A stretch of DNA of 64,000 bases from Antedon mediterranea (Eukaryota > Echinodermata > Crinoidea > Comatulida > Antedonidae): positions 31,067,001 through 31,131,000 of the forward strand of contig NC_092673.1 of assembly GCF_964355755.1 (NCBI RefSeq). The letters run 5' to 3'. Numbering within the stretch: position 1 is the first letter of the stretch; every line of letters begins with the position of its first letter. The notes under the pieces are model-generated. The model did not search any database and was not told where the DNA came from. It was given only the letters and a program-made list of their open reading frames with translations. A program made the translations under genes and the position numbers. This document shows, in pieces, positions 1 through 64,000 of this stretch.

Positions 1-1
1 G

Positions 2-175
2 AAACAACGCTTTCGTTTGTTAATACCTTTTGTAGGCCAAATTCTAAGGCCTATATTGAAAGTGTGTTTAAACAAGGCACAAGTTCTACAAATACAAACC
101 ACAGTAAACGCCTTTAAAAATAAACTTGATAAATTCATTGAAAGAAAATACAACAAATTTACTTTTATGGGATAA
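2..175 (+). pseudogene. Open 3' end of an unidentified reading frame cut by the window edge, possibly a LINE tail
   Basis: An open frame runs from the left edge (first codon at 2) for 57 codons to TAA at 173-175. The last part contains VNAFKNKLDKF followed by a lysine-rich tail, the kind of ending seen at the C-terminus of non-LTR reverse transcriptases (CR1/L2-like). The upstream half does not resemble such an enzyme to me, so this could equally be the last exon of a host gene or chance. Only about 170 bases are visible. Confidence 0.3.
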
Positions 176-1507
176 AGTGTATTGCAGAAGAATTTAAATC
201 AAGGAAACGAATGAAAAAAAAAACCCCCAAAAAACCAAAAAAAACATGCAGTGATGACTTGATGAAATTGGGAGGGCATGACATGTACCATACAGAAATG
301 TATGGTCTACTTACGAGCCCAACAAGACAGGTGATTACAGGTGAATAATAAAGGAATAATATGCAGTAGGGGTTAGAAGCCGAAACATACACAATGCACT
401 GGTAAGAATGACGTACCGGTGTTGTAGTTCCACATATGACAATATGTTCATTATCATAGGCAATATCCATAATACGGCATCTCATGTGTGACCCATGTGA
501 TGCCTGTAACATGGACGGTTAAAGCAGGGAAGAGTGAAGTACCCTTTTCTGGTTAGGCTCTGTGATGCAAACGTGAAATAATACTATGTATACGATTTGT
601 ATGGCAAGTCTGATCGGAATATCGCAATGAATGTCAAATGGATTAATTCTTCCACGTCATCTTTTAATATTCGAATTAAATTAAAAAGACAGCTTAGGTC
701 ACTACTGTACCGTAGATAGAAAGATCAAGTTGATATACTCTTTAAAATGCGACGTGAATAAGTACCCCTTTTGTCTTCAGAACAACCCTCTTTTGTATAG
801 TGTTAAAAATCGCTTAATCCAAAGTCACCACTATCATCGACCGTTTAAACTATTTAAAAATCTTTTAAAAGTTAACATGTCAATTAAGATTTAGCTTTGC
901 CTTCACTTCTGTTATCGAATCGTTTAGGTAGAAAAGATTTAAGATAGAAAAAAGTCCATCGATCGTCTTTGTCCGATTACAGGGATTATCCCTTTTTGTA
1001 TGTTTACTGTTATTTCAGGATACCACGACAGACAAATAAAAGTGTCTTCTTGAAATCATCGGTAGTATCATCATATAGCCGCGAGTTACTTATCAAATCC
1101 GACGATTTCGCTTTTCCAGTAAACTTTTTTTGTAAACGAGTATCATTCAATTCAAAGAACAACAATGGCAAGAGATAGTAAAAGAAAATTGACGAAGGCA
1201 GATCCCAAAAAGATTTGAATCTTGTCACGGGATTTCTTTACAAATTTAGTTAAAAAAATAGAACATTTAGAAACGAATAAATATAAGTAAAGTTAATAAA
1301 TAAATTTAACAAAAAAAAAAAATTAATATAATACCAGTAGATAAAAGTTTGGAAAAAAAGTAAAAAATGATGAACAGAGAAAAGTACAGCTGCAGGGCAT
1401 AGAACGAATATGAAGACAAAATGAATAATAAAATCTAGCAAGTCACGGAACATGAAACAACGACCATATCAAACAGATCGATTTAGTAATGAGACAACAA
1501 TCATTTC

Positions 1508-1855
1508 GGATGAGCTCTCTTGATAGAGATTAATTCACTTAATTTATCCTTTTATACTACTACTGTTGATATAAAGTTTGTGGTACACCATGTATATTAG
1601 TTCTGAAAAGAACTGTTGAGTTTCTCGACGTTTCGATCAATTTGCTTTGATCGTCCTCATGAGTGAGGACTACTACTACAGTACTACAGTACTATATTTT
1701 TCTTAATGAATTATACAATTAATTAAAACATATTGACTAAAACTAAACGGGTGTCATTTCTGATGAGCTATCTTGATACAGATTAATTTACTTAATTTAC
1801 TGCTTACATAACTACTTATATTTTTCTTAATGAATTATAGAATTAATTAAAACCA
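1508..1855. repeat. Diverged local direct duplication flanking a short insertion
   Basis: Two blocks repeat about 255 bp apart. GATGAGCTCTCTTGATAGAG at 1508 returns as a near match at about 1763. TTTTTCTTAATGAATTATA near 1697 returns near 1819. The hammerhead-like mini-element lies in the first unit only, so it probably inserted after the duplication. Confidence 0.6.
1566..1667 (-). mobile_element. ~100-bp mini-element with hammerhead-like motif (copy 1)
   Basis: Read on the - strand this matches the copy at 5476-5578 over its whole length with few differences. It has the stem GATCAA/TTGATC, GAAACGTCGAG, the small hairpin AGTTCT/AGAACT and a GGTGTACC segment. The core here reads CATGAGGA instead of CCTGAGGA. 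Flanks on both sides are CTACTACT-rich, which may be a target duplication or just low-complexity sequence. Confidence 0.6.
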
Positions 1856-2241
1856 GTCTCTTCTCTGATTAAAACATAATAATTTACAGTTAGTATTTAA
1901 AATATGCATTAATATTATTTTTTTTAAATGTAATTGATGATGGCTATGGTAATATTTTTTTATAAACTGATAAATACTTTTAGAATAAAGTGTCCAAAAT
2001 AATATACACGGTGTACTAACTTTTAATTACTTTATTAATTTATATAACTGCTAAATACTTCAGAACAAAATCTCAAAAAGAACATGGAGTTTACTCCATG
2101 AAAAGACTTGACAAGCAGTTGCGAGTTATTGTAAACATGTCATTAGACGAAGCGTGTACGATTAAAATCTTTTCCGTTTTTTTGACATCTACATTTTGAA
2201 ATATTTACATAGCCGTGGAAAACCTACCATTTTGATAAGCC

Positions 2242-2248
2242 TATAAAA
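2242..2248 (+). promoter_or_regulatory. Candidate TATA box of the LIM-homeobox gene
   Basis: TATAAAA sits in a GC-richer context (CCTATAAAACGCGGG), about 360 bp upstream of the first in-frame ATG at 2607. Initiation about 30 bp downstream would fall near 2270 and leave a 5' leader of about 335 bp. Nothing in the sequence proves use, and a leader with introns is also possible. Confidence 0.35.
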
Positions 2249-2606
2249 CGCGGGTATTCAACAAGCAGATTGCATTCATAAAAGGTTTAAAGAAACACCC
2301 ATGGACTCGTAAGTAAGTGTGAACTGTCTCTATGAAACAAAAGCATTGAGACAGACTACAAACCCGTACAAAAGCTTTCCACAAATAAGAACAATTGAGC
2401 ATTTCATTCTTACGTCATTTTGATTGACAGGCAATGCCATTTAAAATAATAAGACATAAGACGCCGTGAAGGCGTGGCTTCGTTCACAGAGTTTCCTATT
2501 TGTCGATGTGAACACATGATAATTCCATTGGTTAAACGCTTCAAAAGTGTCCCTGGCGGACACGGACGAGAAATCCGTGTGTAGATCGTACACAAAACAA
2601 ACTTAT

Positions 2607-2768
2607 ATGACATCATACGAACAACACATGAGGATTCATTCATCTAAGGAAAGTTTAGGATCAAGTATTTATCCAATGCTGGGCACTCTAGGCAGTGGCA
2701 ATGTGGTTATTAAAACAGAGCCTGGCTCGGTTGAAGATCAGGATACGAGTGACGACGAAAGCATGTCG
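2607..2768 (+). CDS. Lhx6/8 (Awh): Lhx6/8 exon 1, N-terminal region
   Basis: This exon encodes 54 residues before the LIM domains. They are low in similarity to known proteins and end in an acidic stretch (EDQDTSDDESMS). The donor is TCG|GTAAGT, phase 0. The start is the first ATG in the frame. Its context is weak (T at -3), and a second in-frame ATG follows at 2628. A IKTEPGS-type stretch resembles a sumoylation consensus (IKTE); this is pattern only. Confidence 0.75.
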
Positions 2769-5700
2769 GTAAGTTGCTTATCTTTGAGTCATGTTTACCA
2801 TAAGTGAAATAAGGAGGCAAACAAGACTGCCTCCTCTCATAGTTGTTATATGTGATTCATCTGTTTGTTTAGATGTGTTGGGCTTGAAACAATGTGGTAA
2901 AATAAAGAATTCCGTGTATTTATAATACGTATATCAAAGAAAGAAGCTCTACTAAAAGTATTAAACCGAAATGTACAGACATTGTTAGTTGTTGTCAGTT
3001 GTTATATTGTCAGGAAGAAATACGTTTTTGATATGTGTGAGTCATATGTTTGTTTAAAAGTGTTGAGTTTTGAACTTGAAACAATTTGATAAGGTAAAGA
3101 ATTCATGTGTTTATAATACGTATATCAAAGAAAGAAACTCTACTAAAGGTTTAACCCGAAATTTATTATTATTTATTATGATGTTATTAATATCATGGTA
3201 CTCTGAACAAAATTCAACTAAACGCAAGTTATCGTGTCAAGAAGAAATAAGCAAATGTCTTTATGGCCGGGTCAAAACCGCCACGATAGTGCTGTACCTC
3301 CAATGGACCTTCACAACTTTTAACAATTCTCCGTCGAATGACGACGTATTTTTGTTAGTAACGGTCGCCTAAGAGTTTCTAATGCTCTAAATAAATAATC
3401 TAGGCCTAGGCCTACTCATATGCTTTTATTGTAAGACACGAAATTACCTAACTGTTAGTATTTATTTATTTATTTCCAAACCCAACCAACAGCAAAATAA
3501 ATTCGCCAATAACAGGAGGGTAAGTACCAATGCTTCTTATGGAAATGAAATTTAGTTTTAAGATAAAAATAAACCGTTGTTGTAAATATTATTTCAAAAT
3601 GTTAATTAAATTGGTTCATGGAGTAAACCTCATTTTTACATTAACAATTCTACCAAACCTTTACAGTTTTGTAAACATTAAATTCACATATTATTTGAAA
3701 ATTCAATCATAATTTAGAAGTCTTCATTTTTCTTCATTTAAACAACCGACATGATACAATTACACTCTACCTATTAACCACGTATCTAAATTGAGTTATT
3801 GTATTAATATTATTGAATATGTCTACAAATACTTATACACAATCGACACTGTCGAGGCATTCTGAACTTTGCTTTAAATCTTTTTCTTTACTCCATTTAC
3901 TAAATTACAAACAACAATACATTTTGCACTCTACCTTTGCTGTCTGTATTTATCTATATATTTACTATATATCTGTAATTTAACCACATTTACTAATTGT
4001 ATTAATAAACATTAAATAATAGTTTGAATCGAAATTGTAGGAAAGATGAATAAAAACCAAAAGTAAGGATTCTGCACTCAGCAGGAAATAGTAAAGTAAC
4101 AAACTTTATTTGCTTTCGATACTTTTCGTTTGGTTTTGTTACATTTTTCCCCATTTCGTTACATTTGTTTTAATTTCGTTACATTTGTTTTATTTCGTTA
4201 CATTTGTTTTAATTTCGTTACATTTGTTTTAATTTTGTTACATTTTGTTTAATTTCGTTATATTCTGTTCCATTTCATTTAATTTCGTTACATTTTGTTT
4301 CATTTCGTTACATTTCGTTTCATTCACTACTTTGGTAACAAACATTGCAACTGTCAAAAAATATATGATTAAAATTAAAAAACGTTAAAACTTTTCCTTT
4401 GTTCACAGTCCGTTTTTATTATACCATCAAAACATTCATAGATTTCTGGTTACCACGTCATCTTAAAACTTAATACATTTTTTAGATTGTAAGACAAAGC
4501 CCACATTTATGAGTAAAAGCGGTGTAGTAATGGACATGCCGGTTATAAAAACTATAAAGTTTTACTGACTTTTTTTATTACATTTAACAACAAAAAAGTG
4601 CGATTCATTGTTGATTAAAATTGACCCTTTGCGTTTTATCTCTCATTAGTTAAACTAAAAGCTATACTCGTTGCCGTTTCTTAGTACTGCCTTCACTGAC
4701 CTACAAAGTGTATGTATGACACTGATATTTGATATAAAAAAGAAAGAAGAAAAAAACCTAATAAAAACTGATTAGAAGTCGTAGCTTATGATTTTAATTA
4801 CTGAAGTTCTTAAGTATGTTGGTATGTTGTTGTAGGATTATTATTAATTTCTTACTGTATTTCGGTATTAAATTCAGAATTATCGTAACTATATAGTTGT
4901 TTTTAAAACGAATGTATTATGGCAGTGTTTTTTTTTATGGTAGAGAATACCAATTTGATATTATAGAGACACAACACAAAGTGTACTTAATAACGGCCCT
5001 GGTTCTTTATTGAAGACTATTGTTTTGTGCTAAGTCAAGTTTCACATTCTATTCCAGGCGCGCCTACTTATTTTTATAACCGCCTTAGTAGGTCTAACCA
5101 TTCTTGATTGAACATTACCGGAGTAGTTCTACTACTACAGGTTATCTTATATATAATTTACATTATCATTTTTCTCTTTCAGTCCGATGTTGATGAATGT
5201 GAGGGGTGCGGAGATCCTATATCGGATCGGTTCTTCTTGAAAGTTGGTCTTCACTCCTGGCATACCGATTGTCTGCATTGCTGCATGTGCACCTGTAGCC
5301 TCAGCGGTCATCATGCATGTTACTTCAAAGATGGACAGGTGTATTGTAAACTTGATTATACTAGGTAAGTTTTATGAAGTATGTTTTCATACGTGTTTGA
5401 TCTAAAAAATGACTGGGTAATAATGAGAAGCGCTTTTACGAATTGTACAATAAGCGCTATATAAGAACAAATATTCTCACTCCTGAGGACGATCAAAGCA
5501 TATTGATCGAAACGTCGAGAAACTCAACAGTTCTTTTCAGAACAAATATACGTGGTGTACCGCAAACTTTATATCATCAGAACAAATATTACTATTAAGT
5601 ATTTATTTATTTATTTCAACAATATTTGCAGATCATTAACAATACAAATTAAATTAAAATAAATATAGGCCTAATTTATAAAGAAAAAGGCACAAACAAA

Positions 5701-8700
5701 TTAGAATAACAAATTAAATGAATTAAATTATTGACCATCTCGGAAGAAAAGATAGGGAAAAGGAAGCAACTAAACAAGAAGATGGTTCTTGGGCAGGAAT
5801 TTGATATTTGATAATGTAAAAACGAAAGTAGAAAATAAATAATATTAATAATACGCATACAGTGTTAAGAGTTTAAACCCGTTTTAGTTTTATATAATAA
5901 TATTTACTTTTATTATTAATTAAAAACCTACATTTTATAAAACATTGTACGGCTGGTAAATATGAAGGTACCAATTCACACGCATTCTTTTAATGTACAA
6001 AACAGCAACGTTTTATGATGATAAAAAAAAAGCTCAGCTAAGTTAGGCCTAAACAGTTTATTATCGGAATTCCACCCGACACTCAGTGCTGTATCTCCAC
6101 ATATGACAATATTTTCCCAGTATGGTATCCAGTTTTGTATCATGTAAGGGAAGGGTTAGGTCTATGATATTAGGAGATTCATATGAAACACGTGTGACTG
6201 TGTATCACGGTATTTTCATATGATACTTGTTTATTTTTGTGTTGTTGAAATTTGGATACTTTTTATTGTAAGGTAATCCATCTCCTTCTTTTGTTAATTT
6301 CCCCGAGAGATGATGATGATGATACTGATAGATAGGCCTACATTCCAATTAAAATCGGATCGGAACTTTTTTACTTAAAATATATGAAAAAGACACTCAC
6401 TTCTTGGGTTTAAATAAAGCCCATCAAGTAAGTGCTCTTAAACACATAATTGGTTTGTCAAACTTTTCCAATGCTAACAGTCAATTGGTATTGATTACCT
6501 TATAAAGTCATTATAAATGTCAATGGATTGTATTTATCTAGGCTTTTGTTCACTTAACATAATCATTTGTTTTTATCCAGTTTTATTGAATTCTACGCGT
6601 AAACAATCCACTGCCTTTAGGCCTATGTAAGCGGTACTTCCAAGTTGCTGTATCGATTTAGAGACCTTTATAACGTTTTTCAAAAGCTAAATAAAATAGA
6701 TTAGGTATTTAAATCTGTCTGATAATGCAGCATTGTACCCTACACTTACAGAATCGATAAATTCTTTGGTAAATTTAAAAACTGGTGCAGTCAGTCCGTT
6801 CGAAATAATCATCTTAACTTTGTCCATGATGTGCTCAGTTTTTAAAATAACGTAAGAAAATAGTGTTTTTTTTCTTTAAAATCCAATCCTCAAGGAAGAG
6901 ATAAGACCGAATTTTCTTCATTTGAACTTTTTAACATTAGTGCCTGTTTAAGCAAAAAGATTAATAAATGTCAGAATTGCATTCTGGTCTAGAGGCTGGC
7001 CTTATTTATTATGTCTTATTGTTAACATTTCAAAACATTCGGGTGATTATAAAAGTAGTATTTTCCTTAACTCATTTTAAAGCAGGACATTTTTTCCTTT
7101 TTATATAGAGAATTCGGCACAAAATGTGCAAAATGCAATAGAGGAATTCAGTCGAGTGATTGGGTAAGACGAGCCAAAGACCACGTGTTCCATTTAGCAT
7201 GCTTTGCGTGCGACAACTGCAAACGGCAGCTTTCAACTGGTGAAGAATTCGCTATGATGGACAACCGGGTTCTTTGTAAAGCACACTATATGGAATTAAT
7301 CGAAACGTCTTTCAAAGTTGGAACAAGTGACGGAGGTAGTTATACTTTTATGTGTTAAGCTCTCTTTAAACTTTATGTGACAAAAAAAAATGATGACGTG
7401 ATGTGGAGACAGTGATGTCACATTACTACCATATTTGGGCACATCACAATTGTCACATAAAGTTTGATAGTGTAGACACAGCTTTAGATAAGCAACTTGG
7501 TTTGTGTTTTACCCGTCATCATGGCCGAGAATTACTGAACTCGGCATTTTCCCTTACGAAGAACCTGATCTAACATAGGCTGGGCGTATTGCAAAGGGAA
7601 GGAAGGTCCCGCAGCTCGAACGCTGCGAGTCATTGTCGTGTGGTCGAGGAGGAAAGAATACAGTAAGACATTTCGATAAAGTGCTATTATAGATAATCTA
7701 CACGTGATGATTAAACTCTTATATAAATGAAAATAAGTTGAAAATATTGAAAATAAGTTTAAGTCAGCTTATTTGAATTTTGATAGAGAAGCCTAGGCCA
7801 CATATAATATTTATTAAAATGCGTTTTGTTTTAACAGACAGTGCATACGACTCATCATCCGGGCAATCACGAATGGCCCATCGTCCTAAGCGTGTCCGCA
7901 CTACATTCTCCGAGGACCAGTTAGAAGTTTTACAGGTGAATTTCCAGGTGGACAGTAATCCGGATGGACAGGACCTGGAACGCATTGCTAATATCACTGG
8001 ACTCAGCAAACGCGTTACCCAAGTATGGTTTCAAAACTCAAGAGCCCGCCAAAAGAAATTTCAGACTCGTAGTCATAGTGAAGGCTCACCATCAAGTCGT
8101 AAGTTAATATTGTTAATATTATTTTTCCTATTATTTATTACTACTATACTGTTGTAAATGTTTGGATAAACTCTAAACTTCTCAGAAAATTGAAGTCTAG
8201 TTATGTTGTGTTTTCTTGCGTAGATCGTTTATTGTCAAACCGTTTCCATAGTCAACTGGTTTTCAAAATGATGACTTGCAATGATAAAAAACAGACATCG
8301 GAGAAATATAACAAAAATTTTAATTTCTTTATATATTGTGTTTTAATAATCAACAAATAAAAATGAAAGATTTTTAAAGTATTGAATATAATAGTCAGAA
8401 CACGATGCATCGCCTTAGGTAGATTTGTGCATCTAACAAATTGAATTTACATAATGTTATTAAGCCTACAAATACTGATTGTTAATAATATGGTAATCTT
8501 GTAATGTTAACGCAATGACCACACTACCACAATGTCTCATAATTAATAACCTGCCTAGATTATCAACTTTTGAACTTTAGCGTGTTTTCGACTTTAACGA
8601 ATAAGTGACGCAAGTACGTCTAAATTGCTCTATAAAAAAAAAATTCATAAACACTACTATTTCTATCTTTCAGCTTCTAAATCTCCATGTGGAAAATGTG

Positions 8701-8750
8701 GCCATTCCTACTGTGGCTGTCACGTGATGATGTGCTCTCCACAATCGTAA
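2607..8750 (+). CDS. Lhx6/8 (Awh): LIM-homeobox transcription factor, Lhx6/Lhx8/arrowhead class
   Basis: This is a nuclear DNA-binding regulator. In its family the LIM domains bind LIM-domain-binding cofactors and the homeodomain binds TAAT-type sites. Five coding exons, 2607-2768, 5183-5364, 7109-7335, 7838-8098 and 8674-8750, join in frame with GT-AG introns to give 302 residues. LIM1 (about 60-112) has C60, C63, H81, C84, C87, C90, C109 and D112. LIM2 (about 121-174) has C121, C124, H143, C146, C149, C152, C171 and H174. The homeodomain is about 207-266 with WFQN at 254-257. The signature RVTQVWFQNSRARQKK and SNPDGQDLERI match Drosophila Arrowhead closely; vertebrate LHX6/8 have QNCRARHKK. 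The protein is shorter than vertebrate LHX6/8 because the region after the homeodomain is only about 36 residues. The class assignment is secure. The exact start and the completeness of the C-terminus are less so. Confidence 0.93.
2865..3160. repeat. Direct duplication in Lhx6/8 intron 1
   Basis: A block of about 110 bp at 2865-2975 (with GAATTCCGTGTATTTATAAT and TACGTATATCAAAGAAAGAA) recurs with modest changes at 3050-3160. The remainder of intron 1 (2769-5182) holds the minisatellite near 4.2 kb and otherwise nothing I can identify. Confidence 0.6.
4128..4325. repeat. Minisatellite, ~19-bp unit, in Lhx6/8 intron 1
   Basis: About ten head-to-tail variants of a unit close to TTTCGTTACATTTGTTTTAA. 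Units differ by single bases and by length of the T-run. Confidence 0.8.
5183..5364 (+). CDS. Lhx6/8 (Awh): Lhx6/8 exon 2, LIM domain 1
   Basis: The acceptor is TTTCTCTTTCAG|TCC. The exon encodes the first LIM zinc finger pair, with CEGC, WHTDC, CCMC and CYFKDGQVYCKLD holding the eight zinc ligands. The donor CTAG|GTAAGT splits an AGA codon completed by exon 3. Confidence 0.93.
5476..5578 (+). mobile_element. ~100-bp mini-element with hammerhead-like motif (copy 2), 12-bp target duplication
   Basis: The 103-bp insert is flanked by identical AGAACAAATATT at 5464-5475 and 5579-5590, a clear target-site duplication. Inside are CTGAGGA (5483-5489), the six-pair stem GATCAA/TTGATC (5491-5496 with 5503-5508), GAAAC then GTC, and a three-pair outer stem CTC/GAG. 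This is the layout of a minimal hammerhead ribozyme apart from one extra base after CTGAGGA. Penelope-like retroelements are known to carry hammerhead motifs. Self-cleavage is not shown. Confidence 0.65.
7109..7335 (+). CDS. Lhx6/8 (Awh): Lhx6/8 exon 3, LIM domain 2
   Basis: The exon encodes EFGTKCAKC, SSDWVRRAK, HLACFAC and CKRQLSTGEEF, the strongly conserved LIM2 of the Lhx6/8 class, ending in CKAHY. The acceptor is TATATAG|A. The donor GGAG|GTAGTT is weaker than the others in this gene. A MITE begins only 19 bp into the following intron. Confidence 0.93.
7355..7486. mobile_element. MITE family 2 copy in Lhx6/8 intron 3
   Basis: Short non-coding element with inverted ends TTAAGCTCT... and ...GTGTAGACACAGCTTTA. 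The shared core reads CCATATTTGGGCACATCA with GATGTCA. Related copies lie at 23442-23710, 35199-35345, 37450-37776 and a half-copy at 21434-21495. Confidence 0.75.
7838..8098 (+). CDS. Lhx6/8 (Awh): Lhx6/8 exon 4, homeodomain
   Basis: The whole homeodomain lies in this exon (residues about 207-266), with a basic N-terminal arm RPKRVRTTF, helix 3 VTQVWFQNSRARQKK and glutamine at homeodomain position 50. A serine-rich linker (HSEGSPSS) follows. The donor AGTC|GTAAGT leaves one base of a proline codon. Confidence 0.95.
8674..8750 (+). CDS. Lhx6/8 (Awh): Lhx6/8 exon 5, short cysteine-rich C-terminus
   Basis: The acceptor is CTTTCAG|CTT, after a pyrimidine tract. The exon adds 25 residues with CGKCGHSYCGCHVMMC and ends at TAA 8748-8750. 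The frame is exactly that required by exon 4. The cysteine/histidine spacing looks like a small metal-binding knuckle and is not something I know from other Lhx6/8 proteins. It could be a real terminal exon or one of several alternatives. Confidence 0.65.
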
Positions 8751-9716
8751 CACAAGTATGACGTAATTTCTAATCAACTCCAAAAAATGTCTTATGATCG
8801 GGGAAAATCGCACCGAAACAGGTGGACAAGACGTGCAGATTACTCCGAACGTATATGTAGGCCTACTGGTGGTATAACTGGCGAACGAAAGCCGCAGGCC
8901 TCATGCAAGACATCCACGGACAAAAGTCAAGAGGATACCGCACTATTTGAAGCTCCTAACCCACGGAAGATTAAAAGTCCAGTAGCTCTATAATGGTATT
9001 TTAATGACCAGTGGTGCGGCTACGTTCTTGTTCATGAAAATACTTGTAGCGAATTTTTAATTTGATGGTACTCAAAGAGAAAGACCAGAACAGCTGTTGA
9101 AAACGACATCGATATTATTATAAATATATATATAATATAGTTATAGAATGTAAATAGTTATTAATATATTATTATATAGGTAGATTATATTGCGTGACTA
9201 TTGTCACTATGGTCACTATGAAGTCGCAAATATGGTAGGGACGGATGAAAAAAGCTAAATGTATACACCCCAAATACTACTTGTGGTTAGCGTGAGCCTG
9301 GTACCGTATGAAAATTTCCATTAAGTATCTTAACATTTGCAAATAGTTGAATTCAACTATTTCCATGATACTGAATACCTAGGTGCTGAACCATAAAGTC
9401 GACGCGCGCGTACACTATTTTCATTAATGTTTGAACGCCGACAGCTGTGTGAAATTACAGTGTATTGTCGTGGTTTAACAGACTTTTTGGTAAGACCGGG
9501 TAACTGAAGAAATATATCTATACAGTTTCACATTGTAATTAGCACATTCAGGAATATTATGTTTCTTTTTAATGCGTTTCAGCATAGAGAGATTATAGTA
9601 AAACCTGTATGATTTCAGTCAATTATAATTAGCATTTTCTGGTCGTTGTGTCAGTGTTATGTCATTGTTGTTTAAGCATGGGGCTATTGTAGCTCTATCG
9701 TGTAAGTTGTTTGCTG

Positions 9717-9722
9717 AATAAA
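9717..9722 (+). terminator. Candidate poly(A) signal of Lhx6/8
   Basis: AATAAA with a GT-rich stretch 15-35 bp downstream, about 970 bp past the stop codon. An ATTAAA near 8970 is an alternative. Confidence 0.3.
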
Positions 9723-11088
9723 TGCTGGAAGCTATAGATGTGGTTTTGCGTTTGTATTGCCAACTATATCGGGGCTTATTAGAACTATGTAGGCTACGTT
9801 TGTAGGCTAACATTCATTTACGTAAACTCTGGAAAGCGTTAAAAACAACAAAATCGTTAATAATATTATCCTGGATTAATAAAGCGCCTAATGTGAAAAA
9901 AAGAAGTGCTGTACATATTATTACCCCCGTCATTTTTGGATCAAGCACGTATGGATACATACTGGTACTGACATAATGCAGCTGGTCATCAGTGCAATAT
10001 TTACCTTACCAGGCACCAATTTCATTTGTACACCTGGGATGGAGATTAGAAGTAACTCTCTCACTGCATAATGGTTTAATAAAAACAGAAAAACGTGGTT
10101 AATAAGTAAAACGTATATTAGCTTCATTTAATTTTGTTTTATTTGTACGCCTGTCAAGTTCGAAGTTCAATGTAGAATGTTAAGCTAAACTTACTAAATT
10201 GGCATTAACATATAGTAAAATAAAATACATTTAAATTTTACTTGAAATGTAAAATAATAAAACTTAATAGGAAACGAAGATACGACAATAAACATTTATA
10301 AGACGGACAAAATATATAAAGAATATTTGACACACATTGACTCTGTGTGCAAACATCGCCCGTAATCCACGATATTTAAAAGACAACTTTGTATTTAAAT
10401 TTTATGTTTTTTATTTATAAAATATAGTTATTTACGACCATGCTGAATTACACTGATGCAAGATACGACGTTTAGCAGTCTTTTTTTCTTTCAAACCGGT
10501 GCTACAAAAATATGAAGTAGAAGATAAGATAATAATAATATATATTATATAGATAATAATAATTTAGTCCTACCAAAATGACTTGTAAATATTAACCGTG
10601 TGATAGGCCTATATTTAATACAGATTTTGTATATAAACTTGACCGCTATTTCCAGCTGTTATTCTCTAAGTAATGCAAGCAATTTACATATTCTCTGACG
10701 TTTTTTCCTGATTTTCTTTTATACATTTTGCACCCAGCTTTCCGATTGTTCAAAAACACAGAGGAAAACTGTGAAAGATTTTAAAATATGGCCTGCTGCA
10801 TCTCGAGGAAATAGTCGTAACAATGTTTTCTATTGACACTTTAATGCTAGAAATTTTATTTTGTGACGAACAAGAAAAAGGTGTTGCAAACTAAGGCAGG
10901 TATGTAATACGTTCATTTTATTACTGTATTTCCCACTGATAGCCTAGGCCGGTTTGCCGATCTTGCATGGTAGTGATATGTGAATAACAGTACTGCATAA
11001 TGGGCAGGATCTCGCTTAGGCCTACTTATTTATTCGTGGTAGTCCTAACGTGTTTCAATGTATAACCGGCCTAAATGTGGTTCTTCTG

Positions 11089-11230
11089 GAGTATAGTTAA
11101 ATGGCCCGAGTGGCAGGGAGGGTCGCTTACCGACAATATCGGCATTGGTTCGAGGGTGACTCGCTCCTTTAAATTCAGTTTATCATTCGAAAAGAGTGGG
11201 GACTACCCCGTTGAACTGGTTACAACAAGC
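11089..11230 (+). mobile_element. Possible tRNA-derived SINE
   Basis: TGGCCCGAGTGGCAGGGAGG resembles a pol III A box, and GGTTCGAGGGTGACTC about 50 bp on resembles a B box. No second copy was recognised in the window, so the call is weak. Confidence 0.3.
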
Positions 11231-11640
11231 CCCTGTACATTCACGATCCCGTTCACTATCCTGTACCTATGTTTAACCACTATCTAGCCCTAGTAGGCCT
11301 GCCGTACGTCTAATACATTTTAAAATATGTTATATTTCTAAAGTGTTTAAGACCTAGGTCTATGAATTTTATGAGCTGCCAACAACGAATTAATTTCTTT
11401 CATGCTAGACAAATAAAATGTATGTATTTTATCTAGTGTCGCCTGCTTAGTAAAATATGTTTGATACTACGATACTAGTGGGGATTCCGAATTTTGTCGG
11501 TGGGGAGTGAAAATAGTAAGTTACTTTTGCAAAAGATAAAAAAAAATTTTATTAAAGCAGGCAGAAAAAGAGATATATTCGTATAATGTTTAATAGTTGT
11601 ACCTAGGCAATCTAGTTGTGGTAGTTGAGCTGTGGGGAAC

Positions 11641-11815
11641 AAAGGGTTTATCTCTGGCTGCGAAACGATCAGTTTCACGCCCCTTAATAGAAACGCACGG
11701 CGGCACCGGTAGTACTCCAGTACTGTGGTATTTGTCGCAGCCAGACATAAGATTAAAGGACGAGTTCCTATCTTGACAAGGCGAGCTCAGTATCTTGATG
11801 TTAGACTGCCTTGCT
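11641..11815 (+). repeat. Dispersed repeat W, copy 1
   Basis: It starts AAAGGGTTTATCTCTGGCTG and later has GCAGCCAGACATAAGAT and GAGTTCCTATCTTG. The same order is found at 37264-37440. It is non-coding and the class is unknown. Confidence 0.6.
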
Positions 11816-14800
11816 TGTACATGCTTTATTATACAATGAAATGTAAAATCTACTTCAGTAATTCAATTTAACTTAGATCGTCTTCAAATTATTTCTTGCT
11901 CGTTAGTACCATAATTAAATGAAACTTAACATGATTAATGAATAATATAATTATACATGTCGGGCATTTCGAGTAATAGTATTACTACAAACCTAATTTT
12001 AGTTAACGAACTTTTGTTTCATCTATTGGTACATTCTTAATGAGTGAAGGTTTCATAACATATGTTCATACAGTTTTATTTGAACATGTTGGTAAACATT
12101 TTTAATCAGTCCTTTGTCACAGTTACAGACAGTATTTACGGAAAGCAAAACAAAAGCATAAACAAAATCTGGATCATAGTCTAGGCCTATTTTCATTCTT
12201 TGTTCTAGCAAAAATCAAATCAATAGCGAAAAGATAAAATCAAAAGTATCTCAGTGTAGGCCTACAGTGTTTAAACGCGGGAAGTCTGAACGATTTTGAC
12301 CTAAGAAAATGGCACGCGAATTGTTTTGTTTTAGGATATTATTTATCGTCTGCCGAACATTTAAAAACAGCGGGAAGAAATCACACAGACGACACTTGAT
12401 ACTTATACATTCTAAATTGTTAGTGTAAATACATAACCAGTAAATTAGCTTAGTGTCTATTACGATCGTAGTGGCTGTATGTGATTTGTTCCGTAGAGTG
12501 GGTCATTGTTTTTGCTTTCAAATATTGACACTTTTGTTCTAAGATGAATACGTGTTAATGAAGGCATGATTAGAATACGTCATGACAGATGCTTCAATGG
12601 TTTCTCTACCTGCGTCGTAGTTAACTCTATTATTGTGATTATTGTTGTTATTGTTTTGCTTTAAAAATAACATTATTAATTCATACAGTCTCCCAAAAGA
12701 TCGGTAATATGATTTCAACTGAATTTTATATTTTTGTGGGGAGACTGTCATTTAGCCTACGAACAATACTTTTATATCTAAAACATATTAAATATATGTA
12801 TTTTTATTTCTATTCACACTTGTTCCACCTCGATTCCATTACTTACGTCTTCCGTTCATTGAAACGGACAAATGTGAAAGGTAGTTTAAAGTGTAGCTCC
12901 GGTTCAAACTTTCAAATGTTTATTTCAAAATATAATTTGTAAGTTTTCTATAAATCCTGTTTATTTTTCCGTCAAAAAGCGGTACTACAGCAACTTTCTA
13001 AAATCTACCTTTTGCCGGTTTTAGTACAGGTTTACTCCAGGACTAAAGTCCCCTTTCATGAATACCATTTCGAGTCCAGGACTAAATCTAGAGATAATCC
13101 TCTTTCATGAATACCGGCCATACATTTTTAGCCCGGAGGTACTATTTAACTAAACTAGAGTCTCCTCATTGTCAATACGTACCTCCTATTCATGGACAGC
13201 CCATAATAATAGTGAAACATTTTTGAGTTATGAGGGTGTCCTCTTAATAAGGGCTCTATACTTTGCGATCGATTATTAATTTTTGATGGTAACTTATTTC
13301 ACCTACTGTAGGTGATCATTTGAGACAGAAAAGCGACATTCCTTCAGATTTTGAATATATATTTATTATTTTTAATACTGTTCATTATTATATAGCATGA
13401 TTTTCAAAATCAAATCAATAGTTTAATATTTTAAAACTTGTCATTTTCCATTTGTTCTGTTTTGCAACTGAGCCTCACTTGTGTCGAGCGTAGTTTATGC
13501 AAGACCACCCATTAGATTCACTTGAAAATTAGGCCTATTGTCCTCTTCATTCCTGCTGATTTGTTCAGTTTATCCCTCACTTCCTCTTCCTTCTCAAAGA
13601 TGTTTTTTCAACTTAAATCTGACTATATTTCTATCATAACTGCGATGACTGTTCTGCGCATGTCAAGAATGTTTCAAGTTCTGCTATGCACTGCTGTACG
13701 TCTTGTGGATGTTGTTTCAAACAAGTGGCATACACTTTAAAACTTTCTGCGCATTCTTTGTTTATCTTCTGAACTATTGGACTGGGGAAAAAATAATACG
13801 TTAGCGGCTATTCATCGTACTTGCTATTCATCCTACACGCTAATTTTGTATCGATTTTAAACCTATTTTATTCAAAGTGAACAAAAGGGCACAGAAAAAC
13901 AATTAATAACTTGTTATATTTGAAAAGCTAATAATTAGCAATAATTAATTAATAATAACATATAGGCCTAATAGGCAAGTGTTTGAAACTAGAATAAGAT
14001 TAAGATAATATTATTCTCATCCAAAAAAGAGGATGAATGAATTAAGCGTCTTTCACGCCTGTTCCGACACGGGTTCGGTCCGGCGCCGAAAAATCCAACG
14101 TTTCGTTTTCACGTTGGTACGCACATATAGATTGGTGCATAGCCGCGTGGAGAGCGTGGTGAAAACGAAAAATGTTACGTTCGATTTGATTTTCGCTCCG
14201 CGGACCGGGAACCTGCCTGAATGTGAGAAGACGCGCTTTATATTAAATATAAACGTACTGTTGAGAGGAACACTTAGTGGCCTCATTCTTCAATTCATTA
14301 CACTCGTGTTGCCAAGAAGTTGGGTTTTCTGATACACATCTCCCGTAATTATCAAGTTCCTTGCTACAATATTTTGTTATAATATTCACAATCGCATCCC
14401 TACAACAAGAATAATTTCAATGATAAGCAGAAGTCAATTTAGGAATTATTTTATAATAACTTTGTCTGCATATAGATCCAGTGAATTTACTAAATCATGG
14501 AGACTCTTTATATTCCAGGCCGTGATGATCACTTCCTCTTTAATGCAAATCTGTCTGCTGCAATTGTCATTTTGAGCACCGACCTGCTGAGGTCGTGGTG
14601 GGATACAATCCTACTCCTAGCTAGGCCTAGACAGTTTTTATCACTATTATCTAACTAGGATTTTAGTTTCTTTAGTAATTGTGAATAACATAAAAGCAAC
14701 AGTAAAGTCTATAGTAATGAAACCTCACAAAAGACAAAGTTTATTACATAATAAAGCTTCGGAAACAAACAAAAACAAAACAGTATGATTTTTAGTGCTC

Positions 14801-15029
14801 TGGAGTACTCAAATCAAAACAATCAAATTAATATCCTTGGCCTAAAAGTCTTTATGATATTACATTAGAATGAGAAAAAACTATTACCAAAATATTTAAA
14901 TAATAATTATAAATAAAATAATTGAAAATTATTATAGTATAAATATGGTATTATAAATGATGATAATTATTTTTTTTAAAATAATTATGATATTTGTATA
15001 TGATTGTTAGTGGTTAAATTTCATCCAAC

Positions 15030-18000
15030 ATGGCGTCCTCCGTAGACGATGTGATAGCTAGCCTAACTCCTCTAAATTTACGCCCTACAATTTTCCATGG
15101 TTATGTAGCCCCTTTCGCTGTGTTATATGTTTGTTGGTTTTATTGTTTCGCATTTATATACGGCATAAATGAATATTTTGAGGCAGGAATGATTGCTGTA
15201 GCCGGTATCGGCTGTTTACAAATTCTTGTAGGCCTGTTCTGTCATTGGTCGGTTCACATCCGAAGCCTGCTTACGTGCGGGAAGGTAAATGTTTTGACTG
15301 CTAACTATGAACTAGGCTAGAGCCGAGGCCCATTTATATATGTATAATATAAACTCTAGGCCTACTAGGCCTAGGCTTATTATAATAATAGTAATAGATA
15401 GTAATACTAGAAAAGAGCGTATCCTTCCTAATTTAATTATAATTTTCAATGAATGTCAAAATAAAAATTAAAAATGTATCCAAGAAAGACAGAGCAATCA
15501 ACCATAGAGATATTATAGTGAACTATAATATCTCTATGAATCAACAAATGGAACTCGCTGCCTAGTAGTACCAGAACATGTCATTAACAGCACAAACACA
15601 AATTCATTCAAAAACAACCTCGACATTCACATAAACAAAAGGAGGCAACTATTATGAGCATTAAGCTCACAGCCTCTTTTAATCACTAAAGGTAAGAATC
15701 ACTAAAGGTAAGTAGTACTAGCTAGGCCTAGTAGGCCCATGCCAGAGCTAGGCCTATAATAACTATAAGTAAATTCCACTAGTAGTAAGAAATGTATGAA
15801 TGGATGAGGATAGCCTTGTTTATATAAGATATGCGTACTGTCTAGTGCTGTACTATTAGAAGTATATATACAGTATATTATTAATTAGTAAGACTAGGCT
15901 TAGAAAGTAGTCTCTAGGCTTAATTTAATGTAATGATTAATATAAACATTTGTAGAAAAAAATTCAGTTAGTTAGTTAGTATTTCAGTAGATTCACTTCA
16001 ATAGATAGTATTTAAGATTTAACCTTTAAATTTTTTTTACTGCCAGTTCAGGTCTAACACAACCTTGACCGATTTTACATAGAAATGTTTTTTCTACAAT
16101 GTTAGATGTCTTAAAATTTGATTGACAGTTGTAGGTCATCATCGAACAATAATACAAATTAATTTTGACTCTTTGTTTCAGGCAAAAGATGCTTTTCATG
16201 CCACTAACATCAAGGTCGTTCCAACAGCCAATAACGGCTCGCCAGAAATTGTCAAGCTTCATAGTGAAACAGTAATATATTATTTTGTATCATTATTCTG
16301 AAAAATGTCAGTTAAAAATTATATTGGCAATATTTTTTTATGAAGTTTCTTTAAATTGCAAGGAATGGGATCTACAAAACAGTCTAGAGCAATGGCAACA
16401 TCTGGTTGTTACTTGACTCTGTGGTCTTTTCCTTTATTTTATATAAAAATCAATCAATACAAAAAGTGAATAACTTTATTGCAACTACAAAATGTCATAT
16501 AGATTTTATTTACCTCCGCCAAGGAGGTATATGTAATCGGTAGCGTGTGTTTGTTTGTTTGTTTGTTTGTTAGCAGGATTACTCAAAAAGTAACTACAAG
16601 ATCTTTACCAAAATGAATATACAGATAGATATGTGGTCAAGGACCATTCCATTAAATTTTGGGACCATTGTCCCAATTCTGGACCACTTTTTAGTATACT
16701 TTCAGACCTCCTAGTGTTAAAAGATAGGACAGAATTTTTCAAAAGCCGGCGAGCAGTCTTAAAGTAACAAGTACAGTATACTGAAATTGCATTTTCTCGA
16801 GAACTACTTGTCCAAAAAACTTCATTTTTGTACAAGAGGCAAGAGTTATAATTTGTGATTTGTAATTTTAAAACATAATTTGATTTAATGTTCACGTTTT
16901 TTGATGACACTAGTTTAAAAAACCTATTTTCTTTTCAAATTCACTCGTTTGGCTTGTTACATAACCATTAAATTAGCCTAAATCACAAACAGCATTAAGA
17001 CACACACAAATATATATATATTTTTTTTTTACCGGAGAAATCTTATGTAGGAGAATTTTACAGTAGGCGGAGGTATGCACCCTCGGAGTGGCTTTCTAGT
17101 TCATCTATATTTTTATTTTTTGATGACAATAATATAAATTTTGAATTATCAATTGAAGATCTGGTATTTTTTAGTTAAAAAAAAAATATAATCGTTAAAT
17201 TATTTTTGCTTAGAATGGTGATTCTAAAGACATTTGGTTTAATTTTCAAAAAACAAAATATATCTATGATTTTGAGGAGAAAAAGCAGTTCAAAGCAGTT
17301 GAGTTCCCGATCGATCATTCCATTGGCTATTATATGGATTCGAAAGGCTATAGTGATGAGGGAGAAGTTGAAGCGGCCAAGTCAACTTTTGGACTCAACA
17401 GGTAATAAATGTACAAATAATAGATGTTTATTAGTTTGATGGTGACAATATTTAATGAATTAAATATTGACTTTCCTGAATTTTTACGAGGTGGAGCCGA
17501 GTTGAAAATAAAGCAGACAATTTTCATTGAATGAAATATTCTCCATTCAATAAATAAAAAACATCTATTATTTGTTGCCTCGTTGATATTGTTGGAGAGA
17601 CACACCTTACCGGTGACAGCGTTTTGTTTAATGCTTTTGTCTTTCCTCGGCCTCGTGTCTTGTATTTCATATATATATATTTTTTTCTATGTTTTTTTTT
17701 GTAATTATTATTTTATGTTTATTGCCGAAATGAATAAAATAAAATTAAAATAAATATAACCTTTCATTCATTACACTCATAAACATTATTATATACATAG
17801 TATATTACTGTATATATATTATTATTTTTATAGTAACACATCTACTTTGATTCAATTTATCTCTTGTAAGTCATTGACAAATGCTAGGCCGGAAAACTAG
17901 GCTATTAAAAAAGGATATGCTCCAACTTTATACGCGTTGTAGACGGCGCACACAACATTTTAAAACACGATCAGTCAGCAACGCCTCAAAGCAAACATTT

Positions 18001-18752
18001 TCAAAATGAAAGCTGAACATGCATGAGAGTGTGTTAATTATCACTATTAGATATCACTTTTCTGTTATGGAAGGGCTAATTCCCAATGACACGTGATGCG
18101 TAATTGACCAATCAAATTGCAAGAATACAATCAGGTGTGTTATAATTATAATAATGATTATTCTGCAGTTTTTCAACATACTAGAATAATAATAATATAT
18201 TTATATGGCATAAACCCAGAAATCCTCCTTGGGCAATAAATTCTCTTCATACAGCATTTTTTTTTTTTTAAATCATGCTTCATGTTCTTATAGGTTGTCG
18301 ATGGAGCCTCCAGAATTCTGGGAATTGTTTCAGGAACGTGCAACAGCGCCCTTCTTTGTCTTTCAAGTTTTCTGCGTCGGCCTCTGGTGTTTGGATGAAT
18401 ATTGGTATTACAGGTAAGAAGAAAATATTTAAATTTGTTATTTTTTTGTTAAATTTGAGACTTGTTGACTTTTTTTTCCTTATTTTATCAAACTCTTTCA
18501 TGGTAGTGTTCAAACTCGATTGGATAGCGACTCTTTAACACTCTCAAGTCCCGATGTGGTACAGCGGAATATATATATGAATAAATCCACCATGCAGAAG
18601 AGACAGACAGATTCTGAATATTTTACATATATTTTTTTTTTAGCGTGTTTACCCTGATGATGCTTGTCATGTTTGAGGCAACCTTAGTTCAACAACAAAT
18701 GAGAAACTTAGCCGAAATTAGAAAAATGGGAAATAAACCCTACATGATTCAG
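15030..18752 (+). CDS. ATP13A1: ATP13A1 exons 1-5: N-terminal helices and M1-M2
   Basis: Exon 1 holds two hydrophobic segments (about residues 25-47 and 52-75), which correspond to the extra N-terminal helices of P5A pumps. Exon 2 has [12 protein letters not shown], matching the human KVVPTPNNGS region. Exon 3 gives FQKTKYIYD and EEKKQF. Exon 4 contains [20 protein letters not shown] and CLDEYWYY, nearly identical to human, starting the M1-M2 hairpin. Exon 5 completes it and ends in [13 protein letters not shown]. Intron 2 carries a ~590-bp repeat at 16511-17099. Confidence 0.95.
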
Positions 18753-21700
18753 GTAAGAAAACTATTATGTAATATTATTTATCAAAATTAATAATTACTA
18801 GAGGGTGAGCTCACTTCGCTCGCTCCCCCTCTAGGAAGTGTAGACGATGGTTCTCGGAATGATAATGACTCTGGTAAAAAGTTTTAGGACATTCTGGCCT
18901 GGACGATTTCGATCAGTTATTATTATTTAAATGCTTTTGATATTCGTAAAACTAAACCTACTCACTAACCTGTTTCGCAGTGTCTTAGATGATTAATAGC
19001 GTTTTATGTATAGTGTTTATTGTAGATATGAAAAGTGGTAAAAAAGAATAACAAAGGCTTGGAAATTGTAGGCCTAGATAACAATCCGACGAAATCTACT
19101 AAAAAATAGTGTAATTGTGTTATAAATGGCGATAATTATTTTAATTGATGTTTTATTGGGGAGGTGTTCCGGGCGTTTATTCAAATAAATACCGTCCTAA
19201 TTGGTATATAATACATTATTCCGCGACACAGTGAGCCGTTTTGGCCTAAGAAGGAAGACGTTTTAGACGGCTTGCAACATGGGCAGAAGTATCCCAGGGT
19301 CCTGACGGGACACAGATAGTGCATAGTATACATAAATCCTGGCAGCTTACTCAACAACTCGTCTATCGGGGTTTCATTCGATTTCAAACAAAATCAATTC
19401 TCTTGATGTAATTTTATATAATTATTTCCCACAATTTACTCCTATGTTTTATGAATGTATTTAATTTGATCTTTATGTACTACAGTACTATACCTTCACA
19501 CGCGCGGTCCGAAAATAAACAAAAAACCAAACGGCCAACTTAGTTGAAACAGGTTACAACTCCCTGGTTGAAACCAACCATGCAGGGAACTTACTAGGTG
19601 ATTGACACACCTTACCGTGAACCCGGAAATTACTTACCGCGCGTAGAGTTAAAATTTACCGATTGAAATCAGAAAATTTCTTATAAAACCCTTTATAATA
19701 TCTTCCTAAGATAGAAATATGGAACAATAGCGTAGTACTGAAAACTAATGTTTACATTTCGCGGTACATCTGAGATAGATAAGGTAGGTATCCAAGGCGA
19801 AGATTAGTACCGAAGTGTTTCCATTGTGCTCGCATATGTCAGAATTAACCATAATTTATATATAGATTACTAATTAATATTTTTCATTCAACTCATTAAA
19901 CAAACAAAAAATGACTTTAGAAGATGCATTCTTTCTGCAGTTGGGACTAGTAAAATATGTCTATAGTGATGCCATGATTTAATTGAATTGGCTACAGTAT
20001 AACACCCCATTCAGTATAATTGACTTTTGTACCATTATCACACTTTTACTAGGTGTATCGCAATCGTAAATGGCGGCCAATATTCAGTGACGAACTGTTA
20101 CCAGGTGACATCTGCTCCATCACTCGATCACAGAACGAGAATCCTGTGCCTTGTGATATGCTTCTTCTCCGTGGACCCTGCATCGTGGATGAATCCATGT
20201 TGACCGGTGAATCAGTGCCACAGATGAAGGTAAGGTCTATCGGCCAATAAAAATTGTAGTGGAGCTGTAGCTTGGTGGTTATAGCGCTTGCCTTCCAATC
20301 ACAAGTACCTAGTGCCAGGATTGTAACCTACGGCTTTTTCAACTCCCTAAGCCTCAAATGAGACTTAGTTTATAAGCGCGAAAAATTATTAAATAGTTTA
20401 TCCATCCTGTAATTAGCGAGTTTTCGCTGTTGAATGTGTATTCAACAACAAAAATAATTGAATGGATGATGAATGCTTAACTACTGTGGCGTAGCTTTGC
20501 ATCAGGGAGGTATTAAAGTAATTGGTCAATTTTTTTCCCTACCCTGATGCAATTATTGTACATATTAGTATTGTAAATTATAAGTACATGTTGGGACTTA
20601 AACCCACTCCAGTTTACTAGCCTGTTATTTATATCAAGAAATGTTTTGTAAGATATTAATTATTTTTGTACTTTATCTTTATTATTTTTTTAACTTTTAT
20701 AGTTTTAATGTATTGTACCAACTGTTTTTTAACTTAAACTATATGAATTTAGTTTAATTTAGTACAAATTGCATCAGAGTATGGCAAAATATCAATATTA
20801 AAAACAGATACAAATCTAGTATTTTATGTATAGAAAAATGCTTTTTTATCAACAGGAACCAGTAGAAAATATTGAATTTGATCATGTTCTGGACGTTTCA
20901 GTCGACAGCAGGTTACATATCATATTTGGTGGTACAAAGGTTGTCCAGCATACACCACCTGGAAAGGCGTCACATGGAATAAAATGTATGTAAATTTATT
21001 ATTGACCCAATTATGTATAAAATTCAGTGGGATATTGCATAATTTATTCTCTCATTAATATTACCAGAGAAGAATGAAATTAATTTCACTTTTTTTTTTA
21101 TTGTAGCTGGTGACAATGGTTGCATTGCTTATGTTTTAAGAACAGGTTACAATACTTCACAAGTAAGTTTTTGTTTATAGATATTCAGTGATTTTTACCT
21201 GTATTCAGTTACAGTTTCTTTACCATATCTTCATAATGTACAAAATATATTTATAAAAACGAGTGGTTACGATAAAGCGGAAAAAAACGGGTAGCACATA
21301 GAAATATTGGTATATACAGTATCCTCAGCGGAAACCGCCCTTTGGCTCCACGTTGTGTGTAAATGGTCATAAGGAATAACATAGATTCTATATTTTTATT
21401 ACTGTTACCGCTCGTGTATATAAATTGGCTTTTAAGCCTTGTCTCAACTATCAAACTAGTTTGACAAAGAAAGTGTGATGTGCCCAAATATCTCTCATCT
21501 TTTTATTTATGTATTTATATATTTGTGTTCAGATGGAGAAGAATAAGAAAAAAATACATTGACAAAAACACTTTACACACATAAAGATATCCTTTAGAAG
21601 ATGAACTTTGCAGCCATATTTAATTTAGGATGAATCTTGTGAAAGAATAATGTGATTGATAATTGATTTACAGGGCAAGTTACTGAAGACCATTCTCTAT

Positions 21701-24700
21701 GGAGTGAAGCGTGTGACTGCTAACAACTTGGAAACGTTTATGTTCATAGTGTTCCTTCTATTCTTTGCCATAGCTGCTGCCAGCTATGTGTGGATCGAAG
21801 GTAAAGATAGCTAAATCAAATATAAAGGGATCAACCAAAAATGTGTTTTATTAAACCAAAGGATTACCCTGCCATATTAACACCGACAAGGGTTCGAGCC
21901 TCACACGCTCCAAAGTTCTGGGGGTAGAATGAGTCTTTTGGATAAGGACTACAAACCGTAGGTCCAGTGTACACATCATGGGCACTTTAAAGAACCTAGT
22001 ACATCTTTCGAGACAAAACGTGAAATAAATAAATAAATAAAATAAATCATAGATGGAATCATTTTTAAAAGAGAAATATAGATACAAAATAACAATGTTG
22101 AGAGAAAGAAATGTATTTGGAAATAAAAGTGGGATAAACCCACGCAAGACCAAAAAAAAAAGTAATCACAAATGTGTTTATGATTTACTTTTCTTTTTTC
22201 AGGAACTAAGGATGAAACACGTAATAAGTACAAGCTTTTCCTCGAGTGCACCCTCATTCTCACGTCCGTCGTCCCACCGGAGCTACCGATTGAACTCTCT
22301 TTAGCTGTCAATTCATCATTGTTGGCTCTTTCTAAATTTGGTGAGCTTATAAAAATTTGCTGAAATCACTATGTTCTCCCCTCCCACTTGCATTCATTCA
22401 TTCATTCAATAGACATTTATTTACATAATCTGAATACATAGAAAAACAAGAAACAGGATTGTACAGAATTATAAAAATATGTTTCAGAAAATGAAGGCAA
22501 AGGCCCTGGAAGATGTTGGTAAACATTTTGTGTTGGGCGAGCCTTAACACAAATAAAAAAGAAAAGAAATGCATTGAAGAAAATAATAATAAATTTCATA
22601 ATCTAAAATATGAATAACAGAAAAAAAATAAATCTGTTGGTACTGCAGATCGAGACATGACCGATTAATAAACATTTAATAAGTAGAAAAGGTGTATTTT
22701 TTTAATTTTTAGATAAGTATCTTAGGGAAGCAGATTTTAAAATGGAGGGTGGTAGGTTGTTCCATAGGGTGGGTCCAGAGTAGGGAAGGTATAGATCATT
22801 TATTTTTAGTACGTAGTACGCATGTATCTGCAGACCTCTTAAGTACCCCAGAGTTTCCCAATATTTTGAATTTTCTCCAGCCACCCTCTAAAGGTGCAAT
22901 TTCTTTCCATTGTTTACTATTTTTTTTAAATAGCATCATCTATGCAGTAGGTTTGCCACGCCTTTAAAAAGGCCCTGTTCAAGATTGTTACTTACCCGGG
23001 TAAATTGGTGACCTACCCACCAAAGTTAGCAATAATAGGTCCATGAAGCCAATTTACATGGGGGGTGAACTGGCTCGTAGTCTCCCGATATTTCATTTTT
23101 CAAGTTGGGACTTATGTGTTTGTTTCTTGTCTTTTAGGTGTATTTTGTACAGAGCCTTTCCGCATCCCATTTGCAGGTAAAGTTGACATCTGCTGTTTTG
23201 ATAAGACTGGTACATTAACCACTGACCAGCTTGTGGTTGAGGGAATTGCAGGCCTACCGTAAGTATTGAAGTAGAAATGAAACAAAAAGAAAAATTTTTC
23301 TTACAAAAATGAACGTTTATATAATGTTTTCCATGAACTTTTATTGCCAGTATTCAAAATATATATTCATTTTTATTTCTTCATAGTATCACAAAATTAC
23401 ATTTCAACTGGGTATATATGAAGTAGTAAAAAAACTTGTCCAAAGCTCTGTCTACACTATTATTATTATTATTATTATTATTATTACTTTGTTTACCCAG
23501 GGTAAGCCCAAACAGTTAAAAACTGATTTCCATTGGGGCCCTGCATTGAGTTAAAAACCATTTACATAATAGCGTTTTGCTGAATATATTTCCTATGACA
23601 AAAAAATGTGATGTGCCCAAATATGGACACCACGATGTCATATTACTACCATATTTGAGCACATCAAACTTTTTTAGTTCAACTAGTTGGATAGTGTAGA
23701 CAGAGCTTTATAACGATCCCAAAACACAATAGAAAAAAAACGAAATTCAATATACAATTTTTTTTGGTTATATGTTAATGTCTTGTCATATTTTAGTTTT
23801 GTGAGGGTCCCTAATGATCAGCCTTGGCTGGATGGACTACCCACGTAAAATATTGTTGCAATGAAAAAATAAAATAAATGCTGAAAATAGGATTTTTTTG
23901 GGAACTCAGGCCAGCCTAAGTTTGATTCAAGTGCATGTTATTCGGGAAATTGTCTAACGTAAGATACATGCTTAACTACATATTGAGCCAACTCCCTTTC
24001 ACATACAATTCGTGTAGTAGGCCTGCTATGCTTCAAGAAAGATTATCAATTACCTTATTACCGTATTAACTCCAAATTATGATTATTAGTTTTGCTGTGG
24101 TATACAGTAATGGTTACTGCTTTATGAGCGCAAATGTTACTTTTTATTATTTATTTATTTCGCCATATTTCAAGTGCAATTTAAAACTCTATACAAATGT
24201 ATGGTCTTCCAAAACATGGAAAATAAAGTAAATCTTTAATAGGCAAGTTTTTGGTTTTAATAAAGTCATTTACTTTCACCGAAAAAAAAAAAGAACAAAA
24301 TAGTGGTTTTCGATAAAATGTGCCCTGCATAGCACAGATATTAAAAAATGCATGCGCCATGTATATATATTTATTGTCTTGTATGTAGAAAAATTGAATT
24401 GAATAGAAAGGAATAAAATCAATCGGGTTTTGGTTTTAGTAAAGTCATTTAATTTCGCCGAAAAAAAAAATGTTTCAACAAAACGTACTCTGCATAGCAC
24501 AAACCTTAAAATATGCATGCGCCATGTATATGTGTATTGTATTGTAAAATTTTATTGAATAGAAATTAATAAAATCAATCTTTTAGTAGGCCAGTTTTTG
24601 GTTTCAGTAAAGTCATTTACTTTCAGCAAAAAAAAAAAACAACAAAATAATGATTTTTGATAATGTGCTCTGCATAGCAGCACAGATCTTAAAATATGCA

Positions 24701-27700
24701 TCTTCCATGAACATGTATAATGTGTTGTACTGTATATAGAAAAGAAGAATTGAATTTTTACATTATTTAATCTCACAATTTTCATTATTGTTTTTAAATT
24801 TACCATGTGTTTAGGGGCAAGAAGAGGGTAAGCTCAATAGCCGAAGCACCCCTAGAAACTCATCAAGTACTTGCAACGTGTCACTCGCTGGCTCAACTGG
24901 AGGACACGCTGGTTGGTGATCCTCTAGAGAAAGCAACGTTGACTGCTGTTGATTGGAATTTGACCAAAGGTATGCATATTGTATTAGAGCTCCTATTAAA
25001 GGGAATTTAGAACTTCAGAAAGTGTCACATTAATTGGGAGTTTCTCTTGAATAAGGGATTGACTGTAATGCTAACACATATATTGCATACAGTATATACT
25101 GTTTACAAAAAACATATTAAAAAAAAATATTAAACAAATTAAAAGTTTCTGATCAGTCTCATTTTACAGATCAGAAGAAATTGTCCCCTTTAAAAGGAAT
25201 GTCCTTTAAATAGAAGTGTCTCCATGAATTCGTTGACTGTAATGCTACACTAACGTATATAATTTTTTAAAAAGTGTCCCCTTCAGGGAGGTGTCCCAAT
25301 GGCGGATTCTACTATGTTTAAACAACATTAAAATGAAAAAGAATCTAATCCATCAGGGCAAGCTTGGTGGTCTAGAGGTATGACACCCTGCTAGTGATCT
25401 GGAGGTCGTGGGTCCGAGCCAATCCGAAAATTACTTAATTTATAGTAAATACAATCATTAAAATTACAATGTATTCTGTTAGTTGCATTTTTCCAGCAAT
25501 TCCTTAGATTTAACAATGGTTTATTTTCGTCTAGTTTATTTTATGTAAACCCTGCTTTTTAGGTGATGTGGTAATTTCACAAAAGATTAGAAGCCAACCT
25601 TTAAAGATTGTCCAGAGATTTCACTTCTCCAGTGCCCTCAAACGCATGTCAGTTATAGCTTCCAAGCAAGAACCAGGCAGTGTGGAATGCAGCTACATGG
25701 TGACTGTTAAAGGGGCTGCAGAAACACTGAAATCAATGGTAAATACAGTAGATACAATGTCCCTTTAATAGAGGTGGCCCCATTCATTTCATTAGAAAGT
25801 GTCTTCTTGGAATGTCATCAGAAAAGGTGGGGGGGGGGGGGGGGGTGGTTGAAAGAGTGTCCAAAGGAATGGTTTTGTTGTTATTTTGTTGCATTTTCTA
25901 TAGTGGCACTATACTCTTGTCTGACCCTAAACTCGTAGGTTTAAATTCTAGTTATGACCTTGATTTCTACGCAAATGAATAACTTTATTAAAACTGCAAA
26001 ATGGCCTATTCAATGTGTGATTTTATATATTACATATTTTTCATGTTTTTTTATGCTTTAAATCGAATAGCTGAGAGCATTATTTAAATATTATAGAATA
26101 CAAGCTCTTTGATGTTAAGCAAAGAAATAAATGAATGAAATTTAAAAAAATACTTTTTACCATTTTTTATCAGCAGTACGATTGAGTTAAACAAAGAAAT
26201 ATATATTTATTGGTTTAGCCCTAATAGCAGTAACCTTCGGCGGCTGGTTTGATAGCAAATAAAACTTAAAACAAATAAAGTTTTATAATATCTAGTTATC
26301 TTTGTCTATACCTTCAAAACTATATTTTCTCTTAATATTCATTTTTATTTTGTATTTTGAACCTTGGTTTTTAGGCTAAGTTTTATGCATGATATCATAC
26401 AATTTTATGTATAATAAATGAGGGTTGTCACTTGTGTTGAGAAACTTGTTTGCGAATGTTAAACAAATAACTATTATACCTAAGCTCAGACTTAAAGTCT
26501 GGTTTTTAGAGATTTGACTGTATTCAATTATAATTTTAAGTAGATTAGTGAGACGATTAAGTCTTACTTGATAATTATTTATAGACAGATATAGAAATAA
26601 TAAATAGTTACACAAATAAGTTAAAAAAAATATAAATTTAAATTATTGAGAAAATGTATCAGCTTGGTTCCTAAGCAACGCAAGGACGTACACACACAGC
26701 AAAGTACTATCCAAGCTGCTGTTTGTGATTGGTCTGTCCTTGTATTTCGTCCGAACATGTAGTTCATCCATGGTCCTACCTCGTAGGAACCATGCTTAAA
26801 ACTGAACAAGAGAAAATGTTTAACATATCATAGCTTGAAGTTTGTAGAACTATTATTATTATACATTTTAGAAATGCGCTGAATGTTTTACAATTTTTTA
26901 AGTAGTTTTTATCAGCCTCTGCTTTTACAGAGTTTTTCGTATTATTATTATTATTGTTATTGTTATATTATTTGTTTTGATGCAGTTCACCCAGATTCCA
27001 GAAAATTATGATGAAGTGCACTCGGAAATGTCAAGAGAAGGCGCCAGAGTGTTGTCTATGGGGTACAAGAAACTAGGCCAGTTATCAAGTAGTCAGGTAA
27101 TGAAAAGTTGATTGGTCAAGTGGTACCGTATTGGTCAGTGCATGTTTGAAGCTGTTCTTGTCTATAGATCTGGTGGTGGAACATTTTTCTTGGATAATGA
27201 ATTAAAAATAGAGGGGTCTAGTGTACCTATATGACACCCTTCTAATAGGAGAAGGGGACAAGGGTGTAGAGATGCAATGGGATTATCACACCAAGAACCA
27301 AGCACACTGATAGACAGAACATGAGTTTTCAGATAATAAATTCTCAGCTGCATAAATGAATTTAATCTATGGGTATTAATAAGTCTGTGAAGCAGAATGT
27401 TGGTGTTACTATGTCGGATTGATTGAAAATATCATTTATCACAATTAATAATGCATTGTATTAATAATAAATTGTTATTTATAGGTACGAGAGTTGACAC
27501 GTGATGATGTCGAAAAAGATTTAATATTTGCAGGGTTTGTCGTCATATCGTGCCCTCTAAAGTCCGACTCAAAAGCAGTGATAAGGGACATACTGCACTC
27601 GTCTCATTACGTAAGTGCATTTGACATCTCAAGTTTTTCATATGAAATGATGGGATTGTGTAGACTTTTATCTGGTCTAGATTCTAAGCCGCTTAATAAT

Positions 27701-30700
27701 TGTAAAAAAAAATTATATTTTTTGCATACCTAGCGCGTCATACCTATACTTGTGCTATGGTCAGGTGCTAAAATTCATCAATTAAAAACTTTGGCAAATC
27801 TAGCTTTGATATACAGTTAGATGAGATTGAGATTGTTTGAGTTATATGGAATGCACATAATTCATCATTTATTTTTTTATTTGTTTAGGTTGCTATGATA
27901 ACTGGAGATAATCCACTGACTGCATGTCACGTTGCTAAGGAGCTGGCTCTCACTAAAAAACCACACACTTTAGTTTTGACTAAACCCAATACAAATGGCA
28001 AGTACACACAATTTGGTGCTAAGATCTTAAATTTAACAAAGGCTCTGAAACCTTATGAATGATGGAAATGATAATTTACACACATATACAGATCCAGTCG
28101 AGGATTTGAAATATAGTTTTCATTCAAATTTTTATTTGATTTTTTTTATACTTATGCTTTTAGTATAGTATAGTTTAACTCAAAGTTATTTAAAGTTTAT
28201 TTTAATTTGTATTTATTTATTTTTTATTATATTATTATATTATATTATACTCACTGTAGATATTTTCAAATAAATGAATTGTCTCCCTTTTATATAATGT
28301 CTTCAACCATTATTTATTTGACACTTTTTAATATTTTATTATAAGCACTTTCTATTTATGACTTTTTTATACTTACCCTGCATACCCTGAAGGTGTACTT
28401 TATTATGTAAGAAAAAATGTAAATAAATCAATCATTATTCTGAAACATTCTTGCAAAGTATTTTAAGTATGTTAAGGATTATCTAAAATTTCCTTTACTG
28501 CAGTTACTGCAGAAATAATATTTGTAGTGCATCAAAGTATTATGTACAAGACCATCACTGCAATAAACAATGTGTATGATTGTCAACAAAAAAATTTCAA
28601 ATTTTAAAGAGTAAACTTAGATACTGCTTAGTACCTAGTTACTGCATGCAGTAACTGCAGTAAAATATTTTTGAGATGATCCCTTTCTTACTTTGTATGC
28701 AAGTTTTTTGGTTTGAATAATAATTTCCACAATTTTCAAGTTATTTGTTCTGAATTTGTTTCAAAATAAAAATATCAAAACAGATCATGCTTTTTTATTT
28801 ATTTTATTAATTTTGTTTTGATAGACAATGAATGGCACTGGGAATCGATAGATGAAACTGTAATATTACCGATAATACCTCAGGGAGGACGGAAGGAACT
28901 AATTGACAAGTACGACCTGTGTCTCACAGGGGAGGTAAGAACTGAAAGTTTTAAGCGAGATAATACGATAGTAAAGAGTTGTTGAGACCAGGACAGTCAG
29001 TGACATTTTCTAAGCCTCTGAAATTGTACATCTTTGTTTCGTGTAATCAAGTGAATTTTCTATATAGGACCCTCAATTTGGTCCAGTGAGCAAGAATTCA
29101 TAATTGAAATTAACACAATTTGCAATTGTATAAACAAAAATGGCTTTTTTACTTACAAAATCACCACATCTAAATAGAGATAATTTATGTTATGATGGTG
29201 TTTCCTAATTTGGTTACACCTAATTATAATTATGTAAACAATTTGATTCATAGGGGTTAACTGAAATGCAGACAAGCTACATGAAGTATCTCAACTTGCT
29301 GCTTCCGTCTGTGTCCGTGTTTGCCCGCGTTGCTCCAAAACAAAAGGTTTGTTTCAATCCAAAATCAGCAAAGTACTTCGGTACTATGAAACTGTTAAAA
29401 AAAATAGCCCCTTTATCATGGGAATTACCATCTATCTAATGAAATAATTTACTATAGGTAATCTTGGCCATGTGTGCCTTAAGACATATAATACATAAAA
29501 CATGATGATGTATAATTTGACAAGAGAAACTTCAAGCTTCCCCATATGAGATTCGAACCCGGAGTTTTTCTGATTGATATGGAGACGTCCTACCATAAGA
29601 CAACTAGAGATTTTGTGGTACCATTCAAATCTAATTGGATAGCGACTATTTACCTCCCTCAAAGTAGTATGGTATATTACTAAGTTGCTACGTATAAATA
29701 CATGTTGTACTTCCATATAGTTAGCCAGAATTCCATTGACACGTATAAATACACGTTGTACTTCCATATAGTTAGCCAGAATTCCATTGACACGTATAAA
29801 TACACGTCGTACTTCCATATAGTTAGCCAGAATTCCATTGACTTGGATTTAACATGTAACTATATGTATTGTAGTGGAGCTGTAGCTTTGTGTTTAACAT
29901 GCTTGCCTTCTAATCCCAAGCTCCGGGGTTCAATCCTGACCTATTATGCCGGGGTTGTAATTCACGACACTTCATCAAATGAGACTTAGTTTATAAACAT
30001 GATAAATTATAAAATAGTTATCCATCCTGTAATTGGCGAGTTATACTCGCTGTTAGATGCATATGAAATGAAAAAACAAATTTTAAATATATAGTTAATA
30101 TTTTTATAATTTTTTAGCTTTAAACATTTTTATTTTTAAATTTAAACATTTTTAGCTGAGTGCTATCGTTTTGTAGTTTTAAAACACTGTATTAAATAAA
30201 TTAAAAATATTAAAAAAATTATATCGTGATAAAGCATAGCTCACATATTTCTGAATTTAACCAGCTTTACCATCTAAATAATTGTTTTTCCCTAGGAATT
30301 TGTGATAACAACCTTAAAAAGTTTAGGCTTTGTAACTCTGATGTGTGGAGATGGTACAAATGACGTTGGTGCTCTACGACATGCTCACTGTGGTAAGCTA
30401 TTACGCAAAATATATTGCTTCAAGTCATGTTTCCATAATCGTGTGAAGTATTTCTTTGCATAAATTTGTATAAATTTAATGAATTGTCGACCTTTAAAAA
30501 AGAGATTGTCGTATAAAACTTTTAAAAAAGAGGGTTATATACTTTCCCTTGCTTGCTCAAAATGTGTGGTTTTGCCAGAAATCTATTTTCCCAATGTAAC
30601 CACTTACCAATAATATAGGATCTAGTCATAACAGGTTGGGTTTATCGTGAACTAAAAAAGCAAATAAATGTATTCTGTAGTATTTGGAACCTTTTGCCAC

Positions 30701-33700
30701 CTTTTTTTAGGGAGAGTTTTCGGACAGTCTAGTTTCGATCGAGAAAGTTAACTATATTGTAAAAATATTGTTTTTATTTAGGTGTTGCTTTGCTGTCAAA
30801 TTCACCGCTAAAATTTCCATCAAAGAAAAAAGAAAAAGAAAAGAAAGACAAAGATGTGAGTGTTAAGTAGAAACTTTCGTTTTAATGTGTACTGTATTTC
30901 AATATCGGGGTTAAAGTACTTTGTTACCAAATTTTATGCCTGCACAATTTTCTAAAAAAATTCCAGAGATAAATTTTTATATATTACTTTTAGAAAAGTA
31001 AACTACATTTAATGAAGTCAAAAGAAAAAACCTTTCAGCACAATCATGAAAACATTTCTTCTGGTTTCAATTCGTATGATATATGTAGTTCTTTGTTAGT
31101 AAACCAATAAAACTTACGATTGCAAGACAGTTTCGTCAGCTGTCAGTTTGACTTCTTCAGTTGCTATATGATGTGTTTATGATGCCGACTGGTCTCCTTT
31201 CCAGTCACTAGGTGTTTTTGTTGGGTAGCCTGGGGGACCAGTCGTCGTCAGTAGATGATCATAAATATGAGATAGTTGGTGCGCGCCTTGATCTCTATTC
31301 ATTGTATTTTTATTTTGCTTTCTTATGCTGATGCTTTCTTTAATTTTACGTTTAAGCCAGACTTGTTCTTTATGTAGTACATCTATCTTATCCCAGTTAG
31401 GTATGGGGTTGTGTGTGGTCATATGGTCCGTGATCTCTGATTTATGTAAAATGGAGGACGAAACTTTCCGCGATGAACGTGTCTGTATGTTCTGTGTATT
31501 TTCCTCAACATCTTTCTTGTGTTCTTTAATTCTGGTTTTGAGTGCCCTACCTGTTTCCCCAATGTACACCATCTCACAGTTGGTGCAACCCACTTTGTAA
31601 ACTACACCACAGGAATCTTCTTTGCATGCTTTTCGGTTTTTTCGGTCGGACGATTAAGTTTTTAATTTTGTTAGATGGTTTAAAGTATGTTCGTATGTTA
31701 TATTTTTTTAATGTTCTCTTGATTTTCTCTGACAGGCCTTGAACATATGGAATGGATATCGACCCTCTTATGTCTTCTGTTTCGGGTTGTGTGTCCGTTT
31801 TTTGTTTATCTAAGTTACGTTGTACCTTTCTAATCGTCCATGTTGGGTAGTTACATTGTTTTAGTGAAGTATGTATCATCTTAGTTTCGTTCTGTTTGTC
31901 TGCATTATTTGTGATTATCGTGTTACATCTGTGTAGAAGTGTGCGGATAACCGATAACTTGTGTTGTAGAGGATGACAATCTTTAATTTAAATTTATTCT
32001 TGAATTAGTAAGTGCTTAATCAAACTTGGCTCATATCACAGTTCACAATGCCAGTTGCCAAACTGATATGTATTGTAATGTAAACTCTCTAATGGTGATT
32101 GTAATTATTTAATGTTTCAAGCCTGTAGCCAGGATTTTTATGATAGTAGGGTGCAAAAACCATCATGAGCTAATCTAGTTAGGCCTAATAATATTACTTT
32201 GTCTTCTAGTCTCTAGTTTGAAAAGAGCACTTATAGTGGAAATTTGGTTTGTCTTCTGGCCTGTGTTTAACTTATAGAATCATATATAAAGGTTGTTATT
32301 ATAATTCTGATTCAGGCAAATGACAGCATAAAACATCGTCGACCGAAGGCAGTTGGTGACAAACCAGGAAGTGGTAAAATTAATACGAAAGCGGCAAGGA
32401 GCCGTGCTGTTGCCAAGGGTGAAGACCTCACAATGAGCAAAGTAAGACTATTTATTAGTTATCCGCTTAGTAGCGGATAACTTCTTGTAATCGTCCTGTT
32501 ACTTTTTTTTTTTTTTTTTTTTCTTATTTCTTTCTCCTCCATTTTTGTGCCTCACGTATCTCAAAAACTTGTAAACATAACATTTCATAACTTTGACAAC
32601 ATATGGGCATTTACGTGAAGTTGTGCACCTCCTATTTTTGAATGACGTCAGAGTTGCGCAACGTGACTTACGTGCGATTTTATGATTTTTTATGATTGAT
32701 CATAGACTAAAAACCAAGCATAAATTTGTTTTGACACTTTGTGAAAATTTAAGTCATATCAAGGGCAAACTTTTTGTGGATTAAAAATGCCATGTTTTAC
32801 AAGACGTTAAGCGCGCACGCACATTTCTCCTCTATTTTTGTATCTCGCGTATCTCAAAAACGTGTAAACATAACATTTCATAACTTTGTCAACATATGGG
32901 CATTCACGTGAAGTTGTGCACCTCCTATTGTGAATGACGTCAGAAATGCGCAACGTGACTTACGCACGATTTTATGAATTTCGCGTATTTAACATAGATT
33001 TAAAACCATATAACAATTTAAATTGAAACTTAGCAAAAGTTTAATTTATATCATGCGCTAACTTTCTGTGGAAAAAAAATTGCGTGTTTTACACAAAGTT
33101 ACGCGCGCACGCGCATTTAAAATTCAAAATGCGCAAAATTAATTTTTAATCAACTTTCTACGCTGATCATGACATTTTGACCATGTCAAAATTTCCCACG
33201 TGCGCGAACAATTTTATGCGCGTGGTGCGCACGTAGCGCTAAAAGTATTTTTTTTTTATTGAATTATGTTTTTCCAGCCTTTTATAGTAATTTTACCAAT
33301 TTTAAAACAATTTTGACTTACAATTACGTCATACGGGCACGTTGAATTGGATACTTTACGTGCGTTTTTGATGAAAAAGTTCAAAAATTTGTCAAAATTA
33401 TGCCTTTTTTTAAACAGTCATAGATTCTAAACAACGAGGTGAACTTTTTTTTAATTACATATTCTGGAAGTTGATGAGTTGTAGAAATCGGATCATGAAT
33501 CAATATGGCTAACCGGACATTGTGATGTCATCGTATGGCCACACGAATGTAAAATATAGGATTTTTGTCTCTTTCGTTATTGCTCATCATATTCAATGGA
33601 GCGCATCACGCCTATCTGTATTCCTTTTTCTCTGAGATTTTAATATTGTCTAGGTCAATCAACTATCTTACGCATGAGTTAAAAATATTTTAATTTTTAT

Positions 33701-36700
33701 GACGTCACCATGCCTAAAAATTTTAATTAACAGCGTCATTAATTTCATCTTTACAGTAAATTTTAATCTGTTATAGCTCGTAAGAATAAAATGTGATAAT
33801 CACGATTAAAACGTTTTCAGGAAGCTATGGGATTGTAGATACAAAATCATGTGAACTTTTCGCCAATCAGATGTTGTGACGTCATCATATGGCCAGTTAA
33901 ATAAACAAAGTCATATTTTCATCTTTTGCGTCATATTTCATTACATTTAAAAAAGCGCGCATTAATATTTCACGTATTCAAATTTCTTCTAAACGTTAAT
34001 ATGTTGTTACTGAGATAATTTTCTTCCGAAATTACTACAGTACCTTCGCGTTTCCTTTTGAAAATTAAAATAAAATACGGGTCCCGTAATTTCACCTATT
34101 TTACACTGTTTGTGACATGTATACAGATTATACTGTGTATACTATATGACAGAAAATATACAGCATTCAGTACTAACAACACATCATATTCTTCAGTTCA
34201 GGTCATAATGACATAATCTTTTTCGGTGTGCAATATTCCAACGTATGACGTGCACGTGGCGTTTGTCGTGGTGCGGATAACTAACTCGTCAAAGTGACGA
34301 GTTTCATGTCTAGTTACTTTTAAAGGTTGCATCTCTTTAAGCTTCGTTCCCACCAAAGACACGATGAAAGGGCGTAACGCAACATAAGTTCTTTGACCAT
34401 CAACCATAAGTGAGGGATTATTCGAACTTGTCAGTGGTCAGCTTGCTTTGTTTTGTCTATGTTGCATTGCCTCTTTAGTGGGAACCAAACTTTACTAACA
34501 AACCTTTTAGCACTTTATTCAGAGATCCTAACTATGAAAAATAAATTTGTAATAACATCTTAAAAAGTGTGACTAAAACATAGAGGGTGCTATCATTTTT
34601 AATGCAACAAAACATAGAGGGTGCTATTTAAAACAAAGCCATATACATGGCTGCAGTTGCGTGCTCAAATTTGAGTTAACCGACCAACCAACCGACATAT
34701 TGAGCTGTAGAGTCAATATTTGTTTTGGTATTTTACCTTAAAGATGTATTGTTTCTTTGACTAATTCCAAAAAAAAAAATAATTTAACCGAAATACAGAT
34801 GTTTTTTGTTCAAAAAATAACTTTGACTTCCAGTCAAAGTTTTCAATCAAAACATATCTCATAATGCAACACGCTTGATTGGCTGCTCAGTATGCATAAT
34901 CATAAAACTTCCTCACGATCTGTGTGAAAACACCTTCTCAACCGTGACGAGTTGTAAACAATCCTAATTAGCATGCATAATGCATACTCATGGTTTGAAA
35001 TCTTTGTTTACTTTCGCTTGCGACGATTTCCCAGACGAAATGTAATCTAATTAATTTACCTGTTAATTACGTAAACTTGTTGTTTTTGGCTTGAATTTTC
35101 GACTTTAAGTGAATAACTTTAATATTACTTTGATATGGCCAATTTAAATTTAGAATATATTTTTTTTCATTTTTTGTGTTTCAAGGGACAATACATCTTT
35201 AAGCTCAGTCTACACTATCAAACTGGTTTGACAAAAAAAAAATGTATGTGCCCAAATATGGTAGTGATATGACATCATCATGTCCATATATGGGTACATC
35301 AAATTTTGTTTTCCCATCAATTTTGATAGTGTAGACAGAGCTTAAGTGTGTTGTGTATCTTTTTGCTTATATTAATCTCTTTATTTTTGGTTACTTGTAG
35401 AAGAAACTAAATGCCATGATGAAAGAGATTGAAGACCAAGAGGCGGCGCAGGTAGTCAAATTGGGCGATGCTAGTATAGCCTCACCTTTCACCTCTAAGC
35501 TGTCGTCAACTAAATGTGGTACGAGTAGCTGTTTTTATTTACTTTTAATAGGAATCTAAGTAGATTCCGAGAATTACTTGCCAATTACCTTATTCCAGAT
35601 GCAAAGCTACTTTGTATATTTAAAGGGGGGTTCCGGGTTTAAAATGAATAGTAAAAAATGTAAAATATATTTGTTTGTCTCGTAAAAGTTTCAATTTATA
35701 TAAGCGCCCAGTGAAGCAGAACGAAGGCTGTGAAATGAGGCCAGATTACAAGTGCAGCTACGGCAAAATCACACTGTGGTTACAGAATAGGAAATTCGTG
35801 AAATGGTCAATCTTCCGACGACTCGTTATCATTAACCATATCAATTACTTTTGTAAAATTATACTTATCTGATGTAATTTTAGTCGGTCTTCCCATTTAT
35901 AAAGTCAATTTTCTATGAAAATCCATCAAAACAGTGAAAAATTAGATAAGTTTGCACTTTACGTTTGCCGATTTTCACACTGACTTAGGGAAAGCCTTCA
36001 AAATCAATGAAGCGTAACGTATACATTCCTGCTGAGCGAGGAGAGCGAGACGACGATACACGTGCTCTCTCTGCCCATGCCTGGCATCGTCACGTGATAA
36101 GCAGATACAGTATACAATACCAAACTGGTCGGGTCGAGTATACCCCGTCTATAATCACAACATGAACGATGTACAGTATTTGATTGAAGGTCGACTCAAC
36201 CTACCGGAATGGTATAGATAATATAGCTCGAATGAGAGAGTTGGAATATTTGTAAACATAAGTACAGTATTGCTAATTTTAACAAGTGTAGCCTATAGTA
36301 AAAGGCCTGGTGGTAGTATCAATTCGCATAGGGTCTACTACACTAGCTAGCTCAATTTTTAACTGGGCCGGATCGGCTAAGGCTAGGCTACGTTAGCTCC
36401 TTCCTACTACCGGTCTACTTGCTTGATGCAGTATCCGCTTTTTTGGAGAGTAAACTAGGCCTACTTATTATAGACGATCGGGACACCATACGTGCGGACG
36501 GCGATCGGACCTTGTTTTGCCTCAATATTTACAGCCGATTTTTGTAGAACGTTTTAGGTTTAGATTGTTTAGGAGTTTGGTTGATAGGATGGGTTTGGAA
36601 TCCACTGAGTTTTGTTATTGATGGGCCAATCGTTTAGTAATAGGCTAGCTAGGCCCATGAATGATGGCCCCAATGTTTTAACGTAGCCATCGTGGCATGG

Positions 36701-39700
36701 AATCCCTAGTCAGAAATGGCTCTCACCCAGGCATGAATAAAATGATTTAGGCTAGGCCTAGCCTAGTACGTGAAGCCGATATACGATCTGTACTATTATT
36801 TCGAGGTATAAAAATAGTATAATTTATGACTCCGTAATCTGTACTAAATTTTGTATTTCATTAAATGTCAAATAAGTATATGCTACTACTGTTATTATTA
36901 CACTTTAGGCCTAGCTTAGCAAATCTACAAAAAATGTATTTCACAATGATCGGGTGGTCGAGGTCGTCAGAGAGGAGAGAGAACACAACGTACAAGCTTG
37001 ACGTCGCGAGTTTGGAATCCACTGATGACGTGATTTTGTGAATATCTCATGAATATTAATGAGCTTCCCTAAGCTGCTGAAAAACAGACTTTCCATGAAT
37101 TTACCCTAAAATGTATATGAAATTTAATTTTTTTTATTTCTCGTTATTACTTCTTCATTCTGACATGTCTATATTGTTATAATATTTTTTATTTAATAAA
37201 TAAACGATATTTAAAAGCAATTTTAAACCCAGAATCCCCCTTTAACTATGAGCTTTAGAGATCAAAGGGTTTATCTGTGGCTGTGACACGATTAGTTCCA
37301 CACCCCTAACAGACACCGTGAGGAATATGTACATAGTACAGTACTGGTGGTATTTACTGCAGCCAGACATAAGATCAAAATGTTACGAGTTCCTATCTTG
37401 GCAAGGTGAGCTCGATGTCCTGTTGTTAGATTGCCTAGCTTTTACTTCTAAAGCTCTGTCTAAACCATCAAACTTTATGTCACAAAAGTATGTAATGTGT
37501 CCATATGAATTGAATTGAATGGAATTTATTTGAAATTCATCATAAAAAATACATACAAAGTGATAACATAAATTACGGACATTACAAATAATACATTTAT
37601 AAAAGATTTTTCAGGATAGCCCAAAAAGCTTATCAGCTTATTTCCATTGGGATCCTTTTACAATCTAAAATAAAAAATATAAACACGATATATGGACACG
37701 ATGACGTCATATCACTGCCATATTTGGCCATATCTCATTTTTTTCAAACTAGTTTGATAGTGTAGACAGATCTTTAGATAAAATAAGGTCTTAACACATC
37801 ATGGTAAGATTAGCAGCAACATAACAACGTATATCACACTTATTTAACAACTTTATTTCTTTAGTTTCCCATATAGTTAAGCAAGGCCGATGCACATTGG
37901 TTACTACACTGCAGATGTTCAAGATTTTAGCCCTAAACGCTCTCATCCTAGCCTACAGCCAGAGTGTTCTTTACCTGGACGGTGTCAAGTTCAGTGACAG
38001 TCAGGCTACATTACAGGGCCTCTTATTAGCTGGCTGCTTTTTATTTATATCTAGGTCAAAGGTATTTAACTCAATTTTAATTTATTTTCCACATACAAGC
38101 ATTTACATGGAGGATGCATATTTTAAGATCTATGCTATGCAGAATTAATAATAGATATAGACATAAAAATGAAAGCAATGAATATACAAATAAATAACAA
38201 TAAATATATGTATATAAATAAGCAGAAGAGAGTAGACATGAGTTAGTGTGGTATTTACAACTGTTCTATTTAGAATCGTAAATATATTTAAAAAAAAGTA
38301 CATATATTTGGTACTTGGTTCACACAATACTGTTCACGTAGTATTTTGCACAATACAACATTTACATAAACAGGGAGTCCCCTCTCTATTTGAATATAAA
38401 TGTAAAACAAGCTTTAAATCAATTGATGTTTGGGGGCAGATTGCAGAGACATAGTAGTTTTATAAAAGTGACGTTTTTTACGAAATTCCTAGTACTATTT
38501 GTCCATAAACAAGGATTTTAACCTAATATTTTGTTACAGTAAGCAAATATTTGTTTTGTTTATGTTTTCTAATATTATTTTACAGCCTTTGAAAGTTTTA
38601 TCTAAAAGCAGACCTTTACCTAACATATTCAATGTGTACACTATAGTGACGGTGCTTTCACAATTTGCAGTTCACTTTTTAGCATTAGTGTTTTTAGTGC
38701 AGGAGGCCAAATCAAGATCTCCAAAGTAAGATATTTTATTTTATATATTTAATTTGACAACATATACTGTATTTATTTGAATGAACGCCCTGCTTTGAAT
38801 AAATGCCTCCCTCGAATAAACTCAAAACAAACATCGTTTTGAATAAATACCCCTTGAATAAACGCACCAGGTCCTTTATTTATTTCCTCGAATAAATGCC
38901 CCACCACATGCATATACACCATTGTATTACATTTCTATTTGTGGTAGAATTCATTGATTGACATGATCTACAATTTACCAAGCATTTTGATACAATTTTT
39001 AGTGTATTTGATCACTTCTCGATTTTAATTGTGTTGTATTTTTTTATATCTAGGCCCAGGGGGTGTTTATTTGATAGTACATTACATAGTAGTTACCATA
39101 TTACACCCAAAAAAAATTAATTCCGCCTCCTAATTAACGCCTCCCTAAAAATAAACTCTTCCCTAAAAACCCTCGAATAAATACAGTAATAAGTTTTTCA
39201 AAAAATAGGTTTTTTTTTATGGTGATATTTTCTTTTTTCATTTTTAGAGAAGATAAGATTAATTTAGAGAAAGATTTTGAGCCGAACATTCTTAATAGTA
39301 CAGTGTATATAATATCTATGTCTTTGCAACTCAGTACATTTGCCGTTAATTATAAGGTAAAGTCTCTACTTGATTAAAACATCTACCTCTATATATCTTT
39401 TAGTCATCATAAAAATGATTGTTTTTTATATAAATACATAATGCAACTATTTTTTGGCCAATCTGGAAGGTTTTATCCACTCTACAATATACTAATCTAG
39501 GCTTGCTTAATCTCTGAAACAATCCTTGCTACATGCTTGTCAGCTGCAACAGAAAAAAAAGAAATTTAAAAATCATCTAAATATTTATGCTATGGTTAAA
39601 TTTTAAAACTTTTACGTAAACTTTTTAGGGTCATCCGTTTATGGAAAGCCTACGCGAGAATAAGCCGCTTCTTTTCAGTATAATCTTCTCTAGCGTCGGA

Positions 39701-40182
39701 ATTATTGGACTAGTGTCAGGATTGGTGCCGGACTTATCTCATCAATTTGAAATTATTGATTTTCCAGAAGAGGTAAGTACTCACCAGATTCCATAACTTA
39801 TATTGTTTCATCTCATTGTAATGTAGATACCTGTATAGTTTTCAACAGAAATAGACTTTCTATTTTTATTTGTAATGCCAGTGCTTTGTCTTTATCAGTT
39901 TAATGGGGGTTTTTTTTCAACACAATAATAAACAAAAGACTACAATTTTGTGGGGGAGTATACTTTTATTGCTAAAATGCGTGACATCAATTCTAAATAT
40001 TACTCAAAACAGCCACAAAATATACATGTTTCTTTCCCTTATTCAAGTTTAATACCAAGTTTGTACTTTTGCAGTTTCGTCTGATACTAATACAAGTTCT
40101 TGCTGCAGACATGCTGGCAGCTCTAGTTATAGACCGCACTCTACAATTTTTACTAGGGGGCGGTAGACTACGTTCAGTTTGA
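15030..40182 (+). CDS. ATP13A1: ATP13A1, P5A-type ATPase (ER transmembrane-helix dislocase)
   Basis: P5A ATPases use ATP in the endoplasmic reticulum membrane to extract mistargeted or misinserted transmembrane helices. Exons: 15030-15284, 16182-16271, 17214-17401, 18294-18413, 18644-18752, 20053-20229, 20856-20985, 21107-21162, 21674-21800, 22203-22340, 23138-23258, 24815-24969, 25563-25738, 26986-27096, 27485-27610, 27889-27997, 28825-28934, 29254-29346, 30296-30392, 30782-30855, 32316-32441, 35401-35518, 37865-38061, 38586-38725, 39248-39356, 39629-39772, 40075-40182. They total 3504 bases, 1167 residues, close to human ATP13A1 (about 1200). Key motifs are TGES 305-308, PPELP 442-446, the phosphorylated Asp485 in DKTGT, and GDGTND 815-820. 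PPELP is the family's M4 signature. The start ATG has a good context (AACATGG) and an in-frame TAA 15 bp upstream. All boundaries are GT-AG except the donor at 27998. No frameshift or lost motif is seen. Confidence 0.96.
16511..17099 (+). mobile_element. Dispersed element X, copy 1, ATP13A1 intron 2
   Basis: It begins TACCTCCGCCAAGGAGGTAT, then a GTTT microsatellite, and ends GGCGGAGGTATGCACCCTCG followed by GAGTGGCTTTCTAG. The ends share CTCCGCC/GGCGGAG in inverted orientation. The same sequence in reverse fills 63634-63976. It has no coding capacity I can see. Confidence 0.7.
18796..19866. mobile_element. Dispersed element Y, copy 1, ATP13A1 intron 5
   Basis: About 1.07 kb starting ACTAGAGGGTGAGCTCACTT and CGCTCGCTCCCCCTCTAG, and ending near TCAGAATTAACCATAATTTA. 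A second copy, collinear over most of its length, is at 54707-55822. No transposase frame is recognisable. Confidence 0.7.
20053..22340 (+). CDS. ATP13A1: ATP13A1 exons 6-10: actuator domain and M3-M4
   Basis: Exon 6 encodes [15 protein letters not shown] and [11 protein letters not shown], the actuator domain with the dephosphorylation loop TGES. Exons 7-8 give [19 protein letters not shown] and [12 protein letters not shown]. Exon 9 has [13 protein letters not shown] and the hydrophobic M3. Exon 10 has [19 protein letters not shown], the M4 substrate-site signature of P5A. Introns between them hold a SINE (20254-20455) and a half MITE (21434-21495). Confidence 0.96.
20254..20455 (+). mobile_element. 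tRNA-derived SINE family A, copy 1
   Basis: GTAGTGGAGCTGTAGCTTGG and TGGTTATAGCGCTTGCC give an A-box-like head. The body has AAATGAGACTTAGTTTATAA and CATCCTGTAATTAGCGAGTT. It is collinear with 29868-30070, where the B box is better kept. Confidence 0.7.
21434..21495. mobile_element. MITE family 2, half copy
   Basis: Only the left end (CTATCAAACTAGTTTGACAA) and GTGATGTGCCCAAATAT are present. The right half is missing. Confidence 0.6.
21855..22035 (+). mobile_element. Possible SINE, ATP13A1 intron 9
   Basis: A B-box-like ACAAGGGTTCGAGCCTCAC is followed by a body with GGGCACTTTAAAGAACC and a short AATAAATAAATA tail, the layout of a tRNA-derived SINE with a LINE-like tail. There is a single copy in the window. 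Confidence 0.45.
22385..22960 (-). pseudogene. LINE 3' fragment, C-terminus of a non-LTR reverse transcriptase
   Basis: On the - strand a 60-codon frame (22702-22884) contains [19 protein letters not shown], the typical GPxLWNxLPxxI ending of CR1/L2-like reverse transcriptases. It is followed by a non-coding stretch that ends in GAATGAATGAATG near 22390, like a LINE tail. The element is 5'-truncated and sits in ATP13A1 intron 10. Confidence 0.65.
23138..25738 (+). CDS. ATP13A1: ATP13A1 exons 11-13: phosphorylation site and nucleotide domain start
   Basis: Exon 11 carries [12 protein letters not shown] and [10 protein letters not shown] with catalytic Asp485. Exon 12 has [21 protein letters not shown] and AVDWNLTK. 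Exon 13 has [15 protein letters not shown] and [11 protein letters not shown], the nucleotide-binding KGA region. Intron 11 contains three tandem ~180-bp units (24237-24790) close to exon 12. Confidence 0.96.
23442..23710. mobile_element. MITE family 2 copy with nested LINE tail
   Basis: Ends are AAAGCTCTGTCTACACTAT and ATAGTGTAGACAGAGCTTTA. The left half is split by an (ATT)n run and a LINE 3'-end segment (GTTTACCCAGGGTAAGCCCA with TTTCCATTGGGGCCC, - orientation), after which the MITE core GTGATGTGCCCAAATATGG resumes. Confidence 0.7.
24237..24790. repeat. Three tandem ~165-185-bp units, ATP13A1 intron 11
   Basis: Each unit has TTTTGGTTT..AGTAAAGTCATTTACTTTC (with variants), a poly-A run, TCTGCATAGCACA, ATGCATG and CCATGTATAT. 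The units start near 24239, 24421 and 24584. The last ends about 25 bp before exon 12. Confidence 0.75.
25355..25440 (+). mobile_element. tRNA-like SINE head, ATP13A1 intron 12
   Basis: GCTTGGTGGTCTAGAGGTAT and GAGGTCGTGGGTCCGAGCC fit pol III A and B boxes about 35 bp apart. The sequence is not foldable into a full tRNA by eye, so it is a SINE rather than a tRNA gene. Confidence 0.5.
26650..26805. mobile_element. MITE family 1, diverged copy, ATP13A1 intron 13
   Basis: Ends CAGCTTGGTTCCTAAGC and CGTAGGAACCATGCTTAA, with GCAACGCAAGGACGTA inside, are eroded forms of the family 1 ends described at 54431-54615. Confidence 0.55.
26986..30855 (+). CDS. ATP13A1: ATP13A1 exons 14-20: nucleotide domain end and hinge
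   Basis: Exons 14-15 give [18 protein letters not shown] and [15 protein letters not shown]. Exon 16 has [19 protein letters not shown] and ends at a probable GC donor. Exon 17 has [15 protein letters not shown]. Exons 18-19 hold [20 protein letters not shown] and [16 protein letters not shown], the hinge that coordinates magnesium. Exon 20 begins [10 protein letters not shown], where human reads VGVALLANAP, and runs into a lysine-rich disordered stretch ([11 protein letters not shown]). Confidence 0.95.
29549..29640 (-). mobile_element. tRNA-like SINE head on the - strand, ATP13A1 intron 18
   Basis: GAGATTCGAACCCGGAG on the + strand is a reverse B box, and the reverse A-box region follows (CTACCATAAGACAACTAGAG). 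The tail ATTGGATAGCGACTATTT recurs as ATTGGATAGCGACTCTTT at about 18519, so at least two copies of this tail exist here. Confidence 0.5.
29690..29842. repeat. Three tandem 51-bp units, ATP13A1 intron 18
   Basis: The unit starts ACGTATAAATACACGTTGTA and ends CAGAATTCCATTGAC. The three copies differ at only one or two bases, so the expansion looks recent. Confidence 0.85.
29868..30070 (+). mobile_element. tRNA-derived SINE family A, copy 2
   Basis: The head is TTGTAGTGGAGCTGTAGCTT, the B box is GGGTTCAATCCTGAC and the tail is CATCCTGTAATTGGCGAGTT. Same order and spacing as 20254-20455. Confidence 0.7.
31090..31960 (-). pseudogene. Penelope-like retroelement remnant: RT end plus GIY-YIG domain
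   Basis: On the - strand, residues [13 protein letters not shown] then [12 protein letters not shown] and [20 protein letters not shown] (31945 to about 31640) match the end of a Penelope-type reverse transcriptase. After a frameshift near 31620, [15 protein letters not shown] and RIKEHKKDV (frame 31177-31593) give the cysteine-bearing GIY-YIG endonuclease typical of these elements. Just beyond the coding end, CTGAAGA, a GTCA/TGAC stem and GAAACTGTC form a hammerhead-like motif. The element is 5'-truncated and broken. It lies in ATP13A1 intron 20, antisense to the gene. Confidence 0.8.
32316..40182 (+). CDS. ATP13A1: ATP13A1 exons 21-27: disordered insert, M5-M10 and C-terminus
   Basis: Exon 21 is basic and low in complexity, like the variable insert in human ATP13A1. 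Exon 22 returns to conserved sequence ([19 protein letters not shown]). Exon 23 has [20 protein letters not shown] and [20 protein letters not shown] (M5-M6). Exons 24-27 encode the remaining helices, with [31 protein letters not shown] and a final helix ending [13 protein letters not shown] then TGA 40180-40182. Introns 20-22 are the longest and richest in transposons. Confidence 0.95.
32457..34282. mobile_element. ~1.8-kb uncharacterised element in ATP13A1 intron 21
   Basis: Bounded by AGTTATCCGC at 32457 and GCGGATAACT at about 34273-34282, an inverted pair; the left end is itself a small palindrome (TTATCCGCTTAGTAGCGGATAA). Inside, a ~150-bp block at 32535-32690 (AACATAACATTTCATAACTT, GAATGACGTCAGA, GCGCAACGTGACTTACG) recurs at 32826-32980. 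It has many CG-containing hexamers and no coding frame. Confidence 0.6.
34336..34494. mobile_element. MITE family 1 copy, ATP13A1 intron 21
   Basis: Ends are TTTAAGCTTCGTTCCCACC and TTAGTGGGAACCAAACTTTA. The inside keeps GCGTAACGCAACATAAG. It is moderately diverged from the cluster at 61.7-64 kb. Confidence 0.7.
34738..35202. mobile_element. MITE family 4 copy 1, ATP13A1 intron 21
   Basis: Inverted ends TTAAAGATGTATTGT and ACAATACATCTTTAA, 465 bp, no coding frame. The right end shares its TTAA with the left end of the MITE family 2 copy at 35199. Copy 2 is at 43313-43649. Confidence 0.75.
35199..35345. mobile_element. MITE family 2 copy, ATP13A1 intron 21
   Basis: The best-preserved short member. 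TTAAGCTCAGTCTACACTAT and TCAAACTGGTTTGACA on the left; GATAGTGTAGACAGAGCTTA on the right. TTAA on both sides suggests a TTAA target duplication. It ends 55 bp before exon 22. Confidence 0.8.
35620..37245. mobile_element. ~1.6-kb TTAA-flanked element in ATP13A1 intron 22
   Basis: The left end TTAAAGGGGGGTTCCGGGTT and the right end AACCCAGAATCCCCCTTTAA are imperfect inverted repeats with TTAA at both tips, as in Kolobok or piggyBac type elements. Only short frames occur inside (for example 35675-35872) and no transposase is recognisable, so it is probably non-autonomous. The superfamily is inference. Confidence 0.65.
37264..37440 (+). repeat. Dispersed repeat W, copy 2
   Basis: AAAGGGTTTATCTGTGGCTG, GCAGCCAGACATAAGATC and GAGTTCCTATCTTGGCAAGG follow in the order seen at 11641-11815. 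It runs directly into the MITE at 37450. Confidence 0.6.
37450..37776. mobile_element. MITE family 2 copy with nested LINE tail, ATP13A1 intron 22
   Basis: Outer ends are TAAAGCTCTGTCTAAACCAT and TAGTGTAGACAGATCTTTA. Between about 37508 and 37690 lies a LINE 3' tail on the - strand (GATAGCCCAAAAAGC, TTTCCATTGGGATCC, and AATTGAATTGAATGGAATTT at its end). The second MITE half resumes at ATATGGACACGATGACGTCA. Confidence 0.7.
38765..39188. mobile_element. MITE family 3 copy, ATP13A1 intron 24
   Basis: Perfect 13-bp inverted ends TACTGTATTTATT and AATAAATACAGTA enclose many variants of CGAATAAACGCC/CCTCGAATAAATGCC. Similar sequence is embedded in element Y and at about 54863-54986. No coding frame. 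Confidence 0.75.
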
Positions 40183-40391
40183 AGACATGCTCATAGGTTA
40201 GTCGGAATAATAGATATACATTATAATGTTTGAACAGTCGGAATAAATGCTCAGGAACTAGTGAAAAGAAATTGGTGTATCTAATCTACCGACTCCCGAT
40301 TTGTGATCATCCTTGCTAATGCTAATGACTTAAATTGTCAGCTATGGATTTTACACTTTCTCTTAAATCTACAGTCTTTATTATCCAGCAG

Positions 40392-40672
40392 TCCAAAATG
40401 TCCTGGCAAGTTCTGGCCAGGTCTTGGCTAAATATCCAGGTCTGTCCTAAGTATCCAGGTCAGTTCTAAATCTCCAGGTCTTGGCTATATATCCAGGTCA
40501 GTCCTACATATCCAGGTCAGTCCTAAATGTCCAGGCCCATCTTAAGTATCCAGGTCTTTGCTAACTATCCAGGTCAGTCCTAAATATCCAGGTCAGTCCT
40601 ATATATCCAGGTCAGTCCTCCCAGGTCTTGGCCAAATATCCAGTTCAATTATAAATATCCAGGTCAATCCTA
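40392..40672 (+). repeat. Tandem ~19-bp repeat in the 3' region of ATP13A1
   Basis: About a dozen variants of TATCCAGGTCAGTCCTAAA follow the stop codon by some 210 bp. If the poly(A) signal at 40946 is used, the repeat is part of the 3' UTR. Confidence 0.85.
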
Positions 40673-40945
40673 TCATAATATCATGTCAATATATCAATTA
40701 TTTTGATTATGTGCAATTCATAAGAGGAGCTTCTACTGAAGGAATTGTCAGCTGAGCACATAGATATATTATTGAATTATGAACTTTGACTTCATACGAG
40801 AAATATTTATATAATAGCAAAATATGTAACAACAATATAATAGTAGGTACAATTTGAAAATTGTACACTGCTCTTTAAACTTTTATAGTGAGCCCTCTAT
40901 ATTATTTAAAATGATTTTTTTTTTCAATCATTTTTATTCAATGAT

Positions 40946-40951
40946 AATAAA
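40946..40951 (+). terminator. Candidate poly(A) signal of ATP13A1
   Basis: AATAAA about 765 bp after the stop codon, followed about 20 bp on by the GT-rich AAATGTGTGTGCTTT. This is the best-placed signal I see downstream of the gene. Confidence 0.5.
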
Positions 40952-41379
40952 GTGATTAGATTTCAATCAAATGTGTGTGCTTTATTAAAACAATTATTAA
41001 ATCTGAATTTATTTATTTATTTATAATCAATAACAATAAGAATAACTATTGGCCATGGATTATTTTCCAGGCTCCGGAACGACAATTTTATTTGTTGTAC
41101 TCTATCACTTTAACGCAACATTAATATTTTATGTGTGTGTAATAATAAAAATGCATTAATGATTACTGCTGTACTGTATAGATTTTAGTGTATACTGTCT
41201 TGTTAAAAACTCCGTGGAAACTCATTAAGAAATTCTAAATTATCTTTTTTCCACTATTGTAATCTGTTCGCAATTTTTTGTGTGAAAAATAGGATTTTTT
41301 GGGGGTCATTTATTTATTTATTCTACAAATAGTAGGTAAGAATGTGAATAAATTCGGCTGGTGGAAAACGTGTTGATAC

Positions 41380-41560
41380 CCTCTCACATCGCCTCGCACA
41401 ACTCCGGAGTTGCGTCATACAAACCGCCAGTGTGGTCACGATGACGTTACTGCATGAGCAACGCAAGTTAATTGACCAATCACAAGCGACGGTTCTATTA
41501 TCGTAACGATACTTGCGTTGCTTTTGCGTCCCTGCGTTGCGTCATCCTGTGTGACTGTAG
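41380..41560. mobile_element. MITE family 1-like remnant
   Basis: CAACGCAAGTTAATTGACCA, ATCACAAGCGACGGTT and GCGTCCCTGCGTTGCGTCAT match the interior of family 1, but the standard GGTTCCCACTAG ends are gone. Confidence 0.5.
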
Positions 41561-42659
41561 AAAATATCATCGCCTACGGATCTTTAATCTAAAATAAACT
41601 CACTCAATCAATCAATCAATTAATAAAAACATCAACAAATTAACCGATTGATTTATTTACAGATTACCTAAGTTCGATTTACCGATAAAATATGATGATT
41701 GATTCTGTTATATTTCGAAATGCTCTGCAGAGCATTCGCCGCGATTTAATTTATTTCTCAAACTCCATAGTACTACGAAACAGCAACCACAATAAATAAG
41801 GAATGTTTTTAAACGAAACTAGTATTCAATTAATTTTAAAACAAGGAACTGTCGCAAACATTTCTTTGAAGTCGTCGCGCGCTGGTTTTTGAAGAATGCG
41901 TCTCCGTTATTTGTGCCGCTTTGATCAACCTAAAATTCTCTTAGGAAACATTTACAAAATTTAGGCTCTGGGAACTATTACCCCAGTTTCCCGTGTTGTT
42001 TACACCAGATAATTTGCGTTGAATTTTTTAAGTAAATGGGTGAGCTATATTGTTATTTATTAAGCCGACAGACTCCGTTGACTTGTAACCAATAATTGTA
42101 GATTTGAAACGTGCGAAACATTTTAAACCGTGTTTGGTTGTCACAGTTAGAAGACGAATTTGAGATTTTTCCATTTTCACGCATACAATACATCACCTCT
42201 ACTTTTCCTCTTCAATATTGCGGACCAATTTCCTCGTCTTTCTTTTTGATACGCTTGAGTACACATTGGATAATGATCTGGTTGAAGTGGCATTTACTGA
42301 TTACTTCTAGTTTAAGAAAATACATTTAAACTGAGATATATAAAACCTCCTCATCAATATTTTAACTCAACTTAATTAGATTTAAAAGTAGGCTTACTCA
42401 CGAGCAAAAATGTACAGTGTGAACTAAACTGTACAAGGTACACGAATAGCATAGTCTAACCATGGATAAATGAATTCGTTTCACAGGCAATAGAATATTA
42501 ATATGATCTCCAATTTCGGTATTCGTGTCCCCGTCCGCGATATTTCTTTTCGTACATAGGTTGGGGACCCCTCATGAAACTTCACAAAATAAACATGAAT
42601 ATTCATTAGTCATATCCATAAGGTGTTACGTCATAATTACTACAATTCGCTAATGCAAA

Positions 42660-42790
42660 CACATTTTTGTCGAGCCGTCTTTGTAGTCAAGCGCATTAGA
42701 TTATGAACTTTGCGTATCGATGTATGGGCTTCAAATCCCATGTGCAGCTTATTTAGAGGGTTAGTTTTTGTTGCATTTAGGAAATAGTTC
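42660..42790 (+). mobile_element. tRNA-like SINE family B, copy 1
   Basis: AGTCAAGCGCATTAGA (A-box-like), ATGGGCTTCAAATCCCATG (B-box-like), then CAGCTTATTTAGAGGGTTAG and GCATTTAGGAAATAG. Same order as 46557-46670. Confidence 0.6.
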
Positions 42791-43312
42791 ACATAAGGGG
42801 TGCCCAAATTATGTACGAAAAAAAAATCGCTCCCCGCTCGTAATTTAAGAAACAACAATCTCCTCTGTGTTCTCTTTAGTAGTGTCATTAGTAGTAGGTT
42901 ATCTTTTAATAGTTTCGCATAGGCCCATCCCTATATCGACATTTTTAATTCCAATCTTTATCTGTTTCTTCGTAATTTAAGTGTTTCTGAGTTGAGGTAG
43001 TTGTCTTTGTTTCTGTTAACCAAGCTGTAAATGGCGGATGTGTCTCTGCTGTTGTTTTTGGTTTTAAAATGAAATAAAATAATTCTTTATAGTTTTATAG
43101 TATCATATCAGGCATTCAGAAATGAATCAAGTGTGTTTAAAGTTGAAACGCGATTATTACAGTATACAATAGTCTAGGATAGACAAAGGGCCAGCGTGTA
43201 GGTCGGCGTGCGGACGTTTTCCACTTAAGATATCAATGTAAGAAAAAAATGTACCCAAGACACAATCGGTTTATCGGTACGATAATAATAATGATATAAG
43301 GTCATTACAATA

Positions 43313-43649
43313 TTAAAGATGTATTTTCCCCCAAAAACAAGAAAAATGAAGATTATGTAAATCAGACTTTGAATAGGTTTTTTGTAATAAAGTTAATCAC
43401 CTTCATAGAAAAAAGTGGGGGAAAATGTTCTCGCTTTTAAAATGACAAAATAAATGGTTAAATTCAATCAAAAACTCACTGGCTGGCAGCCAATTTGACT
43501 ATTTTTGTTTTAAATTACTATTTTTCAGGTAACTATTTTTTTTCGATCCAATTTTTGGTTAAAGTGAATAACTATTATAAGAAATTAAAATGGCACATTA
43601 AAAAAACAAATGTTAAGAATTATTTTTCAGGGGGACAATTCATCTTTAA
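43313..43649. mobile_element. MITE family 4 copy 2
   Basis: Ends TTAAAGATGTATTTTCCCCC and GGGGGACAATTCATCTTTAA, inverted, with TTAA at both tips. It is shorter than the copy at 34738 and shares its ends and AT-rich interior. Confidence 0.7.
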
Positions 43650-44302
43650 GGCTTATGAATTTTAAAAAAAAATTCAATATAACAGAGTACGGGTTTACTT
43701 GCTATGATTTTAAGTTAACGATAATCTATTTCTCATTAATTAGCAGGTGCAATTATTCCTGATTAAATTTAAACTCGTAAAAGTGAACAATCGAGATTAA
43801 ACGACTTGCGAGTTTATTTTATCCCTTCGTATTGCACACATTCGTGGCAAGCCTAGTTGAAATGATGAAGCAGTTCCAATGAATCGTCGTTTTTATAGAT
43901 TTTACAAAACATATATCTGTCATCATCATCTATCACCGATGGTAAATTTGTGCAGCTATAACTCGCAGTCTTTCAACTTTTTGATAATAAACATAAAATA
44001 GATTACCTCCGTATTATCAACGGTTGTTTTATGATTTTGTATTATCGTGCCGAAACACATTCATTATGTATAAGTTAAATACCGATGCTGTTTAAAATAG
44101 CTTATGTCACTCACTAAATATTGAAACGTAACCGCTGTGCTTTTATATTTGTTTAACCGCAAGTCAATTGAGAGAAAAAATTAATAAACTAAATCCGCAT
44201 CCGATGATTTTATATATAGATTGAACATGGTTTTTTTTTTCGTAACGAGAAGGTTAAATTTGTTACAAACAAGTCCATTGGGCAGTTTACGGTACATTTG
44301 TA

Positions 44303-44535
44303 AAGCGTGGTTCCCGTAGGTTATTTGACCAATTACAAGCGATGGATTATTCTAACTGTCGCTTTTCATTGGTCAACTGGCCATCTTGCGTTGCGTCTAC
44401 CTCCGTTTGTTCCCGATTGGACTCAACGCAGTGACGTAAGCGCAAGGCAAGTAATTTTACCACGACACGATGGCTCGTCCGAACTGTCGCTTGTGATTAG
44501 TCAACTCACATGCGTCGTCCACGTGTGAACGAACA
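44303..44535. mobile_element. MITE family 1, diverged copy
   Basis: The left end AAAGCGTGGTTCCCGTAG is well kept. The interior has two rounds of ACAAGCGATGG.../CTGTCGCTT..ATTGGTCAAC and the right end is eroded, so it may be two merged copies. Confidence 0.55.
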
Positions 44536-46057
44536 GTCTCTTTGGTAAAGAAAGAGAAACATAATATTATAGCAAGTGTATATTATATTTTTAATTGTTT
44601 ATTTTTAATCTTTTATCTAGTGTTTTTATTTCATTTTTTCCTTCTTTCAATGTTTACTTTTATTGAAGTCTTATCATTCAAACTCATATGTCTAGTAGTG
44701 TATTGCCTGTTATATTGCTCTTGTACTTTTTCTTGTACATTGTTATTGGAATTGATTTTGGCCAAATGAATAAACATTGTCGTACTAAAGGTTAGAAATC
44801 ATTATTATTGAATAGACATCTTTCATATCAGGCATAATGTATATTACAGAACAGGCCATATGACCAAGTTTTAAACAGAGGGATGCAATGTTGTTGCCCT
44901 TTTGTATTCGTGGTAAAGATCATGAACTCATTTATTTTTATGTTTAAATTCAAACTACAATTGCTCCTTCACGATTATTGAATTTTCTACTTGTTGTCCC
45001 TATAGACCAGGTTATATCTTCTTATCAAAACTCACTACTGTTTTCGCTCAACAGATATTAATATTTAGCGATAGTTAATTGTTTTAGATGCAAATTTCAT
45101 TAACTCTATGTAAATTAAGCAGTATTATCGGGCTTGCTTTGATTTTCAAGTTAGTTTTCATGATAAGATTCATAAGATATGCTTTACTGCATCTTTGATA
45201 TTAGTAAATCGTTTGCGAGGCATATTTTCGTTTCGACCCCTTTTCGAGTATTATTTATAGATAGAATGTGCACTATGTTCACATCTACTAACTAACTAAC
45301 TAATGTCGATATTAGTACGCGCGCGAGCAATAGGCTTACTAATATTGTGTTAGTACGGCTATTGTACGCGCACGTACAAATATCAATAAGTTGACGCACA
45401 AGCTAAATTGTATTGAACTTGAGGTTACGTACCTAGAGAACGCTTCAATCGTATATGTGACATTGTTTTCGTATATTTTAATATAGTTCGAGTGAAGAAA
45501 TTAGGATAAACTTGTGTAATACATCCGTGGTTGTTCTAACCTAATGACTTACTTGCGTCATGCCTGATGGCAAATAGTTCTTAATTTAATTGCATCAAAG
45601 GAAAGTTAATTGAAATTGAAAATAAGTAAAATTAATGCTTAAATGTCCAGATTATCATGGTTATTATACACGTGACTTCGGTTTTCTCAAAGTCTTGTCA
45701 TTTTCTTAGTAGGATGTGATTTTTAATCAGTGTTGATGACACCTGTGATATGTACCTTGTAAATTACTATTATCTTGACGGCCGCTTGATTAGTTTAGCT
45801 TATTAAATAAAGGCGTAAAACACATCAAAACGACATTACTGCAAGACTAATTTCACAGGCTTTTATTAACAATCGTAGTGGGATTGTACAATAAGCTTTT
45901 TAGTCAATGCGCGGCCTTTACTTTTTATATTATCTTATTCTATTTTTTAGGCCTACTTGTTGATTTTGAATGATGTTTAATTTAGGTACATAATACCATT
46001 AGCATCATAATTGTGTAGATGTGTTTAATGTGAATACACTAAAAGTATATGTATAAC

Positions 46058-46530
46058 CCCTCCATTGACTACCTTTTCCCCACCGACTACCTCCTTCCCA
46101 CCGACTACCTCCTCCCCACCGATTACCTCCTCCCCACCGATTACCTCATCCCCACCGATTACCACCTCGCCACCGATTACCACCTCCTCGCCGATTACCT
46201 CCTCCTCACCAATTACCTCCTCCTCACCGACTACCTCCTGCCCACAGACTACCTCCTCCCTAACCGATTACCTCCTCCCTAACCGACTACCTCCTCTCCC
46301 CACCGACTACCTCCTCTCCCCACCGACTACCTCCTCCCCACCGACTACCTCCTGCCCACCGACTACCTCCTGCCCACCGACTACCTCCTCCCCACCGACT
46401 ACCTCCTCCCCACCGACTACCTCCTCCCCACCTACTACCTCCCCACCTACTACCTCCTGCCCACCGATTACCTCCTGCCCACCGACTACCTCCTCCCCAC
46501 CGACTGCCTTCTCCCCACCGACTACTACCC
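46058..46530. repeat. 18-bp minisatellite
   Basis: About 26 head-to-tail variants of GACTACCTCCTCCCCACC. Because the unit is a multiple of three and lacks stops, it stays open in several frames on both strands, giving proline/threonine-rich or glycine-rich pseudo-proteins. No flanking coding sequence supports translation. Confidence 0.9.
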
Positions 46531-46556
46531 ATAACTCCAATGGTAGTATTAATTTA

Positions 46557-46670
46557 TACGAGACGAATTGTTTAGACTATAGGCTTTGCATATAGATGTA
46601 CGGGGTTCGGATCCTATGAACAACTTATTAGAAGGTTAGGCTAAATTATATTTAGGAAATAGGTTTACAT
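46557..46670 (+). mobile_element. tRNA-like SINE family B, copy 2
   Basis: TTTGCATATAGATGTACGGG and GGGGTTCGGATCC (B box), then CAACTTATTAGAAGGTTAG and ATATTTAGGAAATAGG. It starts just past the minisatellite. Confidence 0.6.
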
Positions 46671-47479
46671 GAAGCCTATTTTTTTATGTGGAACAACTCG
46701 GCTATGTCTTTCTCCTCTTTTGCCTTAGTATAAACCGCCATTTTAATCTATTTTTTTTTTATTACCAAGGTTTTATTTGGATTTAATAATGAATAATTTG
46801 ATTAATTATTCAACTTCCACACACGTTTTTGTGTAACACGTGTTTGTAATTTACGTGTTAGATTATTGAATTTACTTAATTATATTGAGAGACAACACTT
46901 CTTTATTAACACTTTACTCTTTTATTGGGTAAATTTTATAATTAGTAAAGGGCGCCCTGGTGACTGAAAATATGTAATATAATACAGGTGTATGGATGAC
47001 GGTACAATCTTTGGTAAAAGCAGTTTGGTTAAGATTTAATACGCTGTCAAGAAACCATCATGCAACTGGTTTTTTGTTTATTAATAACAAATTTAATATG
47101 ATAATTATAGGTTTTCGGAATTTTCTGAGTTTGGTTTAGCAGAACTCATACTAAACGATTAGCGTGTGATATTGAGGAAAAAGCTCGTGAATAGTTCATT
47201 ACCATGATCCATCTTTCATATTATCGACTTCTCCTTGCAAATGAATTTCCCCACCTATGTTATGTTTTTTCAGTTCTCGGTTCAATGTAAATGAAAAATC
47301 GATCGTATAATCATCATCACGTGGGGAGCAATTGTCACGTTTTTTTAAAAACTAAGTGTTTGTTATTATATACCGTATACTTTGAATTTCAGATGGTTCA
47401 ATTTAGAGAAATAACGTCATAACATTATCATGTTGAGGAATTGTCGTTGAAACATGTCGATGTTCTCTTGAATCACATG

Positions 47480-48480
47480 TTTCTTATAGTCCATAACACG
47501 TAGTAATAGTAATTCATTCTCCACACAACATAAAACAATAAAGAAAATGATTATAAATCAACGTAGCATAATTTAACATCAGTTGTAAAAAAGGAGACCA
47601 TAAGAGCGGGTTCACACTGTAACAATTTGTTTGCTTTAATTAGTGTACTAATTGTATGTATTATATTAGTGACTGTTTCACACTAAAATATAACGTGTTT
47701 GCATCCATTTGATGTTGAGAAGTTTTAGTTATTATTTATAGTCCACAGCATAAAACACTACAGAAAATTAATATAAATCAACGTAACGTAATTTAACATC
47801 AGTTGTAAAGAGCGGATTCACACTATAACAGTTTATGTACTAATTGTATTATATTAGTGACTGTTTCACACTAAAATGTGTTTGCGTCAAGTGTACTAGC
47901 TACTTTAGGCGCGTTCACACTGTGAACCCAATGTAACGTAATTTAACAGCAGTTGTAAAGAGCGGATTCACACTATTTCATTTTTTTCATTTATCTTTTT
48001 ATTTCGGAATATCATGGTGACATAATATTATATCCATAGCAAAAGAGAGAAAAAAAAATCTTAATCTAACAACAACTATAACAGTTTGTGTACTAATTGT
48101 ATTATATTAGTGACTGTTTCACACTAAAATGTGTTTGCGTCAAGTGTACTAGCTACTTTAGGCGCGTTCACACTGTGAACCCAATGTAACGTAATTTAAC
48201 ATCAGTTATAAAGAGCGGATTCACACTATAACAGTTTGTGTACTAATTGTATTATATTAGTGACTGTTTCACACTAAAATGTGTTTGCGTCAAGTGTACT
48301 AGCTACTTTAGGCGCGTTCACACTGTGAAATTATTGTAACATAATTTAACAGCATTTGTAAAGAGCGGATTCACACTATAACAGTTTGTGTACTAATTGC
48401 ATTATATTAGTGACTGTTTCACACTAAAATTTGTTCTAGCTACTTTAGGCGCGTTCACACTGTGAAACACACCACACTGT
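47480..48480. repeat. ~150-bp satellite array, five copies
   Basis: GTGACTGTTTCACACTAAAA recurs at 47669, 47857, 48110, 48260 and 48410. The last two intervals are exactly 150 bp; the second interval is 253 because of a 98-bp insertion plus its duplication. Each unit also has GGCGCGTTCACACTGTGAA, CGTAATTTAACAGCAGTTGT and GAGCGGATTCACACTAT. The first unit is longer and more diverged. Confidence 0.85.
47977..48074 (-). mobile_element. LINE 3'-tail insertion inside the satellite
   Basis: A 98-bp insert is flanked by ACTAT at 47972-47976 and 48075-48079. On the - strand it ends ATTCCGAAATAAAAAGATAA and then ATGAAA repeats. The same tail (ATTCCGAAATAAAAGATTGA) occurs on the + strand near 59098. 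Confidence 0.6.
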
Positions 48481-49256
48481 GAAACACACCAAGTATAGTG
48501 CGTTCGTGTTGAAGGTTTATTATATAGACTCAATTTACTTATATTAATTTATACTTGCCCTCTAACTCAATTACGGACGTGTGGATGCATGTAAATATAA
48601 AGTGATTCACACAGTATTTAAATTAGTTAATATCTACGTTGTTGATCAAACACGTTATCTCATGAGAACTGAGGTTAATGAAAGAATCTCTTGTAATCAT
48701 TTTAAAGCTCTTTAACGATACTGACGTCACTTATTTTTTCATGCTCACAAAATACAATAATTTACGAATACCGTGACCTCTTTTGTTTATATTTCATATT
48801 TAGGTATATTACGTAAATCAGAATTTCCACCTTTAAAATGGCATTGTTCTGCTAATGTATCAATCGTTATTGCATTAAATATGAAATATAAAGTTTAAAC
48901 TGTTTCAAATCGAAGCAAATTACGCTTTGTCCTTTTCACACAGTTGATAAATTAACCCCCTTAATCTTCTCAAATTCAAAATAGTCGATGATTGCTGGTG
49001 TATTTATATTGTAGAAAAAAAATATGACTGTTTTGTTCATGACTTATCTGGGTTAACTGTAATACTATTATGTGTCTGGTGCAACCGAATACTACAATCA
49101 AAGATTAAATAGTTTGTTTTTCGTTTTCGTATAGATTACATACACACCGCGCTGTTAAATGCATTGGTTCTTACTTTGCAACGACGTAATGCAACGCAAG
49201 TAAGTGACCATTAAAAAATGACAGTTCGGGTGATCTATCGTGTCGTGATTGGTCGC

Positions 49257-49463
49257 TTAAGCTTGGTTCCCACTAGAACGTAACGCAAGGACGTAAACGC
49301 AACGCTAGCGTTTTAACCAATGGCAAGCGAAGTTAGAGACAGTTAGCAATCACAAGCGAATAAGGCATCGCTTGTGATTGGTCAATTCACATGCATTGAT
49401 TGGTCAATTCACATGCGTTGCTTTACGTCCTTGCGTTGCTTCGCTAGTGGGAACCACACTTTA
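49257..49463 (-). mobile_element. MITE family 1 copy, reverse orientation
   Basis: TTAAGCTTGGTTCCCACTAG at one end and CTAGTGGGAACCACACTTTA at the other. The interior runs in reverse order relative to 54431-54615 and contains a duplicated ATTGGTCAATTCACATGC. Confidence 0.75.
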
Positions 49464-50796
49464 TATCAGCTCTTGCGTTGCGCGCGTACGTCCAAGTGTG
49501 GGAATCAAGACTTTACCGTACGTTTGGAGATTTTAGATGATTTTAGTGCAGCCCTTGCCTTCTCATGCTGCTCTGCAAATGACACCAATAACATTCGTTG
49601 CATACATTGTAATCCCACATGGGAGGAATGTTGCTGTCAGAAGACACGATACTGCATTGTGTTTATTATGACTTAGACATGATACAGCGGTATTACAAAC
49701 TGCCATCATCGGTTAGACCAACAATAATTATTAGCGTGTAGGATTTCGTTTATTTCTTTAACGTGGTTTACATTATTGTATAGCCACCCACGCCCAGGTG
49801 CGTTGTTTAATATACGAATATGGTCGAATACACTTGATTTAATACATTCCTGATATTAAATTAAGTTTTTGGTGTTAGTGGCGATACCACGCAGAAACCG
49901 ATAATAATTTCTTAGTTTTTAGAATCATATTATTGCGCACTTACCGTAGCCTGCCACAGCGCACCAAAAACGGGAAATAAGGTTAGGAGACAATAAACCT
50001 GATTTACAAGTTGTATTTGGATTACGTCCAATTTGTTTACTACTTTTCAAATTATGTGCAAACATATATATTTATATTAGTATTATATTCTATTTTGTTG
50101 GTCTTTGAACTTTAACCTTATTGTTTTATTTAAATGACCTCAATTTTATATTTTTTGATAATTTATACTGAATAATCAATGCAAATTAGTAATAAATTAA
50201 TAAAATTATATGTAAAATTTACACACAATTTACAAAATTGCTGATTTTGGTCGAAATAAATGTTGAATTGAGAGAGTTGATTCTAAGAATCGGCAAAATG
50301 AAAACAAAATGTGGATACCATGTAACATTTTGTTTTTTTCGTAGGTGTATCCAACATTTTATTTATTCTTTACAGGACATTTTAGTAAATAAAGAATGTG
50401 TTTATAAAATGCTAAGGTATGTCTTTTAAAATTAAAGTTTCAGACTTAAAAATAATCATATAACATATCAAAGAATACCTAATTGGAATAATGTGAAGAT
50501 AAGGTGGCGTAGACGTAATTATATGAATTTTGTTTATGTTCTGGAAGTTAGTTCATTTTGAAAGAGTTGGGGAATCACATTAATCCCGCTGATGATGGTT
50601 TCTCTTCTCTTGACCTTTCTCCGTTTTTTCCACTGTAATGTCTGTTGTTTAATTAATGTAGGCCTAATAATGTTTTTTTTTCTGAAATAGATTTTATTTA
50701 TATATTTGACTTCCAATCTTCCTCATTCAACTTTTAAAAATCCCATTAATTGTTTGTATTATATTACACCTTTACATAAGGCCTACTCCAAACTGC

Positions 50797-50964
50797 TAAG
50801 CCTGGTTCTTCCCACAAGAGACGTGATGCAAGGAAGTCACAAACGCAACGCAAGCGAGTTAATAAATGACAGGCGATAGTTCAAATATTCGCTTGTAATT
50901 GGTCAAATCATTTACGCTGCGTTTTCATCGTCTTTAAGATTCGTCCAGGTGGGAACACCCTTTA
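50797..50964. mobile_element. MITE family 1, moderately diverged copy
   Basis: Ends are TAAGCCTGGTTCTTCCCAC and GTGGGAACACCCTTTA. The interior keeps CGCAACGCAAGCGAG and TCGCTTGTAATTGGTCAAA. Confidence 0.65.
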
Positions 50965-52589
50965 GTATGTTGCCCAAGTTCTTGATCAACGGTCGACTGC
51001 ATAACACCCAAGTTTAATAAACGATACGGTATATGTATTAACAACTAGCTTAGCCTAAAAACGCGAGGCAATTTCCAGAGATTAAGATAGTATGTAAGCC
51101 TAATGCTCGAAATAACGCAAATTTTAAAATGTCGGTAACTTTTGAAACAAAAACATGTCCTAGTACTTTTCGACAGGATAAGAAATTAGAGAAATTAGGA
51201 CAACAGATTTCGAAACGTAACTTATTTACTATAGTCAAAACTTTATCTTGAATGTGGTCATGACATTTTGGCAATAGAATATTTTTCTAGGCCAAGTGCA
51301 ATAGTAATAGGTGCCCTGAGACGGAATAGGCTAATCATGGGATAATTCCTAACTTAACCGTCCACTTATGATTGTGTACACACTTTTTCCGCTTGATTCT
51401 CGACTCAGCAGATAGGGTGTGTTAAATGCGTACCTAAATTGCGCGTTCATTGAGTGTGTCTTAATCGACTGGGCATGCGCAGAGTTTATTTCTTTTCGCG
51501 CGTCAAATTATTGTCCCACGTGGTGTTATTGAGATAAGCAACCAATCGGAGCCTTCTATCTGTATGTGTTTTAGACTATTACTTGACTGAAATTGACTTT
51601 ATTTTGAACTATCGTCGGCAATGGGCTTATTTTAACGTGTTTGGTTTATATATTTTATCCCCTGTGATAATTATTGTTAGCTTAATACACTAACAGGCTA
51701 AGTAGACATGTTCAGAAAGGTTCAAACTCCGTTTACATATTTTATAAACAAAGTTCATACATTTGAATTTCCTTTCGTTCATTTTCTATTTTCTATTACT
51801 TGAATTATCTTGTCTGTCAACAAATTCTTGCGAATTACAACATCGGAAGTCTTTAATCCAAGTTAGGTTACGATGGTTTAGACTTAATCCTATCTTCAAC
51901 AGAGCGCCTTTAATAACGCTCGCTTTATCGGCTAAATAAAGTTATTTTGGATTCTGTTTCCCCAAATGACTTGCCTACAAAGAGGGATGTTTTAAACAAG
52001 TTACAGCGGGCCCCCGATAGATGAGATTTTAATAATACTTAGCCCAATTATACTTAACCCGGAGAATTAGGCTTTGATGTACTGATAACGGATTTGTATC
52101 GGATTATCATTTTCTGGGACTAGATTATTAAAATGCCACCCTGGTTGACTTGTTTGCACCAAACATAACACAATTCAAAACCATCATTTAATAATTAGAT
52201 AACAATCATAGGCCTACTCCCAGAAAGTGACGTCATTTTTGTGCAGTGGTAATAGGCAAACTTTCTCATCGCATCTTATCTAATTAATAATGTTCAGTAC
52301 AGTATCTAATTTGTCGAGTAATATGCAATTTCTGTAACAAAATGTTATATAAATTGTCACATGTGACGCATAGCCTACCTTTACAGGAGTCTCATGTGAT
52401 ACATATATGACACTGTATTATAGAATTTGCCTATGATAGTGGATAAGATAGATACAGTATAGAGAATCGATGCTTAAATGTAACCGTTGTGTTAACATAA
52501 CATGTGTGACGTGTCATCATGCCAGAAATTAAATAGAAACTGCTATTATTCTCGAAATATCTTAATTTCTAAACGCCTTCTTACAGATT

Positions 52590-52606
52590 TACAGACAGAC
52601 AGACAG
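52590..52606. repeat. ACAG microsatellite
   Basis: Short ACAG/CAGA run near 52590. No other feature is recognised between about 50.97 and 53.9 kb. Confidence 0.5.
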
Positions 52607-54430
52607 ACCCGAGTGCAATACCCTTAACTATAGCCCAAACGTGTAGGCGTGTTATTGATTTGTTTTTTTTTAGTAACTGTAGCTCTCTAACTAGTCTCTG
52701 TCTACCTATTTTCCTTTAGCATAACCTTTGAAAAATCACTCTATATCGAAATTTTTAATTTAGAAATTACAAATAAACCTACTTGTCAAAATATTTTCTC
52801 CTAAATATTAGTACCTCGGGTAAATAAATTATTAAAGATATAAACAATACTCTAAACTTGGCAGAATATTGATAACTGCCATTGAATATGATTAATACTA
52901 TATGTGTAAATATGAAAAACAAATTATCAATACTCTTTATTTGTCAAAGAAGTTGATTACTTTTTTACGTTCTAAGTACAGTATAATCTTTTCTAGAAAT
53001 TTAGATTATTTTTGAATAGGATACATCATCTATATATAAATTTACGTAAGGGCAAAATTCGGTAAATCGCGCCTTACTTCTAGAATTTTTACTCGATGGT
53101 ATATAAAGTTGGTTCGTACTTTCGGTACTGATTTTAACCACCTGATGTAACCCTGTTTACTAATTATATTAAGTTAGATAATTAGTTATTGACGATTAAA
53201 ACGAATTTAGGTTCAACGATTTGCCCCAAATAGGGGTGTTTTCCGATCGTGGTATACACTGTCTAATGGATGTCCATCTTGAAAAATACCCGCCACAAAA
53301 ATGCGAGGAGGCTTCGCATTTTCCTATCTCCTCCTACGATAATTGTTTTTAATAGCTGAAAACCGGTTGAACAGTTCGAGTACAGCATCATAATGTTGAA
53401 GACAGGCCGATTTTCTTTAAAAAATACTATTTTGATACATTTAATATACGTTTTTACAAATGTATTGATTTGTGATGAATGGAACATTCCAAATTATTTG
53501 GTTTAACCACACAGGTATAGATTTAGATTTATGGGCCCCCTTGGAGAATAAACATAAATAGTATTGCAATGCTGTACAATACTGTTAAGGTATTAACCAC
53601 TTTTGATCGCAATTTGAATCGCAAATTTCTTACTGTGAGTGTTGGTACTGTTAGATGTAATATAAAAATATATACAAATAAACTTTATTACTGTGAGTGT
53701 GGGTAGGCCCTACTGTTAGATTATAAACATATAATATACAAATAAATAAACGTTATTACTGACAGTTGCTTCTCAACGTTTGTATTAATTAATAATTTAA
53801 AAATATATAAACGTCGTAGTGGTGTATCGTTACATGTACTTTACTATTTCAATCGACTATGACAGTGAGAGTTTTAACAAAGTACCGTATTAAATCGTAA
53901 ATGTTTTACTGTATTTAGTGGTATATTATTTATAGGCCTATAAAACATTAAAAACAATATTTCGTTACTGAGTGGATAAGAATATATTTTAAAATGTTTC
54001 CTCTTTGTACCTATCTTCTTCCCCCATCCCTCAACCCTTAATGTTACATACAAAACACAAATTGGGTTTGTTTAAATGAGTCCAAATAAAAAAATTTGAC
54101 TCATTTTGTTTATTCTCAGGGTGCTAATTTTGGTTGACTACATAAATCATTGTGTATATTTATTCGTTTCTGTAAACGACAATGTATTATAGTCCTGCGG
54201 TACGTACATTTGAAATCTCCATTTTTTTCTCGCTGGAAATACTGTGTATTCGAGAACCATCTGTGGGCACGACCTAGATGGTACGCGAGCGAAGCGAGCG
54301 TGCCATCTAGTAATAGTAAGTTATTAATATTTTTTTTTATTCATTTATAATATTTTGTTTGTGTGTTTGTAACGTATCCGGACAACTATCCCCTTGACAA
54401 TTGTTATCTTCCAGAAAAAAAACGACTCTC

Positions 54431-54615
54431 TAAAGCGTGGTTCCCACTAGCGACGAAACGCAAGGACGTAAAGCAACGCAAGTGAATTGACCAATCAGAA
54501 GCGATGGCTTATTCGCTTGTGATTGCTAACTGTCTATAACTTCGCTTGTCATTGGGTAAAACGCTTGCGTTGCGTTTACGTCCCTGCGTTACGTTCTAGT
54601 GGGAACCAAGCTTTA
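54431..54615 (+). mobile_element. MITE family 1, reference copy (185 bp)
   Basis: Inverted ends TAAAGCGTGGTTCCCACTAG and CTAGTGGGAACCAAGCTTTA. Inside are GACGTAAAGCAACGCAAGTG, AATTGACCAATCAGAAGCGA, TTCGCTTGTGATTGCTAACT and GCGTTGCGTTTACGTCCCTG. Both halves are strongly self-complementary. The TA at each tip suggests a TA or TTTA/TAAA target. No coding capacity. Confidence 0.85.
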
Positions 54616-54706
54616 AAGGGTTACGGTTATTGTCCTCACGGGGCAGTTTAACGCAAAACACTTTTTAGATGGATATATGCCCTATGTTTATATTATTGTT
54701 ATTATT

Positions 54707-55822
54707 ACTAGAGGGTATAGAGGGTTTTAGAAGAACGTTCTGGCTCACTTGGACGGTTCGGTCGCTTACCATTATTGAAATGCTTGATATTCGTAAAACT
54801 AAACCTATACTCTGTTTCACAGTGTCTTGGGATGATTAATAACATTGTATATAGTGTTTATTGTTTGGTAGGACCTTTGTGGGGCAGAGGTAGGAAGGCG
54901 GAATTCATTTAAGGGAGGTGCTTATTCGAGGGATACGTTACATTTTGTAATATGGTAACATTTATAATCAAATAAAATCCTCTAATAGATATGAAAAATG
55001 GTAAAAAAGAATAACAATGCTTGGTAAATTGTAGATAACAGTCCGATGAATTCTACTACAAATAGTATTGTGTTATAAAAATATAATACAATAGTGTGTG
55101 TGTAAATGGGGATGGGCGTTTATTAGATTCGTTGGGTGAGGTGGTGGCGTTTATTAATTGATGTTTTATCGGGGAGGTGTTTATTCAAATAAAGACCATC
55201 CAAATTGGATTTTGGCTTAAGAAGGTATACGTTTTAGACGGCTTGCAACATGGGCAGAAGTATCCCAGGGTCATAACGGGACACAGATAGCCCACAGTTA
55301 TTCCTGCCATCTTACTCGGCTATCAGGATTTCACTCGATTTCAAACAAAAGGTCTTATCATCAGTTTCCCGATGTAATTTTATATACTATTTCCCACAAT
55401 ATACCCAGATGCTTTATGAATATATTTAAATTGATCTTTATTAATTTGCAGTATATTTTTATTTTGCTAACTACTGTACCTTGACGCGCGCGGTTAAAAC
55501 CTGGAAGTTGCAAGGTGATGACTCACCGTGAACCCGGAAATTACTTCTACCGCGTACGGTTAAAAATCTACCGATGAAATCAGAAATTTGGTTTTAAACC
55601 GCTTTATAAAATCTTCCCAAGATAGAAATATGGAACAATATCGTAATAGTGAGAACTAATGTTATCAAATTTACGTTTCGCGGTACATCTAAAACAGATG
55701 AGGTAGGTATCCAAAGCGGAGATTTGTCCCGAAGTTTTTCCATTGTGCTCGCCTATGTCAGAATTTCGAAGTTTTTGCATTGTGCTCGCCTATGTCAGAA
55801 TTAACCATAATTTATATATAGA
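54707..55822. mobile_element. Dispersed element Y, copy 2
   Basis: Collinear with 18796-19866: ACTAGAGGGT, GATATTCGTAAAACTAAACC, GTTTTATCGGGGAGGTGTTT, GAAGTATCCCAGGGTC, CCATAATTTATATATAG. It has an extra ~124 bp (about 54863-54986) carrying family 3-like sequence, and a short local repeat of TTGTGCTCGCCTATGTCAGA near its end. Confidence 0.7.
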
Positions 55823-56537
55823 TATATATATATTATTATTTTTTTTTTTCCTGGGAGTAGCCATCCTAAACAGTATCGTGTTTAAAGAGGCATTCTGCAA
55901 TTGTCCGAATTTAATGGTCTAGAATGGTGGATTTCCGTATATTCAAATTTAACTTGAAATCTAACATGGTATTTTTGCGTTAAATGAATATCATTTTACG
56001 TTATTAAAGTACGAATTATCTTTGTATTTTGTCGATATTCTTGCGTCTCGGAGTTTTCAAAGGAATTTATTTATATATTTTGATAGGACATTATATTTTT
56101 CAATAAGATCATTATCTACTTTAAAACTCTATCAAACATGGTAGAAAAACGATCAAACAATCCGAAATAACCTCGTATTGTATTCGCTAAAATATAGGTA
56201 TGCCGACAGATAAGGGCACAACGATCGAATGATCGAAAACCATTAATATATTGGCCTACTGTATTTCGCGGTAAAAAAGACATAACTGTCGAATAAGCGA
56301 AAATTATTTCGTATAGGCCCACTGAGGTACATTCGCTAAAAATGTATCGCGTTAGAAAAGGAATAACAGTCGAATAATCGATTAAGCGAAAGCGATTAAA
56401 TTATTATTACCATCCACTCATTGTTTACTTTATTTTGCCATATACTTCTCATTGCTAAGTTATGGATAAGTATTGTATAATAGATTGTAATTTATTTAAT
56501 ATCGATTCAATTTAGCTGCCAAATTTAATTATTGTTC

Positions 56538-57747
56538 AAAATGAATGAGAACATATTACAATCATATTGCTATGATTAGCCTATAGGCCCTATGCATCAT
56601 TTTAATGACAAACAAAAAATAACCAATTTTTATTTATTCAAGAAGATATGTTCGAATTCAAATAGTAGCCCAATAGGGGCGTATGAAGGATGCGGGGAAA
56701 TGAGAAGGATAATGCTGGGATACAGGATCCTGATTTTGTCTATGTCTAATACACTGCCTATTATTGTAAGTACTAGACGATACGATCATAAATATCATTC
56801 ATATTATTAATGTACTCTAGTAAACGTCACTCACGTTGAGATTTCCTAGTATCGAACCCACCATTCCGTTCATTAAAAGCCAGAATAATTGATAACCATG
56901 CAAGGACATGTCGACAATAATACTCTTTACCTCATTGATAAGTTAATTGTTTTGTATATATTCATTCATTATTATCTAAATAAATATTATCTATCTGAAA
57001 TATTGCATTAAGATCATTTAAGTCGTTATCATCTCACAGCGTTAAGCACAGCTCCTCATTCAGGGGATTGCTCAACTATAAAATGCATAGTAACAGCAAG
57101 AATAGCAATAACACTCAACAATTGTTCAGAGGTGTGCGTGCGTAAGTTGGAATTGTGTACGAAATTGTAAGTTGTTTTCGAAGAATAATGGATAGTTACA
57201 TGTCAACAGTTCGTATCTTATATAATGACATGTTAATGGTTTACCGTTTATCGTTAATGATATTACACGGTTGTACTGTACCATTAGTAAGCATCTTCAA
57301 CTTTTATACAAACCGTGTGTTGATGGTATCTTAAACAATTAACTTATCAATGAGGTAAAGAGTATTATTGTCGACATGTCCTTGCATGGTTATCAATTAT
57401 TCTGGCTTTTAATGAACGGAATGGTGGGTTCGATACTAGGAAATCTCAACGTGAGTGACGTTTACTAGAGTACATTAATAATATGAATGATATTTATGAT
57501 CGTATCGTCTAGTACTTACAATAATAGGCAGTGTATTAGACATAGACAAAATCAGGATCCTGTATCCCAGCATTATCCTTCTCATTTCCCCGCATCCTTC
57601 ATACGCCCCTATTGGGCTACTATTTGAATTCGAACATATCTTCTTGAATAAATAAAAATTGGTTATTTTTTGTTTGTCATTAAAATGATGCATAGGGCCT
57701 ATAGGCTAATCATAGCAATATGATTGTAATATGTTCTCATTCATTTT
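56538..57747. repeat. Large near-perfect palindrome, 415-bp arms, 380-bp spacer
   Basis: Arms 56538-56952 and 57333-57747 are reverse complements. Positions pair with a constant sum (114285), so there is no indel along the arms, and every segment I compared was identical. Just outside, a shared CGATTCAA and TTATTGT suggest that older, diverged arms extend further. An identical 72-codon frame occurs in each arm but looks like no known protein. The spacer (56953-57332) is AT-rich with no gene. Confidence 0.9.
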
Positions 57748-59485
57748 CATAACTGACAATAAGCAACAATTATACTATCTACAATTTTGAATCGTATTTT
57801 CAGTTGATATATGGAAAAAAATGCGCAGAATTAGTAGCGTTCCCGAGTACATGCTTAAAGGGTATAGCTCCGACTTTCAACTCAATTAATTAAATTTCCC
57901 AAAATAAACTTTTGCAGCAACATTGTTATAACCCCCACTTATATTTCGACAGCGCTGAAGCAGAAAGAGCGTAAAAAGTGCTACAGGATGTTTGTTGTAA
58001 TTGTTTTATTTTATGATTATTTTAAAAAAAAGAAATTTTAAATCTGAAGATATCCTTTAATATAAGATAACATTCACTAGTTTAACGAAAATAATGTTCT
58101 TGGTATTAGTGAATGCTTGGATAAATGCTTGTGACGTGTGAGGTTAAGTAAATTGTTAACATATTCCATTATTAGGTATTCGGTCAATAGCCCCGATAGA
58201 AAATGTTGCTGTAAATGCTGAGTTATCAATTATCATTTCTTTATGAAGCTGGACTATTTTAGAAAACAACAATTTGTCAATAGGCACGGACTTCATCAAC
58301 GGCTTTCGAATTATAATCTCTCCACTTATGTACATCGTCAACTAATTAATCATTTTGTTTATCAATTATTATTATTTCAAAACAGACGGCTCTTTGTCGG
58401 TTATTCGCGTCATCGTGACAAAGGACGCATACTGTACGCGCGCGTTAAACGCAGATGTTCGGCTTTTGTACGCCGCATAAATTTTAAGTATGGCGTAAAT
58501 ATGGATTTTCTGTAACTATATTGAGATTAAAAACGTGGTATATGTGATCTAGTTAGTGCACCTTGATAAGATTCTTCATTTTATTTTCATCACAGTTTAA
58601 ATAATTAATTTTGATAATACTTAACCATACTTCAATCTCTAGGCCTAATTGATAAGATAAGATAAGATAATTATTATATACATTATTAATTGTTTTAATA
58701 CCATATTGAACTTTAATCATTCTCATTGATGAGGAGGGTGTTATGCTAATTATAACTTATTTTAAGCTTGGCATCATACTATAATGCCGTTATGCTCCAA
58801 AGGCGTTGTCCAAAATCCAGAACTTTTTTATTTACCATCTGTATCTATCTATGAGGCGCTATAATATAATCTATGACTAACACATCATAGACGAGTACAT
58901 TTGTAATCGACGTGTGCAATTTTCTTTATGAATAAGAAATCAGCATAAAAAGTAGTCCCCTGTAGATAAAACATGCTAGTTATCGTAATAGTTTGTTGGG
59001 TTCTGTCAGTAGGTGGAATGTCATCCTGAGATTGGTAGTAGTAATTAGTCTTATTTTATTTCATTTATATGTAATTTTTACTTTCTATGGACCAGAGATT
59101 CCGAAATAAAAGATTGAATGAATAGACCTAATTTTAGACATAGATCATCTATTAAAGGAAAATTCGTTTAAATTATGCGTTTGTTTATTGTATTAGTTTG
59201 CAATGTGATACTATACAACCAGATCACGTTTTGCTTCTGAACCTACGCAATTCAAATTTAAATAGTTAATAAGAGATATCAAATGAGAGAAGAAGAAAAC
59301 AATGAAATCCGTTGATAGAACCGTAACCGCTCGTGCATTGTACTAATAACTATAATTTTGAATAAATTTCGAGGACTAAGTTCTCAAGTGAATGTTCTGG
59401 TGTTGTAGATAACAGTAATTTTATGGTTCTCTACATCCTTAAACAACTTAAATGTTACCTTTTGAACTTGTGTTTCTTCCCCCCC

Positions 59486-59900
59486 CCCCTTCTCTCTCTC
59501 TCTCTCCTCCTGTCCTTCCCCCCCCCCCCCCTCTCTCTCTGTCTATAAATCTGTTTTATAATAATTATTAATAATGTATAAAAATTACTATATAGTTATA
59601 ATATATAGTATAATTATGATTATTTATGTACGCTGGCAAGATAAGGAAGATTCTGGATTCAGTTCTTTTCTGTGTCCCTGTTCATCTCCCCCCCCCCCCC
59701 TCCCCCTCTCTTTCTCTCTCTCTCTCACCCCTCCCCCTATCAATCTGTTTTATAATATTAATAATGTATAAAAACTACTATATAGTTATAATATATAGTA
59801 TAATTATGATTATTTATGTACGCTGGCATGATAAGGAAGATTCTGGATTCAGTTCTTTTCTGTGTCTCTGTTCATCTCCCCCCCCCCCCTCCCTCTCTCT
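59486..59900. repeat. Tandem duplication (~194-bp period) with poly-C/TC tracts
   Basis: CTGTTTTATAATA begins at 59551 and again at 59745. Each unit contains ACGCTGGCA, GATTCTGGATTCAGTTCTTT and a long poly-C followed by CT repeats. The unit-to-unit identity is high outside the C/CT tracts. Confidence 0.85.
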
Positions 59901-59990
59901 CGTCTCTGCCTTGTTTGTTTATTTCATGTTTTTTATCATGTAATTTTAATATAAGAACAAACGGAAAGAACCACACAAACAAACTATTAT

Positions 59991-60176
59991 ACAGATATTG
60001 ACTGCTTAGAGGTTAAATATAAGATTTGACATCCCCGAGGGAATGATATTAAGTTCGAGGGAATATATATTTCCCGAAGCGCCAGCTGAGGGAAATATAT
60101 ATTCCCCGAAAACTTAATATCATTCCCGAGGGGATGTCAAATCTTATATTTAACCGATATAAAAGGCAATATCTGT
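59991..60176. mobile_element. Foldback element, ~65-bp inner arms
   Basis: GGTTAAATATAAGATTTGAC at 60011 pairs with its reverse complement ending at 60155. The arms contain GAATGATATTAAGTT and GGAATATATATTTCCC and meet at a short loop (GAAGCGCCAGCTGA). Outer ACAGATATTG (59991) and CAATATCTGT (to 60176) also pair. No coding capacity. Confidence 0.8.
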
Positions 60177-60639
60177 TATATTATATAGCCAAGAACAAGT
60201 CTGCTGGGTTGGGTGAAGCTAGGCTAGCTAGGCCTCCTTATATAGTATTTGTAATTGTATTGTATTTAAAACAAGCCTGCCTAGACACCTTACCTTGCGA
60301 AGAATAATATACAGATAATTACTAATTAATGATTCCTTGGCAATAAAATATTCACTTAGGCCTAGGTCGTTTAAATTAACAGAAGAATTTCCATCAATAA
60401 GCCTATTAATAATAATATTATAATCAGGTAGGCCGAATAAACAATTCGTCGTCTTCTCGATCTTCGAGGAGCCGAATCACCGGATGTTCAGCGCGTACTA
60501 GTTACTAGGTTACTACCGTGAGTATTGACCAATCATAAACGGTGTTTCATCACATTTAGGGTGGACTTATAACAAATGAGGGCGCTATGTATGCATAACT
60601 TAAATAGTTTAGAAGATTAATTTCTTCAAGCAAATTCCG

Positions 60640-60712
60640 TGGCCCAGCGGATGAAACGTTGTCTTGCGATGGAGTGACAATTCCACCCGAGTTCAAGATC
60701 GAGTAAATGACT
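60640..60712 (+). mobile_element. Possible tRNA-like SINE head
   Basis: GTGGCCCAGCGGATGAAACG and CGAGTTCAAGATCGAG fit A and B boxes about 40 bp apart. No second copy or cloverleaf was recognised. Confidence 0.35.
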
Positions 60713-61642
60713 TTTGTTTATTTATCGGCAAACTCGAGTGTTGCACACGAAACTTACACAGTCAATATCATCGTACTCGAGAATTTATATGATTAATGAC
60801 AGGGGACACGATTATTACGCGAAAATTACACAGTCAATATCATCGTTCTCGAGGATATATACGATTTACGATCCTCGCAGCGGTAGTCATGTGATGCAGT
60901 TTCAACCAATCACGTTCGCGTATTTACATAGGCTATGTAATATAACTATCTATTTGATCAACATTTAACTTTTTTCAAAGATTAAAATACAAATTTAATT
61001 TTTTAGAGTTGACTTCAAATTGAAAAAAAAAAATTAGTTGTAGCAAAGAACATTTGTCAATTGCGTTTCTAAAAGGTACTGTTTTTTAATCATCTCCCGT
61101 TTGTCAAAAATATTAAAAGATCAAAAAAGTTTATTAGACATACTTCTTTGTTGTTAACTGTATCATGCCTAAATGACATGTCCTTAAATTGAATATAATT
61201 GCTATTCTTTCTAGCAGCTAAATAACATGTCATAACTTACCGTAGGCCAACAAGTTATGTGTGCGTCTCTAATTTAGCCTAATTTTGCCCTTTGGGAAAT
61301 TACAAAAGAGAAATATTGTGAGTTTTGTTTGACGTACTCGTACAATAAATTAAAAAGTATACATTTTGTATATGACCTGATTTTGGGTTGAGTATAATTC
61401 TTCACGAGATGATTATTTATTTATTTATTATATTTATTTATTTTTTGGAAGGTGAGGGTGCCTTAATAGTAACTCTTTTGTGTACAAAATATTTTATTGT
61501 ATGAATATTCAATTCCATTGGTATCAATCAACATGTTTCATAAACGTTAAGGAAGTTATTATAATTACGCTAACGCACGTTAAACCCGCATACTGCACTT
61601 GGACGATCGAAACGGAGTGTATAATAAAACAAACTTAAACTT

Positions 61643-61689
61643 AAACTTAAGTCAGTTGATCAATATTATTGATCAACTGACTTAAGTTT
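61643..61689. repeat. Perfect 22-bp hairpin with 3-base loop
   Basis: AAACTTAAGTCAGTTGATCA at 61643 and its exact complement ending at 61689. The sequence AAACTTAAGTCAGT returns at about 62007, so the hairpin includes the outer end of a larger MITE family 1 element. Confidence 0.85.
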
Positions 61690-62025
61690 GGTTCGCACTT
61701 AGACGCAACGCAAGGACGTAAAGCGTGGTTCCCACTAGCGACGCAACACAAGGAAATTGACCAATCACAAGCGATGGCTATTCGCTTGTGATTGCTAACT
61801 GTCTATAACTTCGCTTGTCATTGGTTAAAACGCTTGCGTTGCGTTTACGTCCTTGCGTTACGTTCTAGTGGGAACCAAGCTTTAGCCGCAACTCAAGCGA
61901 ATTGACCAATCAGAAACGACAGTTCGAATAATCCATCGCTTTTGATTGGTCAATTCGCTTGTCAATTCGACTTATATCCTTGCGTTGCGTCCTGGTGGGA
62001 ACCAAACTTAAGTCAGTGAATCAAT
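61685..62025 (+). mobile_element. MITE family 1 outer copy containing an inner copy (about 61719-61883)
   Basis: The outer element begins AAGTTTGGTTCGCACTTAGA and ends GGTGGGAACCAAACTTAAGT. Its GCAACGCAAGGACG is broken by a full inner copy with ends TAAAGCGTGGTTCCCACTAG and CTAGTGGGAACCAAGCTTTA, after which the outer interior resumes (CAACTCAAGCGAATTGACCA). This is a family member inserted into another. Confidence 0.75.
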
Positions 62026-62538
62026 TACACCGCCGCGTTTCATTCACGTGTGAATCAAGCTTAACTTTACGTTTACTAACGTGTCTTATTGCTAGGGTAT
62101 ACAGAACTAGATATTGAGTGATCATGATGCATAATGTAGTATTGTACCAGAGAAGATGGACATTCTTTTACCTAAAATGTGATTGGCGTTTCATATTAAC
62201 TTTTAATTTAAACATGTTTAGCCCAATTAAGGAACATTATTGCAATAATTATGCTTTTGCTAAATGAACATAGTAAGCTTGCCATATATACCGTAGTGCT
62301 AACGGTGTAAGATGCAGAAAAGAAAACTAATCGATAACTGCTGTTGCTCAAAAAATCACTCGATTTGACGCTGCTACAATTCGGGAGACGACCAAGCTAA
62401 GGTCAGGTCAGGTCAATTGATGTGTCGTCGGTCGTCGTCTGGACCTAAAACATCATACCTGTGACGTGTCGAGGTAAGGTGCGATGACGCGCGTACATCA
62501 CGTAATTTGGTCATCGGTTGTCGCAAATTGGTCATCAG

Positions 62539-62722
62539 TAAAGCGTGGTTCCCACTAGCGACGCAACGCAAGAACGTAACGCAGCGCAAGTGAATTGACC
62601 AATCACAAGCGATGGCTTATTCGCTTGTGATTGCTAACTGTCTATAACTTTGCTTGTCATTGGTTAAAACGCTTACGTTACGTTTACGTCCTTGCGTTAC
62701 TTTCTAGTGGGAACCAAGCTTA
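62539..62722 (+). mobile_element. MITE family 1 copy
   Basis: Collinear and nearly identical to 54431-54615, from TAAAGCGTGGTTCCCACTAG to CTAGTGGGAACCAAGCTTA. Confidence 0.85.
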
Positions 62723-62874
62723 AACGTGCGCAGTTCGCTAAGCGTAGTTTCCACTCTAGAACGCAACGCAGCGACGTATCGACGCAAAGTACTGTATTAA
62801 GTAATCACAACCGACGCAATAGTGCTGCAAACATCGCAGGTTTGATTTCACGCAGACGGGGGAAAACACAATTA

Positions 62875-63059
62875 TAAAGCGTGGTTCCCACTAGCGACGC
62901 AACACAAGGACGTAACGCAACGCAAGTGAATTGACCAATCACAAGCGATGGCTTATTCGCTTGTGATTGCTAACTGTCTATAACTTCGCTTGTCATTGGT
63001 TAAAACGCTTGCGTTGCGTTTACGTCCTTGCGTTACGTTCTAGTGGGAACCAAGCTTTA
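62875..63059 (+). mobile_element. MITE family 1 copy (185 bp), followed by a partial end
   Basis: Same length and order as 54431-54615. An extra right-hand end (GCGTCGCTACTTGGAACCAA to GCTTTA, about 63061-63122) follows directly, probably the remains of another copy. Confidence 0.85.
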
Positions 63060-63379
63060 GAAGGTTATTGCTTACGTTGCGTAGATTGCGTTACGTTGCG
63101 TCGCTACTTGGAACCAAGCTTTACGCGTTATTCTTTCGTAGGAAGTCCTTTCTAACCACAGGTATATGTCTTTATTAACAATAACATTTTGACCTTATCG
63201 TGATTGTTGAAAATCTAATGACGTGTCATCGATCCACGTACAAAATATTTCAATTACGTCTATATGAAAAAATCGTAACTTGTCACGAGCTTGAATAATT
63301 TTATCAGCTTTGCAATCCACAGGCCTAAGATAGACAAAATAATACGATCAGCTTTATTCCATAAAAATCCTTCTACATT

Positions 63380-63495
63380 AGTTATGATTGGTTTCCACTT
63401 GCACGCAATGCAAAAACGCACGCGCAATGCTAACAAGTGATGTGATTGACCTCGTGTTGCACTCGTTTCGTTCCGTCGCGTCCTAGTATCTGACT
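63380..63495. mobile_element. MITE family 1 remnant
   Basis: TTGGTTTCCACTTGCACGCA at the left and CGTTCCGTCGCGTCCTAG at the right, with GCAATGCAAAAACGCACGCG inside. Strongly eroded. Confidence 0.4.
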
Positions 63496-63633
63496 TTTCT
63501 CTGGTGGAGGTGGGCACTGGACGAGAGAAGCCCTTGATAAATGTTAGGACCAATCAAGGTGCTTTAAACAGTCCTGGCTTTGTTTGTTAGTGCCGGTAAT
63601 TATCTCTGTTGATTTCGATTGAATAAAATAAAA

Positions 63634-63976
63634 ACTAGAAAGCCACTCCGAGAGTGCATACCTCCGCCTACTGTAAAATTCTCCTACATAAGATTTCTCC
63701 GGTAAAAAAAAAAATATATATATATTTGTGTGTGTCTTAATGCTGTTTGTGATTTAGGCTAATTTCATTACAAGCATGTGTATGCGAGTTTGGTGCAATG
63801 GTTATGTAACAAGCCTTTCAATTAACAATAGCTTCAGTTGACTAACAATAGAACAGCAACGCGAAAATCAAACGAGTGAATTTGAAAAGAAATAGGTTTT
63901 TTTAACTACTCGCATCAAAAAACGTGCACATTAAATCAAATTATGTTTTAAAATTACAAATCACAAATTATAACTC
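63634..63976 (-). mobile_element. Dispersed element X, copy 2, interrupted at its right side
   Basis: The reverse complement of 16511-17099 begins here with CTAGAAAGCCACTCCGAGAG and CCTCCGCCTACTG. It follows the other copy down to AAATTATAACTCT and is then interrupted by a MITE family 1 end. An extra ~70 bp near 63765-63840 is absent from the copy at 16.5 kb. Confidence 0.7.
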
Positions 63977-64000
63977 TAAAGCGTGGTTCCCACTAGAACG
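63975..64000 (+). mobile_element. MITE family 1 left end, cut by the window edge
   Basis: TAAAGCGTGGTTCCCACTAG follows directly after element X sequence, showing an insertion into X. The rest lies outside the window. Confidence 0.7.

What the first reader, a model, noticed from the sequence alone, without database searches (positions are those of the whole stretch)
5464..5590. 103-bp mini-element with a 12-bp target duplication and a hammerhead-ribozyme-like core
Seen: an exact AGAACAAATATT duplication flanks a 103-bp insert containing CTGAGGA, a six-pair stem, GAAAC-GTC and a CTC/GAG outer stem. A near full-length second copy is at 1566-1667 in reverse. Known: Penelope-like elements carry minimal hammerhead motifs, often active only as dimers because stem III is tiny. 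Here ACGT in GAAACGTC is self-complementary and could pair between two copies. Inference: this is a very short non-autonomous retroelement mobilised through a Penelope-like machinery. The extra base after CTGAGGA departs from the standard hammerhead.
Basis: partly seen in the sequence, partly recalled or inferred. Interest (0 to 1): 0.72.

Follow-up and report, generated by a model that had tools for sequence, protein, structure and literature searches.

The report
Penelope retroelement end fragments, inserted two-ended
The 103-bp insert is the non-coding end of a Penelope-type retrotransposon copied into a new place, and its many relatives in the same genome suggest that this element often copies one RNA sequence twice, once onto each strand of a cut target.

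Summary
The insert and its exact 12-bp duplication are real. It is not a separate mini-element class but the hammerhead-bearing end segment (pseudo-LTR, pLTR) of a Penelope-like element (PLE). The same sequence lies downstream of broken GIY-YIG-type frames in 5 of 5 PLE loci cut for this (4 chosen with a unit already known nearby) and aligns with the anole Poseidon pLTR.

In 82 of 95 instances the 3' end falls at one of two points 35 nt apart, matching the two internal RT starts (optional "tail") of the anole PLE. The largest class of single copies (29 of 74) begins at an Inr-like TCACTCC with a TATA-like motif about 31 nt upstream. I read the 103-mer as a run-off copy from RNA 5' end to first RT start. 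Five of 74 begin exactly at the predicted hammerhead cut.

New here is a rule for head-to-head inverted pairs (66). Most behave as one insertion (outer duplications in 38 of 65; 0.95 expected). Both arms carry the same variant at site 74 (45 of 45). Of 43 pairs with callable ends 41 have exactly one tail, none two. This favours two-ended target-primed copying over published self-priming. Ribozyme activity and promoter are untested.

The parts
5464..5475 (.). left target-site duplication AGAACAAATATT
   Evidence: control
5476..5578 (+). 103-bp PLE pLTR fragment, unit positions 1-103 (putative RNA 5' end to first RT start), without the 35-nt tail
5579..5590 (.). right target-site duplication AGAACAAATATT
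   Evidence: control
5477..5483 (+). Inr-like TCACTCC; the largest class of single copies begins within a few nt of it
   Evidence: label Inr by resemblance to the consensus (recalled) and to the Adineta pLTR (PMC3846280 passages)
5480..5482 (+). hammerhead stem I, 5' strand CTC
   Evidence: sequence; not in the predicted minimum-energy fold
5483..5489 (+). hammerhead core CTGAGGA
   Evidence: sequence; aligned with anole PLE
5491..5508 (+). hammerhead stem II GATCAA/TTGATC with loop AGCATA
   Evidence: sequence; predicted by fold as seven pairs, the seventh using the core G at 5509
5509..5516 (+). GAAACGTC; predicted cleavage after 5516 (unit position 41)
   Evidence: sequence; 5 of 74 single copies begin at the next base
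5517..5519 (+). hammerhead stem I, 3' strand GAG
   Evidence: sequence
1565..1667 (-). second, independent 103-bp copy, core mutated (CTGAGGA to ATGAGGA)
1555..1563 (.). target duplication TACTACTAC of the second copy (left)
1671..1679 (.). target duplication TACTACTAC of the second copy (right; 3 nt from the element)

Best explanation
The 103-bp insert is a solo copy of the 5'-most part of a Penelope-like element RNA. Shown: the sequence belongs to the pLTR of a PLE in this genome, the insert has a target duplication, and most family 3' ends fall at two fixed places 35 nt apart that match the two internal RT start sites of the anole PLE. Inferred: a Pol II-type start in the pLTR (TATA-like box about 31 nt upstream of TCACTCC) makes an RNA that begins with the hammerhead. 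The RT-endonuclease cuts AT-rich DNA, primes at RT start 1 inside the 5' pLTR of that RNA rather than in a downstream one, and runs off the RNA 5' end, giving 103 bp (about 138 bp from RT start 2). Often both target strands are primed and two cDNAs from the same template sequence, one from each start site, are joined head to head. In the window copy only one cDNA is present. Some templates had been cut by the hammerhead and give copies starting at the cut (inferred, small numbers).
For:: in 5 of 5 PLE loci cut for this (L025-L029; 4 chosen because hits already lay beside units, 1 without knowing) the unit lies downstream of the GIY-YIG-type frame on the same strand; the related L024 frame matches PF01541, 27.1 bits against cut-off 22.6; head+unit+tail aligns with the anole PLE template from -61 to +114 (score 59; 0 of 500 shuffles as good, best shuffle 56); its end coincides with the published RT start at ORF 111-118 (PMC11167929); 3' ends of 95 instances at -1..+4 (40) or +31..+35 (42), 13 elsewhere; of 74 single-arm copies with unique 3' flanks, 29 begin at -5..+4 and 5 exactly at 42 (3 of these 5 with a duplication); 66 head-to-head pairs after dropping two known duplicates; 41 of 43 callable with exactly one tail, 0 with two; both arms share the site-74 variant in 45 of 45 (permuted mean 23.8, maximum 35); outer duplications (score 9 or more) in 38 of 65 against 0.95 expected; in 11 of 41 one-tail pairs each arm holds sequence that the other lacks.
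Against: No RNA data: the transcription start is inferred from sequence and from copy ends. No intact full-length PLE with a 5' pLTR and a complete frame was found; the frames seen are broken 3' parts. Of 6 frames scanned in Pfam only one hit GIY-YIG and one RVT_1, the latter below cut-off (23.6 against 29.6); 4 hit nothing at E 0.01. No Rfam hammerhead model matched, and the predicted lowest-energy folds pair the core G and do not show the hammerhead. Parts of the anole alignment alone are weaker (tail part 4 of 500 shuffles as good, hammerhead part 1 of 500). In the anole PLE, hammerhead mutants did not affect insertion in vitro and no RNA reads began or ended at the cut (PMC11167929), which speaks against a role for cleavage. 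Two callable pairs have no tail (L086, L143); 22 of 65 edge-free pairs have at least one arm ending elsewhere. Variant sharing is not significant at site 76 (32 of 42; permutations reach 36) and weak at site 24 (22 of 23; permutations reach 22). The class at the cut is small and its search word begins at that base. Of single copies 18 of 74 start at -60 or further, so other RNA 5' ends or read-through exist.
Confidence: 0.72

Rival explanations
1. A true non-autonomous, SINE-like family: 103-bp loci are transcribed themselves and parasitise PLE enzymes.
For: A good number of copies have about these ends, and single copies often have a duplication (18 of 54 at score 9 or more against 0.8 expected; ends).
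Against: Copies share variable lengths of flanking pLTR sequence; the 103-mer lacks the TATA-like region upstream. Whether short copies form a lineage of their own was not tested with a tree.
Confidence: 0.12
2. 5' truncation because the reverse transcriptase stalls at the folded hammerhead.
For: 5' ends cluster near the hammerhead.
Against: An enzyme moving 3' to 5' would stop on the 3' side (unit about 42-50), but the main peak is on the 5' side (-5..+4: 29 of 74; 42: 5 of 74). Stalling could still explain the small class at 42.
Confidence: 0.15
3. Head-to-head pairs arise by self-priming (snap-back copying of one strand), as proposed for Adineta Penelope (PMC3846280, Discussion read).
For: Arms abut closely (median gap 3) and share the site-74 variant. 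In 21 of 41 one-tail pairs the tailed arm is the longer on both sides and could have served as template.
Against: In 11 of 41 one-tail pairs the tail-less arm reaches more than 5 nt further 5' while the tailed arm reaches further 3', so neither could be the template of the other. Tail-less ends also occur in single copies (25 with tail, 25 without, 5 unclear).
Confidence: 0.1
4. An animal retrozyme (hammerhead circular-RNA retroelement).
For: Small size, hammerhead-like core.
Against: Tandem neighbours are rare: 2 direct against 68 head-to-head; helix III missing; physical link to PLE frames.
Confidence: 0.03

Closest known systems
Poseidon PLE of Anolis carolinensis (PAc; PMC11167929, parts 1-3 of 4 read)
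   Same: pLTR with TATA-like stretch, TCAC, CTGAGGA...CGAAACGTC hammerhead, two RT starts, optional 30-40 bp tail between them; the stretch aligns; both target strands cut and extended in vitro.
   Different: There the ORF starts inside the hammerhead (ATG); here the usual letters are ACG and a stop follows in that frame, so the start must be elsewhere. That paper saw no strand difference in RT start in vitro, whereas here head-to-head insertions with callable ends nearly always show one of each. It found no RNA reads beginning or ending at the ribozyme cut.
Penelope families of Adineta vaga (PMC3846280; passages and Discussion read)
   Same: Inverted head-to-head pLTRs, target duplication around the whole insert, optional 31-bp tail on one of the inverted pLTRs, TATA box and Inr-like TCACT in the pLTR.
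   Different: Explained there by self-priming on an antisense template; here a count over 66 pairs points to two separate reverse transcriptions.
Minimal PLE hammerheads (reviewed in PMC6155905, passages read; the 2014 report itself is not held)
   Same: Core residues present, helix III and tertiary contacts missing.
   Different: Activity here untested.

Membership tests
Penelope-like element (PLE) | GIY-YIG endonuclease domain in the linked reading frame | tested here: met
   L024 frame PF01541, 27.1 bits, cut-off 22.6. Frames in L025-L029 are assigned by 66-89% protein identity to it; of these, L026:657-1127 and L027:4568-5041 did not themselves reach E 0.01 in Pfam, the GIY-YIG parts of L025, L028 and L029 were not scanned
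Penelope-like element (PLE) | telomerase-like reverse transcriptase | tested here: inconclusive
   one frame (L026:1554-1838) RVT_1 E 4.9e-5 but 23.6 bits, below cut-off 29.6; clade not tested
Penelope-like element (PLE) | pLTR with optional 30-40 bp tail between two RT starts | tested here: met
   bimodal 3' ends 35 nt apart, 82 of 95; alignment with the anole tail
Penelope-like element (PLE) | target duplications and inverted head-to-head pLTRs | tested here: met
Penelope-like element (PLE) | full unit pLTR-ORF-pLTR in (partial) tandem | tested here: inconclusive
   only 3' parts of the ORF followed by pLTR seen
Penelope-like element (PLE) | AT-rich target (ATT) preference | not tested
   ATT often precedes the 5' end (listing), but not counted against a control
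Hammerhead ribozyme | match to a curated covariance model | tested here: not met
   no Rfam hit in the window at gathering threshold nor any hammerhead family up to E 5 in 1200-6200
Hammerhead ribozyme | core residues CUGANGA/GAA/UH with stems I and II possible | tested here: met
   direct reading, anole alignment; the lowest-energy fold does not show it
Hammerhead ribozyme | helix III | tested here: not met
   only ACGU without a loop; usual for PLE hammerheads (PMC6155905 passages)
Hammerhead ribozyme | self-cleavage after GUC | not testable with these tools
   only an indirect footprint: 5 of 74 single copies begin at the base after GTC
Retrozyme | tandem units or circular RNA | tested here: not met
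   2 direct neighbours among 229 arms in 156 stretches; RNA not available

The most novel reading that the evidence does not exclude
PLE integration is two-ended: two enzyme units bound to one RNA prime opposite strands of a staggered cut, one at RT start 1 and the other at RT start 2, 35 nt apart. The two cDNAs end at the RNA 5' end (transcription start, or the hammerhead cut) or earlier and are joined head to head. The 103-bp mini-copies are products in which only one cDNA was made or kept, and the hammerhead leaves a readable genomic footprint.
Probability: 0.45. Interest if true: 0.76.

Novelty: new member of a known kind. Interest (0 to 1): 0.56.

Why it matters
[quoted passage not shown] The in vitro anole paper found two RT starts and cutting of both strands; in the parts read it does not connect them with the inverted pLTRs. 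In this one genome short copies show both ends of each event, and the counts (one tail per pair, one source variant per pair, a shared target duplication) make a specific model testable: a dimer reading one RNA from two fixed starts. Copies beginning exactly at the predicted ribozyme cut would, if confirmed, be genomic evidence that the ribozyme acts on templates, which the anole RNA reads did not show.

Tried and rejected
Rfam search of the window: no hammerhead; three other weak matches below their family thresholds. Search for other hammerhead families with CTGAHGA...CGAAACGTC: 26 hits against 4 in the control, most by eye the same family, so no cross-family covariation test was possible and stem II covariation remains untested. 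RNA fold of the monomer: z -1.31 and -1.89, not decisive, and not the hammerhead fold. and 20 further loci, to look for copies starting just past the hammerhead cut: 42 once, 43 twice, 46 once, 47 once, all in loci with a head-to-head pair; six of the 20 loci (L145, L151, L155, L158, L161, L163) are one old copy inside another dispersed repeat. Rows dropped before counts: L084 and L091 (duplicates of L043) from the pairs; L055 and L067 (duplicates) from the singles; L147 (arm touches the locus edge); loci longer than 2,000 bases (L021-L029) from the census. The 95 instances and the 40 were not freed of duplicates. Papers on the Penelope pLTR promoter, the 2021 PLE survey and the 2014 PLE hammerhead report were not held, so prior mention there cannot be excluded.

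Full report
Observation. The insert is as described: 103 bp at 5476-5578 between two exact AGAACAAATATT words, with a hammerhead-like core. A second copy lies in reverse at about 1565-1667 with a 9-bp duplication; its core reads ATGAGGA. Both are single-arm insertions 3.8 kb apart. The first lies about 100 bp past a LIM-domain exon (5207-5362 matches PF00412, 45.1 bits) that ends in AG|GTAAGT, so probably in an intron.

Genome. The window is part of a 354-Mb assembly of 18 contigs; the organism was not identified. The DNA search lists 50 matches from 1637 first-look candidates (40 scored), so copy number is only bounded. An exact 36-nt core occurs 118 times and a 27-nt part 297 times, with no hit for the reversed control words.

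What it belongs to. Flanks of 20 cut copies showed that many continue on both sides into shared sequence: upstream a head ending CCACTTATATTCCAAGTTTCCTGGACTTTCTGCATT, downstream the tail ATTTGATTTCGCCATGCAAACCTTCAAACAATATA. A GIY-YIG frame beside one copy (L024; PF01541 27.1 bits) led to further PLE loci. In five of these (L025-L029) the unit sits downstream of the GIY-YIG-type frame on the same strand; four were picked because hits already lay together, one without that knowledge. The frames are assigned by 66-89% identity to L024. Of 6 frames given to Pfam, one hit GIY-YIG, one hit RVT_1 below its cut-off, and four hit nothing at E 0.01. All frames seen are broken 3' parts. The assignment therefore rests on the endonuclease, the pLTR and the anole alignment: head, unit and tail align from -61 to +114 of the published template (score 59; 0 of 500 shuffles as good, best 56), including TATAT, TCAC, CTGAGGA, CGAAACGTC and the tail, which ends at the published RT start. 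Taken alone the tail part (4 of 500 shuffles as good) and the hammerhead part (1 of 500) are weaker (PMC11167929, parts 1-3 of 4 read).

Ends. The census has 95 instances with the 36-nt core: 91 of the 100 places listed (two in the window) and 4 of the 18 unlisted. Of these, 40 end within -1..+4 of unit position 103 and 42 at +31..+35; 13 end elsewhere. The reference stops at +35; that copies do not go on beyond it in common was judged only by eye from the printed flanks. The two points match the two RT starts. Of 142 instances with the 27-nt word, 74 are single-arm with unique 3' flanks. Their 5' ends are: -5..+4, 29; 5..14, 9; 15..40, 5; exactly 42, 5; -11..-6, 2; -59..-12, 6; -60 or further, 18, some of these limited by where the reference diverges. 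The main peak lies on an Inr-like TCACTCC with a TATA-like stretch about 31 nt upstream (CTTATATTCC exact in 15 of 22 copies that reach that far, TATAT in 19). The labels are by resemblance; no RNA was examined. Three of the five copies that begin at 42, the base after the predicted ribozyme cut, have a target duplication with 2-6 extra, mostly A, bases before the element (L112, L134, L136). Because the search word starts at base 42, copies starting later are not counted there. Among 20 further loci found by a word starting at base 49 there was one start each at 42, 46 and 47 and two at 43, all in paired loci.

Pairs. In 156 stretches (155 loci and the window) there are 229 arms; counting neighbours within 150 nt, 68 are head to head, 1 tail to tail and 2 direct. 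After dropping L084 and L091 as duplicates of L043, 66 pairs remain. Outer flanks of 65 (L147 touches an edge) show a duplication score of 9 or more in 38, against 0.95 expected from shuffled flanks; in the first 40, duplicates included, it was 21 against 0.8. So a pair is usually one event. At site 74 (C or T, not CpG) both arms agree in 45 of 45 pairs with a call in both (permuted mean 23.8, maximum 35 in 5000). At site 24 they agree in 22 of 23 (mean 17.1, maximum 22), which is weak, and at the CpG site 76 in 32 of 42 (mean 26.7, maximum 36), which is no support; later CpG decay may explain this. Tails: 41 pairs with exactly one tail, 2 with none (L086, L143), none with two, and 22 with at least one uncalled end. 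The chance of 41 or more of 44 (before L147 was dropped) at one half is 8e-10; one half is the tail rate in single copies, 25 with and 25 without, 5 unclear. By eye L143 has a shortened tail. In the wide-flank loci alone it is 24 with one tail, 1 with none, 12 with an uncalled end. In 11 of the 41 one-tail pairs the tail-less arm reaches more than 5 nt further 5' while the tailed arm reaches further 3', so neither arm can have been copied from the other; in 21 the tailed arm is the longer on both sides, and in 9 the 5' ends lie within 5 nt.

Mechanism. These facts fit two reverse transcriptions of one RNA sequence, primed on the two strands of a staggered cut, one from each RT start. The anole enzyme cuts and extends both strands and is modelled as a dimer (PMC11167929), but that paper saw no strand difference in start sites. 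It also found that hammerhead mutants did not affect insertion in vitro, that cleavage needed the protein, and that no RNA reads ended at the cut. The Adineta paper noted the tail on one of the inverted pLTRs and favoured self-priming on an antisense template (PMC3846280, passages and Discussion read). One RNA molecule or two sister RNAs cannot be told apart here. Single copies such as the window's would be events in which one cDNA was made or kept. The 103-bp size follows if the RNA begins near unit 1-4 and priming is at start 1.

Novelty. PLEs, their hammerheads, tails, inverted pLTRs and duplications are known. In the listings (open-access library only) and the papers read I did not see the one-tail rule counted or tied to two-ended priming; key papers are not held.

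Noticed in passing
window 5540-5550: The duplicated target word AGAACAAATAT also occurs inside the insert, where most copies seen read AGAACTAATAT (L005 reads as the window does); probably chance, unexplained.
   Followed up: partly
window 1501-1546 and 1754-1799: The reverse copy sits beside one of two similar (91%) local repeats; the other lacks it, a rough paralogous empty site.
   Followed up: partly
window 5207-5362: LIM-domain exon (PF00412, 45.1 bits) with an AG|GTAAGT donor about 100 bp upstream of the insert.
   Followed up: partly
window 46067-46525: About 25 copies of an 18-bp repeat GACTACCTCCTCCCCACC.
   Followed up: no
window 48075-48435 and 59543-59900: Tandem repeats of period 150 and 190 with about two copies, 94-95% matches.
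   Followed up: no
L145, L151, L155, L158, L161, L163: One old unit copy carried within another dispersed repeat, nearly identical flanks in all six.
   Followed up: no
L024 4801-5713: A longer head-to-head insertion: inverted pLTR, GIY-YIG frame part, then direct pLTR with an internal deletion, flanked by a TAAATCCTATT-like repeat seen by eye.
   Followed up: partly
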